From a virus: a stretch of DNA of 64,000 bases. The position numbers and the translations under genes were made by a program. A model generated the notes under the pieces. That model saw only the letters and a list, made by a program, of their open reading frames with translations, was not told the DNA's origin and did no database searches. The DNA lies in IMG/VR virus record IMGVR_UViG_3300040801_001572, positions 50,655-114,654 of that record; one strand, written 5' to 3'. Of the stretch, positions 1-64,000 are shown piece after piece; position 1 is the first letter of the stretch; each line of letters opens with the position of its first letter.

Positions 1-1141
1 TCTGGCCGGTAAATATGAAATAATATCTTTTGGCAAGAAGATCATTGTTTAAGTATTGCTGAAAACGATCTGAAGAACTGATATTAGTGTCAGCATTGTT
101 AGCAACAATCTGCCCCATGAGATGAGGAACAACAATGTATGTAAATTCACGCTGATATACTCCACGGCCGGTGTCGTACTCAAGCTGTCTTGTTTTAGTA
201 ATCACTCGGTGCAACTGTTTTAGTTCACCGTCTCTCTTGTCACGCTTGGCATCGTTGTTTTCTGTGTCGGTTTGCTGAGCAACTCGTTGGTAATCGGGAC
301 TAGAGGTCACAATTCTATTCACAGTATCAATGATGCTGATATTCTGTTCTGTTTTGATGGTTTTAACTTCGCTGCTGCCGACTTCGTCTTCCGTAAAGCC
401 CGCATTACGATTAAGGTTAGCAAGGTCAGCATCTGTTAAGCGATATGCAGCAATAGTAGGGTCTACAACAAATCGATACTGGTCAGGCTTCGTTAGGCCC
501 GTAACAGACTGCTGCACAGATCTTAACGACATTTGCGTTGCTAATTGGTCAAGTGCTCCGCCTACTGTTCGGTCTGTAATTTGCCAGCTCTTGCTTACCA
601 TTCCGAACTCGTCTCTTTGTACAGCTTCGTCGTAATGATATGCAGTTACAGAATACGTGGAGCCACCTGCATCGATTGCAGTTTCTACTGAACCAATCAG
701 TACTGGCCAGCGATATGTTAGGTTCGGAATAGAACCCTGTGGCTCGGATCCATTTGGCTCTTGCCTGTTTGCTTTGAACGTTAACTGAATGAAATATGGA
801 ATCTGAAAATAATTTTCTACGCCTAACTCTAAACTTGCAGCAATAATTTTGTCAATTAAACTTGCGCCTGTGAATTCTCTCAGTGTCATGCTGAGCTGAG
901 TAAATGTAGAGTTTTTAGAAGCCTTTGAATAACTAGGGTGGCTGCGAAATGTGAAATCTTCAATAAACACCTGGCTAGTTACACCAGACTGTGCAATCAC
1001 AATTCCGTTAGACGGATCCCAGTCGACGGATCGGTTCTCGCTGCGAATACTACGGTTCGGCAACATATAAAATGTTAAGTTATATGTTGTTAAGTTGTAT
1101 TCGTCTAGTATGTTTCCCTGTGGTGTAAAGGTAGTGCTCAT
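1..1141 (-). CDS. Virion structural protein, probably baseplate (partial)
   Basis: The reading frame opens at an ATG at 1141 on the minus strand and runs about 380 codons off the left edge of the window with no stop. The protein begins MSTTFTPQGNILDEYN and has no motif I can name with certainty. Its start overlaps the stop of the gp53-like gene (TAATG), so it is translated as the third gene of a baseplate operon. That position and the lack of enzymatic motifs suggest a baseplate or hub component. The C-terminus is missing, so the family cannot be settled from this window. Confidence 0.6.
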   Translation of the reverse strand, partial: MSTTFTPQGNILDEYNLTTYNLTFYMLPNRSIRSENRSVDWDPSNGIVIAQSGVTSQVFIEDFTFRSHPSYSKASKNSTFTQLSMTLREFTGASLIDKIIAASLELGVENYFQIPYFIQLTFKANRQEPNGSEPQGSIPNLTYRWPVLIGSVETAIDAGGSTYSVTAYHYDEAVQRDEFGMVSKSWQITDRTVGGALDQLATQMSLRSVQQSVTGLTKPDQYRFVVDPTIAAYRLTDADLANLNRNAGFTEDEVGSSEVKTIKTEQNISIIDTVNRIVTSSPDYQRVAQQTDTENNDAKRDKRDGELKQLHRVITKTRQLEYDTGRGVYQREFTYIVVPHLMGQIVANNADTNISSSDRFQQYLNNDLLAKRYYFIFTGQ

Positions 1142-1446
1142 TAGCTCAGTGATGGTAGTCTTTCAACTGCGTCTCTTGTTGGCGCAAAGATTAATATGCC
1201 CGACCTAAAATCATTGATAGGATCGATCAGTGTATCTGGATTTCTTATTGCAAATACCCACCACAATCTTGGTGTACCGTACAGATCAAATGATAGCAGG
1301 TCTGGTCTTTCGTCGTACTTCGGGTCAACTTCAATCAACAGATCGTTTGGACTTTCGGGTATTTCTATTTCGGTCCAGAGATCCAAATAGAAATCTTTAA
1401 TCGGTGTCCCGCGATATCTACTAGTAAACTTATGAATATCAGCCAT
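1141..1446 (-). CDS. 53: Baseplate wedge protein gp53-like
   Basis: This 101-residue protein has the compact gp53 pattern: an N-terminal strand region, then DLYGTPRLWWVFAIRNPD at about residues 54-71, then a DPI..DF..G..I.AP stretch. In T4, gp53 joins the six baseplate wedges around the hub. The length is that of the conserved gp53 core; T4 gp53 is longer. It overlaps both neighbours by TAATG, so the three minus-strand genes are translationally coupled. Identification rests on motif recall plus baseplate context. Confidence 0.8.
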   Translation of the reverse strand: MADIHKFTSRYRGTPIKDFYLDLWTEIEIPESPNDLLIEVDPKYDERPDLLSFDLYGTPRLWWVFAIRNPDTLIDPINDFRSGILIFAPTRDAVERLPSLS

Positions 1447-2102
1447 TAGATAAATCCTGTATTACCGTCTCTATCTGCTAACAAGTCGCCATTTCTAAAC
1501 TTAGCAAGATCGAAGTTTTCTCTAACTGTTCTTGGATTGTAGTTAACATCCATAGTTATTGTGATGTTAATAAAAGTAGGCACATATGTGGTTTTGCCGT
1601 CTACTTCGACTGCAACGTAATCAACATCAGGCTGTAGAGCATAGGTGTAAGATTTGATAATAACTGGAACGTTAGTGAACATCTTTTCACCTAAGTAACT
1701 GAAGTTAACAATAGGAGGTGGAGTTCCTGCTAGGTTGCCGCCTTGTCTACCAAAGTTACTTTTAGTCACTGTCCTAAAGAAGTGCATACAGCCTAGCGTG
1801 TATTCGGCTTCTTCTTGTGTTTGACTAGTAAAGTCACAGGTAAGCACAATTTCACTGATATAGGATCTAGAATACGCATTGTATTTGTAGATAGCATGAG
1901 TAAAGGTGTACTCTTCGTATTCTGCGTTGCCGGTTACCTGAATTGTCGGAGTGTAAGGAAACACTAATCCTCTTTTGTCTCGCAGCGGTCTAGTGATGTC
2001 TCCGGAGCCAAACAAATTCTCAAGTCTCGACGGGGCACCTGCACCACTGGTCGCAGTGTTTCCTGTGCCTCTAGGGGTAATTCTCGCTCTAAAGTCTGGC
2101 AT
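1446..2102 (-). CDS. Baseplate / tail-tube initiator protein (gp48-like)
   Basis: The 218-residue product contains a FPYTPTIQV segment near residue 48, a motif I associate with T4 gp48, the baseplate cap that nucleates the tail tube. The rest is rich in beta-strand and aromatic residues (repeats like FTHAIYKYNAY). It is shorter than T4 gp48 (364 aa), so only the C-terminal part may be represented. It is first in the minus-strand baseplate operon, with GGAGAACATT before the ATG and a late promoter (TGATAAATA) about 25 nt upstream. Confidence 0.5.
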   Translation of the reverse strand: MPDFRARITPRGTGNTATSGAGAPSRLENLFGSGDITRPLRDKRGLVFPYTPTIQVTGNAEYEEYTFTHAIYKYNAYSRSYISEIVLTCDFTSQTQEEAEYTLGCMHFFRTVTKSNFGRQGGNLAGTPPPIVNFSYLGEKMFTNVPVIIKSYTYALQPDVDYVAVEVDGKTTYVPTFINITITMDVNYNPRTVRENFDLAKFRNGDLLADRDGNTGFI

Positions 2103-2119
2103 AATGTTCTCCGGTTTTC

Positions 2120-2132
2120 ATTATTTATCAGA
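2120..2132 (-). promoter_or_regulatory. Late promoter for the baseplate operon
   Basis: On the minus strand the sequence reads TGATAAATAATG, matching the T4-type late box TATAAATA. It lies about 20 nt upstream of the first baseplate gene start at 2102. Confidence 0.7.
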
Positions 2133-2156
2133 ACATAATTAACTGCGTATTTAACT

Positions 2157-2204
2157 CGATAAATAGTATGTCGGTTGACATCCTGTTCCGATTTCACGTA
2201 TAAT
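2157..2204 (+). promoter_or_regulatory. Tandem promoters for gp55: late box plus sigma70 type
   Basis: A GATAAATA late box lies at about 2158-2165. Downstream is a strong vegetative promoter: TTGACA (2175-2180), 18 nt, TATAAT (2199-2204). The late sigma factor can therefore be made early by host polymerase and possibly reinforced by itself. Confidence 0.75.
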
Positions 2205-2243
2205 TGCAGCATAATAACTATAACACTTGCAAAGGATTGCTTA

Positions 2244-3095
2244 GTGAAAAAGAAAATCAATTATCTCAATAACAAGGATATGTTGTTAGAGATACACAGA
2301 AGCAAATTGTCCTTTTGCGACTACAAAGATCCTGAACATGGTTGGTTCGATCTGATCGTAGAAAATGTCGAAGATATCACAGCAGATGTAATTGACGAAG
2401 CAAAAGAGCGCAGAGCTGCTAGAATTGCTGACATGGCTTACAGAAAGGCTTTGTACGAGTCTACTAGCACGCCACGGCCAAAATTAAGCGAATACAAGTT
2501 CGATCCACAAACAATCGACGATTCGGAATTGGTATTTCGAGTGGTTACTTGGGAACATATTCCGGAAGAACCAGGCCGTAAGAAGAACCCTAAAACAGTT
2601 GCTGACCACCATGTTCGCCTGAACTTTATTCCGTTCAAGCATTATGTGCTAGATCTAAGTAAAACTGTAAAGAAAGGCCCATTGCCTGTTATTGAAGTTT
2701 TGCGTTCTCACACAAAGGACGGCGAGTTCTGCATGACCCACGGATCAATTACCGATAAATTGGCTAAAATGTACATGCTGATGGTAAACAAGTATAGTCA
2801 GAAATCCAACTGGCGTGGGTACACATATCTAGAAGAAATGAAAGGACAAGCGCTGTTACAGCTTAGTCAAATGGGACTACAGTTCAACGAAGCAAAATCG
2901 GATAATCCTTTCTCATATTACACAGCTTCTATCACAAATAGCTTTACTCGTGTTCTGAACATTGAAAAGAAAAATCAGAACCTCAGGGATGACCTGCTCG
3001 TAGATGCAGGACAGAATCCAAGTTTCACTCGCCAGCTCGAGATTGAACAAGAGATTCGAAAAATGCGAGAAGACGCTGCAATAGACAGCGAATAA
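2244..3095 (+). CDS. 55: Late-transcription sigma factor gp55
   Basis: T4-family gp55 replaces host sigma on RNA polymerase and recognises the TATAAATA box of late promoters. The C-terminal half (about residues 170-265) carries the typical region, including SNWRGYTYLEEMKGQALLQ and NPFSYYTASITNSFTRVLN. At 283 aa it is longer than T4 gp55 (185 aa), with an N-terminal extension. I choose the GTG at 2244 because AAAGGA sits 7 nt upstream; an upstream ATG at 2175 lies inside the promoter. The many GATAAATA boxes in this window are the expected targets. Confidence 0.93.
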   Translation: MKKKINYLNNKDMLLEIHRSKLSFCDYKDPEHGWFDLIVENVEDITADVIDEAKERRAARIADMAYRKALYESTSTPRPKLSEYKFDPQTIDDSELVFRVVTWEHIPEEPGRKKNPKTVADHHVRLNFIPFKHYVLDLSKTVKKGPLPVIEVLRSHTKDGEFCMTHGSITDKLAKMYMLMVNKYSQKSNWRGYTYLEEMKGQALLQLSQMGLQFNEAKSDNPFSYYTASITNSFTRVLNIEKKNQNLRDDLLVDAGQNPSFTRQLEIEQEIRKMREDAAIDSE

Positions 3096-3106
3096 GGAGG
3101 GAAACC

Positions 3107-3542
3107 GTGAGTTTTATACGGGTATCTCAAGACGGGTATGATCAAGTTGAGGTTGACCCTGCACATCGGCACACCATAAAAAAATCTTTAGAAGGATGGG
3201 TCGATTTCGATAGTTGTTTTAGATCAGGAGTAATCGAAGGCGAAATTTGTCCTTACGAAGTCGGTGTTGGTGTTCCTCCAGCGATCACAGGCAATTTCGC
3301 ACAAGAAAAGGAATACGTAAGGGAAGTTCGGTCATTTCGCGAATTGCAAGGCGAATGTGCCCCCCAGAAGCAATCATGCAACAGGCTCCCCTAAGATATA
3401 CGACGAAGATATTTTAATTGTCGAGACTTACTACGACCAAGACGAAAACAATTTCGGCATATTCGTACACTATGACAATGATAAGCTAAAAGAATATTGG
3501 GTATACGACGTTTGTTCATCTACAAAATCACAAATCTGGTAA
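3107..3542 (+). pseudogene. Hypothetical gene with a frame break at a C6 run
   Basis: A GTG start at 3107 follows a good AAGGAGG site and opens 95 codons that end at 3394. A second open segment in the +1 frame (3357-3542) continues with protein-like sequence (KIYDEDILIVETYYDQDEN). The two join at a run of six C at 3360-3365: losing one C gives one protein of about 145 aa. Either this is a slippage mutation (or sequencing error) or a programmed +1 shift. The tail of the second segment overlaps the start of the inserted GIY-YIG gene, which may have truncated it. No family recognised. Confidence 0.5.
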
Positions 3543-4324
3543 ACAAGAAAATTTACATCGGATACGACACTAGCAGTACCGACGAGTGTTTACGCTGGAA
3601 GTATCACTTAATTGCATACAAAAGAAAGAATGCAAAAAAGCGACTTTATCTAGCAATGAAAAAATACGGCGCTGAGAAATTTTGTCACGAAGTTCTCGAT
3701 ACTGCCGAATCACTCGACGAGCTTAAAGAAAAAGAGATACTGTACATCAGTATATTAGAGTCTACCGATCGAAGCGTCGGCTATAACGATACACGCGGCG
3801 GCGACGGAGGTGACACATTTATATATAAGTCCGAAGACGAGCTTAACCTCATCAAAGAAAGGATGAGTATTTCAGCAAAAACAAGATGGGAGAATATCTC
3901 AGACAGCGAAAAAGAGCTTATATTAAAGAATTTTATCGGGTCTAAATGGAAGAACGTGTCTGTGCAAGATAGAAAAAGAAAAATGCAACACCTCTACACC
4001 AGCGAAGTTAGCAGCAAGAAGTCGCAGACACTGAAGAAATTTTACGCAGGCTGCTCTGATCGAGGAGCTGAAAAAGGGCGAGCCATTAAAGAGTGGCAAA
4101 ACAAGAACAAAAACATCGTTAGAAAACAGAATAAAATTGCAGCGGAAAAAGCAGCAGAAAAGAAAAGACAAAGAATAAAAGCAATCAGCCCTTTGGGAGA
4201 AACACTTTTCTTTAACTCAAAGAAAGAGTTCAAAGAAAAACACGGGTATATCCTAGATAGAATAATTAAAAAGACAGCTAATAATAGCAGTCACAACGGA
4301 TGGAGAGCATGGGAAATTGAGTGA
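3497..4324 (+). CDS. GIY-YIG homing endonuclease
   Basis: The N-terminus has the GIY-YIG fold signature: FIYKITNLVNKKIYIGYDTS, with the two key tyrosines in IYK and YIG. An Arg-containing helix and E at CHEVLD follow. The C-terminal half is very basic and ends with a short DNA-binding tail (ISPLGETLFFNSKKEF), as in Seg-type free-standing nucleases of T4. The start is a TTG at 3497 or 3512. The gene overlaps the preceding broken frame and, by 8 nt, the start of gp47, so it looks inserted between them. Confidence 0.85.
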   Translation: MGIRRLFIYKITNLVNKKIYIGYDTSSTDECLRWKYHLIAYKRKNAKKRLYLAMKKYGAEKFCHEVLDTAESLDELKEKEILYISILESTDRSVGYNDTRGGDGGDTFIYKSEDELNLIKERMSISAKTRWENISDSEKELILKNFIGSKWKNVSVQDRKRKMQHLYTSEVSSKKSQTLKKFYAGCSDRGAEKGRAIKEWQNKNKNIVRKQNKIAAEKAAEKKRQRIKAISPLGETLFFNSKKEFKEKHGYILDRIIKKTANNSSHNGWRAWEIE

Positions 4325-5333
4325 CCAACTATTTAAACGGTTAGCTGCGTTTACAGATATCCACTTTGGAAATAAACACAACAGCAGACTACACAATGCA
4401 GATTGTGAAGAGTTTGTGTTGTGGTTTATTGACGAAGCTAAAAAGAGAAATTGTGATACTTGCATCTTCTTAGGAGACTGGCACCATCACAGAGCAGCAG
4501 TTAATGTTTCCACAATGAATTACACTGTGAGTAACATCGGCTTTTTAAACGATGCTTTCGAGAAAGTATACATCATTACCGGCAACCACGACCTGTTTTA
4601 CAGAGAAAAACGAGAGATCCATTCCTTAGTAATGGGTAAGAACTTTGAGAATGTGGTTCTAGTCGACGAACCTGTAATAGATGGTGACGTTGCTATTGTG
4701 CCATGGCTAATTGAAGACGAATGGAAGAAAGTCAAAAAGATTAAGACCAAGTACATGTTCGGTCACTTTGAGATCCCCGGGTTCAAAATGAACGCACAGA
4801 TTGAGATGCCAGACCATGGTGCAATCAACAAGCGTCATTTCGAGCATCAGGACTTAGTGTTCAGTGGACACTTTCACAAAAGACAAAACGATGGGCACAT
4901 TCACTACATTGGCAATCCGTTCGGACACAACTTTGCAGATGCATGGGACTTTAATCGTGGGGCAATGTTCTTGGAATGGGACAAAGAACCAGAGTATGTG
5001 AATTATCCGCATGGTCCTAGATACATTACTTGTTATCTTAGCGAACTGCTTGACAACACCGAAGATTATCTTAAGCCAAAGACATATGTCCGTGTGACAC
5101 TGGACTCAAATATCTCTTACGAAGAAATTAACTTCTTGAGAGAAACACTAATCGAAAACTATGAGATTCGAGATTTAAAACTAATATACGATCGCACTGT
5201 TGAAGAAGATATTGAATTCGAGGGTGAGATCACTTTCCAGACTGTTGATCAGATTGTAACCGAACAATTGAGCAACCTGGACCTAGGAACGTACGACCGT
5301 AAAAAACTTGTTGAGATTTACAATAACCTATAA
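4317..5333 (+). CDS. 47: Recombination nuclease gp47 (SbcD/Mre11-like)
   Basis: A calcineurin-type phosphoesterase that with gp46 resects DNA ends for phage recombination and replication. Metal-binding motifs are in order: D14-x-H16 (FTDIHFGNKH), FLGDWHHH near 52, TGNHD near 90, GHFEIPG near 143 and SGHFHKR near 182. The length (338 aa) equals T4 gp47 (339). The start is a TTG at 4317, overlapping the end of the endonuclease gene. gp46 follows after 2 nt, as expected for a subunit pair. Confidence 0.93.
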   Translation: MSDQLFKRLAAFTDIHFGNKHNSRLHNADCEEFVLWFIDEAKKRNCDTCIFLGDWHHHRAAVNVSTMNYTVSNIGFLNDAFEKVYIITGNHDLFYREKREIHSLVMGKNFENVVLVDEPVIDGDVAIVPWLIEDEWKKVKKIKTKYMFGHFEIPGFKMNAQIEMPDHGAINKRHFEHQDLVFSGHFHKRQNDGHIHYIGNPFGHNFADAWDFNRGAMFLEWDKEPEYVNYPHGPRYITCYLSELLDNTEDYLKPKTYVRVTLDSNISYEEINFLRETLIENYEIRDLKLIYDRTVEEDIEFEGEITFQTVDQIVTEQLSNLDLGTYDRKKLVEIYNNL

Positions 5334-5335
5334 AC

Positions 5336-7105
5336 ATGATTAATCTTAAAAACGTCACTATCAAAAATTTCATGTCTGTGGGCAATGTGTCTCAGGCAAT
5401 TAGCTTTTCCGAAAACGAACTTGTGCTAGTGCTAGGTGAGAATCTAGACCTAGGCGGCAATGACAGCAGGAACGGTGTAGGTAAGAGTACTGCACTTAAT
5501 GCGCTCAGTTACGCACTGTACGGAGAGGCACTTGTAAAGATCAAGCGAGATAACTTGATTAACAAGGTTAACGGGAAAGGCATGATGGTTACGCTGGACT
5601 TCGAAAAAGACGGAGTAACCTATCGTATCGAACGCGGACGCAAGCCTAACATATTCAAGTTCATTGTGAACGGGCACGAGATTGAGGATGAGACTGACGA
5701 AGCACAAGGCGACAGTCGTCTCACTCAGGAAGAAGTCGAAAGAGTCATGGGCATCTCCCATGACATGTTCAAGCAGATTGTGGCACTTAACACATACAGC
5801 GAACCGTTTCTTAGCTTACGTGCCAACGATCAAAGATCAATCATTGAGCAGCTACTAGGCATCACCAAGTTGTCAGAAAAAGCCGAAGTGCTAAAGACAC
5901 AGCTCAAGGAGGTTAGAGATGCCATTAAGGAAGAGGAGTTCCGGGTTAAAGCGACCCAGGAGGCGAATAAAAAGATTGAGGAGAACATTAAGACGCTTAC
6001 GCTCCGTTCCCAAGCGTGGGAGAAAACCAAAACTAACACGATTAAAGACTACGAAGACAGCCTCCTCGCCCTCGACGAAGTCGACATCGAAAAAGAGCTT
6101 GAGACGCATAAAGAGAATAAGAAGGCTCGGGAGTCGATAAGAGAGCGCGACAAACTGGAACGTGAGATTAAATCTCTAACTCGCGAAATCAAGCTGCACA
6201 AGAACAGTTTAGAGCAAGTCGAAAAGAACATACACAGAACTTCTGAAGGCAAAGAGTGTCCTACTTGTCACCAAGAAATGGACAAAGAAACACACGAAAG
6301 GGTCCATGCAGAGTACGAAGCACAGGCACTGCAAGCTCGTGATAAAATTGCCGAAAAGCAGCAAGAATTAGATGAGCTAGAAGCAGTGTTGTCGTCTACT
6401 CCTGACGTAAACGAAGAAGACACCTTTTATAGCTTTGTGGAAGATGCATATAACCACAGATCCACAATGCAAGAGCTTGCGAACAATCTTGCACGTGAGC
6501 AAAGTTCGGAAAATCCGTACACTGAACAGATCGAAAGCTTACAGACATCTGGTATTCAGCAGGTTGATTACTCGTACATTAACGAAATGACCAGCTTGCG
6601 TGATCACCAAGAGTTTCTGCTCAGTCTACTAATCAACAAAGACAGTTTTATTCGCAAGAAAATTATTGATCAGAATCTGCTGTATCTAAACAACAGACTG
6701 TCTCACTACTTAGGCAAGTTAGGTTTGCCCCACGAAGTTAAGTTTAAGTCAGATCTCGAAGTCGAAATCACACAATACGGCAGAGACTTTGACTTTGACA
6801 ACCTCAGCCGAGGTGAACGCACACGACTAATACTAAGCCTCAGCTTTGCTTTCCGTGATGTTTACGAAAGCTTAAACACCAAGATCAATCTGCTGTTCAT
6901 TGACGAACTAATAGATAGTGGTCTTGACACAGCTGGTGTAGAAAACGCACTAGCAGTATTCAAAGGTATGACAAGGGAACAAAGAAGAAACATCTTCTTG
7001 ATCAGTCATCGTGACGAACTCATTGGACGAGTTACTAGCGTATTAAAAGTGATCAAAGAAGGGGGCTTTACATCCTTTGATAGTACCGACACAAACTTAA
7101 TATAA
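5336..7105 (+). CDS. 46: Recombination ATPase gp46 (SbcC/Rad50-like)
   Basis: The SMC-like partner of gp47. A split Walker A with an expanded loop is at about residues 34-52 (ending RNGVGKST). A coiled coil with a zinc hook CPTC sits at Cys308 and Cys311. The ABC signature LSRGERTRL is near 490, and Walker B LLFIDEL near 520. The length (589 aa) is close to T4 gp46 (560). It begins 2 nt after gp47 ends, so the pair is one transcription and assembly unit. Confidence 0.95.
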   Translation: MINLKNVTIKNFMSVGNVSQAISFSENELVLVLGENLDLGGNDSRNGVGKSTALNALSYALYGEALVKIKRDNLINKVNGKGMMVTLDFEKDGVTYRIERGRKPNIFKFIVNGHEIEDETDEAQGDSRLTQEEVERVMGISHDMFKQIVALNTYSEPFLSLRANDQRSIIEQLLGITKLSEKAEVLKTQLKEVRDAIKEEEFRVKATQEANKKIEENIKTLTLRSQAWEKTKTNTIKDYEDSLLALDEVDIEKELETHKENKKARESIRERDKLEREIKSLTREIKLHKNSLEQVEKNIHRTSEGKECPTCHQEMDKETHERVHAEYEAQALQARDKIAEKQQELDELEAVLSSTPDVNEEDTFYSFVEDAYNHRSTMQELANNLAREQSSENPYTEQIESLQTSGIQQVDYSYINEMTSLRDHQEFLLSLLINKDSFIRKKIIDQNLLYLNNRLSHYLGKLGLPHEVKFKSDLEVEITQYGRDFDFDNLSRGERTRLILSLSFAFRDVYESLNTKINLLFIDELIDSGLDTAGVENALAVFKGMTREQRRNIFLISHRDELIGRVTSVLKVIKEGGFTSFDSTDTNLI

Positions 7106-7123
7106 AAATAAAAAGGTACACAC

Positions 7124-7789
7124 ATGAAATTTACCCCGAGCTACCTCTGCAAGGAGGACACACTTAAGGTTTTACCGGGATCCCTTTATAGAGAAGTGCT
7201 GTATAAGCAGCAAGAGCTCTACTACAACAACCTCAGTAATCTAAATTTCAAACAGATACGTTTTGCAAATTTAGATCCTTCTGAAGTTCCTCCGACAGAT
7301 TCTATCGACTATATACGTGACTGGATGGGCTGTGTTCCTGTCGGTGTTCTGCCTATCTACGGTAGACACGGCGACGATGGTATTACACCAGACGGCACAG
7401 GCATCGAAACAAAGACACTTATGATTGACGAAGACAAATGGGAACGCGGCCCAAGAGGTGGTATTCGCTCAAAAAGCAAAGGTAATTGCAACATGGGCAG
7501 CTACTACAACATCGGCTACGGAAACGACCATGGTATTTTTGACACAGAACATAAAGTCAAAGACACCTATGTGATTATCATTTCCCGTGCATTAGATCAA
7601 GTAGTGTCGGTGTTCTACTTAGATCCAGATGCTGTAAGAGAACGCCTCAACAATTACGGCGGTAGTTGCAAAAAGATCTATCTACGTCACATTTTAAACG
7701 ATGGTATTGACGTTAGCGGACAAGGCGACGTAATGGAAGCGATTGGTTGGGAACGATATCAACAGTTTTTAGACAGCTATATCGTTTAA
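7124..7789 (+). CDS. Hypothetical protein, possible PD-(D/E)xK-type nuclease
   Basis: 221 aa, with AAAAGG upstream of the ATG and following gp46 by 18 nt. I do not recognise the family. A stretch around residues 80-100 reads YGRHGDDGITPDGTGIETKT; the D-x(n)-ExK spacing could be a PD-(D/E)xK active site, which would fit next to recombination nucleases. That is a guess from one motif. The gene converges on, and overlaps by 4 nt, the minus-strand GIY-YIG-like gene. Confidence 0.55.
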   Translation: MKFTPSYLCKEDTLKVLPGSLYREVLYKQQELYYNNLSNLNFKQIRFANLDPSEVPPTDSIDYIRDWMGCVPVGVLPIYGRHGDDGITPDGTGIETKTLMIDEDKWERGPRGGIRSKSKGNCNMGSYYNIGYGNDHGIFDTEHKVKDTYVIIISRALDQVVSVFYLDPDAVRERLNNYGGSCKKIYLRHILNDGIDVSGQGDVMEAIGWERYQQFLDSYIV

Positions 7790-8205
7790 TCTAGTCGCGC
7801 CTTTTCAGGGCACTTTCCGGTCTTCCCAAGGAACTCATTGTAATAGCGTCTGCTTGGTATAGCATCTTCCATTACAATGCGTTTGGTTTCGCCGTAGCTA
7901 AGTTCCCACTTGGTATCATACAATTCCAGTATAGTAAAGGTAAACTTGTCTTTGCCTAATTTTTCTATATCTGCGTTTAGCTCTTTAGATGAGCCTGTGT
8001 ATGTGCGCCAATCTGACTCTTTAGTGCTGCGGCGGCGGTTCTTTCGGCCTTTGAGCGGAGGCTTAGAGACTTTGAAATGCAAGAGTTTTTGCCCTATGTA
8101 TTTGCGGCCATCTACAGTGTTTACTATCTCGTAAACAAAGCCTAGATGGTCAGCAGGATCGAATTCGGGGCCGGACCAATGTCCGTAATCAGTTTTTTCG
8201 CTCAT
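7786..8205 (-). CDS. GIY-YIG domain protein
   Basis: 139 aa with a GIY-YIG-like signature near residues 22-40 (FVYEIVNTVDGRKYIGQK), followed by a basic loop and WRTYTGSSKELN. It lacks the long basic DNA-binding tail of the homing endonucleases elsewhere in this window, so it may be a resident phage nuclease rather than a mobile one. It is on the minus strand, facing away from the noncoding region that follows. Confidence 0.65.
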   Translation of the reverse strand: MSEKTDYGHWSGPEFDPADHLGFVYEIVNTVDGRKYIGQKLLHFKVSKPPLKGRKNRRRSTKESDWRTYTGSSKELNADIEKLGKDKFTFTILELYDTKWELSYGETKRIVMEDAIPSRRYYNEFLGKTGKCPEKARLD

Positions 8206-8261
8206 TTTAAAACAGCTTGCATAATTATGTATGCTGTTATTTACCAGGCAAAAAGTTTCGG

Positions 8262-8291
8262 TTGACTGCCAAATGGTAAAGACATTATACT
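8262..8291 (+). promoter_or_regulatory. Sigma70-type promoter for the large RNA
   Basis: TTGACT (8262-8267), 18 nt, TATACT (8286-8291). The predicted start near 8298 is just before the first hairpin of the structured RNA. Confidence 0.7.
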
Positions 8292-8297
8292 TTTATA

Positions 8298-8792
8298 TAG
8301 AAGCTTGTGAGACTATCGCGACTCGCAAGTCGAAAATCGCAGCGTTAGATTACTTCGCAAAGCCCCCGCTGACAATGCTAGGCGGGAATTGGTACTCAGC
8401 ATTAAATTAGGCTATCTGACTCACTACAATCGGCAATATCGCACAGCACTCGGCCATTTGTGCTGTGTCCTATTGAGACTGCCAGCGCGAGCTGTTGCCG
8501 TCGGACACTTAGGAGCCGAATCTCAATAACGATTGTGCTCTACGCCTCCGATATCGGAGAATAAATCGAATGCAGATATGCAGCGTAACACAGTCCGAAA
8601 TACATTACTTCACTATGGTGTATTTTGGTTCCGTTGTTGGCGGATCGATGGTACCGGGCAACCGCCTACTAGCCATGCGTTAGTACTTTGCTGTGAGTCG
8701 CAAGGATCGATTGTAGTGAAAGACCCAGATGGCCTCAACCAAGGCACTGACTGTTAACTAGAAGAAGATTACCCTCTGGGTGATCTTTTTTT
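8298..8792 (+). ncRNA. Large structured noncoding RNA (about 490 nt), family unknown
   Basis: No convincing reading frame, but many helices. A long-range perfect 11-bp helix joins CACTACAATCG (8422-8432) to CGATTGTAGTG (8708-8718). Local hairpins include CTTGTGAG/CTCGCAAG near 8305, CACAGCAC/GTGCTGTG near 8445, ATTGAGA/TCTCAAT near 8473-8527 enclosing CAGC-GCGA-GCTG (a GNRA tetraloop), CTCCGA/TCGGAG near 8546, and AAATACA/TGTATTT near 8598. It is bounded by a promoter and a rho-independent terminator. Size and phage setting recall the ornate large RNAs GOLLD and ROOL, but I cannot assign it to either by eye. Confidence 0.75.
8765..8792 (+). terminator. Rho-independent terminator of the large RNA
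   Basis: Stem AAGATTACCC / GGGTGATCTT with a TCT loop, followed by seven T. Confidence 0.85.
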
Positions 8793-8847
8793 AGTGGCCC
8801 TGAAAAGGGCTAGAGTCATGACCGATAAATCAGTCATTCCTCTTTTG

Positions 8848-8876
8848 TTGACAGACAATTCCTAACCAATCATATT
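8848..8876 (+). promoter_or_regulatory. Sigma70-type promoter for the zinc-ribbon gene
   Basis: TTGACA (8848-8853), 17 nt, CATATT (8871-8876). It lies downstream of the terminator and upstream of the structured leader. Confidence 0.5.
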
Positions 8877-8929
8877 CAGTTCGTCTGCTCAAGCAGCCGT
8901 ATTTAAACAGAACCAGAATAAGATATGGT

Positions 8930-9000
8930 AGATAAACCAACGAGCTTGCGAGTTAGGGATAGATACCATATCTTCGAGAGCAGCTTCGCTGCCTCGATTA
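8930..9000 (+). promoter_or_regulatory. Structured 5' leader of the 9021 gene
   Basis: A perfect 11-bp helix AAGATATGGTA (8930-8940) / TACCATATCTT (8964-8974) encloses about 23 nt. It is followed by a hairpin GCAGC-TTCG-CTGC near 8980. The ribosome site GGGAG (9008-9012) comes right after. This is a plausible translational control element; no known riboswitch is recognised. Confidence 0.5.
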
Positions 9001-9020
9001 ACTATTAGGGAGTAACAGTT

Positions 9021-9314
9021 ATTTCTAAACAATCTCGAGTTATGCTAGGGCAAGTTCTGAGTATTGCAAAGACAATAGGGTACTCAGATACAATTCAACG
9101 TTTCGTAATTAATGAACTTCGCAAAGATCTCAGTGATGATTGTGCGAGTGTTTGTAAGAAATGTGGCAGGAAAATATATCAGGTAGTGCTACAGAGCTAT
9201 GTGAATCAATTGCCAAGAAAAAAGCGCATCTGTTCCCAGTGCGCTCATTTAAAAGATGATTTTAAACCCAACTGCACATATCAAGCAGCTTGGGATAAAA
9301 ATGTCAAGGTGTAG
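9021..9314 (+). CDS. Small zinc-ribbon protein
   Basis: The safe ATG at 9042 gives 90 aa with two CxxC pairs (CKKCGRK at about 38-44 and CSQC at about 64-67), a likely zinc ribbon of the DNA/RNA-binding or transcription-cofactor type. The only good ribosome site, GGGAG at 9008-9012, sits 8 nt before an in-frame ATT at 9021 (then SKQSRVM). I therefore suspect a rare ATT start giving 97 aa. The 3' end converges on the minus-strand gene at 9304. Function unknown. Confidence 0.6.
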   Translation: MSKQSRVMLGQVLSIAKTIGYSDTIQRFVINELRKDLSDDCASVCKKCGRKIYQVVLQSYVNQLPRKKRICSQCAHLKDDFKPNCTYQAAWDKNVKV

Positions 9315-9810
9315 GTAACTTCTTATACACTTTCTTAAATAGCTTTTCGGCTTCTGGTGGGAATTGTGCTAGGGCTGGCTGAAATGGCTTGAGCCATACA
9401 CGACGAATATCACTGCCTACTGATTCAAATGTGACACAGCCTGAATGTTTCTGCATGTACATGGTCACAAATGCACTGATTCTCAAATCCACTGCACCCA
9501 CAACTTCATCCTCAAATTGCTCACTGAAATGATCCCAGTGAGCTAACCACTTGACTTCTCCTCTCTGCACAATTGCTTGTGTGAATTTTACCTGGCCGGT
9601 ATTTTCTTCTAGATACACATCTGTTGATACTTCAGTGATTGTGTTGAGAAATTGTGGCTCCGAATGGTAAAATGGTTCCTGGAGGAACGGTAGCCATTGT
9701 ATGTTTTGTGCGTCTAGTACACGAGTAAGATCATATACCCAGTTTAGCTTAGGGTATCTTGTGTATGCTTCTCTATCTATGCGGGGAAAATCATATTCTA
9801 GGTAATTCAT
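9304..9810 (-). CDS. Hypothetical protein in the hub operon
   Basis: 168 aa, third gene of a minus-strand operon whose first gene is gp26-like, with stop-start overlap (TAATG) at 9810. It is rich in aromatic residues and begins MNYLEYDFPRIDREAYTRYP. No domain recognised. Context suggests a role in baseplate hub or tail assembly, but this is inference only. Confidence 0.6.
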   Translation of the reverse strand: MNYLEYDFPRIDREAYTRYPKLNWVYDLTRVLDAQNIQWLPFLQEPFYHSEPQFLNTITEVSTDVYLEENTGQVKFTQAIVQRGEVKWLAHWDHFSEQFEDEVVGAVDLRISAFVTMYMQKHSGCVTFESVGSDIRRVWLKPFQPALAQFPPEAEKLFKKVYKKLPTP

Positions 9811-10028
9811 TACATGTACTCCCTTCCGTCTCCGCTCATTTTCTGTAGTGTCTTGTTGATCATTGTGATTATCTTTTTGCGGCTGATGTGATCAATTGCC
9901 CACGCTTGATCCCAGGTCACTCCGCCTCTCATCCAGTAACATATATCAATAATCTGCTGGGTCAGTGCATTTGTGTCTCGATCTAAATCTTTAATGAACT
10001 CGGAAATCTCTTCAGGACTTCTGGTCAT
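9810..10028 (-). CDS. Small baseplate hub assembly protein (gp51-like?)
   Basis: 72 aa with the pattern IIDICYWMRGGVTWDQAW followed by a basic helix, seen in short proteins next to gp26 homologues in T4-like phages. The nearest functional guess is the hub assembly catalyst role of T4 gp51. It overlaps both neighbours by TAATG. The family assignment is from memory of gene order, not from a search. Confidence 0.5.
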   Translation of the reverse strand: MTRSPEEISEFIKDLDRDTNALTQQIIDICYWMRGGVTWDQAWAIDHISRKKIITMINKTLQKMSGDGREYM

Positions 10029-10870
10029 TAAGACCCCATAAAAAAATTTACAGGATTAAAGTCCACTGTAGATTTCCACTTGTGCTCGCACTTTTCACAT
10101 GTAGCATCAAAATCTTTGCGCACACCGATTGAATTAATGCTAGAAATAAGATTGTCTACAGCTTTGTAGGTTTTCTTATCGAGGTTAGCCATATATTCGT
10201 CTATGTGTGCTCGTTCTGTTACTTCCACTCCGTCTGGTGTAACAATTTTCTGAATGCTGTTGATTAACAGCTCGATGTTTGTTTCTGATATCTTTTGATA
10301 GCTCTTAGAGAACAGAGCAAGTCTAGTGTCTTCGTCTATGTTTTCTTTTGCAAACACTTTGCTGGCTTTGATCTGTTCAAACTGAATTTTAAGGGCACTT
10401 ACGCCGTCTTTATACGTGTACGGTCTTACGTATATGACTACCCCGCTCTCTGTGTGAACTGTGTATTCTGGGTCTAAATGATCCATTTGTGCCAAGTTTA
10501 CACTGAGGTCAACGGTGTAAGTATTTTCGTGCTGACAGTTCGGACAAGGAGTTTTGATTTCCAAATCCTCTGCATATGTAGCGTGTCGAATACCAATCAT
10601 AATAGCATCAACGTCGTTTGCCAGTAGCTGCTTTGGGTCTTTGATGCTAGGTGCACAGCTTTTGATAATATCTAGGATAGCATCGCCGTTAAGTAGTGCA
10701 TCTGGATTTTTAGTGATCATTTCATCACGTGCTGTCATTGGCATGATGCCAATTTCGCCTGAATCATTGAAGTCCACTACATCCGAGCCATAGTAGTTTG
10801 TGCCACTAGGCAAGCCGATGTAGATCTTTGTTGTCCTGAAATACTGTTGTAGCGGATTAGCTTCAGACAT
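10028..10870 (-). CDS. 26: Baseplate hub protein gp26-like
   Basis: 280 aa with two cysteine pairs that mark the gp26-type family: PCPNCQHENTYTVDL at about residue 107 and TCEKCEHKWKSTVDF near the C-terminus, the latter followed by the family's NPVNFF ending. T4 gp26 (208 aa) acts in central hub assembly. It is the first gene of a minus-strand operon with GGAGACTGCGAA before the ATG and a late promoter at about 10910. Confidence in the family is good, in the exact T4 equivalence moderate. Confidence 0.75.
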   Translation of the reverse strand: MSEANPLQQYFRTTKIYIGLPSGTNYYGSDVVDFNDSGEIGIMPMTARDEMITKNPDALLNGDAILDIIKSCAPSIKDPKQLLANDVDAIMIGIRHATYAEDLEIKTPCPNCQHENTYTVDLSVNLAQMDHLDPEYTVHTESGVVIYVRPYTYKDGVSALKIQFEQIKASKVFAKENIDEDTRLALFSKSYQKISETNIELLINSIQKIVTPDGVEVTERAHIDEYMANLDKKTYKAVDNLISSINSIGVRKDFDATCEKCEHKWKSTVDFNPVNFFMGS

Positions 10871-10900
10871 TTCGCAGTCTCCAAAAAGGTAGATAAATAA

Positions 10901-10925
10901 TAAACTACGACTATTTATCTACGTA
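10901..10925. promoter_or_regulatory. Divergent late promoters
   Basis: AGATAAATA on the plus strand (10902-10910) and AGATAAATAG on the minus strand (10913-10923) form an inverted pair between the gp26 operon and the tape measure gene. Each drives one direction. Confidence 0.75.
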
Positions 10926-10945
10926 TTTAATGGTGGAAACAAAGA

Positions 10946-13012
10946 GTGGCTGATGGAGTAATTATTGAGGGCTATGGCCCCGGCGCGAAGCAGTGGGCAA
11001 CTGAAGCTACTCAGGCTCAGGTACTAGCGACCCTGCAAAAGCTAGGCAGGCTTTCAGAAGACCAAATCAAAGAGATCAAAAAGGCAGCAGATGCCCAGTC
11101 TCCTGACGAATTGTTTAAAGGTGTCAAAAAAGAAGCAGACGAGCTAGACGAAGCTTTAGACGAACTAGAAAGTAGTACTAAAGGTCAAACCAAAGCCACA
11201 AAAGCAGCCACAAAAGAAACCAAAAACTATGCCGCAGCATTAGGTAAGTCTCTGCAAGAAACTGGTATTGCTACAGCAGCAACACTGGCAGCAGCAGGCA
11301 CAGCATTCGCAGTTGGAGCAGCAGATCAGCTGCAGATGTACCTACAATTAAATGCAGCAGGTATGAATTTAACTAGTTCAGTCGACGGAGTTCGCTCAGG
11401 GCTAGAAACATTTGCACGTTCAGCAGAAACAGCAGAATTAAGATTTGCTGATCTAGCAGATCTACAGCAACGTTACGGCAACGTACTAAACCTGTACGGT
11501 GTGCAACAGTTTGCTCGTGATTCTCAGCAACTAAACAATCAATTGAGTGTGCTAGGTTTTACTAGCCAAGAAACAGCAGAGTTCTTGTCTAGCTATGCAG
11601 AACAACAGCGTTTCTTTAGTCTCCAAGAACAGCTAGGCTCCCAAGAAAACATTAGACGAATAAACGAGTCTGCAAAAAGCTTAGATTCGTGGAGTAAGGT
11701 ACTAGGTCGTTCCAGAACAGAGTTGTTAGATGATATCAAAGAAAGCCAGCAATCTAGTATAAATGTAGCAGGTTTCATTGCACAGCAGCTTGCAGGCGGA
11801 AACAACGATATTAAACAAGCAATGGCCGAAGTAGCCATCGGATTTGGTGATGCCGGTCAAGACGTAGCAGAATTATTTGCAGCTAGGGCAGCAGCAGAAG
11901 CTCCGATATTTCAACAATTAGCGATTACTGCACCTGATGCACTTAATGCATTATTAGATATGCGTGAGCAGGTCAGAAACGGAGTAATACCTACCACAGA
12001 AGAAATGGCGAGAGTTACTTCGCTGGTAACTGATGCATCTATCACCTCAGCAAAGGCTATGGGTCCGTTGGGCGACGAAGCTATGGCAACTATTTTAAGT
12101 ATGCAGAGGGCTAACGCAAATATAACGAAACGAGCAGAAATAGAAGCGAAAGAACAAGACAAAGCACTAGGTGCGCTTGCTGAGACAGCTAATGCTGTAA
12201 CTAATGTTCAGGGTTCATTTGAAAGATCAGAGGCAAAAGCAGTCGGCACAGAAGAGTCGATGGACATTATAACTCGACAGTTAGATAAACTAGCTAACGA
12301 AGTGTTGGCACCTCAAAAGCTAGCTGAGATAACAGATAACATCGGTGAAGCAGGCGCAGACCTAATTTCAGCATTAGATGGTACTGCAAACGGATTGTTA
12401 GATCTGGCCAACGATATTATCAGTCCAGACTACAGTACAGGCGAAATAATTGCTGCTGGTCTTGCAGGAATGTTCCTGAGTACCACGGTAGTAAAAGCAG
12501 CAGGTAGTGCTATTCTCGGCGGATTAGGAAAGTTATTAGGAGTTAAGTCCTTAGGCGGTGCACTAAGTACTACCGGAGCGGCCGCTGGCGGCCTTAGTAC
12601 TGGCGCAGCTTTAGGAGTTGCAGGTGCAGGTATTGTAGGCTACGGTGCAGGCTCCCTCTTTAATACAGGGTACGAAAGATTAACTGGATCTTCTGTCGGT
12701 AGTGACTTGTTTGATTTCTTTACTGGTGGTAGCCAAGAAGCGCAAGTGGCTGCAATGCTATCTTCATCTAACGTTAATGTGAGAAACTCACCTGGTGTAA
12801 TGCCTACTGATCAAGGAGCGTCAGTTAGTAAATCTACTCCTCCGACGTCGGCTAGCTTAACCACATCCTCTAGTCAAACCACAATGGACTCGATAAATAG
12901 CTTGATATCGGTTGTTCAAGAACAAACTTCTGCAGTACACAGATCAAATGAACAGCTAGACATGGCAGTAAGCCACCTCAAACAGATTAGAAGAAACACG
13001 GAAGATACTTAA
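10946..13012 (+). CDS. Tail tape measure protein
   Basis: 688 aa, starting at a GTG. Long Ala/Gln/Glu-rich helical stretches (residues 20-100 and 110-500) are followed by a glycine/alanine-rich hydrophobic segment (about 510-590, LAGMFLSTTVVKAAGSAILG) and a Ser/Thr-rich tail. This is the usual build of myophage tape measure proteins, equivalent to T4 gp29 (590 aa), which set tail length and pass through the membrane. It is in the position before gp20 and overlaps its start by TAATG. Confidence 0.8.
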   Translation: MADGVIIEGYGPGAKQWATEATQAQVLATLQKLGRLSEDQIKEIKKAADAQSPDELFKGVKKEADELDEALDELESSTKGQTKATKAATKETKNYAAALGKSLQETGIATAATLAAAGTAFAVGAADQLQMYLQLNAAGMNLTSSVDGVRSGLETFARSAETAELRFADLADLQQRYGNVLNLYGVQQFARDSQQLNNQLSVLGFTSQETAEFLSSYAEQQRFFSLQEQLGSQENIRRINESAKSLDSWSKVLGRSRTELLDDIKESQQSSINVAGFIAQQLAGGNNDIKQAMAEVAIGFGDAGQDVAELFAARAAAEAPIFQQLAITAPDALNALLDMREQVRNGVIPTTEEMARVTSLVTDASITSAKAMGPLGDEAMATILSMQRANANITKRAEIEAKEQDKALGALAETANAVTNVQGSFERSEAKAVGTEESMDIITRQLDKLANEVLAPQKLAEITDNIGEAGADLISALDGTANGLLDLANDIISPDYSTGEIIAAGLAGMFLSTTVVKAAGSAILGGLGKLLGVKSLGGALSTTGAAAGGLSTGAALGVAGAGIVGYGAGSLFNTGYERLTGSSVGSDLFDFFTGGSQEAQVAAMLSSSNVNVRNSPGVMPTDQGASVSKSTPPTSASLTTSSSQTTMDSINSLISVVQEQTSAVHRSNEQLDMAVSHLKQIRRNTEDT

Positions 13013-14715
13013 TGTCTTGGAAAAAACATTTTCGACCAGTCAACTCGGTGTTGCCTGCACAGTCTAGAAACATAGACAGCTCGTATGCTAGCGCAAGCAA
13101 GTACAATTCTTGGCTGCCGGAAGTGTATGCAGGTCCGCCTGACAGATTGCAGCGTTACAACATATACGAAACAATGAATCTGGACCATGAGATTCATGCA
13201 GCCCTAGACACTATTGCTGATTTTTCAACAGAAGAAGATAACGAGACTAAACTTCCGTTTGTGTTTGAGTGGGGTGATGATCCTACTCCGAACGAAATGC
13301 AAATCTTAGAAAAGAGTTTGCGTCAATGGTGTATTCTGAACGAATGGAACAAGCGTATCTGGAGTATGTTCCGCGGCGTATTAATGTACGGCGACCAGTT
13401 CTTTATTCGCGACCCCGAGTCTTACAAGCTATTCTGGTGCGATCCTAACAAGGTCATGAAAGTGATTGTCAATGAAAGCGAAGGCAAGAAAATCGAGCAG
13501 TATTATATGAAAGACCTCGATTTAAACCTTAAGGATCTTGTTGCAACTAGTATGCAGGGTGCAAACCAAGATCATTACGGATCTACTAGCTTGGTGTTTA
13601 GCCCACCGCTCAATGGCAACATGAACTATACGTCCACATATTACGCTACACCAGGTGGAGGCACAGACAGCTTCCAGACAGCAGACGAAGTAGCAGTAGA
13701 TGCTAACAATGTAGTACAGGTTACCATGAGTGACGGTATGAATGCTGCATGGCCATTTGGTCTTAGCATCCTCGAATACGTATATAAAGTATATAAGCAG
13801 AAAGAACTGCTAGAAGACAGCATCCTGATTTACAGAGTACACCGTGCACCAGAACGTCGTGTGTTCTTCATTGACGTGGGTAGCATGCCACCTAACAAGG
13901 CACAGCAATACCTAGAACGTATTCGCTACGAAGTACAGCAGAAGCGTATTCCTAGCCGCACAGGCGGCGGCCAGAACATTGTTGACTCTGCATACAATCC
14001 TATGAGTATGCTAGAAGACTATTTCTTTGCTGTAACAAGCGAAGGCCGCGGATCTAAAGTAGAAACACTACCAGGCGGCGAAAACTTAGGAGATATTGAC
14101 GACCTAAGATACTTTAACAACAAGATGCTACGTGCACTAGGTGTACCTAGCAGTTACTTGCCTACTGGTCCAGAAGATGGTACAGCAAGCTATAATGACG
14201 GCAGAGTAGGCACAGCGTTTATTCAAGAATTCCGCTTTGCTAAGGTGTGTGAGCGTTATCAAAGGCACATTATTAAGCCGCTTGACGAAGAATTTAAGTT
14301 GTTCCTAAAGAAACGTGGTGTACAGATTGATAACAGCTTGTTTGAGCTGAAGTTTACTCCTCCGCAGAGCTTTAGCGAATACAGACAGCTTGAGCTTGAT
14401 GCTGCACAAATCAATGTATTCGGTGCTATGTCCGAAGTGCCATATATTTCTAAGAGATTTGCACTAAAACGTTATCTCGGACTAAGTAACACTGAAGTTT
14501 CCGAAAACGAAAAACTTTGGAAAGAAGAAAAAGGCGATCAGCCTGCAGATGATGAACCAACAGGTAATGCTGCGTTAGGAGACATTGGCATTACACCGAG
14601 TGGCATAGATAACATGGCACCAGAGGGCGGGTTCGAGGATGCAGAAGATACAGAATCTGGCGCCGAAGAGTTAGATGTTAGTCAGGACGAAATTTCTAAT
14701 TTTGGAGAGGAATAA
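13012..14715 (+). CDS. 20: Portal protein gp20
   Basis: 567 aa (T4 gp20 is 524). It forms the dodecameric portal through which DNA is packaged and to which the neck attaches. Family-like segments include ALDTIADFSTEEDNE near 63, YVYKVYKQKELLEDSILIYRVHRAPERR in the middle, and the NKMLRALGVPSSYLP region near 370. The C-terminal 60 residues are acidic. It is followed by the core, protease, scaffold and capsid genes in T4 order. The stop overlaps the next start (TAATG). Confidence 0.93.
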   Translation: MSWKKHFRPVNSVLPAQSRNIDSSYASASKYNSWLPEVYAGPPDRLQRYNIYETMNLDHEIHAALDTIADFSTEEDNETKLPFVFEWGDDPTPNEMQILEKSLRQWCILNEWNKRIWSMFRGVLMYGDQFFIRDPESYKLFWCDPNKVMKVIVNESEGKKIEQYYMKDLDLNLKDLVATSMQGANQDHYGSTSLVFSPPLNGNMNYTSTYYATPGGGTDSFQTADEVAVDANNVVQVTMSDGMNAAWPFGLSILEYVYKVYKQKELLEDSILIYRVHRAPERRVFFIDVGSMPPNKAQQYLERIRYEVQQKRIPSRTGGGQNIVDSAYNPMSMLEDYFFAVTSEGRGSKVETLPGGENLGDIDDLRYFNNKMLRALGVPSSYLPTGPEDGTASYNDGRVGTAFIQEFRFAKVCERYQRHIIKPLDEEFKLFLKKRGVQIDNSLFELKFTPPQSFSEYRQLELDAAQINVFGAMSEVPYISKRFALKRYLGLSNTEVSENEKLWKEEKGDQPADDEPTGNAALGDIGITPSGIDNMAPEGGFEDAEDTESGAEELDVSQDEISNFGEE

Positions 14716-14927
14716 TGAAAGCTAGGGAAATGTTGGTGGAATTCTACGACATGGCCAACGATGATTTGGAGCAGTGGAATTACGACGATACACGCCGACC
14801 TAGATTGACCCTAGGGCAGTTGCATAAGATGAGACTTGCTAAGGATGCCGAGAGAGCAGATAAAGCAGATCATCTTGCATTTTTGCCTACCATGTACAAT
14901 CAAAGTACTGGTTTAGAGGGTGAATAA
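14715..14927 (+). CDS. Small prohead core protein (gp67 position)
   Basis: 70 aa, located exactly where T4 has gene 67. It starts MKAREMLVEFYDMANDDLEQ, so it carries an LVE triplet, the (L/I)xE type of site cut by the gp21 protease. In T4, gp67 is an internal core protein cleaved to peptides during head maturation. Similar N-termini are seen on many small late genes further along this window. Assigned by position and motif. Confidence 0.65.
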   Translation: MKAREMLVEFYDMANDDLEQWNYDDTRRPRLTLGQLHKMRLAKDAERADKADHLAFLPTMYNQSTGLEGE

Positions 14928-14978
14928 ACCCAGCTAAAAAATACAGTAAAACACAAACGAAATTTTACTGAACACCGC

Positions 14979-15025
14979 ATAAATATCACACAGGGTCGCA
15001 AAAACACCTTCTTTTTGACCCTTTT
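14979..15025 (+). terminator. Late box and terminator between core genes
   Basis: A CATAAATA late box (14979-14986) is followed by a stem GGGTC (14993-14997) / GACCC (15017-15021) and a T run. A second hairpin, CAGTAAAA/TTTTACTG, lies at about 14944-14970. Confidence 0.5.
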
Positions 15026-15107
15026 GCCCCTTCTTTTGTCTTTTTTCTATTAAATACTGTTAGATAATTTATGTATCTACATATTTCTATTAAGGAGACT
15101 GCAAGCA

Positions 15108-16040
15108 ATGTCACAACAATCAAAACTTGAGCAGATTCTTGATTTCCTAGTAAACGAGGAGACAGAAAAGGCTGAAGACCTACTGCATGATCTCGTTGTA
15201 GAAAAGGCCCGCAATATCTACGAAGAGCTAGTCAACGAAGAAGACGACGACGAAGCTGAGATGGACGAAGAGATGGAAGAGTCTATCGGCGGAGATATGA
15301 AGCAGGACTTTGTCGGCGAAATCGAGGCTGCAAAAGAAGACATCCAAGCTGACGAACTTCAAGACGGTCACGTAAGTGAAGACGAAGATGAAGACAGCGA
15401 TGACGAAGAAGAACATAGCGAACATGACTACGACGGCGACGGCGAACATGACGATCACGAAGAAGATCACATGGACGTTGAAGACAAAGTCGAAGATCTA
15501 GAAAAAGAGCTGGAAGAGCTACGCGCAGATTTCGAACGCCTAATGGCAGACGAAATGGAAGAGCCATACCACGATGAAGAAGATTTCAACATGGATATGG
15601 ACAGCGGCGAAGGCACAATGGGCGACATGGAAGACGAGATGCCAGAAGGCATGTACGAAGATGAAGCTCTTGAAGAAGCTACTAAGCTACAGCACGAAGT
15701 TCCAGGTACTGGACAGGAAACAGAGTCCGGTAAGCTAGCAGGAACAGGTGCACACTCCAAGACAGGTGCTACTGGTAAAGAAGCTCCGTATACAAATGCT
15801 CCTTCAAAGAGCGTAGACGGTTCTGATCCAGTTGATTTCACCAAAGGTACTGCACCAGAGGGCGGTAGCGCAGAATCAGCAAAAGATCACACACCTAGCT
15901 CAAACATCGACGAAAATCCGTCCGATGTTAGCCACGGTGAACAAACAGCTGAAGGCGACTTTGTAGGAACAGGTAAGGGGTCTAAGAAAGGTGCAACAAA
16001 CACCGATAGCCCACTTACTGATGCTCCTAAGAAGCCGTAA
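15108..16040 (+). CDS. Acidic prohead core protein
   Basis: 310 aa with an extremely acidic middle (Asp/Glu runs from about residue 40 to 190) and a Gly/Thr/Ser-rich C-terminal third with repeats of GTG(K/A)xSKxGA. It sits between portal and protease, where T4 has the acidic core proteins gp67 and gp68, and begins after a clear AAGGAG site. It probably fills the prohead core and is degraded by gp21, like the T4 counterparts; the sequence itself is too biased to prove homology. Confidence 0.65.
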   Translation: MSQQSKLEQILDFLVNEETEKAEDLLHDLVVEKARNIYEELVNEEDDDEAEMDEEMEESIGGDMKQDFVGEIEAAKEDIQADELQDGHVSEDEDEDSDDEEEHSEHDYDGDGEHDDHEEDHMDVEDKVEDLEKELEELRADFERLMADEMEEPYHDEEDFNMDMDSGEGTMGDMEDEMPEGMYEDEALEEATKLQHEVPGTGQETESGKLAGTGAHSKTGATGKEAPYTNAPSKSVDGSDPVDFTKGTAPEGGSAESAKDHTPSSNIDENPSDVSHGEQTAEGDFVGTGKGSKKGATNTDSPLTDAPKKP

Positions 16041-16051
16041 CGGTGAGGTAA

Positions 16052-16690
16052 GTGGTGGCGAACAAGCTGTATGAATACTTGAACTTTGATACTGCTCATT
16101 GTGTGTTGGAAGAATCTGACAACGGCAAGGGCGGAAAAGATCTTTTCATGAAAGGGATCTTTATTCAGGGTGACGTTCGTAATCAGAACCAGCGTGTTTA
16201 TCCACTGAGAGAGATCAATCAAGCAGTTAACATCATCAATGAGAAAATCAACGGTGGTGAACCTGTACTAGGTGAACTTGATCACCCTGAAGAGTTATCA
16301 ATCAACCTCGATCGTGTATCACACATGATCACTGAGATGTGGATGGATGGCAACGATGGGTACGGTAAGCTTAAGATTGTTCCTACTCCGTGCGGAGAAA
16401 TTGCAAGGACATTGCTACATTCGGGAGCGAAACTAGGTGTTAGCTCCCGTGGTTCTGGCAATGTTGATGACTCCGGTGCTGTGAGTGATTTCGAAATAGT
16501 CACAGTTGATATCGTAGCGCAACCGAGCGCGCCAGATGCTTATCCACGCACAATTTACGAGAGCCTATTTAACATGAAAGGTGGTTCTCAGATCTTAGAG
16601 ACAGCACGTGGTGTTGTCCATAATGATCCATATGCACAGAAACACTTACAGAAAGACATTATCAAGTTTATTAACGAACTTAAAATTTAA
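16052..16690 (+). CDS. 21: Prohead protease gp21
   Basis: Serine protease that matures the head by cutting capsid, core and internal proteins after (L/I)xE. The 212 aa length equals T4 gp21 (212). The family's catalytic segments are visible: a histidine in LGELDHPEEL (about residue 75) and a serine in LGVSSRGSG (about 130), then IVAQPSAPDAYPR. The start is one of two consecutive GTG codons at 16052/16055 after GAGG. The protein is important for the capsid-targeting hypothesis in this window. Confidence 0.93.
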   Translation: MVANKLYEYLNFDTAHCVLEESDNGKGGKDLFMKGIFIQGDVRNQNQRVYPLREINQAVNIINEKINGGEPVLGELDHPEELSINLDRVSHMITEMWMDGNDGYGKLKIVPTPCGEIARTLLHSGAKLGVSSRGSGNVDDSGAVSDFEIVTVDIVAQPSAPDAYPRTIYESLFNMKGGSQILETARGVVHNDPYAQKHLQKDIIKFINELKI

Positions 16691-16704
16691 GGGAGAAACT
16701 CAAG

Positions 16705-17826
16705 ATGCCAAAGGATATCAACAAAGTCTTGAGTGAGAGCGCAAGTCTAACAGAGGAGCAGCAGGCTCAGATTAGCGAAGCATGGGAAGCAAAGCTTGAA
16801 GAAGCTCGCGAAGAAGTTACAGCCCAGCTACGTGAAGAGTATGCAAAAAAGTACGAGCACGATAAAGGTGTTCTTGCTGAAGCAGTAGATCAGTTCCTCA
16901 CTGATAAGATTCGCGTTGAACTCGAAGAATTTGCCGAAGACAAGAAGGCACTTGTCGCAGAACGCATTGCGTACAAAGGCAAGATTACAGAACACACTGA
17001 GCTCCTAAACAAGTTCATCACAGAAGCAGTTGCAAAGGAAGTAAAAGAACTACATTCAGACAAGGCGCGCATGTCAGAGAGCATGAAGCAGCTTGAAAAT
17101 TTTGTTCTTAAGCAACTAGCAGAAGAGATTCGCGAATTCCGTTCGGATAAGCGCGAGCTTGTTGAGCAAAAAGTTAAGATGGTTGCAGAGGGCAAGGAGA
17201 AGTTGGCCGAAACCAAGAAGCAATTTATCAAACGTGCTGCTAAGGTTGTTGAAGAAAACATCAACAAGGTTCTTAGAACTGAAATTGATCAATTCAAAGA
17301 TGACATCAAGTTTGCACGTGAAAATGAGTTTGGTCGTCGCATGTTTGAGGCTTTCGTTGGCGAGTACATGACTTCACACCTAAATGAAGGTACTGAAGTT
17401 AGCAAGCTAGTTAAAGTTATCGAAGCGAAGGACGCAGAGATTAATGCATTGTCTACATCTGTTTCAGAGAAGGCGAAAATTGCAGAAGGTCTTGAGTCTC
17501 AGCTTAATGTGGCAAAAGATCGAATTAACAGAACTAAAGTAATGTCCGAACTACTGTCTCCACTTTCTAACGAAAAGAAAGCAGTAATGAAAGACTTACT
17601 TGAATCAGTACAGACACAAGATCTTGAAAAGCAGTACAACAAGTATCTACCTGCTGTACTAAACGAAACGGCTGTTCCTCAGAAGAAAGCAAAAACACTC
17701 ACAGAGAACAAAAAACTTTCTGAAAGAACAGGAAACAGGGCTACTGATAAAGCCCTCCAAGAGAGCATCGACAATGAGACCAAGTCTCAGCTTGACGAGA
17801 TTAGGGCTCTTGCAGGTTTAAAATAA
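16705..17826 (+). CDS. 22: Prohead scaffolding core protein gp22
   Basis: 373 aa, almost entirely helical, charged coiled coil (repeats of the type EEAREEVTAQLREEYAKKYE), lying between the protease and the major capsid gene as in T4. T4 gp22 (269 aa) is the main scaffold and is degraded by gp21 on maturation. The longer coil here may go with a larger head. GGGAG precedes the ATG. Confidence 0.9.
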   Translation: MPKDINKVLSESASLTEEQQAQISEAWEAKLEEAREEVTAQLREEYAKKYEHDKGVLAEAVDQFLTDKIRVELEEFAEDKKALVAERIAYKGKITEHTELLNKFITEAVAKEVKELHSDKARMSESMKQLENFVLKQLAEEIREFRSDKRELVEQKVKMVAEGKEKLAETKKQFIKRAAKVVEENINKVLRTEIDQFKDDIKFARENEFGRRMFEAFVGEYMTSHLNEGTEVSKLVKVIEAKDAEINALSTSVSEKAKIAEGLESQLNVAKDRINRTKVMSELLSPLSNEKKAVMKDLLESVQTQDLEKQYNKYLPAVLNETAVPQKKAKTLTENKKLSERTGNRATDKALQESIDNETKSQLDEIRALAGLK

Positions 17827-17841
17827 TAGGAGAATAAAACA

Positions 17842-19044
17842 ATGGCAAATAAGCTATTTGAAAGCAACTGGGGTGCTACCAAGGACGCTCTTCTTGAAGG
17901 CCTTGACGGTTCCCGCAGATCAACAATGGAAACTGTACTTGAGAACGCTCGTAAGCACATGAGCAACAACGTGCTAACAGAATCCGCTACAGGCGGCGCA
18001 ACTCAAGCAGGTAACATTGCAGTACTTAACAAGGTAATGCTTCCGCTGATCCGACGTGTTATGCCTACTGTTATTGCTAACGAAATCATGGGTGTTCAGC
18101 CTATGACTGGTCCTGTTGGCCAGATCCACACTCTACGTGTTCGTTACGCTGACAGCAAAGCTGGCCTAACAGCTGGTACAGAAGCACTATCTCCGTTCGA
18201 ACTAGCTCGCGCTTACTCCGGTAACGAAGTAGCTAACGGCGGAACAAACCCTGCACCAGGTGCGGCACAGACAGCAATGCTAGAAGGCCTACCAGGTAAC
18301 AGACTAAGCATCCAGATCTTGAAAGAGACTGTTGAAGCTAAGTCTCGTAAACTAAGCGCTCGTTGGACTTTCGAAGCTGCTCAAGACGCTAACGCTATTC
18401 ACGGTGTTGACGTTGAAGCTGAGATCATGCAGGCGCTAGCACAAGAGATCACTGTTGAGATCGACCAGGAAATGCTACAAAACCTACGTAACCTAGTTCC
18501 AGTTGCTCCGGTAACTTTCGACCAGGGTGCGGTAAGTGGTACTGCTACTTACGTTGGTGACGAGCACGCCGCTCTAGCGGTACTGATCAACCAACAGGCG
18601 AACCTAATCGCTGCACGTACACGTCGTGGCGCTGCTAACTGGGCGGTTGTATCCCCAACCACTCTAACTATCATGCAGTCTGCTACTACTTCTACTTTTG
18701 CACGTACAACTGAAGGTACTTTTGAAGCACCTACAAACACCAAGTTTGTTGGTACTCTAAACAGCACCATGCGTGTATACGTAGACCAGTACGCTGCTGA
18801 CGATGAAGCGGTTCTTATTGGTTACAAAGGTCCTACTGAGACTGATGCTGCGGCATACTACTGCCCATACATTCCTCTAATGAGCACCGGTCCTGTAATG
18901 GATCCAGACACCTTCGAGCCAGTGGTTAGCTTTATGACCCGTTACGGTTATCTAGAGCTTACTAACACTGCTAACAGCTTCGGTAACGCAGCTGACTATC
19001 TAAGCAAGGTTGGTATCAACTCCGCTAACTTGAAGTTCCTCTAA
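17842..19044 (+). CDS. 23: Major capsid protein gp23
   Basis: 400 aa. The N-terminal region (about residues 1-60) is the expected propeptide, followed by the conserved HK97-fold core, with NKVMLPLIRRVMPTVIANEI and GVQPMTGPVGQIHTLRVRYA near 68-110. The T4 protein is 521 aa, so insertions are missing. Codon choice is strongly uniform, as expected for the most expressed late gene. GGAG precedes the ATG, and a strong terminator follows. Confidence 0.96.
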   Translation: MANKLFESNWGATKDALLEGLDGSRRSTMETVLENARKHMSNNVLTESATGGATQAGNIAVLNKVMLPLIRRVMPTVIANEIMGVQPMTGPVGQIHTLRVRYADSKAGLTAGTEALSPFELARAYSGNEVANGGTNPAPGAAQTAMLEGLPGNRLSIQILKETVEAKSRKLSARWTFEAAQDANAIHGVDVEAEIMQALAQEITVEIDQEMLQNLRNLVPVAPVTFDQGAVSGTATYVGDEHAALAVLINQQANLIAARTRRGAANWAVVSPTTLTIMQSATTSTFARTTEGTFEAPTNTKFVGTLNSTMRVYVDQYAADDEAVLIGYKGPTETDAAAYYCPYIPLMSTGPVMDPDTFEPVVSFMTRYGYLELTNTANSFGNAADYLSKVGINSANLKFL

Positions 19045-19070
19045 TCGTAAGATTAGTAACCTTAATAGAG

Positions 19071-19098
19071 AAAGCGCTCCTTATGGGGCGCTTTTTTT
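19071..19098 (+). terminator. Rho-independent terminator after gp23
   Basis: Stem AAAGCGCTCC / GGGGCGCTTT with a TTAT loop and a following T run. Confidence 0.9.
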
Positions 19099-19127
19099 AT
19101 GCCCGCTAAATTTTATCCAAAATCTTG

Positions 19128-19140
19128 ATAAATACTGAAA
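19128..19140 (+). promoter_or_regulatory. Late promoter for the fibre-like gene
   Basis: GATAAATAC box about 30 nt upstream of the ATG at 19167. Confidence 0.65.
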
Positions 19141-19166
19141 ACATCCATTTCTTAGGACAGAGTTAG

Positions 19167-21860
19167 ATGACGGATATCCATCGTTCACAAAGTGGCAATG
19201 TAGAATGGGCCGCAACACCAGATGCATTAGGTTTACCTAGAGACCTAGAAGGGTTATTCCTTGGTAATCTAGAAGTGCAAGGGACTATTACAGTTGAGGA
19301 CATTACTTCAACTACAGACCTTACTATTGATCCAACCGGAGATCTTATACTAAAGGGCGGAGTAACTTTTCCCCCGACTGCTGGCGCCAGTGGTGAAGTC
19401 CTTACTCTTGTCGATAACATGGGCACAACTGCTTGGCAACCAGGCGGCGGTGGCGGATCTACTAACTTCATTGGCTTAACTGACACACCTGGCACCTATG
19501 CAGGCCAATCTGGTTTTGCAGTAGTTGTCAATGGTGCTGAAGATGGATTAGAGTTTGTATCACTAGCAGGCGGCACAACAGATTTCACAGGCTTAACTGA
19601 TACACCAGCTAACTATACCGGCGCAGCATTAACGCTGGTTAGAGTAAACGCAGGACAGACTGCACTAGAATTTGGAGCAGACCTAAGTAACCTAGACGAC
19701 GTGAGTGCATCTGTACCAAACGATGGCGATGTACTAACCTGGAACAACACAGGCAGTACATGGGAACCTTCTGCTCCAACTGGCGGCGCCAGTGATTTTG
19801 TAAGCTTAACTGATACCCCGGCTAACTACTCGGGCGCAAGCGGGCTGTTTGTCCGTGTAAATGTAGGCGAAACCGGGTTAGAATTCGTGGCAGGAAGCGG
19901 TAGTGGACTCAACGACGTAGTCGACGACCTTACCCCGCAATTAGGCGGTGATTTAGACGTAAACGGCTTTGATATTATAAGTGTGTCGGGCAACGATATT
20001 AATCTTCTTCCTGACAGCGGAATCGTTAACTTGGGAACTGCAGGCGATGCAACAATTTCTAGTGACCCAGGCAGCGAATTAATACTTGAATCGGGCACAG
20101 GTACAGTTACTATAGGTTCGAGCGGCACTGCAATTATTACATCAGATCCAGCAGAAGACTTAGAACTAACTCCTGGTGCAACACTAGTGCTAGACGGATT
20201 AAACTGGCCAACAGCAGATGGAACAAATGGTCAAGTACTAACTACAGACGGAGCCGGTACACTAAGCTTTACCACAGTAGCAGGCGGTAGTGGACTCAAC
20301 GACGTAGTCGACGACCTTACCCCGCAACTAGGCGGAAATCTAGATGTGAATGGCCAAAGTATTGTCTCTGTTAGTAATGGCAATATTGATATTACTCCAG
20401 ACGGCTCCGGTCAAATCACATTCGGCGGCAACCCAGTGTTGATTACTACAGGTGCAATGCAGCTAGAGTCCGGAACTGATTTTGATGTTGTCGCTGGCGC
20501 CGGTGACCTATCTCTATCGAGCGGCGGAGGAGCAGGCCAAGATATTAATCTTTTTGCAGGCGCTCTCGGTAACATGAATTTCGACAACGGGTCTGGTGTC
20601 ACACCATTTGTTATTGTGCCGACTGCATCTGGTGCAAACGCTCTGCAACTTGCAGCCGGAACAACAGGCAACGGACCGACTTTATCTGCAACAGGTGAAA
20701 CTAACAGCGATATTGTTATCCTTCCTGCAGGAACAGGTGTTATTAGTGTAGCAGGTACCACTGATTACGAAAACAACGTAACCGACGACGACGATATTCC
20801 TAACAAGAAGTACGTTGACGACGAAATTGCTGCTATTTCTGCGGGCAACCAAATTAGCCAATTAGACTCTAGCGTAACAGTTACTGACACAGGCTCTGAT
20901 GGTACCATTACCACTGTTGCAGATAGCACCACAATGATGACCACAACATCGACTGGTACCACATTTAATACCGGTACTGTTAGTGTTACAGCACTTGATG
21001 GTGTCACAGGCGAAGCAGGCAATGCGTTAAACGGTGCCGATGATGGCACACTAACGTATGTTGATGGTTCTGGAACACTAACATTGATGAGTGGCGTTTG
21101 GTATGGCGATTCCGGCAAAGGTGGACCTGTCGTAGGATTCGACGGAGGTGAAATACATTTCGCTGCTGCAACGAACGACGGACTGACAATTAACAACACC
21201 GGTATTCAGGGAAGCAGCCAACAAAACTTAATACTAGAAGCAAACAGTACATTTGATCTGTTTATCCAGTCTAACACTGGTGACATCATCCAGAGAGTAA
21301 ATGGTGATGTCGTGCTAAGGTTGTCTAATCCGAGCAACGAAACAGTAAACGGTTTGCAGATTGACGGTGCTATCACCGGAAACAATCCTACTATCAGCAT
21401 TGAAAACACACTTAACACACCAGACACTAATGTCGATATTGTTATTGTTCCAAATGGAACAGGTGTTATTAGTGTAGCTGGCACAACCAACTACGAAGAT
21501 AACGTAACTGACGACGACGATATTCCTAACAAGGCGTATGTCGATCCTACTGTGCAAGCAGGCGGCACAGTAACCGCTAACACAGATTTTGATCCTGATA
21601 GCGGTACAGAAATTCATTGGACATTCGGCGCAGCAGCTACAGCAGAAGTTGGTTTTGCAGCATCTAGTATACCTTCTACAGAAGTCACAATGGAAGTTAC
21701 AAATGGTGGGCAAGGCACACTTACTTGGGGCTCAGAAATACAGTGGGCAGGCGGTACTGCACCTACACTAACAGCAGCAGGAACTGACTTGTTAAAATTC
21801 TGGACTAGAGATAGTGGTACTACTTGGATAGGCTGGACTGTAGCTCTTAACGTAAGTTAA
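19167..21860 (+). CDS. Repetitive virion fibre / adhesin-like protein
   Basis: 897 aa, glycine-, threonine- and aspartate-rich with repeated units: GLTDTPxNY three times, NDVVDDLTPQLGG twice, and an ENNVTDDDDIPNKxYVD module twice, which resembles fibre modules preceding trimeric coils. It begins MTDIHRSQSGNVEWAATPDA. The build (beta-repeat shaft, no catalytic motif) suggests a tail fibre or head decoration, and the repeats suggest recombination-driven length change. It shares modules with the gene at 25766. Confidence 0.7.
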   Translation: MTDIHRSQSGNVEWAATPDALGLPRDLEGLFLGNLEVQGTITVEDITSTTDLTIDPTGDLILKGGVTFPPTAGASGEVLTLVDNMGTTAWQPGGGGGSTNFIGLTDTPGTYAGQSGFAVVVNGAEDGLEFVSLAGGTTDFTGLTDTPANYTGAALTLVRVNAGQTALEFGADLSNLDDVSASVPNDGDVLTWNNTGSTWEPSAPTGGASDFVSLTDTPANYSGASGLFVRVNVGETGLEFVAGSGSGLNDVVDDLTPQLGGDLDVNGFDIISVSGNDINLLPDSGIVNLGTAGDATISSDPGSELILESGTGTVTIGSSGTAIITSDPAEDLELTPGATLVLDGLNWPTADGTNGQVLTTDGAGTLSFTTVAGGSGLNDVVDDLTPQLGGNLDVNGQSIVSVSNGNIDITPDGSGQITFGGNPVLITTGAMQLESGTDFDVVAGAGDLSLSSGGGAGQDINLFAGALGNMNFDNGSGVTPFVIVPTASGANALQLAAGTTGNGPTLSATGETNSDIVILPAGTGVISVAGTTDYENNVTDDDDIPNKKYVDDEIAAISAGNQISQLDSSVTVTDTGSDGTITTVADSTTMMTTTSTGTTFNTGTVSVTALDGVTGEAGNALNGADDGTLTYVDGSGTLTLMSGVWYGDSGKGGPVVGFDGGEIHFAAATNDGLTINNTGIQGSSQQNLILEANSTFDLFIQSNTGDIIQRVNGDVVLRLSNPSNETVNGLQIDGAITGNNPTISIENTLNTPDTNVDIVIVPNGTGVISVAGTTNYEDNVTDDDDIPNKAYVDPTVQAGGTVTANTDFDPDSGTEIHWTFGAAATAEVGFAASSIPSTEVTMEVTNGGQGTLTWGSEIQWAGGTAPTLTAAGTDLLKFWTRDSGTTWIGWTVALNVS
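19897..19940 (+). repeat. 44-bp exact direct repeat, copy 1
   Basis: Identical to 20284-20327. Both copies encode the module around NDVVDDLTPQ of the fibre-like protein, 387 bp apart and in frame. Confidence 0.9.
20284..20327 (+). repeat. 44-bp exact direct repeat, copy 2
   Basis: Second copy of the repeat at 19897. Recombination between the two would delete 129 codons in frame. Confidence 0.9.
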
Positions 21861-22372
21861 TATCTACAATCTTTCATCATTTCAAACACTTCGATATAAT
21901 GTCTGAATTTAGTCTTAACATTCTGTAGAATGTTTAAGTACTCGAGTTTTTCGCTTTCTTTTTTGTTGTAGTGCTCGATTTGAAATTCAGTGATAACTTG
22001 GCAATCTTCTTTTAAGTCTCTTATCAATTCATCGACCCATCTGTGGTCTTTGAACTGATCGATTAGCCAAACACAAAAATCGTTTTCTTCGTCGTACTTG
22101 AATAATACTTCTTGTAGATTCTGATATAGTGCATCAACGGGATTAATTGATCTTCTATAATCTGCTAGGATGGTAGGGTATCTATATTTTGTATTCTTGC
22201 TGTTAAGATTATTAAGCAATCGATTGTAATTGTCGAAAAAGCTATTCGGTCGACATGAAGTGTTACGACATTTGCTACCCACGGCAATAGAACGCTGTTC
22301 TTGATTTTCATCAGCGGCACGTTCTCTTAATCGTTTTTGTGCTTCCAGGAAGCAAATGATCTTAGCACTCAT
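21857..22372 (-). CDS. Hypothetical protein
   Basis: 171 aa, last gene of the minus-strand neck cluster. It has several cysteines early (CRNTSC) and a helical, charged C-terminus (IQHYNKKESEKLEYLN-like). It ends 4 nt inside the convergent fibre gene. No family recognised. Confidence 0.6.
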   Translation of the reverse strand: MSAKIICFLEAQKRLRERAADENQEQRSIAVGSKCRNTSCRPNSFFDNYNRLLNNLNSKNTKYRYPTILADYRRSINPVDALYQNLQEVLFKYDEENDFCVWLIDQFKDHRWVDELIRDLKEDCQVITEFQIEHYNKKESEKLEYLNILQNVKTKFRHYIEVFEMMKDCRY

Positions 22373-22387
22373 GCTAATATTTAGCTG

Positions 22388-22822
22388 TTATTTGTGTTGC
22401 TCTAAGATCATGTGGAGTTTTTCTACCGATTTTTTCTTGCAAAGTGACTGTTTTGCACCACTGTGCATTGGTTTAGGCCATACACCTAATTTTGTCCAAG
22501 CATAGCCAACAGCTTCCTGGTTGATGTCGGGTGTAAACTCACTGTCAACTACACATACGAATGTGTAATAACGAAAGTGGCCATCTTTTGATTCGTATAT
22601 ATCAAACGGATAGAATTTTTCAATGTCCGGAACAAACCCGATCTCTTCGTCAAGTTCTCGCAGCAAAGTCTCTTTAGGGGTTTCTCCTGATTCCATCATA
22701 CCTCCCCATAGACTCCAGCACAGGCTATGTGTTTTATAGGGTGCTCTTAGATTAAGCATGACGCGAGAAGTTTTAGAGCAAAGAAAGATTGCACCAACTC
22801 CGGTCTTTTCTGTTTCTTTCAT
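22388..22822 (-). CDS. Nudix hydrolase
   Basis: Contains a complete Nudix box, G-x5-E-x7-REUxEExGU, as GMMESGETPKETLLRELDEE plus IGF at about residues 40-62. Such enzymes hydrolyse nucleoside diphosphate-linked substrates; T4 NudE is a phage precedent, but the substrate here is unknown. I prefer the ATG at 22822, just after the gp15 stop; a GTG at 22837 is possible. It sits in the neck operon, an unusual place for a metabolic enzyme. Confidence 0.85.
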   Translation of the reverse strand: MKETEKTGVGAIFLCSKTSRVMLNLRAPYKTHSLCWSLWGGMMESGETPKETLLRELDEEIGFVPDIEKFYPFDIYESKDGHFRYYTFVCVVDSEFTPDINQEAVGYAWTKLGVWPKPMHSGAKQSLCKKKSVEKLHMILEQHK

Positions 22823-22823
22823 G

Positions 22824-24266
22824 TTAGCACTGATCACTTGGACTCTGGTCCAAAGGATCTCCGTTATCTGTACTTGTTGCTAGATTTTCTACTCTCCAGT
22901 AGCCCGGGAAATATTCTCCCAGGTATGTGAACACCCAGCCATCGTCTGTAAATTTATAATGGTTAAGCGATGAAAGATTTACAACGTATTGATCTGTATT
23001 TTCAGTTTGGCTGTTGAAACTCACAAACCAACGAGTTCCGTCGTATTCGATGATGTCGTTCTCGTTTGCACGTATAATTCCCCAAGGAGAATTTGCAGCA
23101 TCGGGTGTTGCAGCTTCTTCGCCGTTTGTTAGATCACTAACTAGCAAATATCTTTGCCCTGGAGCAGAGGCAGGAAGTTCTTTACCTGGCAATTTCTTGT
23201 GCGGGTCTACAATTGCATCAATTGCAGGAATCGTACTAGGCAAAGTATCTTCATCAACTGTGAAGGTTAAAATGTTCGGTCTGGAGTCGTCATATGCTAC
23301 TGTGCCCAGTATGTCCGAATCGAAGTTTTCGATATCGTCGTCGAGCTTGAGTCTAATCCGCGTCTCGTTGTCTTGCAGATTACCGTATGCTTCAAACAAG
23401 CTCCTCCAACTGAGAGTAGGATCTGCTACTCCGTGTTTAGTGAGAAGTATAATTTCGTTGTTTGCGATTCCGTCTGTGCCTACGCCGATTCTAAAGTTAC
23501 CAGGCGTAACGATGCATTGTGCTAATCTTCCTCCTAAGCAACCAAATGGATCGTATATGCTCTCGTCAAAGTCGTCAGGATCAATTGCATTTACATCGTG
23601 CATGTTAGTCACAATCTGTTCGATTATCTTAATGTGCTTAACTTTAGCAGGCGGATTAATCCAAATTGGTATTTTAAACTGCATACTTGCAACATCTCTG
23701 TCTGCTTCGGTGCCTTGCGGTATACCTCTGTTGCTCCAATTGATGTCAACTAGTTCTAATTCGAATATGCTAGTCCAGTCAAATTTGTTTGAGTTTTGTT
23801 GTAGCTGCACCATCGGGTTAAAGATAGTCATCAGTTGCTCTAAAATTTGTAGCTTAGTTGTGGTCGTAGTTGTCCATATATCTAGCTGCATAGTTAAGTC
23901 GTAAGGAACAGGCATGTAACGTTCGATAGTATAGCGATTACCGACTTCGTTGCCGTACTCGCCGTTTTCAAAGCTGCGTTCTATCGCATTAATCTTGCTT
24001 TCAAACGCAGGATCCTGTCTTCGCTGTGGAGCCAGTTCTAAGTTTGCAATCCATGCAGCCATCATTGGACTAGGCAGAACTGTGTTTTCGCTTTGTCCTT
24101 TAATGATCTGAGAAACCATCCAAGAAGGATCACCGTATACAATTGGCACACGAGTTTGGACCAGTGTACCTTCATCTAAGCTGCCAGATTCTATCTTGAC
24201 ATCACTGAACGCACGGATGAACTGAAGTAAGTAACGCCTTACTTGACCATCATAGTGAAAATCCAT
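22824..24266 (-). CDS. 15: Tail sheath stabiliser / tail completion protein gp15-like
   Basis: The N-terminal 240 residues match the gp15 pattern: YDGQVRRYLLQFIRAFSDVKI, then RVPIVYGDPSWM, and later a PVPYDLTMQLDIWT strand. gp15 caps the tail and joins it to the head through gp13 and gp14. At 480 aa it is much longer than T4 gp15 (272 aa); the extra C-terminal half is rich in Asp and beta-strand and may be an added domain. It is next to gp14, as in T4. Confidence 0.8.
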   Translation of the reverse strand: MDFHYDGQVRRYLLQFIRAFSDVKIESGSLDEGTLVQTRVPIVYGDPSWMVSQIIKGQSENTVLPSPMMAAWIANLELAPQRRQDPAFESKINAIERSFENGEYGNEVGNRYTIERYMPVPYDLTMQLDIWTTTTTTKLQILEQLMTIFNPMVQLQQNSNKFDWTSIFELELVDINWSNRGIPQGTEADRDVASMQFKIPIWINPPAKVKHIKIIEQIVTNMHDVNAIDPDDFDESIYDPFGCLGGRLAQCIVTPGNFRIGVGTDGIANNEIILLTKHGVADPTLSWRSLFEAYGNLQDNETRIRLKLDDDIENFDSDILGTVAYDDSRPNILTFTVDEDTLPSTIPAIDAIVDPHKKLPGKELPASAPGQRYLLVSDLTNGEEAATPDAANSPWGIIRANENDIIEYDGTRWFVSFNSQTENTDQYVVNLSSLNHYKFTDDGWVFTYLGEYFPGYWRVENLATSTDNGDPLDQSPSDQC

Positions 24267-24456
24267 TCTCGGTGTTTCCCTTAGGTTCGTTGGTTTTGAT
24301 GTGTCGTCTAAGACTGCCGTTTATTCTTTTTTCTTTGCGAAGCTTTTTCTTAAGCCTTGCAATTTCTTTGTTTTCGGGCTCGACAGTTGTTTTAGCAGCA
24401 GATGTAACACCCATGAGCTCGTCTAACTCTTTCTTCCAATCGTTGTGTGTTCTCAT
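24250..24456 (-). CDS. Small coiled-coil protein
   Basis: 68 aa, highly charged (KEIARLKKKLRKEKRING). It overlaps the end of the gp14-like gene by ATGA and the start of the gp15-like gene by 17 nt, so it is translated between the two neck proteins. Function unknown; a chaperone-like or neck role is possible from context. Confidence 0.55.
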   Translation of the reverse strand: MRTHNDWKKELDELMGVTSAAKTTVEPENKEIARLKKKLRKEKRINGSLRRHIKTNEPKGNTENGFSL

Positions 24457-25640
24457 TCTGCACCATCTAGTTTCTTAGCAATACGACTTCTTTTTTCTTC
24501 GTTGTCTTTTATTTCTTGCTTCTTCTCAGCATTAAGATCTTCACGCTGAGGAATGACTTCACTGATAGATTGTTTTTCTCTCACTGTAGTACCGTCGTCT
24601 AACACAGTTTCGTTGATGTTGTCGATGTAAGTATCTAAGCGCCTATTGTATGCAGTCCATACTTTTCTTAGATCATCTTCGATCCTTACATAACAATTGC
24701 CTTGCTTCTGGAACAAACGATCGGGTTCAAAATCTAGGCGCAGGAAGTATTCTCCGTCGTTCATATCTTCGGGGAACTGTGTACCCATTCCTACAAGCGG
24801 AGCACCATTAGGAGGTACGCCGTCGCCGCCAGCCCAATACTCTACACAAGGGTAATCGTTCTCATCTAATGTTATCCAAAGATGCGCAGTCTCGAAATAT
24901 TTAGGATCAAAACAAACATTATCTTCTGCTTCTTGGATAATTTCGTCTGTGATACCTAGTATCTTGCAATATCTATTCAGGCTGTCGATTAAATCTCTGT
25001 TGGTACCAAACCCAGGGTTTCCATCTGCATCTACTGTTTCCGAATAACCCGGTGGCATAAGACCAGTGCCTTCACCTTCTGCACCAGCAGTATCGCCTGT
25101 TGCTGCTTTGTCGAGTATATCTTGAAACTCTGGCGCCGCAGGCATCTTCTTGGCTCTTACTTTCCAGAGATGCGGTCTCCAAGTGAACGAATATCCTGGT
25201 GCAGAAAATAGCGCATCTTGAACAACGTAGTAATCGTTTACCCATCCCCCTTCTAGAGTCACGTCTCTTTTGTTCGGTAGCTCAATAATATCTCCTGCCA
25301 TGATCTTTCTGCCAAGCAAGCGAATCATATCATTGTAGTGGAATGTGAATCTCAGCGTATCACTTGAAAGGAATATACCAAATTGGGTAAGATCGTAATC
25401 TACGTCCTCTGGTGTGTAGAAACCTCGCACCTCGTACACAGTGTCGTCGTAGTTTCTATCTCTGTTTTCCAGGAACAGAAAGTCTTGTATATCGGTTACG
25501 TCTTCTTCGCCGCCTTCTACACCGATGTATTTGTGAAGTAATGTTCCTACACCGCCAATAAACAGATTTTCGCCCGATACCTGATCAGCGTATTCGTAAT
25601 CTAATCCCTTGTGCGGGTTCCACATTGATATCTTCGGCAT
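24453..25640 (-). CDS. 14: Neck protein gp14-like
   Basis: 395 aa from the ATG at 25640, which has GGAGACTCCT just upstream. Further in-frame codons up to 25727 overlap the late promoter and are rejected. The N-terminal 160 residues fit gp14: GENLFIGGVGTLLHKYIGVE, a VYEVRGFYTPED segment, then GDIIELPNKRDVTLEGGWVNDYYVV. gp14 forms the neck with gp13 and connects to gp15. It is longer than T4 gp14 (256 aa). Confidence 0.75.
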   Translation of the reverse strand: MPKISMWNPHKGLDYEYADQVSGENLFIGGVGTLLHKYIGVEGGEEDVTDIQDFLFLENRDRNYDDTVYEVRGFYTPEDVDYDLTQFGIFLSSDTLRFTFHYNDMIRLLGRKIMAGDIIELPNKRDVTLEGGWVNDYYVVQDALFSAPGYSFTWRPHLWKVRAKKMPAAPEFQDILDKAATGDTAGAEGEGTGLMPPGYSETVDADGNPGFGTNRDLIDSLNRYCKILGITDEIIQEAEDNVCFDPKYFETAHLWITLDENDYPCVEYWAGGDGVPPNGAPLVGMGTQFPEDMNDGEYFLRLDFEPDRLFQKQGNCYVRIEDDLRKVWTAYNRRLDTYIDNINETVLDDGTTVREKQSISEVIPQREDLNAEKKQEIKDNEEKRSRIAKKLDGAE

Positions 25641-25652
25641 AGGAGTCTCCTT

Positions 25653-25666
25653 TTTACTATTTATCT
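25653..25666 (-). promoter_or_regulatory. Late promoter for the neck operon
   Basis: The minus strand reads AGATAAATAG at about 20 nt upstream of the gp14-like start. Confidence 0.7.
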
Positions 25667-25765
25667 TATAAATTTCTAGAAAGTCTGTGCAGTGATAAAT
25701 ACATGAAACTTCCGTGACTAGCAGCAATTGCTAGACAGACAATAGTCTGACATAGGAGACACAGT

Positions 25766-27139
25766 GTGGCAGTAACAATAAATGCGAAGGGAACTTCTTC
25801 GCAGAACTTTAATATCGGTAAGCAGGGAAACGGAACAGCTACTCTTAGCACATCCGGCTCTAATGACCTGCAACTTTCACCAGGCGGATCGTTAATCTTA
25901 GATTATGTGTCTTTTCCTGCCGAAGATGGTCAGAACGGACAAGTTTTAACCACAGACGGTGCAGGTAACCTTACATGGGAATCAGTTGCCGCAGGCGGAG
26001 GACTTAATAATGTAGTCGAAGACACTTCTCCTCAGCTAGGTGGCAATTTAGACGTAAATGGATTTGATATTGTTAGCGTCGGTGCCACTGACGTTGTTAT
26101 AGAATCAGGATCGGGCAACATTGTGTTAGGTGCCACAGGAGCAGCAACCCTTGCATCTGACCCGGGACAAGGTCTAGCTCTCGAATCAGGTTCGGGTGTA
26201 GTTTCGGTAGGTGTTTCGGGAACTGGCATAATTACTACCGACCCGGGCGAGGATCTGATAATTGCAGCAGGAAGTAATACACTGCAAATCGGAGACACAA
26301 GCACGGGCTCTACTGTAATTGCAACAGACTCGGGCGAGGACCTAGTGTTCGAGTCTAGTTCCGGAACGGTGTTCTTTGGCACTAGTGGCGCTAGCGAGAT
26401 TACAACAGAGAATAACGAAGACCTTACTCTCAAAGCTGGCAGCGGGAATGTTATATTAGGCGAATCGGGTGCTGCAACCTTAGCAACCGATCCTGGTCAA
26501 GGACTTGCATTAGAAGCAGGCTCCGGCGTAGTAACAGTTGGTGTGTCAGGCACCGGAACTATCGGCACCGATGCAGGTGAAAACTTAGAATTGGTTCCAG
26601 GCAGCGCAATTGTTGCAGTAACAGGCGAACTAACTACAACTACTGGTTTGACAGCAGGCGACCTAACAGCAGAAGAAGTTGTATATGCAGGAACAGGCGG
26701 CAAACTGTCATCGGATGCAAACTTCACATACGACGGAACCGTATTAACAGTCGGCACATTTAGCGGAGACGAACTACAGTTAGCAGGCACAGGTGGAAAT
26801 AGATTTGTAGTTGACGGCAGCGCTAACCCAATCGCACCAGCATACACTAATTTAAATTTTGACTACGACACAACAGCTAATACAGCATATTCGTTTAACA
26901 CATACACCAGTGTTGTTAATTATCAGTATAATTTTGTCGATGGGTTTGTTTATACTAACAGGAACGACACAGCGAATGCTCCGGCACCTACTAATAATGT
27001 GTTAACGTCGAAAGCATATGTTGACGGACAAATATCAGGACTGCAATCGCAAATTGATACCATTAACACAACACTGTCTTCTCTGCAGAGCCAGATTGAC
27101 GCACTTGATGTCAGAGTCGATGCCCTAGAGAATCCGTAA
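25766..27139 (+). CDS. Second repetitive fibre-like protein
   Basis: 457 aa, starting at a GTG after GGAG. It shares modules with the 897-aa protein (NNVVEDTSPQLGGNLDVNG; DGQNGQVLTTDGAGNLTW). The middle has repeats of the type SGTGxIxTDxGEDL, each about 30 residues. The C-terminal 40 residues form a heptad coiled coil (QSQIDTINTTLSSLQSQI), typical of a trimeric fibre end. A late box (GATAAATAC) lies at about 25694. Confidence 0.7.
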   Translation: MAVTINAKGTSSQNFNIGKQGNGTATLSTSGSNDLQLSPGGSLILDYVSFPAEDGQNGQVLTTDGAGNLTWESVAAGGGLNNVVEDTSPQLGGNLDVNGFDIVSVGATDVVIESGSGNIVLGATGAATLASDPGQGLALESGSGVVSVGVSGTGIITTDPGEDLIIAAGSNTLQIGDTSTGSTVIATDSGEDLVFESSSGTVFFGTSGASEITTENNEDLTLKAGSGNVILGESGAATLATDPGQGLALEAGSGVVTVGVSGTGTIGTDAGENLELVPGSAIVAVTGELTTTTGLTAGDLTAEEVVYAGTGGKLSSDANFTYDGTVLTVGTFSGDELQLAGTGGNRFVVDGSANPIAPAYTNLNFDYDTTANTAYSFNTYTSVVNYQYNFVDGFVYTNRNDTANAPAPTNNVLTSKAYVDGQISGLQSQIDTINTTLSSLQSQIDALDVRVDALENP

Positions 27140-27174
27140 TTGACAACAAACAGTCTTGGTCGTAATGTATAAGG

Positions 27175-27558
27175 ATGAATAGACGTCTCGACCAAGGCAT
27201 AGTTAGTGCTATAGAAGTTTTCTTTATGTACGGCATCGATCCGGGATCGTGCACCAGTCTTTTGCTACAAGGCAAATACGACGAAGCAGTAAATCACGCA
27301 CATTCTTTTTATCGTGCAGGAATGACTGAAGAGTGGTCGAGCTTGCTTTGGTTCATCGATACTTGCGTACCCCATTGCTGCAAAGGGGCGAATTACAATA
27401 CGTGGCGAGGCTGGATCGACGAAAGCAAAGAGAATCCAGAACTACTCACATATATAAAGCTTACGCTAACTGACGATACTAATTTGATGCTATGGTTAGC
27501 ACAGCACGAAGCACTGTGCTTGATAGGAATAGAAGATGGCAAACCAGTTGTTCGATGA
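27175..27558 (+). CDS. Hypothetical protein
   Basis: 127 aa, mostly helical, with several Cys and Trp residues (LLWFIDTCVPHCCKG). It overlaps the next gene by 23 nt. No family recognised. Confidence 0.55.
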   Translation: MNRRLDQGIVSAIEVFFMYGIDPGSCTSLLLQGKYDEAVNHAHSFYRAGMTEEWSSLLWFIDTCVPHCCKGANYNTWRGWIDESKENPELLTYIKLTLTDDTNLMLWLAQHEALCLIGIEDGKPVVR

Positions 27559-27937
27559 TAGCATGACACGTTGGGCGGAAGCTGCAAAACAGTTCCGCGC
27601 AGATTTACATGAGATCACTTATTTCTCTAGAGACAGAAGAAATCGATATCAGGAAATTTACGCCAGTCACGGTGGCGATCGAAACATATACGTATACCTC
27701 AATATGTTCACACACGAAATACTTCGTATTGTGATCTCGTGCGATTATTCTGCTGACTCGCACCAGAATCAAACCGAATCAGTTGACATTTTAACTAACG
27801 ATGCTAACTTAAAACTTCAGATCGAGAGTTTAGACTCGGTCAGAGAAATGCGTGAATCGATGTCAGTATGTCGCAAACTTGCATACGAAGACACAGTTTA
27901 CGCTACATTAAAGTATGGAAAATTGAAACCTTTCTAA
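27536..27937 (+). CDS. Hypothetical protein
   Basis: 133 aa, beginning MANQLFDDSMTRWAEAAKQF. It ends with a basic YGKLKPF tail. It is the last protein gene before about 700 nt of structured noncoding sequence. No family recognised. Confidence 0.55.
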   Translation: MANQLFDDSMTRWAEAAKQFRADLHEITYFSRDRRNRYQEIYASHGGDRNIYVYLNMFTHEILRIVISCDYSADSHQNQTESVDILTNDANLKLQIESLDSVREMRESMSVCRKLAYEDTVYATLKYGKLKPF

Positions 27938-27974
27938 AGAAGGAGTCGAACATGAATTAACATGTTGTTATAAT

Positions 27975-28456
27975 TTTCAACTATACTTAAGAATGCTCGG
28001 GTACGAGCTGCCTCTAGTTGGAAGGAATGTCCGCCACCAATTATGTAAAATATTCGACAACAGACCCTGGGACATAAAGGCTGTTGTGGGTTGATCACAA
28101 ACCTAACCGAAATTTGTGTGCCTCTTGTTCAGCCTTACATGAATAATGCAAACTAGTCAACGATGGTAGTACCCGCTGCTTTAGTAAGGATAGGCAGCGA
28201 CATTTAAGTGAAACTGTGCGGCATTGGAGCCGCGTCGACAAGGGAGAGTTTACTCCCAGTACAAGATAGCACAGACGCTGTGAGCGGAAATACGTCAGAG
28301 ACTGCCAAATCGCAGTGACCAATTTTTCTGCAAGATGGTGCTCGCAGAAGAGCAATCAGCTGAATCCCCTGAGTGGACAAGTCGATGGCGATGACCTTGT
28401 GCAAAGACGGACAGTGGGCGGGGTAGAGTCCGCCCTCACTTAATTACTCACTTTTT
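27975..28456 (+). ncRNA. Large structured noncoding RNA (about 470 nt), family unknown
   Basis: No plausible gene on either strand. Successive helices are visible: GCTCG/CGAGC near 27996, CAACAG/CTGTTG near 28058-28086, CACAAA/TTTGTG near 28096, GCTGC/GCAGC near 28175, GCGGC/GCCGC near 28218, GGGAG/CTCCC near 28242, CACAG/CTGTG near 28270, TTCTGC/GCAGAA near 28326, and a last strong stem AGTGGGCGG / CCGCCC near 28413-28436. A T6 run follows at 28452. A -10-like TATACT is at 27982. Next to a tRNA region, it could be a GOLLD- or ROOL-type RNA, which needs a covariance search. Confidence 0.65.
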
Positions 28457-28468
28457 TATAAAAAGCAG

Positions 28469-28496
28469 TTGACAGAACATAAATAAACTTTATACT
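28469..28496 (+). promoter_or_regulatory. Sigma70-type promoter
   Basis: TTGACA (28469-28474), 16 nt, TATACT (28491-28496). A hairpin TTTTGGC/GCCAAAA follows near 28517. Confidence 0.7.
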
Positions 28497-28562
28497 GCAC
28501 CGCATTGTTTAGCGATTTTGGCATTGAAGGCCAAAAACTGCAAAAAAACCTGTTAAAAGAGG

Positions 28563-28591
28563 TTGACTTTTGTTTGGAAGCTAAATATAAT
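28563..28591 (+). promoter_or_regulatory. Sigma70-type promoter
   Basis: TTGACT (28563-28568), 17 nt, TATAAT (28586-28591), upstream of the small gene at 28640. Confidence 0.8.
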
Positions 28592-28639
28592 TGCGGAACA
28601 GTTAACGAGTTCCACTGCGTTGGGCTCTAATTAAAGGAA

Positions 28640-28804
28640 ATGGTAAGACAAATGTTTACGATATTACACGACAAGCAACTCGGACATCGCTGGCAAGCGA
28701 CCGCATCCGTGTTGGCGTGTGGATCAGAACTGAGTCTGATGGAACCTGGCTTTAATTATGATCCGATTAGCGCAGCTTCTTTAGGGGAGGAAGAGCTTTA
28801 CTAG
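28640..28804 (+). CDS. Tiny protein (50 or 54 aa) with its own promoter and terminator
   Basis: A short frame that starts at ATG 28640 or, more likely, ATG 28652, since AAAGGA at 28633-28638 is too close to the first. The product ends SAASLGEEELY and includes HRWQATASVLACG. It is flanked by two strong sigma70-type promoters and a terminator, so it is a self-contained early unit inside an otherwise noncoding region. No family recognised; a small host-takeover protein would fit the setting. Confidence 0.55.
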   Translation: MVRQMFTILHDKQLGHRWQATASVLACGSELSLMEPGFNYDPISAASLGEEELY

Positions 28805-28837
28805 AATGACTTAGTGAACTCAAGCAAGAACCTAAAG

Positions 28838-28863
28838 AAGCAGCTCAAGAAGCTGCTTTTTTT
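28838..28863 (+). terminator. Rho-independent terminator
   Basis: Stem AAGCAGCT / AGCTGCTT with loop CAAGA and a following T run. Confidence 0.9.
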
Positions 28864-28865
28864 AT

Positions 28866-29128
28866 GGCTAAAGTTTTGTAAGGCAGCTTGGATAGAAAAC
28901 TTTAGCCCGTGTAGACACCAACTACGCGGTGATGGTAAGGACGGCTTAGTATGAAAGCGCAGAGGTTGAAATCCCTCCCGACTCATACTTTGGCAACCCC
29001 GGCTAGTGCGGTAGCTAGTTCGGTCCAGGTACCCCGGAACTCTATTCGTGAGGACGAATTTTGCGGGATAGAATTTGTCCTTGATTTTTCGGTGGGCGAA
29101 AGGAAATAGGTCCGAGTAGCCCACTTTT
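28866..29128 (+). ncRNA. Structured noncoding RNA upstream of tRNA-His
   Basis: About 260 nt with clear helices: AGTATGA (28948-28954) / TCATACT (28983-28989) enclosing a T-loop-like hairpin (AGG-TTGAAAT-CCCT), a CCCCGG/CCGG region near 28997-29037, a GGACGAATT / AATTTGTCC hairpin near 29052-29080, and a final GTGGGC (29092-29097) / GCCCAC (29119-29124) stem followed by TTTT. No reading frame of note. Family unknown. Confidence 0.6.
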
Positions 29129-29147
29129 AATATTAAGTGCTTTTTGT

Positions 29148-29236
29148 GGTGGCTGTGACGAAATTGGTAGCCGTGCAAGGTTGTGACCCTTGTGTCTGTA
29201 ATGGACGTGGGAGTTCGAGTCTCCTCAGTCACCCCA
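29148..29236 (+). tRNA. tRNA-His (GTG) with a long variable arm
   Basis: Acceptor GTGGCTG/CAGTCAC with the extra G-1 (29148) facing C73, the His identity pair, and encoded CCA. Loop TTGTGAC gives GTG. Unusually it has a class II-type variable arm (TGTCTGTAATGGACG) and a Leu-like D arm (GACGAAATTGGTAG). Confidence 0.9.
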
Positions 29237-29311
29237 AAGAGCATTTGTAATACCCCAAGAACTATGTGACCTCAACCTTGGCATATAAATGAATCACATA
29301 GGAGAAATGTT

Positions 29312-29689
29312 ATGATTTACGTAGAAGACTTTCAGTCTTGGGAAGATGTTGAGCAGTGCTTCAACATGAAAGAGGATAATGCAATTCCGTTATACGCTGA
29401 GTATACCTACGAGAACTACGATGGCTCTGCTTTCGTGTTGTATGTTGATCGTCGTGATATGCAGTTGTATGCGGTATACGGAGGACACTGTTCTTGCTAC
29501 GGCTTAGAAGACCAGTGGGATCCTGAGCATATTCCTTGGAATGTATCTGCAGAGATGGTAGGTAAAACTGCTAGCTTAGGTGGATACGAACAGGTTGTTC
29601 TTGACATGATAAACTCAATCGTGGGCTCCGGTTCCGAAGAGGACATCATGCAAGGATTAACTGTGTTCAAACTAAAGCACTCAGTGTAG
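29312..29689 (+). CDS. Hypothetical protein
   Basis: 125 aa after a good AGGAG site. Acidic and aromatic, with a GGHCSCYGLEDQWDPEHIPW segment in the middle. The pattern resembles small hypothetical proteins common in large phages; no function can be given. Confidence 0.65.
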   Translation: MIYVEDFQSWEDVEQCFNMKEDNAIPLYAEYTYENYDGSAFVLYVDRRDMQLYAVYGGHCSCYGLEDQWDPEHIPWNVSAEMVGKTASLGGYEQVVLDMINSIVGSGSEEDIMQGLTVFKLKHSV

Positions 29690-29705
29690 GAAACTACACT
29701 GTTTT

Positions 29706-29780
29706 CTCCCGGTCGATTATTGGTTAAATCATCTGCCTTTCAAGCAGAAGCACGGAGTTCGATCCTCCGTCGGGAGACCA
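29706..29780 (+). tRNA. tRNA-Glu (TTC)
   Basis: Anticodon arm TCTGC-CTTTCAA-GCAGA; T arm CGGAG-TTCGATC-CTCCG; C1-G72 acceptor; encoded ACCA. Confidence 0.9.
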
Positions 29781-29784
29781 AATT

Positions 29785-29925
29785 AGGTAGTATGCTACGA
29801 ACCTCACATGGAGGAGACGCGGATCTACCGAGTCGTTAGAATAGATGATTAGCATGAACCTTGCTCGACCATCTAATAGTTCTAGACTATTAGACTCAAG
29901 CGACTGGATTGCTAGTGTACTACCT
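29785..29925 (+). ncRNA. Structured RNA between two tRNA-Glu genes
   Basis: An outer helix AGGTAGTA (29785-29792) / TACTACCT (29918-29925) encloses about 125 nt with a perfect hairpin CTAATAGT-TCTAG-ACTATTAG near 29873 and an AGTCG/CGACT pair. There is no ribosome site or frame. It is flanked on both sides by tRNAs, so tRNA processing would release it. Confidence 0.6.
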
Positions 29926-29941
29926 AGCGGCGGGCTTATAT

Positions 29942-30029
29942 GTCGTAGTGGACGAATGGTAGAGTCGCCGGGCTTTCACCCCGGAGTTGCGTATGCATGT
30001 TGCGAGTTCGAGTCTCATCTACGATTCCA
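29942..30029 (+). tRNA. tRNA-Glu (TTC), long variable arm
   Basis: Acceptor GTCGTAG/CTACGAT (G1-T72), anticodon arm CCGGG-CTTTCAC-CCCGG, a 17-nt variable region with a TGC/GCA stem, encoded CCA after T73. The T stem has one mismatch. It may be a remodelled tRNA. Confidence 0.75.
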
Positions 30030-30038
30030 AACAAGTTT

Positions 30039-30046
30039 TATAAATA
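30039..30046 (+). promoter_or_regulatory. Late promoter, 5 nt from the start codon
   Basis: TATAAATA followed by GGTGT and then ATG at 30052. Confidence 0.8.
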
Positions 30047-30051
30047 GGTGT

Positions 30052-30711
30052 ATGATCTACATTGTTTATAAAACAACAAATACTGCTAACGGAAAAGAAT
30101 ACATCGGATGCCATAAAACAAAAGACATTGACGATGGCTATTTAGGGTCCGGAAGATTGCTTCGAGAAGCAATAGTTAAATACGGCATAGATTCTTTTCG
30201 TAGAGAGATTATTGCTATATTAGATAGCGAAAAAGAAATGTTTGCGTTAGAAGCAAGTATTGTTGATCGAAATTACGTCGATAGAAACGATACATATAAT
30301 TTAACATTAGGTGGCCATGGAGGATTCTCTCATATATCGAAAGAATCTATGTTAGAGAGAAACTTGCAAATTAATTCACATCGTGATTACGAGTGTGAAC
30401 TTTACAAAGAAAATTTAAAAGCATCTCTTGCTACTGTAGACTACAGCGAAAGAAATAAGCGAAGAAGAGAAACGTTAGTTAATCGATATGGCTGCGTTCC
30501 TTCTTCGTTTAAAGGCAGAGAGCATACTGATGAATCAAAGAAGAAAATTGGTTCGGCAAATTCAAAACACCAGCAAGGCACCGGCAACAGCCAATACGGA
30601 ACTTGTTGGATATACAATTTGCATCTAAAGAAGAATCAGAAAATTCCTAAATGCGATCTTGATGCGTGGCTAGATAAAGGCTGGCACAAAGGTCGTAAGC
30701 TAAAATTTTAG
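30052..30711 (+). CDS. GIY-YIG homing endonuclease
   Basis: 219 aa starting MIYIVYKTTNTANGKEYIGC (GIY-YIG motifs), then YLGSGRLLREAIVKYG and a catalytic-type E in REIIAIL. A NUMOD3-like REHTDESKKKIG precedes the C-terminal cassette NSQYGTCWIYN...GWHKGRKLKF shared with the other nucleases here. ATG chosen because it lies 5 nt from a late box; upstream codons run through tRNA and RNA. The TAG stop ends on the first base of tRNA-Ala. Confidence 0.92.
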   Translation: MIYIVYKTTNTANGKEYIGCHKTKDIDDGYLGSGRLLREAIVKYGIDSFRREIIAILDSEKEMFALEASIVDRNYVDRNDTYNLTLGGHGGFSHISKESMLERNLQINSHRDYECELYKENLKASLATVDYSERNKRRRETLVNRYGCVPSSFKGREHTDESKKKIGSANSKHQQGTGNSQYGTCWIYNLHLKKNQKIPKCDLDAWLDKGWHKGRKLKF

Positions 30712-30782
30712 GGGGTGCCATATGGGATGGACTTTGCACTTGCACTGCGAATGGCGGGGATCGTTACCCCGTTCCTCCACCA
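30711..30782 (+). tRNA. tRNA-Ala (TGC)
   Basis: Anticodon loop CTTGCAC; G3-T70 wobble in the acceptor, the Ala identity element; encoded ACCA. Short D arm, and a T loop ATCGTTA instead of TTCGATT. Confidence 0.8.
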
Positions 30783-30788
30783 AATTAT

Positions 30789-30865
30789 GCCGATGACGCG
30801 TCCTGGGGGACCAACACGACTGTCTATCGTGTGCATGGCGGGTTCGATTCCCGTCTTCGGCGCCA
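30789..30865 (+). tRNA. tRNA-Asp (GTC)
   Basis: CACGA-CTGTCTA-TCGTG anticodon arm, G73, encoded CCA; one mismatch in the acceptor. Confidence 0.88.
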
Positions 30866-30935
30866 AACATGATATGTACTTTTCCGTTAGTCAGCTACTC
30901 CAGTAGCCGAGAAAATGCCTCTATCAACTTTTTAT

Positions 30936-31023
30936 GCCCCGGTAGGCGAATTGGTATAGCCAGCAGGCTGAGAACTTGCGTCCCTCTGTAGACTTGTCGG
31001 TTCGAGTCCGACTCGGGGCACCA
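30936..31023 (+). tRNA. tRNA-Leu (GAG)
   Basis: Class II. GCAGG-CTGAGAA-CTTGC anticodon arm, long variable arm, GCCCCGG/TCGGGGC acceptor, ACCA. It is one of only two clearly class II leucine tRNAs here. Confidence 0.92.
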
Positions 31024-31076
31024 TCTTCATACTAGTTTATTGTGCTGTACGAAAACTAGTTTATTGTGTTAAAAAT

Positions 31077-31152
31077 GTGTGCGTGACAGAATGGCTAATG
31101 TAGCGGATTGCAACCCCGTTTTTTGCTGGTTCGATTCCAGTCGCACACTCCA
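31077..31152 (+). tRNA. tRNA-Cys (GCA)
   Basis: Loop TTGCAAC, GTGTGCG/CGCACAC acceptor, T73 (as expected for Cys), CCA. An A-C mismatch closes the anticodon stem. A 14-nt direct repeat (ACTAGTTTATTGTG) lies in the 50-nt spacer upstream. Confidence 0.88.
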
Positions 31153-31160
31153 AATTCCAT

Positions 31161-31234
31161 GCCCGGTTAGTTTAATGGAAAAACATCTGTGTTACATACA
31201 GAAGACGTTGGCTCGATTCCAGCACTGGGTACCA
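31161..31234 (+). tRNA. tRNA-Val (TAC)
   Basis: TCTGT-GTTACAT-ACAGA anticodon arm; acceptor GCCCGGT/ACTGGGT; ACCA. Confidence 0.9.
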
Positions 31235-31240
31235 AACAAT

Positions 31241-31318
31241 GGGGGGTGAGCTAGTCTGGTGATTCAGCGTCCGCCTGAAGAGCGGAAGAACTTGGTTCGA
31301 TTCCAAGACCCTTCACCA
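31241..31318 (+). tRNA. tRNA-Phe (GAA)
   Basis: TCCGC-CTGAAGA-GCGGA anticodon arm; T arm TTGG-TTCGATT-CCAA; ACCA. Confidence 0.92.
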
Positions 31319-31362
31319 AATATAGATATTTCCGACTAAATACAAATTTAGGAGGAGATATC

Positions 31363-31731
31363 ATGGCAGTAAATCAAATACCGAGCAAACATGCTTTTGC
31401 TTTTACAGTAACTGACACCGCTGGTGTAGAACATAAACTTTGGTGGGATCTAGTGCAAAGTGTATATTTTGCATGGGAAACCGGAGTGTTCCTTATACAC
31501 CTAGACGACGGTGTTTACAAGCGTATCGCCGCGGCCGACCTGTACCCAGAATCACAAGCTCCAGAAGGGCGATATGTGAAATTGGTAAACGATTGTCGTA
31601 GTACGTTTAATGAAAAGATTTCTAGCATGTTTCTTACTGCAGAGTTAGGTGAACACCCAGTCGATGACGAAGCATTTGATGCACTAGTCACCGGACTAGT
31701 GTGGGATCCTGAAGCACAACAGTTCAAATAA
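31363..31731 (+). CDS. Hypothetical protein
   Basis: 122 aa with a strong AGGAGGAG site and a CTAAATAC late box 25 nt upstream. It begins MAVNQIPSKHAFAFTVTDTA, has beta-rich character, and lies between tRNA-Phe and tRNA-Gly. No family recognised. Confidence 0.65.
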   Translation: MAVNQIPSKHAFAFTVTDTAGVEHKLWWDLVQSVYFAWETGVFLIHLDDGVYKRIAAADLYPESQAPEGRYVKLVNDCRSTFNEKISSMFLTAELGEHPVDDEAFDALVTGLVWDPEAQQFK

Positions 31732-31732
31732 C

Positions 31733-31816
31733 GCGGGCTGCAGGCTAACTGGCGTAGCCGACGGGCTTCCACCCCGTTCCGAAAGGTTCAGAGTTCGATT
31801 CTCTCAGTCCGCTCCA
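31733..31816 (+). tRNA. tRNA-Gly (TCC)
   Basis: ACGGG-CTTCCAC-CCCGT anticodon arm; variable arm carries CC-GAAA-GG, a small GNRA hairpin; T73, CCA. Confidence 0.88.
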
Positions 31817-31822
31817 ATTTTT

Positions 31823-31896
31823 GCGTGTGTAGTATAATGGTATTATGCTAGGTTGCCAGCTTAGTGATGCAGGTTCGATTCCTGTCACCCGCACCA
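31823..31896 (+). tRNA. tRNA-Gly (GCC)
   Basis: CTAGG-TTGCCAG-CTTAG anticodon arm; acceptor with one T-C mismatch; ACCA. Confidence 0.85.
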
Positions 31897-31902
31897 AACA
31901 AT

Positions 31903-31973
31903 GGGTCGTTGCTCTGGGAGCAAATTGGATTCCAAACCCAATGAGGAGGGTTCGAAACCTTCACGGCCTGCCA
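31903..31973 (+). tRNA. tRNA-Trp (CCA)
   Basis: Loop TTCCAAA gives CCA; G73 and encoded CCA. The D loop is only about 3 nt (CTC-TGG-GAG), unusually short, and A-C closes the anticodon stem. Confidence 0.78.
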
Positions 31974-32035
31974 ATCATGCACATATAAGTCGGTAGGTAC
32001 GTTGATCCTGACTATATCACTGTGCACTAAATAAT

Positions 32036-32088
32036 GCCCCGGTAGTGTAATGGCCATCACGCTTGACTGTCTATCAGGAAACCGGAGT
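32036..32088 (+). pseudogene. 5' part of a tRNA-Asp (GTC), truncated
   Basis: Acceptor strand, D arm and anticodon arm (CTTGA-CTGTCTA-TCAGG) are intact and the T arm begins (CCGGAG), then the sequence runs into the late promoter of the endonuclease gene. No matching 3' half (needed ...CCGGGGC) follows the nuclease; instead a complete, different tRNA-Asp is there. Confidence 0.75.
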
Positions 32089-32091
32089 AAA

Positions 32092-32099
32092 GATAAATA
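32092..32099 (+). promoter_or_regulatory. Late promoter, 5 nt from the start codon
   Basis: GATAAATA, then GTATT, then ATG at 32105. Confidence 0.8.
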
Positions 32100-32104
32100 G
32101 TATT

Positions 32105-32812
32105 ATGAATTATACAAGAATTTATAATGCTATTATTTCGAGAGCAAAAATGCGTCCGGTTTTAGAAGGATACGCCGAAAGGCACCACATAATTCCTAGA
32201 TCATTAGGCGGCACAGACGATTTAGATAATCTAGTTATGTTAACAGCCAAGGAGCATTTTATATGCCACCTGCTTTTAGCTAAGATGTACGAGAAAAATT
32301 CTGTGGAATGGCAAAAGATGACCAAGGCATTGATGATGATGCGAGCGTCTGGTAATGCACATGACAGATATACGTCGGCAACATACGAGTATTTTAAAGA
32401 GGCGTTTTCCGAAGCACAGAGTTATGCACAACGAGGCAGTCGAAATAGTAGTTATGGAACTCGATGGATTCACAGTTTAGAATTTAAGCAATCTAAAAAA
32501 ATCTGTAAAAAGGCACCTTTGCCTGATGGCTGGAACGAAGGCAGAATTATTGACTTTGAAAAACATGCCTCTGCTATGATGAAGAAAAAGTTATTAGAAG
32601 ATCAACAAGCAGAATGGGTTGCCAGGTTAGGCATAATATTAGAATATTATAGAGATAACGATATTTCCATCAGGGCGTTGTCGAAAAAGTTTAATGTAAA
32701 CGGTAACATTTATAAGCAGTTTGAAAAATATTACCCAGAAGAATATCGAGATATTGTGATGGATAAGCCTCGCAATAGCAACAAAGGAAAAGGTAGATAT
32801 ATGCCTGCGTAG
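32105..32812 (+). CDS. HNH homing endonuclease
   Basis: 235 aa. HNH motif at about residues 25-60: ERHHIIPRSLGGTDDLDNLV followed by EHFICHLLLAKMY. C-terminal cassette NSSYGTRWIHS...LPDGWNEGRIIDF as in the GIY-YIG proteins here, then a helix-turn-helix-like end. The last codons (MPA, stop) lie within the first 10 nt of tRNA-Asp. It separates a truncated tRNA-Asp from an intact one. Confidence 0.92.
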   Translation: MNYTRIYNAIISRAKMRPVLEGYAERHHIIPRSLGGTDDLDNLVMLTAKEHFICHLLLAKMYEKNSVEWQKMTKALMMMRASGNAHDRYTSATYEYFKEAFSEAQSYAQRGSRNSSYGTRWIHSLEFKQSKKICKKAPLPDGWNEGRIIDFEKHASAMMKKKLLEDQQAEWVARLGIILEYYRDNDISIRALSKKFNVNGNIYKQFEKYYPEEYRDIVMDKPRNSNKGKGRYMPA

Positions 32813-32878
32813 CTCAATCGGGAGAGCACCGGCCTGTCACGTCGGAGGTAGTGAGATCGAAACTCATCGCAGGCGCCA
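32803..32878 (+). tRNA. tRNA-Asp (GTC)
   Basis: CCGGC-CTGTCAC-GTCGG anticodon arm; GCCTGCG/CGCAGGC acceptor; G73, CCA. Its 5' end overlaps the HNH reading frame by 10 nt. Confidence 0.92.
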
Positions 32879-32951
32879 AATTACTTAAACGGAGAATGTA
32901 TGTTCAACACTAGTTAAGCACTTCTTATTCATGGAATAAGGAGGTGCTATT

Positions 32952-33176
32952 ATGAACAGAGCACAATATATGACTCCTGAGCAAAAAGCTCTTTGGGAGT
33001 CCGCTGAAAAGCGTGAGGGTCGCAAGATTAAAAGGACCCACGAGAACTGCCGCAAAATCCTAGGCCGTTACATTACGGTCAAGGACAATGCGGGAAACAA
33101 AACCCGCGTGTTTCGCCCTGGCGTGGCGAGACCTGGCAAGACTGCGCGAGATCGCGCAAGGAGGCGCGGGAAGTAA
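32952..33176 (+). CDS. Small basic protein
   Basis: 74 aa after AAGGAGG. Very basic (about one third Lys/Arg), with KRTHENCRKILGRYITVKDN and an Arg-rich tail, so probably nucleic-acid binding. Base composition is more GC-rich than its neighbours, hinting at a different origin. No family recognised. Confidence 0.65.
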   Translation: MNRAQYMTPEQKALWESAEKREGRKIKRTHENCRKILGRYITVKDNAGNKTRVFRPGVARPGKTARDRARRRGK

Positions 33177-33183
33177 AAACAGA

Positions 33184-33274
33184 GGAGGGTGATCCTGTCT
33201 GGGACAGGCGTGGTCTTGAAAACCAATGGAGGGTAGAAATATCCTTGCAGTTCGATTCTAGCCGCCCTCTGCCA
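33184..33274 (+). tRNA. tRNA-Ser (TGA)
   Basis: Class II. Loop CTTGAAA gives TGA; GGAGGGT/GCCCTCT acceptor; G73 as in Ser; CCA. Confidence 0.9.
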
Positions 33275-33497
33275 AATTGCGTCGGTGTCTTCCATGCTTA
33301 ACTTTTAGCGAAGTGAGGGGAGACGAACGTATAGCTTGTACGAACGGTGTCCTAACGCTGCGCCACGTTTCTCGCTATTCGTTAGGTGTCAAGCTTAAGA
33401 AGCGGCCAACAAAACAGGTTATTTCGGGCAGGGCAGAGACGAGCGTAACCCCCGAATGACTTGGGCAGGAGTTGCGACCTGTCGACGCACTTATTAG
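33275..33497 (+). ncRNA. Structured RNA between tRNA-Ser and a hammerhead ribozyme
   Basis: About 220 nt without a gene. Helices: GTCTTCC/GGGGAGAC near 33286-33330, CCTAACG/CGTTAGG (about 33351-33386), TTCGGG/CCCGAA near 33423-33457, CAGG/CCTG near 33467. The upstream end would be set by tRNA-Ser 3' processing and the downstream end by ribozyme cleavage at 33542, giving an RNA of about 268 nt. Confidence 0.6.
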
Positions 33498-33547
33498 CCG
33501 TCCTGATGATGACTTAGAGGAGTCGAAACACCACATGGTGTAGGCGG
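33498..33547 (+). ncRNA. Hammerhead ribozyme
   Basis: Core CTGATGA (33503-33509) and GAAA (33525-33528) are in the right order. Stem I: CCGTC (33498-33502) / GGCGG (33543-33547). Stem II: GACT/AGTC with a 6-nt loop. Stem III: CACC/GGTG with loop ACAT. Then T33541-A33542, so cleavage is predicted after 33542. Stem I is open, so type I. One deviation: an extra T (33510) between CTGATGA and stem II, which could lower activity. Confidence 0.78.
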
Positions 33548-33568
33548 AGTAGAAGCGTAACTGTAAAT

Positions 33569-33599
33569 GATAAATAAAGTAGTCGGTAAAGGCTACTTT
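33569..33599 (+). promoter_or_regulatory. Late promoter and start-site hairpin
   Basis: GATAAATA (33569-33576) is followed by a 7-bp hairpin AAAGTAG/CTACTTT and then directly by ATG at 33600. This is the only late-box endonuclease gene here with a hairpin between box and start. Confidence 0.6.
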
Positions 33600-34379
33600 A
33601 TGAATTATGAAAAAATTTACAGTTCTTTAATAGAAAGAAGCAGACATAGAAAACTCTCAGGGTATGTCGAAAGGCACCATGTTGTTCCTAGGTGTCTCGG
33701 TGGAACTGACGACGCTAGTAATATCGTCGAACTCACTCCAGAAGAGCACTATTTGGCTCATCAACTACTAGTCAAAATGTATCCAAAATCTTCGCCTTTA
33801 GTTCGAGCTGCTCAGATGATGGTACCGAACCGCCCTTCTAATAAATTATACGGCTGGGTCAGAAGACGATTTGCTAAAATTCAAAGCGAAACGCAATCCG
33901 GTAGAGGTAATACCCAATTTGGTACTATGTGGATCTTTAATGAGGAACTTAAGGAATCTAAGAAGATACCGGTTAACTCGGAAATACCGAAAGGTTGGGA
34001 AAAAGGCCGAGTTGTAAAATTTGATGAGAAGTTTAGAGAAAGGCGCGAAACTGAGCAGAACAGAAAACCTCGTGTATTATGTTCGGAAAGAGAGAAGAAA
34101 TTAAGACGCATTAAGTCTAAGCATAGAAAAATAAGAAGATCAGAGAAATATATGTCTGCAAAAACAAAAAAACTTTATTTAGAGTTTCTTTCAGCAGATT
34201 TGTCATTAAGAAATTTTGCAAAACAAAAAGGCATAGTGCCGATGACACTTTCTAATTGGTTTAATAAGTATATCGATGAGTATGATATAATACCCAGAAC
34301 CAAAGCAAACAAACAATTAGGGGCGGACGTATCCTTGGGAGATACAACAGGTTGTAACCCTGTCGCGAAGGCTAGGTAG
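33600..34379 (+). CDS. HNH homing endonuclease
   Basis: 259 aa. HNH motif ERHHVVPRCLGGTDDASNIV...EEHYLAHQLLVKMY at about 24-62, close to the protein at 32105. Shared cassette GNTQFGTMWIFN...IPKGWEKGRVVKF, a basic linker, and a C-terminal helix-turn-helix-like segment (LSLRNFAKQKGIVPMTLSNW). The last 20 codons are read through tRNA-Tyr, ending at a TAG in its variable arm, the deepest overlap in the window. Confidence 0.92.
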   Translation: MNYEKIYSSLIERSRHRKLSGYVERHHVVPRCLGGTDDASNIVELTPEEHYLAHQLLVKMYPKSSPLVRAAQMMVPNRPSNKLYGWVRRRFAKIQSETQSGRGNTQFGTMWIFNEELKESKKIPVNSEIPKGWEKGRVVKFDEKFRERRETEQNRKPRVLCSEREKKLRRIKSKHRKIRRSEKYMSAKTKKLYLEFLSADLSLRNFAKQKGIVPMTLSNWFNKYIDEYDIIPRTKANKQLGADVSLGDTTGCNPVAKAR

Positions 34380-34403
34380 GTTCGATTCCTACCCGCCCCA
34401 CCA
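34320..34403 (+). tRNA. tRNA-Tyr (GTA)
   Basis: Class II. ACAGG-TTGTAAC-CCTGT anticodon arm; GGGGCGG/CCGCCCC acceptor; ACCA. Overlaps 60 nt of the HNH gene in the same strand. Confidence 0.92.
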
Positions 34404-34443
34404 GATTATTTCGCGGAGTTAACTACTCCGCCACCAAATTTTT

Positions 34444-34538
34444 GCCGGATGGTGTAATTAACAAGCCTCTTTGAAAGCGTAGGTTTAACCTATTTGAATG
34501 CTGAGGAACTGCAGGTATCGAATCCTGCTCCGGCCCCA
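34444..34538 (+). tRNA. tRNA of uncertain identity, with an insertion or odd anticodon
   Basis: Acceptor GCCGGA/TCCGGC and a GCAGG/CCTGC T arm are clear, ending CCCCA. The middle is about 20 nt too long. Reading 1: anticodon arm CCTC-TTTGAAA-GAGG interrupted after position 38 by about 26 nt that form their own hairpin (GTAGG/CCTAT). Reading 2: anticodon arm GTAG-GTTTAAC-CTAT, anticodon TTA, which would read the UAA stop codon. I cannot decide. Confidence 0.5.
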
Positions 34539-34557
34539 TTTATTTTATAGAAACAAT

Positions 34558-34631
34558 CTGTGCGTAGCTCAACGGTAGAGTGCTGGCTTTGGAAGCTTGA
34601 GGTGCTGGTTCGACTCCAGTCGCACTGACCA
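34558..34631 (+). tRNA. tRNA-Pro (TGG)
   Basis: Loop TTTGGAA; C1-G72 and A73 as in Pro; T2-T71 mismatch; CCA. Confidence 0.8.
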
Positions 34632-34639
34632 AATTCAAA

Positions 34640-34713
34640 CTCCCCTTAGTTCAATGGTAGAACGGTCCGTTTGGGACGGAGTGACGTTGGTTCGATTCCA
34701 ACAGGGGTGACCA
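34640..34713 (+). tRNA. tRNA-Pro (TGG)
   Basis: Loop TTTGGGA; CTCCCCT/AGGGGTG acceptor with the same T2-T71 mismatch as its neighbour; ACCA. Confidence 0.85.
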
Positions 34714-34769
34714 AACATTGCAATAGATCTGTACAAGTGTTAATATTTAATTTTCAGCGAGAATTCACT

Positions 34770-35072
34770 GTGCAAAAAGTTATTGAATTTATTGCAGCAA
34801 ACATCGACACTGTTGACACGTTCTTCTCCTCCAGATTTGATTCTGTTGAGGTAACTGCGATAAGCGCAGATCGTGTTTATGTGAACGTAACTGTATCGGA
34901 CGACGACAAGAAGGCGTTCGGTGAGAAAATGAAGAAGCTCTCGGTGTTTAAAAAGGCATATGTTGAAACAACTGATGTGAACTTTTCCGTCAGCGATATC
35001 TATGACGAAAATTTCGTTGTCCCGAAGGGTGCATTTGACTATAAGACGAAGTATCAAATCTACGAAGTATAA
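34770..35072 (+). CDS. Hypothetical protein
   Basis: 100 aa from a GTG at 34770 (VQKVIEFIAANIDTVDTFF); earlier in-frame codons lie in tRNA-Pro. A compact alpha/beta composition with many charged residues. The ribosome site is weak. No family recognised. Confidence 0.6.
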   Translation: MQKVIEFIAANIDTVDTFFSSRFDSVEVTAISADRVYVNVTVSDDDKKAFGEKMKKLSVFKKAYVETTDVNFSVSDIYDENFVVPKGAFDYKTKYQIYEV

Positions 35073-35091
35073 TTCCGGAGAGTCTAAACAC

Positions 35092-35099
35092 GATAAATA
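35092..35099 (+). promoter_or_regulatory. Late promoter, 5 nt from the start codon
   Basis: GATAAATA, then GCATA, then ATG at 35105. Confidence 0.8.
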
Positions 35100-35104
35100 G
35101 CATA

Positions 35105-35605
35105 ATGCGACATTTCGAACTTAGAGAAGCACGTGAACTACCGTGGAACGGTAACATTAATGTTGGCTGGTGGGAAGACCAGTCTAAGCTTACATTATAT
35201 CACGGCACTCATGTCAGCAATGTCGATTCTGTTATCAAGAACGGCTTAAACAAAGCAGACCCCGACACCGGAATGATATCGCTTACACTTGATCCTTTTA
35301 CTGCTCGCGGATATGCAGCAATGCACGGCGGAGAAGCAGAGTTTCGTAAAGCAGGAAACAAAGCACAGCACGTTCCGATGAATCAAAGAGCAGTGTTTGT
35401 GTTCGACATCCCAACAGAATGGATCAAAGCAAATATGGATCCACGGTTCGGAGGTAATGTAGGATCGGCAGCAGGTAAACTGTCCGATCGTGAGCAATAC
35501 GAACAATGGACTGGATCGGATACAGAATACTATCAGCTAACAGAATTTCGAGTTAGCAAAGCAGTACCTCCCCGCTTTATCAAAGGCTACATGCTTACCA
35601 AATAA
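35105..35605 (+). CDS. ADP-ribosyltransferase-like protein with a capsid-targeting-like N-terminus
   Basis: 166 aa. LTLYHGTHVSNVDSVIKNGL at about residues 30-49 resembles the first strand and helix of the ART fold (the H of the H-Y-E triad), with EYYQLTEFRV near the end as a candidate third motif. The N-terminus MRHFELREAREL has an LRE triplet like gp21 cleavage sites and T4 internal proteins. T4 Alt, an ADP-ribosyltransferase packaged in the head and injected, is the natural comparison. Enzyme activity is inferred. Confidence 0.6.
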   Translation: MRHFELREARELPWNGNINVGWWEDQSKLTLYHGTHVSNVDSVIKNGLNKADPDTGMISLTLDPFTARGYAAMHGGEAEFRKAGNKAQHVPMNQRAVFVFDIPTEWIKANMDPRFGGNVGSAAGKLSDREQYEQWTGSDTEYYQLTEFRVSKAVPPRFIKGYMLTK

Positions 35606-35672
35606 ATTTGCACTTCTAGCTGTACTTTGCTAGACTGTTTTCTACTCAAAAGCTTGACAGCAGGTATACAAA

Positions 35673-36146
35673 ATGCTGAATGATATTGTTATCCATGTCG
35701 GACTAGATCCACTCGGCGACCTAGTTGCCATGCTCAATGGCAATAGTGGAGGAACAGAAAGAATAGCAGAGGGCATATACCAAATTGGTCATTTCAATTT
35801 TAACCATGTGCTCGAGGCTAGTGGTTACCGACTTGAAGAATACCCTAAAGATCTTGTGGATTCCGGCGTTGATGACGATCCTTTTGGCTGGGGGTTTAGT
35901 CCGTACGGTGTGTGCGATGATCCGCAGCAAATACTAGATCGCTGCCCTACACTGCAATCACCGGACAGAGATTTTGTGATATCTGTTACTCCGATTCTAA
36001 AAGAGAATCAGGAAAAACATGGCGGTTGGCGCTGGCATAAATGGGGCGAGTATATCGGTGTTCACGAGATTACTAGCGAGTATCTCTACGATGAGCCAGT
36101 TGTAGAAAAGGTGTACTGCTACCACATTTACGAAATAATAGAATAA
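35673..36146 (+). CDS. Hypothetical protein
   Basis: 157 aa, acidic, with DDDPFGWGFSPYGVCDDPQ in the middle and EYIGVHEITSEYLYDEPVVE near the end. It stops one base before tRNA-Asn. No family recognised. Confidence 0.6.
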   Translation: MLNDIVIHVGLDPLGDLVAMLNGNSGGTERIAEGIYQIGHFNFNHVLEASGYRLEEYPKDLVDSGVDDDPFGWGFSPYGVCDDPQQILDRCPTLQSPDRDFVISVTPILKENQEKHGGWRWHKWGEYIGVHEITSEYLYDEPVVEKVYCYHIYEIIE

Positions 36147-36147
36147 T

Positions 36148-36232
36148 TCCAGGGTGCGCAGAGAGGTAATGCAGCCGGCTGTTAACCGGTCGTCGAAAGA
36201 CATCGTTGGTTCGATCCCAACCCCTGGAGCCA
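36148..36232 (+). tRNA. tRNA-Asn (GTT) with a GAAA-capped variable arm
   Basis: GCCGG-CTGTTAA-CCGGT anticodon arm; TCCAGGG/CCCTGGA acceptor; G73, CCA. The variable region GTC-GAAA-GAC makes it class II-like, which is unusual for Asn. Confidence 0.9.
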
Positions 36233-36233
36233 A

Positions 36234-36503
36234 TTAACCCCACGGTGCAATTTCTAATTCGACACCGTGTTTTAGTTGTTGTTCGGCACGTTTGCGGACA
36301 GCATCATCCCAGTTTTTAGCAAAAGCATAACCTTTGCCAAATTCGTCCACAATTACGTATTCCTGTTCAGTTACTTCAGGCGGAGTAGGATACCAACGAT
36401 CGGTAATTTCGTCGTAAGTCATGCCTCGGTCTTTTTGTACCTGTGCATGACGCTTCTTTGAAGGAAACTTCACGACGTTTTCGGTTATCTCGGAAACTTT
36501 CAT
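36234..36503 (-). CDS. Small late protein with a capsid-targeting-like N-terminus
   Basis: 89 aa on the minus strand. It starts MKVSEITENVVKF (ITE triplet) and continues with a basic KFPSKKRHAQVQKDRG segment, then an acidic/aromatic region. A late box lies exactly 5 nt from the ATG (TAAATA-TATTT-ATG). It converges on tRNA-Asn with a 1-nt gap. Function unknown. Confidence 0.7.
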   Translation of the reverse strand: MKVSEITENVVKFPSKKRHAQVQKDRGMTYDEITDRWYPTPPEVTEQEYVIVDEFGKGYAFAKNWDDAVRKRAEQQLKHGVELEIAPWG

Positions 36504-36517
36504 AAATATATTTATCT

Positions 36518-36604
36518 GGAAGGTAAATCAGTCAGGGTACTGAGGGGACCTGCTAAGTCTTTCGTCTGCTTAACGCGGATCTGTTTCGATTACAGTGCCT
36601 TCCG
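36518..36604 (+). tRNA. tRNA-Ser (GCT), no encoded CCA
   Basis: Class II. Loop CTGCTAA gives GCT; GGAAGGT/GCCTTCC acceptor; G73. The genome continues CCC, not CCA, unlike nearly all other tRNAs here, so the end must be repaired or the gene is decaying. Confidence 0.8.
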
Positions 36605-36654
36605 CCCTTGGGGCAACATCTGCCCAGTGTACGAATACAAATGCAGTGTGTTCG

Positions 36655-36662
36655 AATAAATA
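36655..36662 (+). promoter_or_regulatory. Late promoter, 5 nt from the start codon
   Basis: AATAAATA, then GTGTT, then ATG at 36668. Confidence 0.78.
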
Positions 36663-36667
36663 GTGTT

Positions 36668-37291
36668 ATGTATTACACGATTTATAAAATCACCAATCAA
36701 ATCAATGGCAAGCAATACATTGGTGCGCATAAGACCACAGATTTAGAAGATGATTATATGGGCTCGGGGAAGCTATTAATCCGAGCTATTGAAAAGTACG
36801 GCATAGAAAATTTCAGTAAAGAAATTTTAGCTGTATTTGATTCTGCAGAAGAGATGTTCTCACTTGAAAAAGAACTTGTGAACGAAGAGTACGTTAATAG
36901 AAACGATACTTATAATTTGACAAAAGGAGGCTCCGGCGGTAATCGACTTTTACCGGGAAATTCGACTTGGTCATCCGAGCATTCTAAAATGATGACAGAG
37001 AAAAGATTAAAAATTTATACCGAAGATGAACGACGTGAATGGTCTAGAAAAGGCGGCCTGGCAATAAAGAAAAAAGGCACTGGTATATTTTCTCCGGAAA
37101 ACAAAAGAAACAAGGGTAAGCCCCATTCCGAGGAGCACAAGAGAAAGATAGGAAAGGCAAATTCTGTGTCTCAGAAAGGATCTAAGAATTCTCAGTATGG
37201 AACTAGGTGGATTACCAATGGAATTCTTAATAGAAAAATTAAAAATGGCGACTGTATTCCGGAAGGTTGGGTATATGGTCGTACACGATAG
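36668..37291 (+). CDS. GIY-YIG homing endonuclease
   Basis: 207 aa. MYYTIYKITNQINGKQYIGA is the GIY-YIG signature, followed by YMGSGKLLIRAIEKYG. NUMOD3-like motif GKPHSEEHKRKIGKANS near 155 and the terminal cassette NSQYGTRWITNG...IPEGWVYGRTR. Closest relative in the window is the protein at 30052. The stop codon shares two bases with tRNA-Gln. Confidence 0.93.
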   Translation: MYYTIYKITNQINGKQYIGAHKTTDLEDDYMGSGKLLIRAIEKYGIENFSKEILAVFDSAEEMFSLEKELVNEEYVNRNDTYNLTKGGSGGNRLLPGNSTWSSEHSKMMTEKRLKIYTEDERREWSRKGGLAIKKKGTGIFSPENKRNKGKPHSEEHKRKIGKANSVSQKGSKNSQYGTRWITNGILNRKIKNGDCIPEGWVYGRTR

Positions 37292-37364
37292 GCCCTTAGC
37301 TTAATGGTTAAAGCGTCGGACTCTGACTCCGAATATATCTGTTCGACTCAGATAGGGCCCGCCA
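37290..37364 (+). tRNA. tRNA-Gln (CTG)
   Basis: TCGGA-CTCTGAC-TCCGA anticodon arm; T arm ATCTG/CAGAT; G73, CCA. Position 1-72 is an unpaired A-C, in line with the weak 1-72 preference of glutaminyl-tRNA synthetase. Confidence 0.9.
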
Positions 37365-37398
37365 ATTTGATAAATATGTGTAACTTGGGAGGTTACAC

Positions 37399-37680
37399 AT
37401 GTCTAAAGAAATGCGAAGAATAATGAATATTTTAGAAAATTATCATTATGTATTTGCAGATGAAGCACACGACACCCCTGAAGAATTTCGTAAAAATTTG
37501 CATAAGGAAGTTATTGCAAATTATTTGAAAGAGAAACATGGTTTAGACTTCAACGAATCTGATGAAGATTATATCGCTGCGCTTCAACAAGGCATTGGGC
37601 ATTTGATGGCGTTAGATCTCTCAAACTCAGAATTAGAAAGCTACTCATATCGGAGCGATGTTCCGCTATTTAAGGAATAG
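37399..37680 (+). CDS. Small protein of the MSxEMRxIM family
   Basis: 93 aa. N-terminus MSKEMRRIMNILENY matches the leader of three other genes (40952, 43015, 43335) that otherwise differ; here the LME/IME triplet is IMN. The rest is acidic and helical. Late box (GATAAATA) upstream at about 37368, then GGGAGG. Function unknown. Confidence 0.65.
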   Translation: MSKEMRRIMNILENYHYVFADEAHDTPEEFRKNLHKEVIANYLKEKHGLDFNESDEDYIAALQQGIGHLMALDLSNSELESYSYRSDVPLFKE

Positions 37681-37706
37681 CCCTAACACAACCCACTAAA
37701 CACCTT

Positions 37707-37782
37707 CCCTGGCTAGCATAATGGTAAATGCACTCGGCTGATAACCGAGCGAGTCTGTGTTCGATTCACAGGTCAGGGACCA
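37707..37782 (+). tRNA. tRNA-Ile (GAT)
   Basis: CTCGG-CTGATAA-CCGAG anticodon arm; CCCTGGC/GTCAGGG acceptor; ACCA. Confidence 0.9.
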
Positions 37783-37822
37783 AATTATTACAAGTAGTCA
37801 AAGTAAACAACTAAATACGCTT

Positions 37823-38479
37823 GTGAAATATTATATTTTATACAAGACTACCAACTTAATAACAGGCCAATATTATATAGGTAAACACGAGACAGACAAT
37901 TTAGACGATAATTATCTGGGCTCAGGGCTGCGGTTAAATCGTGCAATCAAAAAATACGGTAAAGAGAATTTTAAAAAAGAAATTCTTTGTTTTCTAGAAA
38001 ATTCGGCAATATTAAACGATTCAGAAAAAATGTTAATAAATGAGCACTTGGAAAATCCGAAATGTTATAATTTAGCACCCGGAGGCCAAGGAGGCCACGT
38101 GTATGCTCATTATACAGAAGAAGATAAGAAAAACATTTATGCTAAGATTAGCAAAACTTTAAAAAGAAAGAAAATCGCTCCACCGAGGCCCGACCTAAAG
38201 GGCAGAACACTGTCCGACGAACACAAGAGGAAGATTAGCGAATCACAGAAAGGTCGCAAAAAGCCCACTAGGTCAGCTGAACACTGTAGGAATATTAGTA
38301 AATCTCTCAAGGGTAAGAAGCTAAGTAAAAACATGAAGCTTCGTCTGTCAAACAAAATGAAACAGAATCATGCCAACCATAAAGAATTAACTTGTCCCCA
38401 CTGCATGAAAAATGGAAAAAGTGGATCTATGTATAGATGGCATTTTGATAACTGCAAAAATAAGCGCGGGTTAGAGTAG
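37823..38479 (+). CDS. GIY-YIG homing endonuclease with a zinc-finger tail
   Basis: 218 aa from a GTG that lies 5 nt after a CTAAATA late box. YYILYKTTNLITGQYYIGKH is the GIY-YIG signature. Two NUMOD3-type repeats (LSDEHKRKISESQKGR and SAEHCRNISKSLKGK) are followed by a CPHC...HFDNC zinc finger. It lacks the QYGTxWI cassette of its relatives. The stop lies 13-15 nt inside tRNA-Met. Confidence 0.93.
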   Translation: MKYYILYKTTNLITGQYYIGKHETDNLDDNYLGSGLRLNRAIKKYGKENFKKEILCFLENSAILNDSEKMLINEHLENPKCYNLAPGGQGGHVYAHYTEEDKKNIYAKISKTLKRKKIAPPRPDLKGRTLSDEHKRKISESQKGRKKPTRSAEHCRNISKSLKGKKLSKNMKLRLSNKMKQNHANHKELTCPHCMKNGKSGSMYRWHFDNCKNKRGLE

Positions 38480-38538
38480 TGGTTACTCATGGGTCTCATA
38501 AGCCCACTAGGTCGGTTCGATTCCGGCACCCGCTACCA
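38465..38538 (+). tRNA. tRNA-Met (CAT), initiator-like
   Basis: TGGGT-CTCATAA-GCCCA anticodon arm; position 1-72 is an unpaired C-T, recalling the C1xA72 mismatch of bacterial initiators, and the stem has three G-C pairs. A73, CCA. Overlaps the nuclease gene. Confidence 0.82.
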
Positions 38539-38546
38539 AACACAAT

Positions 38547-38623
38547 GCCGCCGTAGCCCAATTGGCAGAGGCAGTAGGTTTAGAACCTATTCAGTGTGAG
38601 TTCGAGTCTCACCGGCGGCACCA
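38547..38623 (+). tRNA. tRNA-Leu (TAG) with a short variable arm
   Basis: GTAGG-TTTAGAA-CCTAT anticodon arm gives TAG (reads CUA). GCCGCCG/CGGCGGC acceptor, ACCA. The variable region is only 5 nt, a class I build unusual for leucine, so charging identity is open. Confidence 0.82.
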
Positions 38624-38639
38624 ATTAGAGGAGAAATGT

Positions 38640-38726
38640 TATGTGCAACTTACGAGTGAAACAACAAACCATAACAATGGCTCCAGTAACTCTAGGTACG
38701 ATTTTACTCGTGCCTCCCTATGGGTG
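38640..38726 (+). CDS. Possible 28-aa peptide
   Basis: ATG after AGAGGAG (same context as the gene at 29312), reading MCNLRVKQQTITMAPVTLGT and ending at a TGA in the first bases of tRNA-Asn. Supported only by the ribosome site; no homologue recognised. Confidence 0.35.
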
Positions 38727-38798
38727 ATTAGTTCAGCTGGTTAGAACGGCGGCCTGTTAAGTCGTATGTCCCCGGTTCGAGTCCGGGATCGCCCTCCA
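38722..38798 (+). tRNA. tRNA-Asn (GTT)
   Basis: GCGGC-CTGTTAA-GTCGT anticodon arm; GGGTGAT/ATCGCCC acceptor; T73, CCA; ordinary variable loop. Confidence 0.9.
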
Positions 38799-38805
38799 AA
38801 TTCAT

Positions 38806-38834
38806 TTGCATTGTTGTTCCAGAGAGTGTATAAT
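38806..38834 (+). promoter_or_regulatory. Sigma70-type promoter for the SbtA-like gene, leaderless
   Basis: TTGCAT (38806-38811), 17 nt, TATAAT (38829-38834), then 7 nt to the ATG at 38842, so the transcript should start at or next to the start codon. Confidence 0.75.
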
Positions 38835-38841
38835 TCCCCCT

Positions 38842-39765
38842 ATGGATCCTGCAATTTTATTTTTTGTTTTAGGCTTTATTGCAACACTACTGGGTAGCAA
38901 TATACGTTTTCCGGAATCAACTGCAAAGGCAGTTAGTCTTTACTTGCTAATCGCAATCGGCTATAAAGGCGGAATGTCGATGGCAACCGCTGCACTGAGT
39001 TATTCAATGGCAATGTCACTAGGACTTGCTTTAGCTGCTAGCGTTGTTGTTCCGTTAGTCGCATATCTGTTGCTAAGAAAATTAGAAAAACTCGAAGATG
39101 CTGTGAGCATTGCAGCAACATATGGTTCGGTTAGTGCAGTGACGTTTGTCACAGCCGTTGCATTCTTAGAGGCAGCAGGCATAGTGTTTGGCGGTTACAT
39201 GGTAGCAGCACTGACTGTGATGGAAGCACCTAGTATTGTAATGGCACTACTACTTTATAACCGAAGCACTAGTGAAAGCAAAACTTCACTGAAAGAGTTA
39301 GGTAGAATTATCTTTGCAGAAAAAAGCATTGCTATCTTGTTAGGTAGTATGTTTATCGGATATTTTGCAGGTGCCGAATACCAATTAGCACTAGCAATTA
39401 AAGGTGATATTTTTAAATTTGCCCTTTGTTTATTTTTGTTAGACATGGGCGCAAAGGTTGGTGAACGTTTCCGAGTAACAAAAACACTTGAAATTCATAA
39501 TGTTCTTTTTGCTCTGTTAATGCCAATTACAGCAAGTATTACCATGCTGTTAGTGGCTAGTATGTTATCACTTCCGGTAGGTAATGCTTTGTTGCTTGCA
39601 ATACTGGCAGGATCAGCAAGCTATATTGTTGTTCCGGCCGTTATGCAAGAAGCTATGCCTGATGCAGATCATGCAAAATATTTTACAATGAGCCTAGCTA
39701 TCACTTTTCCGTTTAACGTAATTGTTGGCATACCTGCTTATTACTATTTGTTGCTGTTGCTATGA
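38842..39765 (+). CDS. SbtA-type sodium-dependent bicarbonate transporter
   Basis: 307 aa, strongly hydrophobic with about 10 membrane segments. The N-terminus MDPAILFFVLGFIATLLGSN followed by IRFPESTAKAVSLYLLIAIGYKGG is the hallmark of the SbtA (DUF897) family; the GSASYIVVPAVMQEAMPDAD segment near 265-284 also fits. SbtA imports bicarbonate with sodium across the inner membrane. The gene has its own early promoter with no leader. The next gene overlaps by ATGA. A carbon-concentration transporter is unusual cargo for a phage, though host acquisition is plausible. Confidence 0.85.
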   Translation: MDPAILFFVLGFIATLLGSNIRFPESTAKAVSLYLLIAIGYKGGMSMATAALSYSMAMSLGLALAASVVVPLVAYLLLRKLEKLEDAVSIAATYGSVSAVTFVTAVAFLEAAGIVFGGYMVAALTVMEAPSIVMALLLYNRSTSESKTSLKELGRIIFAEKSIAILLGSMFIGYFAGAEYQLALAIKGDIFKFALCLFLLDMGAKVGERFRVTKTLEIHNVLFALLMPITASITMLLVASMLSLPVGNALLLAILAGSASYIVVPAVMQEAMPDADHAKYFTMSLAITFPFNVIVGIPAYYYLLLLL

Positions 39766-40019
39766 AAGCAGTTGTTGTACAAGAATCCGATATAGAAAAG
39801 GCACTAACCAAAGCAGGTTATATGTCTACACCATACGGCGATAAACATATAGCAAGAGTGTTGGACATTTCAGAAAACCAATCTGTGGTCACACTTAGTA
39901 CAGGCGAATCTTACTTTTGTGAAACCACAGAAGGACCTAGCTCACACGCATACATGAAAATATTCACTGTAGTGGGCAACGTACCTGTTCCGGGAATCGA
40001 AGTTGTTCGATTCCCATAA
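39762..40019 (+). CDS. Small protein coupled to the SbtA-like gene
   Basis: 85 aa, start overlapping the transporter stop (ATGA). It begins MKAVVVQESDIEKALTKAGY. In cyanobacteria SbtA is paired with SbtB, a PII-like regulator of about 100 aa; the size and position fit, but the PII signature is not obvious and the second half is beta-rich, ending at tRNA-Leu. The SbtB role is only a possibility. Confidence 0.6.
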   Translation: MKAVVVQESDIEKALTKAGYMSTPYGDKHIARVLDISENQSVVTLSTGESYFCETTEGPSSHAYMKIFTVVGNVPVPGIEVVRFP

Positions 40020-40020
40020 T

Positions 40021-40097
40021 GCCGGTGTACCAGAATAGGCATATGGACCTGGTTCAAACCCAGGGGTTTGTGGGTTCGACCCCCACCACCGGTACCA
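40021..40097 (+). tRNA. tRNA-Leu (CAA) with a short variable arm
   Basis: CCTGG-TTCAAAC-CCAGG anticodon arm gives CAA. Acceptor GCCGGTG/CACCGGT; ACCA. Variable region of 5 nt, so class I, unusual for Leu. Confidence 0.83.
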
Positions 40098-40102
40098 AAC
40101 AT

Positions 40103-40360
40103 GCGATATACACAGGAAAGCCTCCCTGTTGTGAGCAGGGCAAAGCGCCTGCAGTCACTATCGCAAATTTTTCAGAGGAAAGTCAGGACACGGCGGAAGC
40201 CAGGTGGGAGACGAAAGTCGCTAGAACCACAAGATACGAAAGCGCCGTGCAACACAAACAGTCCAGAGATAAGCTTCAATTGTAGACGGACGGGTAGTGG
40301 CACTAGATGAATGACGGTTGAAAAAACAGAATCCTGCTTACGTAGAACCGTCGCTGAAAC
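40103..40360 (+). ncRNA. rnpB: RNase P RNA
   Basis: The catalytic core signatures are in order: GAGGAAAGTC at 40175-40184 (5' strand of P4), a GTGCAACA segment near 40247, AGATGAATGAC at 40305-40315, and ACAGAATCCTGCTTACG at 40326-40342 (3' strand of P4). A GACGGGTAG-type segment is also present. At about 255 nt it is far smaller than the E. coli RNA (377 nt); the 5' P1-P3 region is reduced, with GCGATA/TATCGC and CCCTG/CAGGG helices. It fills the gap between tRNA-Leu and tRNA-Thr. No protein subunit gene is seen here. Confidence 0.93.
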
Positions 40361-40362
40361 TT

Positions 40363-40439
40363 GCTCCTAAAGCATTTATTTGGATGATGCCTGGTTTTGT
40401 AATCCGGAGAATGGGGTTCGATTCCTCATGGGAGCACCA
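40363..40439 (+). tRNA. tRNA-Thr (TGT)
   Basis: Loop TTTGTAA gives TGT; GCTCCTA/TGGGAGC acceptor; ACCA. A T-T mismatch closes the anticodon stem. Confidence 0.83.
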
Positions 40440-40444
40440 AATTT

Positions 40445-40452
40445 AATAAATA
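40445..40452 (+). promoter_or_regulatory. Late promoter, 5 nt from the start codon
   Basis: AATAAATA, then GCTGT, then ATG at 40458. Confidence 0.78.
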
Positions 40453-40457
40453 GCTGT

Positions 40458-40919
40458 ATGAAGCTATACGAAGTCATACAAGAAGAACCATTCGACAGTT
40501 CCGAAGTCGGAATGGGCCTTACTCAATACTATAATAGCAATTTTGTTATGTGGGGCGGAATGCGTTCCGGCAATAGTCCTGCTGGTCAAACACGATTGAA
40601 ATTTATGGTATTTGATCGAAAGCAACTCGAAGCAGGCGTCGATCAAGAAGAAGCAGAGATAGGGTTTGTAGAGTTGTTTGTGAAAGACGGGACACAAGAA
40701 ATAGTTGGTCTAGTTAATATCGAACTCAACAAAGATTTGAGAAAAACAGGTTACGGAAGAAAGCTAGTCCGTGATATAGTCGATACCACACAGTCAGGTC
40801 TGACTGTTAATGATATCCAGAAACGAGCTAAGGGTTTTTGGAAAAAGCAAGGCGTAGAATTTACCGATAAAGCAGAAAGATTTGGTAAGATAGATAAAGA
40901 CCAAAACTCCGATATGTGA
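40458..40919 (+). CDS. GNAT-type acetyltransferase-like protein with a capsid-targeting-like N-terminus
   Basis: 153 aa. N-terminus MKLYEVIQEEP contains IQE and closely resembles T4 internal-protein leaders. The body has a GNAT-like core: VNIELNKDLRKTGYGRKLVRDI near residues 90-110 (acetyl-CoA loop R-x-x-G-x-G) and AKGFWKKQGVEF near 128 (motif B type). A packaged acetyltransferase would modify host proteins on injection; T4 Alt is a precedent for a packaged modifying enzyme. Activity is inferred. Confidence 0.65.
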   Translation: MKLYEVIQEEPFDSSEVGMGLTQYYNSNFVMWGGMRSGNSPAGQTRLKFMVFDRKQLEAGVDQEEAEIGFVELFVKDGTQEIVGLVNIELNKDLRKTGYGRKLVRDIVDTTQSGLTVNDIQKRAKGFWKKQGVEFTDKAERFGKIDKDQNSDM

Positions 40920-40951
40920 TAAATACAACAAAACAACACACGGAGTTTAGC

Positions 40952-41866
40952 ATGTCTTCAGAAATGCGCAAACTAATGGAAGCTGTAATTGGCATGACTT
41001 CCGCAGGTGATACTACACCTGATGCTGTTCCAGTAAAAGAAGAACCAGAACATGCGGATGATGTAATCCGTCTAAGCATGTTGCAAGAAGAAATGCTGGA
41101 TAATCTAAGAGAATTCAACGACATTGTAGTCAAGATTGCAGGCTACGATAGTTCAGTCCATGAAAGATTCAAGCGCCATGTATTTGCTAATATTATGGCA
41201 GCAATTGATAATAGTACCTACGGTAGCCGTGGGCACGACATGAACGACATTATTACAGACATTCAAGAGAGAATTGATACAGATAGTATTGATGCGCCGG
41301 ATGTCGATATGGATCAGCTTGAGCGTGACGTAGAGCAGTCATTTCGCCAAGAAGAATCTTACTTACTAGATGATTACAGTGACCCCGACAGCTTGATGCA
41401 AATGCTAAAAGCAGAAGGACACGAAATGGTAGCAGCAGGCCGCGATGCAAAGATAGTTGCTGCAATCTTAGGAAAGAAAGCAGGCCTAGACGCTACTAAT
41501 ACCGAAATACTTTATCACGAATTGTTAGATAAAGAGTATGATAGATTCCGTGAATCGGTTACTGCAGAATTAGATGAAATTGAAAAGAAATTAGCAGTTT
41601 TCGAAAGCAAGATTTTACTAGCAGAAGATCATCAACAGCCTTTGCCAGGTGCAATTTCTGCTAAGTTGCAACAAGCGCAAAAGCGATATGATGCAGCTAG
41701 ATCAGGTCTAAGCATTGCGCATAGACTTCCAGATGGCGAAGAAAAAGCAATGCACATGAAGCGTATTTTTGGAAATATGAATCGTCTTCGTGCTGAAGTT
41801 AAAAGAGTCGAAAAAGAACTTGCCCAAGCAGAACAAGATCTTTCAAGGATGGTAGGTAAGCTGTAA
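40952..41866 (+). CDS. Late acidic protein with an MSxEMRKLME leader
   Basis: 304 aa. Leader MSSEMRKLMEAVI (LME triplet), then an acidic region, a central helical domain and a C-terminal coiled coil (about 215-300). A GATAAATA box lies about 30 nt upstream with GGAG before the ATG. The stop overlaps the next start by TAATG. Possibly a head-internal protein; no enzyme motif seen. Confidence 0.65.
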   Translation: MSSEMRKLMEAVIGMTSAGDTTPDAVPVKEEPEHADDVIRLSMLQEEMLDNLREFNDIVVKIAGYDSSVHERFKRHVFANIMAAIDNSTYGSRGHDMNDIITDIQERIDTDSIDAPDVDMDQLERDVEQSFRQEESYLLDDYSDPDSLMQMLKAEGHEMVAAGRDAKIVAAILGKKAGLDATNTEILYHELLDKEYDRFRESVTAELDEIEKKLAVFESKILLAEDHQQPLPGAISAKLQQAQKRYDAARSGLSIAHRLPDGEEKAMHMKRIFGNMNRLRAEVKRVEKELAQAEQDLSRMVGKL

Positions 41867-42426
41867 TGCGCTTAATCGAACTTGACATGAGTCCACAGCG
41901 AATGAGGCTAACTCCTGAAGAAATGGAGTTTGTGCTCGATCTTGTGAAAGACGAAATTATGACTCAGTCAGAACTTTCTGCAAAGGTTAAAGATGCGACA
42001 GTTGACTATTCTCGAAATAAAAACAGTTTGAGAATGGCAGCACCCAGGATTTATACACTGGTACACGGTGAACTTCCTTTAGATATGGAAGACCGAGCAG
42101 GTTGGTTTGCCGAGATGCCGAACACAATGATTCGGTTCTTGCAATCAAAGGGATACGACGTTGCAGACAATATTCGTCGTGCTAAGATTGATGCTAGACA
42201 CCGAACCAAGAAGCCAACAAGGCAGCAAGCTAAAGACATTATGATCAGTTATTTTAACGATCATGAGGAACACTTAGACAGAGATGCCGTTGTAAAAAAC
42301 CGAGAGAAGATACAGAGACAGATTCAACAAGGAGATCACATCGAACTTGTGTTTCGTCCTTTCTACCTCGATGAATCTGTTTTTGAATCAATAATAGATC
42401 AAAAAGGATTACAGCATTTGCTGTAG
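41866..42426 (+). CDS. Late protein with an MRLIELDM leader
   Basis: 186 aa, translationally coupled to the previous gene. Leader MRLIELDMSPQRM has LIE. The rest is helical and charged with a basic segment (DARHRTKKPTRQQAKDIM near 107-124). No family recognised. Candidate packaged protein by leader similarity. Confidence 0.62.
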   Translation: MRLIELDMSPQRMRLTPEEMEFVLDLVKDEIMTQSELSAKVKDATVDYSRNKNSLRMAAPRIYTLVHGELPLDMEDRAGWFAEMPNTMIRFLQSKGYDVADNIRRAKIDARHRTKKPTRQQAKDIMISYFNDHEEHLDRDAVVKNREKIQRQIQQGDHIELVFRPFYLDESVFESIIDQKGLQHLL

Positions 42427-42438
42427 GAGATTAAAATA

Positions 42439-42891
42439 ATGGATAGCATTTGGAAATATATTGCCGCAATTTTCACCGGCATTCTTGCACTGCTTGGCAT
42501 GGGTTGCAGCAACCTAGAGTCAGTCGATCCTGTAGAAACAGGCGAAGTAATTGGTTTTGTTTACACAATGACCAAGGACGAGCTTGACGAGGATCACCGT
42601 GAAGCAGTTGAAGAAGCTTATGCGGTTTTTGTTGAAGTAGTAAACAACTTCGACGAGAATGGTAACATCGATCTTAAGCAGACTCTTTTCAATGTACTTG
42701 AAGAGAAGTTCCCAGGTGAAACTGGTGACAACGCCCAGACAAAGGCGATTGTTAAGATGATCGTTAACCGTTACTGGGATCGTGTAGACGAGAAGTATGG
42801 CATTACCAACCGTATTCCTAGCGAGCAGATTGCAATCGTTCGTCAGGTTTACATCGGTATTGAGCGCGGCCTAGGACGCGAAGTAGAGTAA
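42439..42891 (+). CDS. Probable lipoprotein / membrane-anchored protein
   Basis: 150 aa. Hydrophobic N-terminus MDSIWKYIAAIFTGILALLG followed by MGCSN gives a weak lipobox with Cys25. The mature part is acidic and helical. A phage lipoprotein can alter the infected cell surface or periplasm; the role here is unknown. A terminator follows at once. Confidence 0.62.
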   Translation: MDSIWKYIAAIFTGILALLGMGCSNLESVDPVETGEVIGFVYTMTKDELDEDHREAVEEAYAVFVEVVNNFDENGNIDLKQTLFNVLEEKFPGETGDNAQTKAIVKMIVNRYWDRVDEKYGITNRIPSEQIAIVRQVYIGIERGLGREVE

Positions 42892-42896
42892 AACGA

Positions 42897-42921
42897 TAGC
42901 CGGATTTATTCCGGCTTTCTA
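42897..42921 (+). terminator. Terminator-like hairpin
   Basis: GCCGGA-TTTAT-TCCGGC followed by TTTCT, just upstream of tRNA-Arg. Confidence 0.65.
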
Positions 42922-42922
42922 T

Positions 42923-42996
42923 GCCCCCGCCGGCGGATCCGGTCTTTCGGCTACGAACCGAGATGATGGCGAGTTCGACTCTCCCCGGGGGTTCCA
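42923..42996 (+). tRNA. tRNA-Arg (ACG)
   Basis: TTCGG-CTACGAA-CCGAG anticodon arm; GCCCCCG/CGGGGGT acceptor; T73, CCA. Confidence 0.88.
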
Positions 42997-43014
42997 AATT
43001 TTAGGAAAATAATT

Positions 43015-43335
43015 ATGTCAGCAAACGAAATGCGCAAGATCATGGAAGCAATACGACTTGCCGAAAGCGCACAATATGCATACAATGTTTATTTTGAAAC
43101 TGACAGTGGATATGATGTGCAAGCCACTGTTGCTTATTATCCGGGAGACCCGGGTATGCGTACTATGCCAAATGGTGATCCGGGTTATCCACCGTCAGGT
43201 GCAGAAGTCGAAATTTATGACACCTTTATAGACGGTAAGCCATATCTGCCAACAGACGAAGAGCAAGAGCGTTGGGAAGAAGACGTATTGGAGAATCCTG
43301 AAAAATATTTTAGGTCTCCTGGGGATGAATACTAA
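43015..43335 (+). CDS. Late protein with an MSxEMRKIME leader
   Basis: 106 aa. Leader MSANEMRKIMEAIRLAE (IME), then a beta-rich domain with Gly/Pro-rich YYPGDPGMRTMPNGDPGYPP. It overlaps the following paralogue-leader gene by 1 nt (TAATG). Function unknown; candidate head-packaged protein. Confidence 0.62.
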   Translation: MSANEMRKIMEAIRLAESAQYAYNVYFETDSGYDVQATVAYYPGDPGMRTMPNGDPGYPPSGAEVEIYDTFIDGKPYLPTDEEQERWEEDVLENPEKYFRSPGDEY

Positions 43336-44075
43336 TGTCAGCAAACGATATGCGTAAACTAATGGAAACTGTTGCACGGTTTTCAGAAGATGAGAGCGAA
43401 GCACAAAAGAAAGCCAAAAACGTAGCAACAGCAGTTGAGAATGTTTGGCAAACCATTGGTCATGATTTTTCCGGAGAATACTCCGCAGAAGAAGTTGTTG
43501 AACTATCGACAGACGGACATCGTTTAGCAACTTTCGGATTTGAGCGCGACAATGAATTATGGGCTGACCTAGTTAATTCTATGGGAGCATCGGACGCAAT
43601 GAGTCTTGTTGCTGACTACATGAGCGACGATTACTATATGGGCGCAGAAGAGGAAGAGTATACAGATTATCACGATTTTGATGATGTATATGAGTCTGAT
43701 ACAAATATTCCGTTTGGCAAGTGGGTAGAATATGACGCCGACTCGCTAGAAGCAGTAGTTGATGAGCTACACCGAGACGCAGGATACTACACCCAGTTCG
43801 GAGAAGATTTTTATGTTTTCTACGAAATAACAGGTGTTAAAAGCAAGCGAGGCACATTTAGTCCGAGAGCGTCTGACCCCGAAGAATACCACGGTTATCG
43901 TACAGTTAACAGTGAGCCAAAGTATGTTATACTGTTTAATGACAATGACCAAATGATGGCAATGGACTACGATAAAATGCCGGACCGTAGCTTGCAATAT
44001 GACGCCGAGATGGCAGCAGACGAAGCAGCACAAGAGCAAGACGTTAGTGACAGTGATTTTGATCCTAGATACTAA
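43335..44075 (+). CDS. Late acidic protein with an MSxDMRKLME leader
   Basis: 246 aa. Leader MSANDMRKLMETVARFSE (LME) nearly identical to the gene before it, followed by an unrelated, strongly acidic body (EEEEYTDYHDFDDVYESD). The two adjacent genes sharing only a leader support the leader being a sorting signal. Function unknown. Confidence 0.65.
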   Translation: MSANDMRKLMETVARFSEDESEAQKKAKNVATAVENVWQTIGHDFSGEYSAEEVVELSTDGHRLATFGFERDNELWADLVNSMGASDAMSLVADYMSDDYYMGAEEEEYTDYHDFDDVYESDTNIPFGKWVEYDADSLEAVVDELHRDAGYYTQFGEDFYVFYEITGVKSKRGTFSPRASDPEEYHGYRTVNSEPKYVILFNDNDQMMAMDYDKMPDRSLQYDAEMAADEAAQEQDVSDSDFDPRY

Positions 44076-44087
44076 TGGCAGCATAGT

Positions 44088-44354
44088 GTGAAAAGGCTTG
44101 CAAAAACTTTTATCGATTTTGTTTGGTGGCTGTTTCTTATGCCATCGAACTATGACCAAGAAAGAAGAAATTCACCCGAATACAAAGCAAGATTGCGCAT
44201 AGTCCAATCAGCGTGGACTGTGGTCGGAATCTTTATGCTATTTGTCTTATTCTTTTATCCCGGCCTCCCGGGGTTAGCGATGTGCATGGTCTTAGGACTG
44301 TTAATGACGTTCGGAGCCTTTATGTTCCTGGACGAATACCACATCGACGACTAG
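44088..44354 (+). CDS. Small membrane protein
   Basis: 88 aa from a GTG. Two membrane segments at about 44-62 and 64-82 (VGIFMLFVLFFYPGLPGLAM region). No ribosome site is obvious. Could be an inner-membrane accessory or holin-like protein; no family recognised. Confidence 0.55.
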   Translation: MKRLAKTFIDFVWWLFLMPSNYDQERRNSPEYKARLRIVQSAWTVVGIFMLFVLFFYPGLPGLAMCMVLGLLMTFGAFMFLDEYHIDD

Positions 44355-44360
44355 TTTTAT

Positions 44361-44466
44361 GGGCGTATAGTTTGAATGGATAAAACGACAGGCTCCACAC
44401 CTGTAGATCCGGAGCGGAAGCGCTGCAGAGCTGAAGCTAATGGTTCGAGTCCCGGTGCGCTCGCCA
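44361..44466 (+). tRNA. tRNA-Trp (CCA) with a 30-nt insertion in the T stem
   Basis: ACAGG-CTCCACA-CCTGT anticodon arm; GGGCGTA/TGCGCTC acceptor; G73, CCA. The expected T arm CCGGG-TTCGAGT-CCCGG is split: after CCGG (44409-44412) about 30 nt are inserted that form AGCG/CGCT and AGCT/AGCT hairpins. It may be inactive, or the insert may be removed. Confidence 0.7.
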
Positions 44467-44472
44467 ATTTAT

Positions 44473-44532
44473 GCCGATGTCTATATAGTGGTCTAGAGGA
44501 GACCAAAATCACTAGATACAACGTCGGCGCCA
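44473..44532 (+). tRNA. 60-nt tRNA-like element with CCA
   Basis: A perfect-length acceptor GCCGATG/CGTCGGC with G73 and CCA, and a D-arm-like TCTA...TAGA with GG in the loop, but no room for both anticodon and T arms. The acceptor resembles that of tRNA-Asp at 30789. Probably a deletion derivative or a processing substrate rather than a translating tRNA. Confidence 0.5.
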
Positions 44533-44536
44533 AATC

Positions 44537-44573
44537 TTGACCTCTGATTAGAAATGCACTATGCTGATAAATA
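44537..44573 (+). promoter_or_regulatory. Overlapping early and late promoters
   Basis: TTGACC (44537-44542), 17 nt, TATGCT (44560-44565), immediately followed by GATAAATA (44566-44573). The gene at 44610 may be expressed in both phases. Confidence 0.65.
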
Positions 44574-44609
44574 TTGTGTAACTATTACACAAATACAGAG
44601 GTTGACACA

Positions 44610-45758
44610 GTGCTTAAAAGAGTATGTGGACCAATACTTATAATATTTTCTACTGTGTCTGTTGCACAAATGGACACAGAGTACTACAAAGGTTCTGCTT
44701 TAGATAGGCAAAATCGTATACTGCAATATCAGGTAGCGCTAGAGCAAGCAGAGCGAACTGGCGGCGCATATTCTTCAGATCTTGGCGAAATTTTGTTAGG
44801 ACTCGGCAGGGTTTACCAAGAGTTCGGCGAGCACGAAGATGCAATTACAATCTTCAAAAGATCAGCACACCTTACTAGAATCAATGAAGGCCTAAATAGC
44901 GAAGGACATCTAGCAGCATTAGAAGAGCTATTAGAAAGTTATCTGCAGACAGGTGACATTGCTCATGCGGATGACATTAGAAACAGAATGTTTCGAGTAC
45001 AACGAAATCTGTATCCGATAGACAGCAACGAATATTTAGATGCAATGACTGAATATGTGCAATGGCAACAAGTTGCATACCGTTACAAATTTGGACCACG
45101 TACATATGCTCGACTTTTGTCAATTGAAGAGTTAGACAAAGAAGCATCGCAGTCGCACCCCGATCTAACAATTGAACGTTTTTATAATTGTTACTTGGTT
45201 AAAGCATACAAAGGCGAGCCTGTTCCAAAAATGCAAATAAGCGTAAATGGACAAGGCGGCCAACAAGATAGAAATGCAGATGTCGATTGGCACAAATTTA
45301 GAGCATTTGGTAGACACGTATATCAAAACGGTGTGAAAATGCTCGAAGAATACATTGACCAAGAACAAGACGATCTGAAAAGAGCACATGCATTAGCGTT
45401 GCTAGGCGATTGGCAGTTGTGGAACGGTAAGGTAGCGACTGCTAAAAAATTATACCTCGAGGCTTATGCACTGGATAATACGCTTTTTGAGAAACCCACA
45501 CAGATCCCACCAGAGGATGTGTATGCTGATGTTGACTATATTGTGCCCGCAGTAGAGCACGAAGTCGAAGTCCGCTTTACTGTGAGATCAAACGGACGAC
45601 TCAGAGATGTAACTGCAGAAGAAACAGAAGAAAACCGATCGGCCAGAATACGTGCACTCAAAGATGTGCGTAGATGGAGATTCCGTCCTAGGATTGAAAA
45701 CGGTGAAATAGTCGACACAGCAGATGTCGTTGCCCGTTACAAAATCTACCAAGATTAA
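44610..45758 (+). CDS. Periplasmic TPR protein with a TonB-like C-terminal domain
   Basis: 382 aa from a GTG at 44610 after AGAGG. A signal peptide (KRVCGPILIIFSTVSVAQ) is followed by TPR-like helices (about 45-150, e.g. EILLGLGRVYQEFGEHEDAI) and a C-terminal domain VEVRFTVRSNGRLRDVTAEE...WRFRPRI like that of bacterial energy-transducer proteins. This looks like a host periplasmic protein acquired by the phage. Its promoter pair suggests use early and late. Role unknown. Confidence 0.72.
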   Translation: MLKRVCGPILIIFSTVSVAQMDTEYYKGSALDRQNRILQYQVALEQAERTGGAYSSDLGEILLGLGRVYQEFGEHEDAITIFKRSAHLTRINEGLNSEGHLAALEELLESYLQTGDIAHADDIRNRMFRVQRNLYPIDSNEYLDAMTEYVQWQQVAYRYKFGPRTYARLLSIEELDKEASQSHPDLTIERFYNCYLVKAYKGEPVPKMQISVNGQGGQQDRNADVDWHKFRAFGRHVYQNGVKMLEEYIDQEQDDLKRAHALALLGDWQLWNGKVATAKKLYLEAYALDNTLFEKPTQIPPEDVYADVDYIVPAVEHEVEVRFTVRSNGRLRDVTAEETEENRSARIRALKDVRRWRFRPRIENGEIVDTADVVARYKIYQD

Positions 45759-45759
45759 T

Positions 45760-45836
45760 GCCCCTGTAGCTCAGTGGATTAGAGCACTACGCTACGAACG
45801 TAGGTGTCGGAGGTTCGAGTCCTTCCAGGGGTGCCA
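45760..45836 (+). tRNA. tRNA-Arg (ACG)
   Basis: CTACG-CTACGAA-CGTAG anticodon arm; GCCCCTG/CAGGGGT acceptor; G73, CCA. Confidence 0.92.
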
Positions 45837-45845
45837 AATAAAATA

Positions 45846-45874
45846 TTGCAAACTGAAGATAAGCTTGCTAATAT
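45846..45874 (+). promoter_or_regulatory. Sigma70-type promoter, leaderless
   Basis: TTGCAA (45846-45851), 17 nt, TAATAT (45869-45874), then 6 nt to the ATG at 45881. Confidence 0.65.
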
Positions 45875-45880
45875 GTTATC

Positions 45881-46084
45881 ATGACTATGCATACTGATTT
45901 TAGGCGCGGCCAGAAAATCTTTGTGATTTTTAAAGACGGTTCGCAGCTAGTCGATTCCTATGTCGAAAGCAAAAGCCAGCATATTTTTTTACGAAAAACA
46001 GGAAAAATTCCTGTGAAAAGAATTAGATCGATTACCATATATAAGACGCCTCCGAGATCGTTGCCCCATTCGTCTACTGGCTAG
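45881..46084 (+). CDS. Small beta-rich protein
   Basis: 67 aa. FRRGQKIFVIFKDGSQLVDS and a KRIRSITIYK end suggest a small SH3-like barrel. It is expressed from a leaderless early promoter, and its last 22 nt, including the stop codon, lie in tRNA-Glu. Function unknown. Confidence 0.6.
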   Translation: MTMHTDFRRGQKIFVIFKDGSQLVDSYVESKSQHIFLRKTGKIPVKRIRSITIYKTPPRSLPHSSTG

Positions 46085-46137
46085 GATACTGCATTCTCAG
46101 TGCAGTGAAGAGAGTTCGATTCTCTCATGGGGTACCA
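46063..46137 (+). tRNA. tRNA-Glu (CTC)
   Basis: CTGCA-TTCTCAG-TGCAG anticodon arm; T arm GAGAG/CTCTC; ACCA. Confidence 0.92.
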
Positions 46138-46212
46138 AACTAAATCGCAATTTGTTACGTAAAGTGATAAGTAACACTGTGTTACAACCCGTAACACTTA
46201 TCCAGGGACGTA

Positions 46213-46560
46213 ATGAAAAAGCAAATTGCGATAATCTTGCTTGGTTCACTCTTTTTGACAGCACAAGGTGCACGAGCACGACCTCTAATTGTGCCGGAGT
46301 ATGAGCACTACCATGTACAAGTCACTGTTGTTCCAGTTAAAACACACAAGGAACTAATCAAAACAGTAAAGCCTTACATGACACGAGGAGAACTCTTAGA
46401 TGCTCCTAATTTACGTGCATACTCAGTAATGATACGTGGTACAAATCAGTGTATAATGTTTGTGCATATGCCCAAACGCGAAAAACAATTTATTGACTGG
46501 GGCCACGAGTTAGGCCATTGTGTATATGGCCGTTGGCACTCAGATATAAGTTTTAGGTGA
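46213..46560 (+). CDS. Secreted zinc metalloprotease-like protein
   Basis: 115 aa. Signal peptide MKKQIAIILLGSLFLTAQGA, then a small domain ending with HELGHCVYGRWH (about 99-110), the HExxHxxGxxH zinc site of metzincin-type proteases. At this size it is a minimal domain. The upstream region has repeats of GTAACAC in both orientations (about 46171-46198). Likely acts in the periplasm or at the cell surface. Confidence 0.72.
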   Translation: MKKQIAIILLGSLFLTAQGARARPLIVPEYEHYHVQVTVVPVKTHKELIKTVKPYMTRGELLDAPNLRAYSVMIRGTNQCIMFVHMPKREKQFIDWGHELGHCVYGRWHSDISFR

Positions 46561-46565
46561 TGACA

Positions 46566-46769
46566 ATGACAGCCGGTGACAACCAGAGCATCGGAAGTAT
46601 CAGGTTTGCATTGCCGAGTCGCTGGACGACAAACAACAATGTGGTGTATTGGTGCACACTGCCGTCAGCCCTGTCTACTACGAACAGACCAGCTACGGCG
46701 GAGGATGGCGTTAGAGTCGCCCATAGTGGTTGGATTGATCATCCTGGTCTAGCGGCGGATCTATTTTAA
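46566..46769 (+). CDS. Doubtful small reading frame
   Basis: 67 codons from ATG 46566 just after the protease gene. Composition is poor for a phage protein. Another frame (about 46580-46708, ending YYEQTSYGGGWR) looks more protein-like but has no start codon, so this may be a decayed gene. Confidence 0.3.
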   Translation: MTAGDNQSIGSIRFALPSRWTTNNNVVYWCTLPSALSTTNRPATAEDGVRVAHSGWIDHPGLAADLF

Positions 46770-46796
46770 TGTTATAATACATTTCTTAAAATTAGA

Positions 46797-46888
46797 CCTC
46801 CTATAGTGTAATGGTAGCACCCAGGATTTATAATCCTGTACCGCCAGATTAGCGGGTAGTTCTGGTTCGAGTCCAGATGGGAGGACCA
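46797..46888 (+). tRNA. tRNA-Ile (TAT) with a long variable arm
   Basis: CAGGA-TTTATAA-TCCTG anticodon arm gives TAT (reads AUA without lysidine). CCTCCTA/TGGGAGG acceptor; ACCA. Variable arm CCGC/GCGG with a 7-nt loop, class II-like. Confidence 0.85.
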
Positions 46889-46893
46889 AATAA

Positions 46894-46968
46894 CGTGGTG
46901 TGTGGTGCGGTACCACAGCAGATCTCATAAGTCTGTCTTCGTCGGTTCGAATCCGACCTCCACGACCA
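46894..46968 (+). tRNA. tRNA with CAT anticodon (Met or Ile2)
   Basis: CAGAT-CTCATAA-GTCTG anticodon arm; C1-G72 acceptor with one mismatch; ACCA. Identity (elongator Met, or Ile after lysidine) cannot be read from sequence alone. Confidence 0.85.
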
Positions 46969-46974
46969 GTTTTA

Positions 46975-47149
46975 TGAGGAATCGTCAATTGTCTCTGTCG
47001 AAGCAAGCATACGGGGGACCACATGCCCTAACTGTATGCAGACGTCATGCATGACGGCTAACCTACAACCTGTTTGTTACTATGTGGAGATTTCAATCAG
47101 GCAACTGTAGGATCTAGCAGTGGCGGGTAAAGCCGTTCTGTCCTCACCA
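46975..47149 (+). ncRNA. Structured RNA closed by an acceptor-like helix with CCA
   Basis: TGAGGA (46975-46980) pairs with TCCTCA (47141-47146), directly followed by CCA. Inside: GCATAC/GTATGC (47007-47039), a CGTCAT/ATGACG hairpin, CCTACA/TGTAGG (47062-47111) and GGC/GCC. No gene. It sits between tRNAs with CAT and TAC anticodons, and its end mimics a tRNA, so RNase P and CCA-dependent enzymes may process it. Not tmRNA: no T arm or tag frame. Confidence 0.55.
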
Positions 47150-47155
47150 AACAAT

Positions 47156-47228
47156 GCCTCGGGCGCTGGGTACGCATACGGCTCTTACAAAGCTGTTGAG
47201 TTCAGTTCGATTCTGAAACGAGGTACCA
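47156..47228 (+). tRNA. tRNA-Val (TAC)
   Basis: CGGCT-CTTACAA-AGCTG anticodon arm; T arm TTCAG/CTGAA; ACCA. Short D arm. Confidence 0.87.
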
Positions 47229-47251
47229 AACAATAAAATGAAGGTGTAAAC

Positions 47252-47683
47252 ATGAAAGTATATGTAACGACAGAAGAAAGCTGCTACGACTCATATTTAA
47301 GTTCAGAGCCTTATGGTGATTGGTACGAGCACTGGGACTGCAGAGTCAATGAGGTTTACATACAAAAGGAAGCTGGCCACTATTACGCAGACTCCTTTGA
47401 ACTAGGTGACGTAGATCTAAAATCCGGTTCTCCTGTGTTTGTACTTGTAATGCACTACGACACAGGCGACAGCTTTGGTCGTGCTACAGGTAAAATGGAA
47501 GTACTTTGGGTGTTTGACAATTACCAGGATGCAAGTGATGCTCGCAAAGCTGTTGAAGCTAATCAGGAAGAGTTTTCTGTGAAGTTCGAAACTGCACGTG
47601 GTGAGATAAAAATGAGCAACCCGGGCGCAGGCTATTTCGAAAGCGTAAACAATATCGACATAGTTGATCGCATTTTACGATAG
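47252..47683 (+). CDS. Hypothetical protein, YDTGDSFG family
   Basis: 143 aa, related to the gene at 52925: both have a Y(D/T)TGD(S/T)FG motif in a beta-hairpin context and a GYFE..N end. Acidic, beta-rich. Its stop shares two bases with tRNA-Gln. Function unknown. Confidence 0.65.
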   Translation: MKVYVTTEESCYDSYLSSEPYGDWYEHWDCRVNEVYIQKEAGHYYADSFELGDVDLKSGSPVFVLVMHYDTGDSFGRATGKMEVLWVFDNYQDASDARKAVEANQEEFSVKFETARGEIKMSNPGAGYFESVNNIDIVDRILR

Positions 47684-47759
47684 GGGTGTCGCCAAGTCTG
47701 GTTAAGGCAACGGGTTTTGATCCCGTCATGCGCAGGTTCGAATCCTGCCACCCCCGCCA
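47682..47759 (+). tRNA. tRNA-Gln (TTG)
   Basis: ACGGG-TTTTGAT-CCCGT anticodon arm; position 1-72 A-C unpaired as in the CTG isoacceptor; G73, CCA. Confidence 0.9.
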
Positions 47760-47765
47760 AACAGT

Positions 47766-47842
47766 TGCGGTGTATCCGGTTGGTTTCCGGCGCCAGGTTT
47801 TGAGCCTGGGCAGATAGAGTTCGATTCTCTACACCGCTGCCA
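47766..47842 (+). tRNA. tRNA-Gln (TTG)
   Basis: CCAGG-TTTTGAG-CCTGG anticodon arm; position 1-72 T-T unpaired; G73, CCA; D arm CCGG/CCGG. Confidence 0.88.
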
Positions 47843-47860
47843 AACAATAAGGAGGATGAT

Positions 47861-48013
47861 ATGAGTTCTGTATCTAAAACTCCTAGCCAATTTAAGCTGA
47901 AGCAGATTCGAATCTTGGAACAGAAGATTCGTGCTTGCCAGTTCACCAACCCCAGACTGGCACAGGCCTACCGGCAGGAGTTAAAAAAACTAAAAGACGA
48001 AGTATACGCATAA
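47861..48013 (+). CDS. 50-aa helical protein
   Basis: Strong GGAGG before the ATG. Product MSSVSKTPSQFKLKQIRILE continues as a charged helix with a TNPRLAQAY turn, similar in plan to the 52-aa protein at 52792. Likely a small helical-hairpin protein; function unknown. Confidence 0.72.
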   Translation: MSSVSKTPSQFKLKQIRILEQKIRACQFTNPRLAQAYRQELKKLKDEVYA

Positions 48014-48062
48014 GAAAAAATCTGCTATAGTCATGAGCTAATGTCGAAGCGAGATCAATGAT

Positions 48063-48524
48063 ATGGAAAACAGAAAAATCTGTGTTCTCTTAGTAGATCA
48101 CCAATACGATTGGGAAAATACTCAGACCCTCACAACTATGCTTCCGGATCTTTGCTGGAAGGAAGTTACTCCCGAGGAAGAAGACATTTACCGTCGTTAT
48201 GCAATGCTAAAGAATAGCAAGCTCAAAAACACTAACTATTCGTATCAGGTATTTGTTCATTTGCCACATGAACAGGTGGTGATGGACATTGACTTTGAGA
48301 AAGCCAAAGCTGAAATTGAAGAGGAAGAGGCCCGCAAAGCAGCCGAGAAGTCCAAGCGACAGAAGTCTGCTACTAAGAGCAAATTGACTAGAGAGATCAA
48401 GAAAGTCAAAAACCAAATCGACGCACTGCTTGATCCTGAGCTTGGGTACACTGAAACTTCTCTAGAAATCGTGAAGCTTCGTGACAAAATAGCAACCCTG
48501 GAAAAACAAAAACTGGAATTGTAA
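48063..48524 (+). CDS. Coiled-coil protein
   Basis: 153 aa: an N-terminal alpha/beta part (residues 1-75) and a long Lys/Glu-rich coiled coil (80-153). The stop overlaps the next start by TAATG. No family recognised. Confidence 0.62.
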   Translation: MENRKICVLLVDHQYDWENTQTLTTMLPDLCWKEVTPEEEDIYRRYAMLKNSKLKNTNYSYQVFVHLPHEQVVMDIDFEKAKAEIEEEEARKAAEKSKRQKSATKSKLTREIKKVKNQIDALLDPELGYTETSLEIVKLRDKIATLEKQKLEL

Positions 48525-48859
48525 TGGATCAAAACATCGATTTAATCCGTTCGCTCAAAGGCAAACGCAAAGGCGGCACAATCGAAGATTGGCAGCAAAC
48601 CGATCCAATCGAAGGCCACGAATACACTGGTTCTATTATCTACGGTAAAATTGTAGATGATCCTAAGTGGGGTAACACCGGAGCATTTCGAACTTCCGAG
48701 GTAGTGAAAATTCACGAAAAAGAAGGCATCGTGGAAACACGCAATACATACTACAAGCTGGGCAAGAAATTTACACCGCCTGTGCTGACCGAAGAAGAAA
48801 AAGCAGAAAAGCAGAAACAGCTCGATGATGCTGTTGAAACGCTGAGGCACTTCATATAA
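48524..48859 (+). CDS. Hypothetical protein
   Basis: 111 aa, coupled to the preceding gene. Basic N-terminus (LIRSLKGKRKGG), beta-rich middle (GHEYTGSIIYGKIVDDPKWG), helical acidic tail. No family recognised. Confidence 0.6.
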   Translation: MDQNIDLIRSLKGKRKGGTIEDWQQTDPIEGHEYTGSIIYGKIVDDPKWGNTGAFRTSEVVKIHEKEGIVETRNTYYKLGKKFTPPVLTEEEKAEKQKQLDDAVETLRHFI

Positions 48860-48869
48860 ATAACTGTAT

Positions 48870-48943
48870 GCGGGATTAGCATAGTGGCAATGCCCCTCGT
48901 TGCCAACGAGGCTAGAGGAGTTCGATTCTCCTATTCCGCTCCA
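48870..48943 (+). tRNA. tRNA-Gly (GCC)
   Basis: CCTCG-TTGCCAA-CGAGG anticodon arm; GCGGGAT/ATTCCGC acceptor; T73, CCA. A TATAAATA late box at about 48855 lies 10 nt upstream. Confidence 0.92.
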
Positions 48944-48971
48944 ATTCAATTAACCGTTAAGGAGAAAGGTT

Positions 48972-49042
48972 ATGAACAAACGAAAACCTAGCAAACTTAA
49001 CGGCACACCGAAGTAATATTCCTAGAGAATCCCGGTGTGTCG
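48972..49042 (+). promoter_or_regulatory. Lys-rich mini-ORF overlapping a 10-bp hairpin before the tRNA-Lys block
   Basis: AAGGAGAAAGGTT precedes an ATG for a 14-residue peptide, MNKRKPSKLNGTPK (48972-49016), with four lysines. Its last codons form the 5' arm of CGGCACACCG (49001-49010) / CGGTGTGTCG (49033-49042), and four tRNA-Lys genes follow. The layout is like a leader-peptide attenuator, though no T run follows the stem. Confidence 0.45.
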
Positions 49043-49059
49043 TGAAAATTTGATACATC

Positions 49060-49149
49060 GGGAGGTTTACCGAATGGCTGAAGGTACCTGACTTTTAATC
49101 AGGCGCGGAGAAATCCCCACTCTGGGTTCGAGTCCCAGGCCTCCCACCA
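49060..49149 (+). tRNA. tRNA-Lys (TTT) on a class II body
   Basis: CCTGA-CTTTTAA-TCAGG anticodon arm, A73, CCA. The D arm (ACCGAATGGCTGAAGG) is like tRNA-Ser and the variable arm is 18 nt, so it looks like a chimera of a class II body with a Lys anticodon arm. Confidence 0.85.
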
Positions 49150-49152
49150 TTC

Positions 49153-49229
49153 GGGGCGCTAACTCAATTGCGTAGAGTAACAGGCTTTTACCCTGTAGGT
49201 TCTGGGTTCGAATCCCAGGCGTCCCACCA
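49153..49229 (+). tRNA. tRNA-Lys (TTT)
   Basis: ACAGG-CTTTTAC-CCTGT anticodon arm; GGGGCGC/GCGTCCC acceptor; ACCA; normal variable loop. Confidence 0.92.
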
Positions 49230-49238
49230 AACACTCTA

Positions 49239-49314
49239 GGGTTGCTAACTCAATTGGCAGAGTACCTAATTCTTAATTAGGAGGTTCCGAGTTCGAGACT
49301 CGGGCAACCCACCA
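49239..49314 (+). tRNA. tRNA-Lys (CTT)
   Basis: CCTAA-TTCTTAA-TTAGG anticodon arm; GGGTTGC/GCAACCC acceptor; ACCA. D arm like the neighbouring Lys genes, so a duplication. Confidence 0.92.
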
Positions 49315-49322
49315 AATTCTCT

Positions 49323-49398
49323 AGGACGCTAACTCAATTGGTAGAGTAACCGGCTTTTAACCGGTAAGTTCTGGGTTCGAGCCCCAGGCGTCCTACCA
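49323..49398 (+). tRNA. tRNA-Lys (TTT)
   Basis: ACCGG-CTTTTAA-CCGGT anticodon arm; AGGACGC/GCGTCCT acceptor; ACCA. Near duplicate of the gene at 49153. Confidence 0.92.
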
Positions 49399-49439
49399 AA
49401 TTCTTTCAAGTTAACTGCTCTGGCCGAATAAGTACAGAC

Positions 49440-50063
49440 ATGTTAATTTGTGAATTTTGTGGTAAACAGTGTTTGAAAAATAACGGCTTTAAACAGCACG
49501 TCAGAATGTGCCCGAAAAATCCAAATCGGGTTTATAAGAACGGTATGCTAGGTAAAAAAGGTCGCAACCAGTGGATGAAGGCGAAAGACGAAGGCACCGA
49601 ATATGTGCTGTCGGACGTAACAAGAAAGAAACTTTCAAATGCTGCTTCGGGTCGCAAACACACCGAAGAAACAAAAAAGATAATCAGCAAAAAGCGTAAG
49701 AAGTATCTTGAAGAAAATCCCGATCAAGTTCCTTACAAACTGAATCATTATTCGAAGGGACCATCTTATGCAGAATCTTACTGGAAAGATATTTTAGATT
49801 TGCATGAGGTCAACTATATCGCAGAACATCAAATTTATTTGTATTCCTTAGACTTTGCGATTCCTGATAAAATGATCGACTTAGAGATCGACGGTAACCA
49901 ACATTATTTAGATGAGCGAATCGTCGAAAGCGATAAAAGGCGTACAGAATATTTAGAAAATCAGGGCTGGACAATAGTTCGTGTTCGCTGGTCTGAATAT
50001 CAGAAATTATCTAAGCATGATAGAGAATCCTACGTTGCAGATCTTATTGCGCAGCTTTTTTGA
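49440..50063 (+). CDS. Vsr-like homing endonuclease with zinc finger and NUMOD3
   Basis: 207 aa. An N-terminal CxxC...HxxxC finger (CEFCGKQCLKNNGFKQHVRMC) is followed by a NUMOD3-like GRKHTEETKKIISKKR. The C-terminal 95 residues have the Vsr/EDxHD-like core: YSLDFAIPDKMIDLEIDGNQHYL then KRRTEYLENQGWTIVRVRW. It follows the tRNA-Lys block; no tRNA lies directly downstream, unlike other nucleases here. Confidence 0.85.
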   Translation: MLICEFCGKQCLKNNGFKQHVRMCPKNPNRVYKNGMLGKKGRNQWMKAKDEGTEYVLSDVTRKKLSNAASGRKHTEETKKIISKKRKKYLEENPDQVPYKLNHYSKGPSYAESYWKDILDLHEVNYIAEHQIYLYSLDFAIPDKMIDLEIDGNQHYLDERIVESDKRRTEYLENQGWTIVRVRWSEYQKLSKHDRESYVADLIAQLF

Positions 50064-50081
50064 CTGTGTTAGTGTTAGTGT

Positions 50082-50438
50082 ATGACAAAACTGTACAAAA
50101 AGATAGACAGACTGATAGATCTAGTCGACACAGCAAAGCATTCCAGTTATGGTGTTACATATTGGCAAAGAGGTGATGGTTCGAGGTATCGAGAGCCAAA
50201 CTGGATACATTGCGAAACAGGTCGCGCAGCAGATGCATTTGAAAATATTCGAGCAGTAAGCCCCGGGCATCGTAGATTAACAGTGAGGGGTGAATTTGTG
50301 TCCGATGGTTACGACGACGCTATTATTGCAAAGGGTATCATATTCATTCTTCGAACTGAAAGCAAAATACAGTTCGGGACACTGAGTTTGTTAAGAAACT
50401 CGGATATATGGAAAGCCAAATATGAAGATGAAGATTAG
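50082..50438 (+). CDS. Hypothetical protein
   Basis: 118 aa, basic N-terminus, middle rich in Arg/Gly and aromatics (YWQRGDGSRYREPNWIHC). It overlaps the next gene by 17 nt. No family recognised. Confidence 0.58.
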   Translation: MTKLYKKIDRLIDLVDTAKHSSYGVTYWQRGDGSRYREPNWIHCETGRAADAFENIRAVSPGHRRLTVRGEFVSDGYDDAIIAKGIIFILRTESKIQFGTLSLLRNSDIWKAKYEDED

Positions 50439-50676
50439 AGAAACAGATTGGTTCAAGCGCAGACTGCCTACCCCACAACCAAAGGCAATAGATGTCAAGG
50501 TGCATAACTTGGTACTTGAGCAAAACCATATGTGTAAAATGACAGCATATTATGATGATGGTTCTGTGTTTCAACTGAATGCAAGAGTCAATCAAAATGA
50601 TATCAAAGGTACATGGACAGTGCACGGTATTGATCATTTAGGACACAGTGTACTGGTAGATATAGTCGATGAATGA
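50422..50676 (+). CDS. Hypothetical protein
   Basis: 84 aa, beta-rich, beginning MKMKIRETDWFKRRLPTPQP. It overlaps the Smr gene by 8 nt, so the two are translated together. No family recognised. Confidence 0.58.
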   Translation: MKMKIRETDWFKRRLPTPQPKAIDVKVHNLVLEQNHMCKMTAYYDDGSVFQLNARVNQNDIKGTWTVHGIDHLGHSVLVDIVDE

Positions 50677-50890
50677 AATCGATCTTCACGGCTACCTATT
50701 AGAGGATGCATTAGAAGAAGTGCATCGCCTAATAGCTAGAGTGAGAATGAGCGGCCACCCACAGCAGGTGAGAATCATAACGGGTCATGGCCCCATTCGT
50801 GAATCGGTTAAGCAGTTATTGACAAGTTATGGTATTGAGCATAATATCATGATTGGTAATACAGGCACAATAGTTGCAGTAGTAGACTGA
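50669..50890 (+). CDS. Smr-domain protein
   Basis: 73 aa forming just an Smr domain: IDLHGYLLEDALEEVHRLI at 4-22 (the LDxHG motif) and VRIITGHGPIRESVKQLL at 34-51 (the GxG motif). Smr domains act as nicking or RNA-cutting nucleases; in MutS2 and rescue factors they act on branched DNA or stalled-ribosome mRNA. A stand-alone phage copy could act on nucleic acid during takeover. Confidence 0.85.
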   Translation: MNEIDLHGYLLEDALEEVHRLIARVRMSGHPQQVRIITGHGPIRESVKQLLTSYGIEHNIMIGNTGTIVAVVD

Positions 50891-51267
50891 TGGCATACGC
50901 AATTTTCGTTAAAGGCGAAAAATGGAAGTACCGTTATACTGAACGAGGAACTCCAGTTCAGTTTAACAGTTCTTTCGATGCAGCGGATTGGTTAAGCAAT
51001 AAGCAGATGATCTGTAGAGCATATCGTCCACACCAGCTGATACAGGTAGATACTATGTCTCGACTTGAAGATTTAATGGAGATCGGCGCGAAGCGCATTG
51101 ATGCCACAATTGAGGCCGTGATTGAAAAGAACGAAAGCGAATGGGAAACAGGCAAAACGCTTGAACTGCAACCGTTCTTGGATAAGCACCTGGCAGGCTT
51201 GCCTGACTATGCGGATATTCCGAGCATGGAAGATCGTCAAACAATGGCAGCATCACAACCTACCTAG
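50890..51267 (+). CDS. Hypothetical protein
   Basis: 125 aa starting at the last base of the Smr gene. N-terminus MAYAIFVKGEKWKYRYTERG beta-rich, then helical and acidic. No family recognised. Confidence 0.6.
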   Translation: MAYAIFVKGEKWKYRYTERGTPVQFNSSFDAADWLSNKQMICRAYRPHQLIQVDTMSRLEDLMEIGAKRIDATIEAVIEKNESEWETGKTLELQPFLDKHLAGLPDYADIPSMEDRQTMAASQPT

Positions 51268-51295
51268 GTTCGGGATTCTGCTTGCTAAATAACGT

Positions 51296-51703
51296 ATGAG
51301 TGAGCCCAAAACATATAATTGTTTGTCTTGTGGCAAAGAAAATCTGTGGAAAGGACATAGTTACAGAAACAAATACTGCAACAATGAGTGCCAGCACGAT
51401 TACCAGCATCGTGAACGAATCAAGATTTGGTTCGAAACAGGACAAATAGGAGCTCATGTAGCAAAACGTTACTTACTCGAAAAGACAGGCTGTTGTGCCA
51501 TATGCGGCATAACAAGTTGGAATGAAAAAGAGATTGTTTTTGATCTTGACCATATCGACGGAAACAGTCAAAATAATAGACCCGAGAATTTGAGATTATT
51601 GTGTCCTAATTGTCATTCGCAAACAGACACATATAAGGCTCGCAACACGGGAAATGGCAGACACGCTAGAAGGCAGCGTTATGCTAAAGGAAAAAGTTTT
51701 TAA
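51296..51703 (+). CDS. HNH homing endonuclease
   Basis: 135 aa. An N-terminal zinc finger (CLSCGKENLW...CNNEC) and a C-terminal HNH of the cysteine type: CAICG, then FDLDHIDGNSQNNRPENLRL and LCPNCHSQTD. A TAAATA box lies 4 nt before the ATG. The gene ends 1 nt before tRNA-Thr, which itself carries a group I intron; the nuclease could be the mobility partner of that intron although it lies outside it. Confidence 0.9.
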   Translation: MSEPKTYNCLSCGKENLWKGHSYRNKYCNNECQHDYQHRERIKIWFETGQIGAHVAKRYLLEKTGCCAICGITSWNEKEIVFDLDHIDGNSQNNRPENLRLLCPNCHSQTDTYKARNTGNGRHARRQRYAKGKSF

Positions 51704-51704
51704 C

Positions 51705-51980
51705 GCCGGTATAGCTCAGCAGGTAGAGCAACTGACTTGAAAAGACGAGTGCTCCGAAGGAAACTTTGGAAGTAGAACTCCTCAAATTCGGGGAAACCTT
51801 TAACATGGCAATCCCGAGCGAAGCCCGGAAGGGAACGTGTAGAGACTTGACGGGGAGCAGCTAAGTCGTTAGATACGCTGAAGAGAAAGTCCAGACCACA
51901 AACGGTAAATGCCGGCAACGAAAGTTGTAGTTGGTAAGGTAATCAGTAGGTCCCGTGTTCGATTCATGGTGCCGGCACCA
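51705..51980 (+). tRNA. tRNA-Thr (TGT) interrupted by a group I intron
   Basis: Exons 51705-51738 and 51939-51980 join to a complete tRNA: ACTGA-CTTGTAA-TCAGT anticodon arm, GCCGGTA/TGCCGGC acceptor, ACCA. The break lies between T33-T34 and the rest of the anticodon. Confidence 0.9.
51739..51938 (+). ncRNA. Group I intron in tRNA-Thr (200 nt)
   Basis: Core sequences match the small group I introns of bacterial tRNAs: GGCAATCCCGAGC (P/Q region), GTGTAGAGACTTGACGGGG (P3/P7 5' side) and AGAGAAAGTCCAGACCAC (P7 3' side). P1 pairs exon ACTT with intron GAGT, putting a U-G wobble at the 5' splice site, and the intron ends with G (51938). No endonuclease is inside it. Confidence 0.9.
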
Positions 51981-51997
51981 TTTCACCAGAGGCAGAA

Positions 51998-52201
51998 ATG
52001 ATGTACTATCTTATTTGTTGTCTTCTTTGGGCATCCTGGGCAGCATATATGCAGGATAAACATTTCGGAAGAAATGTTCCGATGATTATTTTTGCCTTTT
52101 GCTTGAATTTTTTGTTGATGCCTGCTTGCGTAGCACTAGCAACATGGAACAAGATCAAGTACGGTAGTGTCATCAAGCGTCACAGAAACAAAGAAGAATA
52201 A
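51998..52201 (+). CDS. Small membrane protein
   Basis: 67 aa. Two membrane segments (about 3-17 and 28-50, MIIFAFCLNFLLMPACVALA) and a basic C-terminus. Similar in plan to the gene at 52611. No family recognised. Confidence 0.6.
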   Translation: MMYYLICCLLWASWAAYMQDKHFGRNVPMIIFAFCLNFLLMPACVALATWNKIKYGSVIKRHRNKEE

Positions 52202-52208
52202 TATACTC

Positions 52209-52216
52209 GATAAATA
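52209..52216 (+). promoter_or_regulatory. Late promoter, 5 nt from the start codon
   Basis: GATAAATA, then CTCGT, then ATG at 52222. Confidence 0.8.
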
Positions 52217-52221
52217 CTCGT

Positions 52222-52515
52222 ATGCGATTATACGAGTTTGATTCTGCAAGGAAAGACGGAGACGGGAGTCCACAAGAAGGCTTCACTGCAAAGGTTTGGC
52301 TTGAGAACGAAACGTTCTTCACTGTGTTCTTTGATTACAACATCATTGACGATGTTTGGAAAGCAAAGAACTATCAAGGCCCAAACGAATATCTTCCTGC
52401 CGTAACAAGCTATTCGTGGCCAGGCGGCCCGCTAATACCCGACGAAGTCAAAAGATCTTTTGAGAGACATTGGGTAAAATTTCCCCCTATGCCGCCTATT
52501 GACAGAATAGACTGA
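52222..52515 (+). CDS. Small late protein with a capsid-targeting-like N-terminus
   Basis: 97 aa. Leader MRLYEFDSARKDG contains LYE. The body is rich in aromatic residues and Pro (PGGPLIPDEVKRSF). Leaderless late promoter as for the genes at 35105, 40458 and 62918. Function unknown. Confidence 0.65.
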   Translation: MRLYEFDSARKDGDGSPQEGFTAKVWLENETFFTVFFDYNIIDDVWKAKNYQGPNEYLPAVTSYSWPGGPLIPDEVKRSFERHWVKFPPMPPIDRID

Positions 52516-52531
52516 ATTCCTTTATAATATT

Positions 52532-52606
52532 GCCCTTGTAGTACAACGGCCAGTACACCGCTTTGGTAAAGCGGAGACGATAGTTCGACTCTATCCCTGG
52601 GCACCA
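52532..52606 (+). tRNA. tRNA-Thr (GGT)
   Basis: CCGCT-TTGGTAA-AGCGG anticodon arm; T arm GATAG/CTATC; ACCA. Two mismatches in the acceptor (positions 5-68 and 6-67), so possibly weakened. Confidence 0.82.
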
Positions 52607-52610
52607 AAAT

Positions 52611-52811
52611 ATGTTTATAACTATATTGCAAATTTACGTGACACTCTGTGTCCTCTACGGACTGTTCGGCGCATACTGCGGATGGAAAGAGTATAAGACA
52701 CCTTTGGCTCCGGTCGGGTTTTTCTTTTACTTTGCTGTTCTTACGCCAGTGGGGTTGCCAAAAACAATCTATTTAACTATTAGGGATTGGTATGTCAAAA
52801 GGAAGCAGTAG
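52611..52811 (+). CDS. Small membrane protein
   Basis: 66 aa, two membrane segments (about 3-22 and 34-52) and a basic tail (WYVKRKQ). It begins 4 nt after the CCA of tRNA-Thr and overlaps the next small gene. Confidence 0.58.
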   Translation: MFITILQIYVTLCVLYGLFGAYCGWKEYKTPLAPVGFFFYFAVLTPVGLPKTIYLTIRDWYVKRKQ

Positions 52812-52950
52812 AAGACCTAGGCAAATTTCTGCACAACAAGAAGAGCTCAGATGGGAACTGATGAGCAGTAAAACTACCCCGGAACGAAAACAAGAAATCA
52901 AGAAGATTTTGGCGAGTATGAAAGATGCTACATTGGACAATAGAGATTGA
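52792..52950 (+). CDS. 52-aa helical protein
   Basis: ATG at 52792 inside the end of the membrane-protein gene. Product MSKGSSRRPRQISAQQEELR continues as a helix with a KTTPERKQEI turn. It overlaps the next gene by 26 nt. Resembles the 50-aa protein at 47861, which also lies near a YDTGDSFG-family gene. Confidence 0.6.
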   Translation: MSKGSSRRPRQISAQQEELRWELMSSKTTPERKQEIKKILASMKDATLDNRD

Positions 52951-53320
52951 TTACACAACAGGTGATACATTCGGTAGCGAAGATATCACAGGCAGCAGTG
53001 TAGGTTATTGCTGGAAAGACAAAGAGCTTGCAATCGAAGCGCTAAAGTCAATTGAAGAGCACTATGAGCTTTATCAGCTAGGTGACGATCGTTATTATCG
53101 TTGGCGCCCAGAAAGGAAAAAAGAACTGGATGCTCGAAAGAAAGAGCTCAAGGCTCGTCCCTGGTATGATAAGCAGCTCACATATTCTATAAAAGTGCAG
53201 GGCAACGACGGAGAAACAACCCACATTAGCGCATTTTGGTGCGGCTACTTCGAAACATTAAATGCAGCTCGTGTTGTGTCTATTGACCCAGATGCAGATA
53301 GAATGGAATTTAGACCATGA
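52925..53320 (+). CDS. Hypothetical protein, YDTGDSFG family
   Basis: 131 aa with YTTGDTFGSEDITGS at 10-24 and FWCGYFETLNAARVV near the end; related to the gene at 47252. Charged helical middle (KELDARKKELKARPWYDK). The stop overlaps the next start by ATGA. Function unknown. Confidence 0.65.
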   Translation: MLHWTIEIDYTTGDTFGSEDITGSSVGYCWKDKELAIEALKSIEEHYELYQLGDDRYYRWRPERKKELDARKKELKARPWYDKQLTYSIKVQGNDGETTHISAFWCGYFETLNAARVVSIDPDADRMEFRP

Positions 53321-53511
53321 CAAGAGATCGCAAAAAAGAGTTTCTTCGCAAACTAGCAGATTTGCTCGAAGAGTACGACGAAGTGATTGAATCAGGACAC
53401 GACACAGAGCCATATACTGGATCGCCTACTAGCTATGTTATAGTGTGCGGAAGAGAAACTAGTTACGACTTTTACGCAGATGATGCTCGTGCACTTGCAG
53501 AAAAAATATAA
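53317..53511 (+). CDS. Hypothetical protein
   Basis: 64 aa, helical N-terminus (RKKEFLRKLADLLEEYDEVI) then a beta-hairpin. Coupled to the preceding gene (ATGA) and ends 1 nt before tRNA-Leu. No family recognised. Confidence 0.58.
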   Translation: MTRDRKKEFLRKLADLLEEYDEVIESGHDTEPYTGSPTSYVIVCGRETSYDFYADDARALAEKI

Positions 53512-53512
53512 C

Positions 53513-53590
53513 GCGCCTGTAGAGAATTGGAATATCGGCCTTACTTAAAATAAGGTGTCATTGTCGGTTCGATCCCGACCAGGCGCACCA
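53513..53590 (+). tRNA. tRNA-Leu (TAA) with a short variable arm
   Basis: CCTTA-CTTAAAA-TAAGG anticodon arm gives TAA; GCGCCTG/CAGGCGC acceptor; ACCA. Variable region of 7 nt, so not the usual class II build of Leu. Confidence 0.85.
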
Positions 53591-53593
53591 ATT

Positions 53594-53779
53594 ATGACTG
53601 AGCAAGAACAATTAGAAAAATTATCAAAGTCACTCGAAGAAACCGTTAGTAAACTTGCTCGGCTTGTAGACAGTTTTGAAAAATTAGGTGCAAACATCGA
53701 GCACCTAGAAAAACAGAAGCAAGAATTAGACACAATCAGTAAACAAATTGAAACTTTACGAAATAATAAAAAAGGATAA
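53594..53779 (+). CDS. Small coiled-coil protein
   Basis: 61 aa from the ATG at 53594, 3 nt after the tRNA-Leu CCA. Almost entirely heptad coiled coil (LEKLSKSLEETVSKLARLVD). No ribosome site. Likely an oligomerising adaptor; function unknown. Confidence 0.6.
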   Translation: MTEQEQLEKLSKSLEETVSKLARLVDSFEKLGANIEHLEKQKQELDTISKQIETLRNNKKG

Positions 53780-53780
53780 G

Positions 53781-54611
53781 ATGAAACCTATTTGCATTTA
53801 TCACGGCAATTGTGCCGATGGGATGAGCGCCGCTGCGGTTGTAGCATGGAAACTGGGTGCAGACAACGTTGATTTTCACCCGGGGTTCTACGGAGAAGAT
53901 CCGCCCGATGTGAAAGGACGTACAGTTTATGTTGTAGACTTTTCTTATCCCCGTGAACAAACAGTTGAGATGGCCAAGCAGGCAGAGAAAATTATTATCC
54001 TCGATCATCACAAAACAGCAGAGAAAAATCTAGTGGACTTGCCCGACAACGTCGAAGCCGAATTCGATATGAACCGGTCTGGTGCAATGATGGCATGGGA
54101 CTATTTCTATCCTGGGGAAAAACCTCCCCGTGTGCTCGAGCATGTGCAGGATCGTGACCTGTGGAGATTCAAACTCGAAAACACTCGTGAGATACAAGCG
54201 GCATTGTTTTCGTACCCCTATGACATAGAACTATGGTGTGGTCTAGTGTTAACAGACGAACACATCGATCAGCTTATACAAGATGGCGTCGCCATTAACC
54301 GTAAGCACCTCAAAGACGTACATGAATTAATCGACGTCGGCACTCACGAAATTGAATTGGCTGGATATACAGTTCCTGCCCTAAACGTGCCCTACATGCA
54401 TAGTTCTGAGGCAGGTTCGAAGCTAGCAATTGACAAACCCTTTGCAGCCTGTTATTTTGTAAATGAAAATGAAGTCTATGTGAGTCTCCGCTCAACTGAC
54501 GAAGGCGTGGATGTAAGTGAAGTTGCAGAAAGCTATGGCGGCGGCGGACACAAAAAGGCGGCCGCATTTAGAATGAGCAGAACAGACTTCAAGAAAATTT
54601 TTCCCAAATAG
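53781..54611 (+). CDS. DHH/DHHA1 phosphoesterase
   Basis: 276 aa. The DHH family motifs are visible: HGNCADGMSAA at 8-18, VVDFSYP near 55, IILDHHKTA at about 72-80, and the C-terminal DHHA1 motif YGGGGHKKAAAF near 256. Relatives degrade short oligonucleotides or cyclic dinucleotides in the cytoplasm; a phage enzyme could recycle nucleotides or remove a cyclic-dinucleotide signal. AAAGGA precedes the ATG. Confidence 0.9.
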   Translation: MKPICIYHGNCADGMSAAAVVAWKLGADNVDFHPGFYGEDPPDVKGRTVYVVDFSYPREQTVEMAKQAEKIIILDHHKTAEKNLVDLPDNVEAEFDMNRSGAMMAWDYFYPGEKPPRVLEHVQDRDLWRFKLENTREIQAALFSYPYDIELWCGLVLTDEHIDQLIQDGVAINRKHLKDVHELIDVGTHEIELAGYTVPALNVPYMHSSEAGSKLAIDKPFAACYFVNENEVYVSLRSTDEGVDVSEVAESYGGGGHKKAAAFRMSRTDFKKIFPK

Positions 54612-54621
54612 AGGATAGCAA

Positions 54622-54990
54622 ATGGCTGTTGTTGAGTGGGACAAGCCGGTCGAAATGAAGTTCGACGAGGATACCGGACAAGAACTGCTGATGCAAGCTC
54701 TCAAAATTGACAGTGTCATGAAGTGGGAAGGCAAAGTCAAGCAAGTCAAGCATCGTTATTCTCTTGAGTTGCGACAGCAGTTCTCGGGTTCGTCGAATGT
54801 TCTTGTTGTGGTAGGATACCACAAAGATATGGTTCCTGATCCTAGATGGCCATCTAATCGTCCTAGCGAGGACCGAGACATCTGCGTCAGCATGAACGGT
54901 AAGACACACCTTACTGACGAAGAGTTCTACACAATGACACTGGCTATTCGTGAAGCAAAGGCAGTATTGGCACACCTCAATGAGCAGTAA
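54622..54990 (+). CDS. Hypothetical protein
   Basis: 122 aa, alpha/beta, with DPRWPSNRPSEDRDICVSM in the middle. Starts after GAGG downstream of the phosphoesterase and overlaps the next gene by 11 nt. No family recognised. Confidence 0.6.
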   Translation: MAVVEWDKPVEMKFDEDTGQELLMQALKIDSVMKWEGKVKQVKHRYSLELRQQFSGSSNVLVVVGYHKDMVPDPRWPSNRPSEDRDICVSMNGKTHLTDEEFYTMTLAIREAKAVLAHLNEQ

Positions 54991-55336
54991 AGAACCCGAC
55001 GTCCATTCTCTACTTGGCATAATTGAGATAACGTTTCCGTATACGTCTGTTCGTCGTCGGAGTATCTGCACAGATCTTGATCAAATAGAGAATTTAATAA
55101 CCAAACTAGGAACAGCATACGAACACGAAGATATTGACTACATAGGTTCCTTGCTCGGTGATTTAAATTATTGTGTATCCTCGCTGAGTGATGCAAAGGA
55201 AATAATCGAGTTTTCGGACGACTACGAAGATTATGCGTCTTACTGGGTAAAAGAAACAGAATCTCGCCTCGACGAAGATGAGTTGTTAGAACTGGAGCAG
55301 CAGAAAATCCTACATAGGCTATCGAATGGCAAATGA
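54980..55336 (+). CDS. Hypothetical protein
   Basis: 118 aa from ATG 54980. Acidic helical protein (DYEDYASYWVKETESRLDED). Overlaps both neighbours by about 11 nt. No family recognised. Confidence 0.58.
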   Translation: MSSKEPDVHSLLGIIEITFPYTSVRRRSICTDLDQIENLITKLGTAYEHEDIDYIGSLLGDLNYCVSSLSDAKEIIEFSDDYEDYASYWVKETESRLDEDELLELEQQKILHRLSNGK

Positions 55337-55595
55337 AATCGAGAAAGTAGTTTGGTTTGCATATTACCCCGGCCAGGGGTTTCTTACGTCTAAACACAGT
55401 CGTAAAAAGTCGTACGATCTTAGCAAAGCGGTAGTCTATAAAAGAAAGAACGACGTGACTAATTCTTGCTACGGTGAAGGTGTTCCGGTGTCAGCTACTA
55501 TCACACTAGACGAAGAAACATTGTCGATGCTGGCGCTGTATGCAGACGGCGGCGACAAGAATCACGGCTTTGATTTAATCAAAGGTAAGAAATGA
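55326..55595 (+). CDS. Hypothetical protein, paralogue of the next gene
   Basis: 89 aa. VVWFAYYPGQGFLTSKHSRK at 8-27 matches TIWVAYIRGKGFLTGGKKDV in the next gene, and both end with a (T/K)ITxxxExLxxLxL segment. A tandem duplication. ATGA overlap with the next gene. Confidence 0.62.
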   Translation: MANEIEKVVWFAYYPGQGFLTSKHSRKKSYDLSKAVVYKRKNDVTNSCYGEGVPVSATITLDEETLSMLALYADGGDKNHGFDLIKGKK

Positions 55596-55891
55596 AAACC
55601 GAAAGAACAATTTGGGTAGCATATATACGTGGTAAAGGATTTCTCACCGGCGGCAAAAAAGATGTCAAACAAGAAGACAATTCTACAGGCCGATCCTACC
55701 GTCGCAAGAAACGAGTTTATACTACCAGTATGGATTTTACCAAAGCCAGGATGTTCAAAGAAAAACATCATGCGGAAGCTGCTGCTCACAACACTGAAGA
55801 TGAGTTAGTGCCAGTTCCAATTAAAATGACTATTGAGCCCGAAGTTCTTACACTGTTGGAGCTCGGAGGATCAGTTGATGAATCAGTTTAA
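55592..55891 (+). CDS. Hypothetical protein, paralogue of the previous gene
   Basis: 99 aa, second copy of the WxAYxxGxGFLT family with a more basic middle (YRRKKRVYTTSM). It overlaps the deoxyribosyltransferase-like gene by 14 nt. Function unknown. Confidence 0.62.
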   Translation: MKTERTIWVAYIRGKGFLTGGKKDVKQEDNSTGRSYRRKKRVYTTSMDFTKARMFKEKHHAEAAAHNTEDELVPVPIKMTIEPEVLTLLELGGSVDESV

Positions 55892-56372
55892 GGCTCCAGA
55901 GAATTACAGTTACTTCATGGACGGCGGAGAACAAGTTCTCTTTCTCGCCGGCACAATTGACATGGGAGACTCTGTAGATTGGCAAGAAGACGTAGCCAAT
56001 CAGTTGAACGATGTTGACGACCTAGTGATTCTTAATCCCAGGCGAGACAACTGGGACAACAGTTGGGAACAAAGCAAAGATCATCCACAATTCAACGAAC
56101 AGGTAACATGGGAGCTAGAAGGACTTCGCCGTTCGGACATTGTGTTTTTTAATTTTCTCCCAAGCTCGAAAAGCCCGATTACCATGATGGAATTAGGATA
56201 TATGCTTGGCTGGAATGACTTTGTCCACAGAGACATTGTTGTATGTTGTCCGAAAGAGTTCTATCGCAAAGGCAACGTCGACATAATCTGTGACATGCAC
56301 TACGTAAAGGTGTATGAAGAATACCAAGAAGCTGTACGTGTTCTTAGAAAGAGAATAACAGGAATATTATAA
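55878..56372 (+). CDS. Nucleoside 2-deoxyribosyltransferase-like protein
   Basis: 164 aa from ATG 55878 with GGAGG upstream. VLFLAGTIDMGDSVDWQED near 20-38, LVILNPRRDNWDNSW near 51-65, and SDIVFFNFLPSSKSPITMME near 91-110 fit the nucleoside 2-deoxyribosyltransferase-like fold, with the catalytic-type E in the last motif. Such enzymes exchange or hydrolyse bases of deoxynucleosides; substrate unknown. It could serve nucleotide salvage or base modification. Confidence 0.8.
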   Translation: MNQFKAPENYSYFMDGGEQVLFLAGTIDMGDSVDWQEDVANQLNDVDDLVILNPRRDNWDNSWEQSKDHPQFNEQVTWELEGLRRSDIVFFNFLPSSKSPITMMELGYMLGWNDFVHRDIVVCCPKEFYRKGNVDIICDMHYVKVYEEYQEAVRVLRKRITGIL

Positions 56373-56374
56373 TG

Positions 56375-56484
56375 TGTAGCTGATCCATTCCGATCAGTAA
56401 GACCACCAGATCTTTCAAATGCTGGAAGGGGAACCTAAGCCTCTCCTCGGGCCTGATTTAATGCGGGGAGACAGATCCGGTAGC
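56375..56484 (+). ncRNA. Structured element upstream of an HNH gene
   Basis: CTGATC/GATCAG hairpin (56380-56397), CCAG/CTGG near 56408-56426, and TCTCC/GGAGA near 56441-56471. No gene and no tRNA shape. It lies between a coding gene and the late promoter of the HNH gene; it might be a relic of an interrupted RNA gene. Confidence 0.35.
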
Positions 56485-56490
56485 TAAATA
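56483..56490 (+). promoter_or_regulatory. Late promoter, 5 nt from the start codon
   Basis: GCTAAATA, then AGTGC, then ATG at 56496. Confidence 0.75.
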
Positions 56491-56495
56491 AGTGC

Positions 56496-57116
56496 ATGTC
56501 ACTTATACCAGACAATCAGTTGTGTGATTCCGGCTGTGGAGAACTTGCAAAGTATTTTAGCGAAGGCACAGGGAGATACCGATGTCGAAAGAGCGCTAAC
56601 AGTTGTCCTGCTAATCGAAAAAAGAATAGTCAGGGCCTTACTAAAGCTCACGCATCTGGTAAAATGAAAATTTTTACAAAAGAGGATCGACATAAAAGTC
56701 ATGTTTCTCACAGAAGAAAGCTGGTTGCATCGAAACCGTTTGAGCAGCTTGGCTATCGACTAAGAAAAAAGATTGTATTAGAAGATCAGGATTATAGGTG
56801 TTTGCATTGTGGCATTAGCGAATGGCAAGGTATACGTATAACGTTAGAGCTTGACCATATCGACGGTAATCGTTATAATGACAAACGTGAGAATTTGCGC
56901 TGTCTTTGTCCAAACTGTCACAGCATCACTGACACATGGAAAGTCGGTAGTGTTAAGAAAACAGGCAAGCGCAAATGTACAGATAAAGAGATTGTGAAAG
57001 CATTTGAAAATGCAGGATCGATCAGCGGAGCACTCAAGGAACTCGATATGAATTGGGGCTCCGGAGAAACTGTTAAGAGAGTTTTGTATCAGCAGGGACT
57101 AATTGACAGTTTGTAA
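56496..57116 (+). CDS. HNH homing endonuclease
   Basis: 206 aa. N-terminal zinc finger (CDSGCGELAKYF...CRKSANSC), a basic linker, and a cysteine-type HNH: CLHCG, LELDHIDGNRYNDKRENLR, CLCPNCHSITDT, closely related to the protein at 51296. A C-terminal helix-turn-helix-like segment (EIVKAFENAGSISGALKELD) follows. It ends 8 nt before tRNA-Leu. Confidence 0.92.
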   Translation: MSLIPDNQLCDSGCGELAKYFSEGTGRYRCRKSANSCPANRKKNSQGLTKAHASGKMKIFTKEDRHKSHVSHRRKLVASKPFEQLGYRLRKKIVLEDQDYRCLHCGISEWQGIRITLELDHIDGNRYNDKRENLRCLCPNCHSITDTWKVGSVKKTGKRKCTDKEIVKAFENAGSISGALKELDMNWGSGETVKRVLYQQGLIDSL

Positions 57117-57124
57117 AATGAATT

Positions 57125-57210
57125 GCGGATGTGGCGAAATTGGTATACGCGCAGTCTTTAGGTGTCTGTTCCTTTATGGAGTGTGGGTTCAAGTCCCTCC
57201 ATCCGCACCA
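57125..57210 (+). tRNA. tRNA-Leu (TAG)
   Basis: Class II with the typical Leu D arm (TGGCGAAATTGGTA). Loop TTTAGGT gives TAG; GCGGATG/CATCCGC acceptor; ACCA. One mismatch in the anticodon stem. Confidence 0.88.
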
Positions 57211-57219
57211 TATCGTTAG

Positions 57220-57305
57220 TTACTACCATCGCATGGTACAGACAGGCTAACAAGCGTTAGCAATAAGGTAACGAGATCGACTAAAAGCTGTGACGTCGAT
57301 CATTC
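57220..57305 (+). promoter_or_regulatory. Structured leader of the 57326 gene
   Basis: Hairpins TACCAT-CGC-ATGGTA (near 57224) inside GTTAG/CTAAC, and GATCGAC/GTCGATC (near 57275-57301). The last ends about 25 nt before the start codon. Possible regulation; no known element recognised. Confidence 0.4.
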
Positions 57306-57325
57306 TTAATAGCAAGGTGTGCAAT

Positions 57326-57685
57326 ATGTTCGCGTGGTTCACGAATCTTTTTCGAAGAGAACAGTGGCGTTTGGTTGCTACAGTGAGTGATCCAGACGAG
57401 TACGCCCATTACACTGTTAATAGAATTGGCGAACGCAAAGACAGAGGTCGGTTTTCATTCTTTTATCACTTGTTTGAAAGTGATCGGGGTAATCGCCGAG
57501 TTGAGATCGCACACACCCTGACTACTGCTTCTCGTAATTATGATGCAACAAAGACAGCTAAGAATTCCGAATTCTATCACACAAAGATCTATCGCTGGGA
57601 ACAAGGCAGATATGATCCGGATATTCCTAGGTACTCCGAAGTACCAGAGGAAGATACTGCTAACGCACTGAAAGGGACATTATGA
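57326..57685 (+). CDS. Hypothetical protein
   Basis: 119 aa from ATG 57326 (AAGGTG upstream). Begins MFAWFTNLFRREQWRLVATV, then a domain rich in Arg/Tyr. The hydrophobic start may touch the membrane. Overlaps the next gene by ATGA. No family recognised. Confidence 0.6.
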   Translation: MFAWFTNLFRREQWRLVATVSDPDEYAHYTVNRIGERKDRGRFSFFYHLFESDRGNRRVEIAHTLTTASRNYDATKTAKNSEFYHTKIYRWEQGRYDPDIPRYSEVPEEDTANALKGTL

Positions 57686-57912
57686 AGTTTGGCGAATACG
57701 TTGCACAACTGCAGGAGTTCTTAGAGAAGAACCCAGATGCAAGTGAATACACCACAGTGTTTTCACGCGACGACGAAGGCAATGGTTTCAACGTAGTTCA
57801 CTATACTGCTACAGTCGGAAACTTCGACGGTGAACGCGACGGTGAGTTCATCAGCGGCGATCGAGACATGGAAGAGTACGAAGTCGAGCCAAATGCAGTT
57901 TGCATCAATTAA
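57682..57912 (+). CDS. Small acidic protein
   Basis: 76 aa, coupled to the previous gene. Acidic, with a FSRDDEGNGFNVVHYTATVG hairpin region. No family recognised. Confidence 0.6.
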   Translation: MKFGEYVAQLQEFLEKNPDASEYTTVFSRDDEGNGFNVVHYTATVGNFDGERDGEFISGDRDMEEYEVEPNAVCIN

Positions 57913-57929
57913 ATGGTAAATAGTTTTAT

Positions 57930-58008
57930 CCGGGTGTAGCTCAGTCTGGTTTAGAGCGCTCGCTTTGGGAGCGAGAGGTCCTCAGTTCGAATCCGAGTAC
58001 CCGGACCA
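57930..58008 (+). tRNA. tRNA-Pro (TGG)
   Basis: CTCGC-TTTGGGA-GCGAG anticodon arm; C1-G72 acceptor CCGGGTG; ACCA. A GTAAATAG late box lies just upstream. The minus-strand HNH gene ends within its 3' half. Confidence 0.9.
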
Positions 58009-58446
58009 ATTCAACTTGTTGCTCTTACGACGATTTTCAGATCTAGTAAGATACTGCAAGTTATCCTGATGATGTAGGCCACCTCTGCTAATTGGTATGA
58101 TGTGGTCTACTTCATAACCCTCCGGACAATTTTCATATATTTCTTGAATTAACGCACGGTCTGCATCGTCCGGCGTCTGTGCTTTTTGACGAGCGTGATA
58201 TCTTTGCCATGCTTCGTTTTGGATAGCACGATTTCGTTTGTGCCATTTTTCATCTTTAGGAACTCGGCTAGCAATTTGGGCACATTTATGCGAACAGTAT
58301 TGGTTAGTTGATTGGTGATACATCTCTTTCTCAACACCACAGACCTTGCAATTGAATTTAGGTTTTTCTCGACCACAGAATTTAACATGCATAGAAAGTC
58401 CTTGCGTGTTTTTGAATTCTTTTTGGCATTTATTACATGTGTGCAT
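57982..58446 (-). CDS. HNH homing endonuclease
   Basis: 154 aa on the minus strand, start chosen at 58446 because a TAAATA box lies exactly 5 nt upstream. N-terminal zinc fingers (CNKCQKEF...HVKFCG; CKVCGVEK...CSHKC) and a C-terminal HNH: YEVDHIIPISRGGLHHQDNL with LTRSENRRKSNKLN. Its 3' end overlaps tRNA-Pro on the opposite strand, the antisense version of the endonuclease-tRNA overlap seen elsewhere. Confidence 0.9.
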   Translation of the reverse strand: MHTCNKCQKEFKNTQGLSMHVKFCGREKPKFNCKVCGVEKEMYHQSTNQYCSHKCAQIASRVPKDEKWHKRNRAIQNEAWQRYHARQKAQTPDDADRALIQEIYENCPEGYEVDHIIPISRGGLHHQDNLQYLTRSENRRKSNKLNWSGYSDSN

Positions 58447-58486
58447 GTGACTATTTACCTCAGCCTGGTAGCGCAGAATAAACTTC

Positions 58487-58516
58487 TTGACCATCACTGT
58501 CCTTTTTTTATATGCT
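58487..58516 (+). promoter_or_regulatory. Sigma70-type promoter
   Basis: TTGACC (58487-58492), 18 nt, TATGCT (58511-58516). The same hexamers are used at 44537. Confidence 0.6.
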
Positions 58517-58519
58517 AGT

Positions 58520-58665
58520 TTTGCGACGGCAAGGTAGCGAGAGCGCTCTAAGTGCAAACAGCTTCGATGTCCTTTATGGATAATGGGCGGGTGCAGGCCG
58601 GGGGGAAAATACCTCTATGCAACAGCATATGTACCGGGGTCCTAAGACCAGTGTCGCCGCACAAA
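58520..58665 (+). ncRNA. Structured RNA / leader upstream of the 58681 gene
   Basis: GCGAC (near 58524) pairs with GTCGC (near 58652); inside are AGCG-AGAG-CGCT (near 58537), ATGC-AACA-GCAT (near 58617) and GGTC-CTAA-GACC (near 58639). It begins at the promoter and ends just before the GGAG site of the next gene, so it may be a separate RNA or a long 5' leader. Confidence 0.5.
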
Positions 58666-58680
58666 TTAACGGAGAGTGCA

Positions 58681-58905
58681 ATGACAACAGAAACAATACA
58701 AAAATATATACCTTATGCACTCTCATTGGAAAAATTGCACAGTCTCCCGACACCTCGGCTCTTAGCATATTACAAGAAGTACCGTTGGGTGCGACATTAC
58801 GGTGTGGAAATCTTAAACGAAAGAGATAAAACTGTTAATCAGCTTGCAAACGAGTACATGGACGCAATCAAAGAGATACTAGACAGCCGTGAGCATGTTG
58901 CCTGA
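58681..58905 (+). CDS. Hypothetical protein
   Basis: 74 aa from ATG 58681 after GGAG. Basic and helical (LAYYKKYRWVRHYGVEIL). First of a run of five overlapping small genes. No family recognised. Confidence 0.62.
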   Translation: MTTETIQKYIPYALSLEKLHSLPTPRLLAYYKKYRWVRHYGVEILNERDKTVNQLANEYMDAIKEILDSREHVA

Positions 58906-59146
58906 AGAAACCACACTTCGAAAGCTGCAAGGTCGCTGCTACGACACTGACATCGATGTCGACACAGTGCAGATAGATGATATCTATTCTAGTGACTATC
59001 CAGATTTTTCCGATGCGTTTGTGCTCGAAGCAAAATGGAAAGACGGCACAGCACTCACTGAGGAAGAACTAAGGCAATTCAACGAACTGGAACAAACAAA
59101 GTATCTAATCAGCGAACTGATACACGAGAATGTTCTGTACCTATGA
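58889..59146 (+). CDS. Hypothetical acidic protein
   Basis: 85 aa from a GTG (ATG 58895 also possible), overlapping the previous gene. Acidic (CYDTDIDVDTVQIDDIYSSD). ATGA overlap with the next. No family recognised. Confidence 0.58.
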   Translation: MSMLPEETTLRKLQGRCYDTDIDVDTVQIDDIYSSDYPDFSDAFVLEAKWKDGTALTEEELRQFNELEQTKYLISELIHENVLYL

Positions 59147-59514
59147 AAAATCGCGATCCAGAAAGAATCTTCGATGGACTTTGGTCACACGATGATGTAG
59201 CGGTTGCTCTCCAAAGGCTAATCGACTCGAGGAAAGTAAAGCGAGAAGATCTTGTAGAGTGTCCAGGCGAAGCACACGAACTGGACTGCACTTTTAATCC
59301 AGGCAGCCAAGGACCATACGGTCCGGGATATCATCACTGCGACTATTGTGATGATGCTGGGTGGATCACAGAGGAATGGGAACTCGAAATAAGAGATTGG
59401 GAAGCCGAATGCAAGAGACAGGCCGAGCAAAAGAGAAAGGAAGCTCAGCGTGAACTCGAGCAACTAAAGATTGTTGAGAAACTGAAATCAGGCCCGAGGC
59501 AAATACATGGTTAA
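59143..59514 (+). CDS. Hypothetical protein with a zinc-binding-like motif
   Basis: 123 aa. HHCDYCDDAGW at about 66-76 with earlier Cys/His residues (CPGEAHELDC) suggests zinc binding, like the anti-restriction or chaperone-type CxxC loops. The C-terminus is a charged coiled coil (about 85-118). Function unknown. Confidence 0.6.
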   Translation: MKNRDPERIFDGLWSHDDVAVALQRLIDSRKVKREDLVECPGEAHELDCTFNPGSQGPYGPGYHHCDYCDDAGWITEEWELEIRDWEAECKRQAEQKRKEAQRELEQLKIVEKLKSGPRQIHG

Positions 59515-59746
59515 GGTAAAGATAATAAATTCTTGCGAGCACACCGGTGTAAAGGCAGGTGAAGTATACGAGGCCAAGCGATACCATTTAGACCCCGGCA
59601 AGTATATACTGGAGCGCAGAATACCAGATGGCCACGATCCAATGTGCACAGAATATGCATACAATGTGGCCCTGTGGATGGGCCCACCAGGGCACAAGAA
59701 GTGGATGCAGATCGTAGACAATACATACGTGGAGCTCGAAGAATGA
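59507..59746 (+). CDS. Hypothetical protein
   Basis: 79 aa, beta-rich, beginning MVKVKIINSCEHTGVKAGEV, which looks like a small barrel domain. Overlaps both neighbours. No family recognised. Confidence 0.58.
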   Translation: MVKVKIINSCEHTGVKAGEVYEAKRYHLDPGKYILERRIPDGHDPMCTEYAYNVALWMGPPGHKKWMQIVDNTYVELEE

Positions 59747-60051
59747 CAATGGACGAAATTGTCAGTGTGCTGGTAGCTCGCTATCGACCTCTTGCAAAGC
59801 AGCTAGGCACTTCAGGACGTGAGCGACTCGAAAACATGCTAGATATTCTAGAAACAAATTCGCATGACTGGCCAGTTGACAAAACACACCGTTGGATAGG
59901 ATTTATACAAGGTGCACTTTGGGTAAGCGATCTAATCGACGTTGACGAAGAAAGAAATTTCACCCGCCCGCTTTTCCATCAGTTTTACCGTAAGCTCGGT
60001 CTTGAAATACCTGACTCTGTCGATGTAATGAACAGTGATCTGAGCCGTTGA
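59743..60051 (+). CDS. Hypothetical protein
   Basis: 102 aa from ATG 59743 (ATGA overlap). Helical (DKTHRWIGFIQGALWVSDLI near 47-66). Similar small proteins are common in T4-like phages, but I cannot name the family. Confidence 0.6.
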   Translation: MTMDEIVSVLVARYRPLAKQLGTSGRERLENMLDILETNSHDWPVDKTHRWIGFIQGALWVSDLIDVDEERNFTRPLFHQFYRKLGLEIPDSVDVMNSDLSR

Positions 60052-60075
60052 CAAACTTTGCAATTTTGCTAAACT
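60048..60075 (+). promoter_or_regulatory. Sigma70-type promoter
   Basis: TTGACA (60048-60053), 16 nt, TAAACT (60070-60075), directly upstream of the structured RNA. Confidence 0.65.
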
Positions 60076-60079
60076 ATTG

Positions 60080-60246
60080 ATGCGGTGAATTGGTTTGCTT
60101 CGCATCTTACGACCTACGCATTCTAACGAGTGTGTTGGCGTTGCAGACTTTTACATCGTGTTGCCTATGTTGGATAGGAACCAGCAGGCTGTTGCAAGGT
60201 CTGTGTGTACCGGTTCGATTCCGGGCAAACCTCTAGGCAACCCAAA
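60080..60246 (+). ncRNA. Structured RNA with a predicted pseudoknot and a T-loop
   Basis: GGTTTGC (60092-60098) pairs with GCAAACC (60225-60231), while TTGCCTA (60161-60167) pairs with TAGGCAA (60234-60240): the two cross. GATGCG/CGCATC closes the first hairpin, and CCGG-TTCGATT-CCGG is a tRNA T arm. CCCA follows the last helix. It may be a rearranged tRNA or the leader RNA of the 60263 gene. Confidence 0.5.
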
Positions 60247-60262
60247 TTCGAGGACAGGAACA

Positions 60263-60454
60263 ATGGAACACAGTGACTTTAAAATTAACGGTATCTTCTA
60301 CACTGCCACAGGCGAATGGTACTGCACTGACATCGGAACAAGAACAGTGATTGCAGTCAAGGTTGTTCCTGGTCAGCGTATCAGTGACGGCGAAGAAGTT
60401 GTGTTCGATGAATTTGACTTCGGTGGTTGTCGCCTTAGTGCGTTTGAGGACTAA
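60263..60454 (+). CDS. Small hypothetical protein
   Basis: 63 aa from ATG 60263 with GAGGACAGG upstream. Beta-rich (FYTATGEWYCTDIGTRTVIA). No family recognised. Confidence 0.62.
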   Translation: MEHSDFKINGIFYTATGEWYCTDIGTRTVIAVKVVPGQRISDGEEVVFDEFDFGGCRLSAFED

Positions 60455-60455
60455 C

Positions 60456-61007
60456 ATGAAATATTTTGCGACTCTGCTTGTTGTTCTAGTTACAGCATGT
60501 TCCGGTCAACCGGGTCCCCAAGCAACAGTATGGCATCCGGACGAAAATGAATCTCTGCTAATGGATGCCAAGCAACGCATTGTAATCAGCACAACACGAA
60601 ACGATCAGCATGTGATCTGCGCAGAACCAGTTCCAGATGTAGTCAGTTCGGTCAATACTGATTTTGGGTTTGATGCAAACATCGGCCCAGCACTGAGCAG
60701 AGCCGGTGCCGCAGATATTGGCCGAACTGCTGACGAGACTGTGACCAATCTAGGCAAGCGAACACAGAGCGTACAACTGTTACGAGATGGCCTGTATCGT
60801 GCATGTGAGGCATACGTCAACGGACTGCTCGACGAAGAAGATTATCGCCGTATTTTGGTGAATTACGACGAGATTCTTGTAGCCCTAACAGCTATTGACG
60901 CACTGGGAAATCACACGGGCAGCAACGACGCTGTGATAGCAATTGAGGAACTAGTGAAGACCTACTTCTGCTTGCACAACGATTTAGAAATTTGTACACC
61001 GGAGTAA
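60456..61007 (+). CDS. Lipoprotein
   Basis: 183 aa. MKYFATLLVVLVTACSG is a clear lipoprotein signal with lipobox VTAC. The mature part has an IVISTTRNDQHVICAEPVPD segment and helical C-terminal half, a type of lipoprotein seen in phages and bacteria without a known role. Probably anchored in the outer or inner membrane of the infected cell. Confidence 0.75.
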   Translation: MKYFATLLVVLVTACSGQPGPQATVWHPDENESLLMDAKQRIVISTTRNDQHVICAEPVPDVVSSVNTDFGFDANIGPALSRAGAADIGRTADETVTNLGKRTQSVQLLRDGLYRACEAYVNGLLDEEDYRRILVNYDEILVALTAIDALGNHTGSNDAVIAIEELVKTYFCLHNDLEICTPE

Positions 61008-61009
61008 CT

Positions 61010-61486
61010 GTGTCAGAATACACATTTTTCTACCCCATGCTTGGCAAGTGTGAATTGCTATCAGTGTGGCACAAAGGTAAGCGTGGTCAGAAACCGATTC
61101 GCTATCTATTTAAATATGTCGAACCAACAAACACAGAATTTCATCAGCCGGGTGATTTGTTTTTGTTTTACTTCGATTTCGATCCATATGGCCTAGGCGA
61201 CTTTGCAGGTATGCCAGGTATGTCGATGGCGCAGATACAAACTATCGACATTACTGGAATGCTAAGTGATGGTGCACGATTCGTGACGCCTGAGCACATT
61301 AGGCAGCGTGGTTATAACTATTACCTGATGGATGTTGCTGCTGATGAGTTGGATATGCAATTTCAGAGTGACTTCCATGGCTGGCTAAGGCACGACCCGA
61401 TGATATTGGGCAGTGATAATTTACATCAAAAGTACAGCACAGCAGGTAAGAAATTCGTACAGGGGCCCAACGGTTTCTGTGTTTAA
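61010..61486 (+). CDS. Hypothetical protein
   Basis: 158 aa from a GTG after GGAG. Aromatic-rich with an FDFDPYGLGDFAGMPGM loop and C-terminal DFHGWLRHDPMILG. No family recognised. Confidence 0.6.
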   Translation: MSEYTFFYPMLGKCELLSVWHKGKRGQKPIRYLFKYVEPTNTEFHQPGDLFLFYFDFDPYGLGDFAGMPGMSMAQIQTIDITGMLSDGARFVTPEHIRQRGYNYYLMDVAADELDMQFQSDFHGWLRHDPMILGSDNLHQKYSTAGKKFVQGPNGFCV

Positions 61487-61491
61487 GTTAC

Positions 61492-61552
61492 GGGCCCATA
61501 GCTCAGTTGGTTAGTTAGTTAATTAGAGGTTAAAGCACCTTACTACGCAAGA
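61492..61552 (+). pseudogene. 5' half of a tRNA-Arg (ACG), truncated
   Basis: GGGCCCA acceptor strand, TAGCTCAGTTGG D arm carrying an expanded GTTA repeat, and the start of an anticodon arm with loop CTACGCA. It stops there and a late promoter and endonuclease gene follow. The 3' half is not found after the endonuclease, where tRNA-Met stands instead. Confidence 0.65.
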
Positions 61553-61560
61553 GATAAATA
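61553..61560 (+). promoter_or_regulatory. Late promoter of the endonuclease gene
   Basis: GATAAATA, 7 nt before ATG 61568 (3 nt before an out-of-frame ATG). Confidence 0.65.
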
Positions 61561-61567
61561 AACATGT

Positions 61568-62200
61568 ATGTTTATTTGTCCATATTGCCAATCTAAAAGA
61601 AAAAGCCAAAACTCACTTACCCAACATCAGATACGATGTAAGAAGAACCCAAATCATATTGAAGTTAAACCTTCTTACGGAATGTCCGGAAAGAAAGGCG
61701 CCAATCAATATACGTATGGTGCAAAAATGTCCGAAGAGACAAAAAGAAAAATATCTAAGGCTAGTTCAAAGCAGACCTGGGATAGAGAACGAAGAAAGAA
61801 ACATTCTAAACGAATGAAGCAAGCAGTCGAGGAAAATCCAAATTCCTATACTAAAAATAATGTAGTTGGCAGGGTCCGTAATATCGAATATAAAGGTAAA
61901 ATACTGAAGGGAACCTGGGAGCTAAGAACTGCCAAGTGGTTAGACTCACAACATGAAGTATGGAACAACGAAGTAAGCCCTCAGGTTTATTTTTGGAACG
62001 ACAGCGAGCATTTATATTATCCTGATTTTTATTTACCGGAACATGATCTTTATATTGAAGTCAAGGGGTATAAAAGAGAGAGGGATGAGGCGAAATGGTC
62101 GCAATTTAACGGGACTCTTGTTATAATTGACAAGAGTCTTATTAATAGGCTCGAAAAATATACGATACTAGAGATTCGCCCCTATAGCTTAGTGGCCTAA
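61568..62200 (+). CDS. PD-(D/E)xK homing endonuclease with zinc finger and NUMOD3
   Basis: 210 aa. N-terminal C2HC finger (CPYCQSKRKSQNSLTQHQIRC), NUMOD3-like MSEETKRKISKASS, and a C-terminal nuclease domain with YYPDFYLPEHDLYIEVKGYK, i.e. PD...ExK. The last nine codons are read into tRNA-Met, ending at a TAA inside it. It is flanked upstream by half of a tRNA-Arg. Confidence 0.88.
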   Translation: MFICPYCQSKRKSQNSLTQHQIRCKKNPNHIEVKPSYGMSGKKGANQYTYGAKMSEETKRKISKASSKQTWDRERRKKHSKRMKQAVEENPNSYTKNNVVGRVRNIEYKGKILKGTWELRTAKWLDSQHEVWNNEVSPQVYFWNDSEHLYYPDFYLPEHDLYIEVKGYKRERDEAKWSQFNGTLVIIDKSLINRLEKYTILEIRPYSLVA

Positions 62201-62254
62201 AGCACTCCGCTCATAACGGATTGATCCTTCGTTCGAATCGAAGTAGGGGCACCA
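62178..62254 (+). tRNA. tRNA-Met (CAT)
   Basis: TCCG-CTCATAA-CGGA anticodon arm; GCCCCTA/TAGGGGC acceptor; ACCA. Overlaps the endonuclease gene by 23 nt. Elongator Met or Ile2. Confidence 0.87.
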
Positions 62255-62268
62255 GACAGTGAAAAATT

Positions 62269-62901
62269 ATGAAAAGAATAGCTGTGTTGTTCTTATTGAT
62301 GTTTCCTGCCACGTCGTGGAGCATAGACGAAAATCAAACAGGTGCATGGTACAGCTTCATATACAGTAAATCATTTCTAGATAGTCGATGGGGATTAAAG
62401 GGAGACTGGCAATATCGAAAATGGGACCTAGACGGTGACCTGCAGACGTTTCTGATACGTAACGCCGTTACATACACCATTAACGATAATTGGACAGCAG
62501 CAGCGGGCTATGCACATTTGACTCGAGGCGAGTTCGGCGCAAGTGATAGAAAAAACACAGAGCACAGAACGTATCAGGAAATAGTTTACAGACATCAAGC
62601 AGGCGATCTAAGTGTTTCTCATCGCTTGCGAACAGAACAACGCTGGATACAAAATAGAAGCAGAACTGAAAGATATCGGTACAATCTCAGCATACAATAT
62701 CCGCTAACAGACAGATGGTACCTGAGTGGCTATAACGAATACTTTGTGAATGCCGGCGGTAAGTTTGACCAGAATCGAACCAAGGCTGCCCTTGGTTATA
62801 GAGTAAATGCACAGAATCGAATACACGCCGGGTACATGTATCAGGTAGACAACGATTTCGAGAAAGGACAAGTCATGTTGTCTTGGTATCTCGATTTCTA
62901 A
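62269..62901 (+). CDS. Outer-membrane beta-barrel protein (DUF2490-like)
   Basis: 210 aa. Signal peptide MKRIAVLFLLMFPATSWS followed by alternating aromatic beta strands and a C-terminal WYLDF ending typical of outer-membrane barrels. GLKGDWQYRKWDLDG and SHRLRTEQRWIQN are like the DUF2490 family. A phage-encoded outer-membrane protein could alter the infected cell surface, for example against superinfection. Confidence 0.75.
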   Translation: MKRIAVLFLLMFPATSWSIDENQTGAWYSFIYSKSFLDSRWGLKGDWQYRKWDLDGDLQTFLIRNAVTYTINDNWTAAAGYAHLTRGEFGASDRKNTEHRTYQEIVYRHQAGDLSVSHRLRTEQRWIQNRSRTERYRYNLSIQYPLTDRWYLSGYNEYFVNAGGKFDQNRTKAALGYRVNAQNRIHAGYMYQVDNDFEKGQVMLSWYLDF

Positions 62902-62904
62902 ACT

Positions 62905-62912
62905 GCTAAATA
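62905..62912 (+). promoter_or_regulatory. Late promoter, 5 nt from the start codon
   Basis: GCTAAATA, then CTCGT, then ATG at 62918; the same 5-nt spacer as at 52222. Confidence 0.78.
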
Positions 62913-62917
62913 CTCGT

Positions 62918-63142
62918 ATGCGACTACATGAAATTATAACAGAGCGCCGAGTTAAAAGTTCCTGGATTAAAGACTTGACACTCAACGGCAGAGATGTTAC
63001 GCTTACGACCAAGACTGGAAGAGTTTATCTTATCAAAGACGTAAGCGAACAAGACATTGAGCGATGGGGAAATTCTCCTAGCTTTGGCTCTTTCTATAAT
63101 AACGAAGTAAGAGACGAATACGATATTACCAGGATCAAATAG
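62918..63142 (+). CDS. KTSC-like domain protein with a capsid-targeting-like N-terminus
   Basis: 74 aa. Leader MRLHEIITERRVK has ITE and is the closest in this window to T4 internal-protein leaders. The body fits a KTSC-type domain: SSWIKDLTLNGRDVTLTTKT, VYLIKDV, and a final FYNNEVRDEYDI. Related domains occur in nucleic-acid enzymes. The stop overlaps the next start. Confidence 0.68.
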   Translation: MRLHEIITERRVKSSWIKDLTLNGRDVTLTTKTGRVYLIKDVSEQDIERWGNSPSFGSFYNNEVRDEYDITRIK

Positions 63143-63426
63143 TGTCGCACTGGAACCACCGTGTAGTCAAAAAAGAATTTCGATCAGTAATAAACAATAA
63201 AGAAGTAGTTTCTACTAGATACGGAATTCACGAAGTTTTCTATAGCAACGGCGAAACTGACAAACTACTTCCAGAAGTAGGCTGGACTGAAGACCCTGTG
63301 TCAGTGTCATTGTATTCCGAGCAACATCATGAACTGACTGACCAAGAAGCAATCGAAGAATTACGCTGGACATTGGAGCATATGCTCAAGTGTCTCGACA
63401 AGCCCATTCTTGTAGATGAGGACTAA
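63142..63426 (+). CDS. Hypothetical protein
   Basis: 94 aa from a GTG at 63142 (overlap with the preceding stop). MSHWNHRVVKKEFRSVINNK start, beta-rich with a GIHEVFYSNGETD hairpin, a type of small protein often seen in phage genomes. It ends 1 nt before tRNA-Gly. Confidence 0.62.
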   Translation: MSHWNHRVVKKEFRSVINNKEVVSTRYGIHEVFYSNGETDKLLPEVGWTEDPVSVSLYSEQHHELTDQEAIEELRWTLEHMLKCLDKPILVDED

Positions 63427-63427
63427 T

Positions 63428-63501
63428 GCGGGTATAGCATAGTGGTAATGCAGCGGCCTTCCAAGCCTCGGAGAGGAGTTCGATTCTCCTTACCCGCTCC
63501 A
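63428..63501 (+). tRNA. tRNA-Gly (TCC)
   Basis: CGGC-CTTCCAA-GCCT anticodon arm; GCGGGTA/TACCCGC acceptor; T73, CCA. Confidence 0.9.
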
Positions 63502-63505
63502 AATT

Positions 63506-63868
63506 ATGAATAGCAAAATAAAATACGTAAGCATCGACGCAATCAAGGAAGAGCAAATTAAGGTACAAGTCCGCGAGGATGAGATTGAAAAAATGATCCG
63601 CTGGGGCCGTTTCGATGAGAGTGTTTTGCTAGCTGGCCTCGAAGCAAGATTTAGAAAGGCGCGCGGTTTCGATGGCTACGATCTTTTACGTAAGCACACA
63701 GTAGACTACGATCGACATCGTGAAGAATGGTGTGAGTATGAGCCTCGAAACAATCATACTTATAAAACACACGGCGGCGATGCTACTGAGAATGATAAGA
63801 TTTTTCACCAGACTATCGACCACATTCGTGAATGCTTTTTAAGGGTACCACTGGAAAAAGATGACTGA
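63506..63868 (+). CDS. Hypothetical protein, paralogue of the next gene
   Basis: 120 aa. VREDEIEKMIRWGRFDESVL near 22-41 resembles VMRHEIEKIVERGDVSI in the next gene, so the two are tandem relatives. Basic, with many His/Arg residues. It overlaps the next start by 8 nt. Function unknown. Confidence 0.6.
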   Translation: MNSKIKYVSIDAIKEEQIKVQVREDEIEKMIRWGRFDESVLLAGLEARFRKARGFDGYDLLRKHTVDYDRHREEWCEYEPRNNHTYKTHGGDATENDKIFHQTIDHIRECFLRVPLEKDD

Positions 63869-64000
63869 CCGAGAAAATATATTGACTAAAAATCTCCCTT
63901 CTAATTTTACTGTCCTAGGAACGAAGACGGAAAAAGTCAACGTCGAAGTCATGCGACACGAGATTGAAAAAATTGTTGAAAGAGGAGATGTGTCAATATA
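63861..64000 (+). CDS. Hypothetical protein (partial)
   Basis: 46 codons from ATG 63861 to the window edge, no stop. Contains RHEIEKIVERGDVSI, matching the previous gene. The C-terminus lies outside the window. Confidence 0.55.
   Translation, partial: MTDRENILTKNLPSNFTVLGTKTEKVNVEVMRHEIEKIVERGDVSI

Follow-up and report, generated by a model that had tools for sequence, protein, structure and literature searches.

Positions 40166–40362 of the window, the 64,000-nt stretch of phage DNA analyzed here, probably encode an RNase P RNA belonging to the phage itself: a ribozyme of about 197 nt that is reduced to the catalytic domain, is circularly permuted, and is likely to borrow the protein subunit RnpA from the host. 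The computational analysis assigns this RNA to a family of phage RNAs, defines its helices, reveals a replaced S-domain, and gives better pairing for P2 and P3 in the permuted arrangement (Table 1). Transcription, ends exactly at these positions, catalysis, and the use of host RnpA are anticipated for the window RNA. The widespread phage family, the replaced S-domain, and the apparently permuted P1–P2–P3 module had escaped the original prediction, which was made from the sequence of the window.

A covariance model, R1, was derived from 21 other phage RNAs with the window RNA left out. R1 matches the window at 40175–40340 over its full length (R1 positions 1–151) with 99.4 bits and an E-value of 4.3e-21. 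Together with a P4 helix that carries the conserved bulged U, this bears out the original prediction of a miniature, phage-encoded RNase P RNA with a tRNA gene on either side. The best-scoring Rfam model is that of class A (RF00010), which aligns with 40144–40359 of the local stretch (28.4 bits, E-value 1.8e-7) and has the window RNA as its sole match in the whole 114,654-bp record (E-value 1.8e-8). The match, obtained in a scan that had been proposed with the original prediction, is far beyond chance, although its 28.4 bits lie far below the RF00010 gathering score of 100 bits; standard annotation is therefore silent on this RNA.

The conserved regions CR-I, CR-IV, and CR-V occur in bacterial-type order. 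All four conserved strings named at the outset are present in the order given there, with GAGGAAAGTC at 40175–40184, GTGCAACA at about 40247, AGATGAATGAC at 40305–40315, and ACAGAATCCTGCTTACG from 40326. Three of them are RNase P blocks, as had been claimed; GTGCAACA corresponds in the Rfam and R1 alignments to the 3′ strand of P5 and J5/15 rather than to CR-II, and its counterpart in E. coli is GGAGCAAGGCCAAAUAGG. The two conserved strands expected to form P4 do so with eight standard pairs and U40183 bulged. Both strands of the helix, AAG(U)CAGGA / UCCUGCUU, depart from the usual CCGGG/CCCGG, and pairing is preserved; it is a compensated variant of the E. coli P4, AAG(U)CCGGG / CCCGGCUU.

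Table 1. Positions in the window of the proposed RNase P RNA, its elements, and the flanking features.
Feature	Position	Strand	Basis
tRNA-Leu(CAA), encoded CCA, directly upstream of the leader	40021–40097	+	ARAGORN, Rfam
Leader hairpin	40098–40165	+	Branched fold closed by a perfect 7-bp stem, TGCGATA/TATCGCA
RNase P RNA proper (proposed), about 197 nt, permuted, ends meeting in P3	40166–40362	+	R1, folding, anchored pairing
P3 3′ strand UUUCA, directly 5′ of GAGGAAAG; partner 40355–40359	40170–40174	+	Unconstrained MFE, centroid
CR-I GAGGAAAGTC	40175–40184	+	Sequence, RF00010, R1
P4 5′ strand AAG(U)CAGGA, bulged U40183; partner 40332–40339	40180–40188	+	Sequence, family covariation
P5 5′ strand CACGGCG	40189–40195	+	R1, folding
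P6 5′ strand GAAGC, pseudoknot with 40273–40277	40196–40200	+	Sequence complementarity
Phage-type mini S-domain, P7 GGTGG...CCAC around GACGAAAGTC	40203–40230	+	Family alignment; covariation of helices 4 and 5
P5 3′ strand CGCCGTG, then J5/15 CAACACAAACAG	40243–40249	+	RF00010, R1
P15 5′ strand CAC; partner GTG 40297–40299	40253–40255	+	Covariation, R1
P16/P17 arm; P6 3′ strand GCTTC (40273–40277) in loop	40261–40291	+	R1
L15 GGGTAG, position of the bacterial CCA-binding GGU motif	40292–40297	+	RF00010 and R1 alignments
CR-IV AGATGAATGAC	40305–40315	+	Sequence, R1
P2 3′ strand TGACGGTT	40312–40319	+	Anchored pairing
CR-V ACAGAATCCTGCTTA, including P4 3′ strand 40332–40339	40326–40340	+	Sequence, R1
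Linker CGTAG at the expected P1 position	40341–40345	+	Sequence; P1 helix here in relatives
P2 5′ strand AACCGTCG, placed at the RNA 3′ end; pairs 8/8 with 40312–40319	40346–40353	+	Anchored pairing
P3 5′ strand (C)UGAAA; partner UUUCA(G) 40170–40175	40354–40359	+	Folding, MFE/centroid
tRNA-Thr(TGT)	40363–40439	+	ARAGORN

The search for homologues in other phages, also suggested with the original prediction, reveals a widespread family. A scan of IMG/VR with a spaced CR-IV/CR-V motif returned 56 contigs, most with GAGGAA upstream and many with the match in or beside a tRNA array. After further scans, the collection comprises 90 distinct phage cores which, measured from GAGG to P4, span 113–309 nt with a median of 189. 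tRNAs are present in the examined flank of 74 cores; a tRNA starts 10–30 nt downstream in 34, a tRNA ends 20–60 nt upstream in 31, and 17 cores have both, lying flush between two tRNAs. Host contamination was rejected as the source of the window RNA because the record encodes a portal protein, a major head protein, a tail sheath, and a T4-type late sigma factor. It is also countered by the distribution of the mini-type motif, which occurs in 62 viral contigs, whereas a looser form is found in only 10 contigs among 84,980 cellular species, mostly MAG contigs; a 3-kb cellular contig with the motif carries 13 tRNAs.

Among the small relatives scored with RF00010, L160 reaches 106.8 bits; the others score 49–67 bits, fit the archaeal model better at a score under its cut-off, or are not listed. 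Unannotated mini-RNase P RNAs were also found in annotated phage collections, in uncultured phages of 735, 642, 635, and 595 kb. The cultured Stenotrophomonas phage DLP6 (KU682439.2, 105815–106006; L378:2350–2541) has a canonical, likewise unannotated member that scores 84.5 bits and lies within the 258-nt gap preceding tRNA-Arg. No homologue of the window RNA was detected in named phages by nucleotide similarity. A class A match is present in one of 27 MCP-related records, and G005 (385 kb) is the only relative record of the window phage with an RNase P RNA, which is large and canonical; near-matches of R1 in G011 and G012 do not resemble RNase P and were discarded. One contig with a mini-RNase P RNA also encodes a permuted tmRNA (L212:1996–2307; RF04321, 62.9 bits).

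The secondary structure of the family is supported by covariation. Within the 21 RNAs of R1, 93% of the cells are paired and 23 of the 32 pairs have changed on both sides; the covariation score is 0.597, compared with 0.184 for shuffles, and slid structures do not exceed 0.115. The supported helices are P4 (with its bulged U), P5, P15, and P16, and P4 is 100% paired in the family. The strands equivalent to P6 pair in relatives too, for example in L213 and L121. By retaining P4 with its bulged U, P5, P6, P15–P17, and L15, the window RNA should recognize the acceptor stem and the encoded CCA of its substrates. CR-II and CR-III, by contrast, are absent from the window RNA in the RF00010 and R1 alignments. 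Where they would stand there is a short hairpin, GGTGGGAGACGAAAGTCGCTAGAACCAC, that is common to the family and displays covariation. The S-domain that recognizes the T-loop has given way to this phage-specific hairpin. Two other members, L215 (about 765–980, minus strand) and L331 (about 400–582), contain tRNA-like inserts with an acceptor-type stem and a T arm, apparently in the S-domain hairpin, for which ARAGORN makes no call.

The flanking genes bear on the extent of the RNA. An initial estimate of about 255 nt identified the flanking tRNA-Leu and tRNA-Thr correctly but included a leader, 40098–40165, that folds separately (−25 kcal/mol, z −2.84). Since this leader forms an independent hairpin, the RNase P RNA proper is probably restricted to the 197 nt or so that follow. 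The leader matches no Rfam family, and it was dismissed as a tRNA because neither ARAGORN nor Rfam recognizes one, despite an anticodon-like UUGUGAG loop. It contains ACTATCGC, which resembles the 5′ strand of a canonical P2 and pairs over 3 bp before a mismatch. This segment is possibly a relic of an ancestral 5′ module or strand. Both copies that resemble a P2 5′ strand would be accounted for if the region had been duplicated in tandem and its outer parts then lost.

The array itself had been put at about 48 tRNAs, whereas ARAGORN counts 41 in the window, 40 of them with an encoded 3′ CCA. Rfam adds a borderline tRNA at 44361 and a tRNA-Sec-like match at 33184–33270 (48.5 bits against a cut-off of 47), for which ARAGORN makes no call. 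The tRNA region also includes a gene for a sodium-dependent bicarbonate transporter of the Sbt_1 family (38806–39765; Pfam, 304 bits), which may be an auxiliary metabolic gene. Elsewhere, the window contains, at 51296–51909, an HNH ORF with a match to a group I intron behind it (RF00028, 54.5 bits) and a DHH/DHHA1 phosphoesterase ORF at 53748–54611.

The family layout places P1, then the P2 5′ strand (NNNN-TCG-C), a small P3, and GAGG at the 5′ end. The window RNA appears circularly permuted, with the 5′ strands of P2 and P3 at its 3′ end and P1 missing. The proposed strand order would be 5′-[P3 3′ strand]-P4-P5-core-P2 3′-P4 3′-linker-P2 5′-[P3 5′ strand]-3′; the two ends would pair with each other as P3, and a 5-nt linker would stand in for P1. 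The segment AACCGTCG, which is unique in the 64 kb on either strand, pairs with TGACGGTT in the standard P2 register; a C follows, and UGAAA then pairs with UUUCA flush before GAGG. Anchored P2 pairing, scored on the native window sequence only, extends over 8 bp at the 3′ site, whereas at the usual site a mismatch ends it after 3 bp. Among 86 distinct RNAs, the usual site gives 6–10 bp in 79, and pairing at the 3′ site is at most 5 in all except the window RNA. The exceptions are the window RNA, three RNAs with a displaced 5′ part (L051, L122, and L154), and three whose P2 is short or imperfect (L114, L130, and L172).

Folding energies point to the same arrangement. The P2 duplex has −11.7 kcal/mol when permuted versus −3.8 kcal/mol at the usual site, and both the unconstrained MFE and the centroid structures show the permuted P2 and P3. 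In shuffled tails, an 8-bp match arises at a frequency of 9e-4, and an 8-bp match with a flush 5-bp P3 at 1e-6, a figure that is partly post hoc. Taken as a whole, the mature region shows no stability beyond that of its shuffles (z 0.22), in a calculation that excludes P4 and P6 as pseudoknots. An ordinary mini-RNase P RNA of canonical topology, with a weak P2 (ACTATCG/TGACGGT, one mismatch) and a 3′ AACCGTCG that arose by chance or serves as a regulatory switch, is unlikely. This topology is that of nearly all the 86 related RNAs, the family motif TATCGC is found upstream, ten bases 5′ of GAGG, and CTGC(A)G/CGTAG could form a short P1 with a bulge. However, forcing the canonical P2 costs 11.1 kcal/mol (−56.8 versus −67.9 kcal/mol for the free fold), and AAATTTTTCA yields no good P3 hairpin. 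The canonical topology is further opposed by the 8/8 match of the 3′ site to the P2 register, continued by GC and a flush P3, and by the single occurrence of AACCGTCG.

The permuted arrangement is represented by one example, the window RNA, and two targeted viral scans yielded no permuted relatives; L307 and L308, RNase P RNAs among the matches, were judged non-permuted by eye. L051, L122, and L154, in which no P2 5′ strand is nearby, had at first looked permuted; in L051 and L154 the strand is located upstream of an insertion in P3, and in L122 it was not found. The insertion in L051 (minus strand, 11118–11675 plus flanks) is an HNH endonuclease ORF (PF13395) inside the P3 loop, with the P3 strands TGTTCAACA/TGTTGAACA retained on either side; L154 has an insertion of about 200 nt at the same place.

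A decaying RNase P pseudogene left behind in the tRNA array would explain the missing P1, the low RF00010 score, and the sporadic occurrence among the phage's relatives. We consider this very improbable: the strongly conserved core positions are intact, P4, P5, P15, and P16 pair as the family covaries, the match to R1 reaches 99 bits, and the loss of P1 is accompanied by a new and perfect arrangement of P2 and P3. With moderate confidence, we favor a phage-encoded, naturally permuted RNase P ribozyme with a self-releasing 3′ end and a phage hairpin in place of the T-loop-binding domain.

The gene for the protein subunit RnpA (PF00825) was not found in any of 25 IMG/VR phage records, which may be fragments and include the 114-kb record of the window, nor in three of five phage-collection records (DLP6, LR756501.1, and LR756511.1). 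In these 28 of 30 records, host RnpA would be required, if a protein is needed at all. The window RNA, with no RnpA gene in its record, most likely borrows the host protein, the partner proposed originally. The other two records, LR756502.1 (RNA at 525189–525473, L381) and LR745206.1 (76444–76752, L382), belong to phages of 635–642 kb and encode both a mini-RNase P RNA and RnpA (53 and 49 bits), the protein containing the sequence KKFKRAVDRNR(V/I)KRLMRE.

The permuted ribozyme would strip the 5′ leaders from polycistronic tRNA precursors of the phage and would itself be embedded in the same precursor. Because the RNA ends flush with tRNA-Thr, RNase P cleavage at the 5′ end of that tRNA would create, and so release, the 3′ end of the ribozyme. 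A decoy role, in which the RNA would capture host RnpA or pre-tRNA and obstruct or divert host RNase P without cleaving, would be compatible with the missing S-domain and with the lack of a protein subunit gene in 28 of the 30 phage records. Such a role is extremely improbable in view of the family-wide conservation of the catalytic elements (P4 bulged U, CR-I, CR-IV, and CR-V), the location of the gene in arrays that need 5′ processing, and the presence of RnpA in two huge phages.

RNase P RNA is viewed as a ribozyme of nearly all cellular life. The window RNA and class A (RF00010) are alike in CR-I, CR-IV, CR-V, P4 with its bulged U, P5, P6, P15–P17, and the L15 GGU. The window RNA is shorter (about 197 versus about 377 nt), lacks CR-II/CR-III, P8–P14, P18, and P1, and has the 5′ strands of P2 and P3 at its 3′ end, whereas those of class A are at the 5′ end with P1 joining both ends. 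Members of the phage mini family (for example DLP6 105815–106006, L145, L212, and LR756501.1) share with it the core, the mini S-domain GGTGGGAG..UCG.U.G.ACCACC, and the tRNA-array context; none of the other members examined is permuted, and nearly all have a 5′ P1 and a P2 beside the core. Type T RNase P RNAs of archaea (Pyrobaculum), as well as some from mitochondria, resemble the window RNA in having naturally lost or reduced the specificity domain; unlike it, they belong to archaeal and eukaryotic lineages and are neither permuted nor viral. Permuted tmRNA (RF04321), a different RNA, likewise comes from a tRNA-related gene that is circularly permuted in nature; it is split in two pieces, whereas the ends of the window RNA are proposed to simply meet in P3.

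A search of an open-access library yielded no earlier description of an RNase P RNA that is phage-encoded or naturally permuted, and RNase P goes unmentioned in the main text of either the DLP6 paper or the huge-phage paper. Divergent RNase P RNAs of CPR bacteria resemble the window RNA in falling below model cut-offs and missing helices; they are cellular, and the part of the source considered here describes neither permutation nor phage origin (PMC8172020).

A natural permutation tests which connections of the P2–P4 pseudoknot are dispensable. A widespread viral family with GAGG–P4 cores down to 113 nt would supply natural minimal ribozymes for structural work, and DLP6, being in culture, opens the family to direct tests. 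The two RnpA-carrying phages of 635–642 kb would show viral genes for RNase P RNA and protein together, and the family would alter ideas on the extent to which large phages take over tRNA biogenesis.
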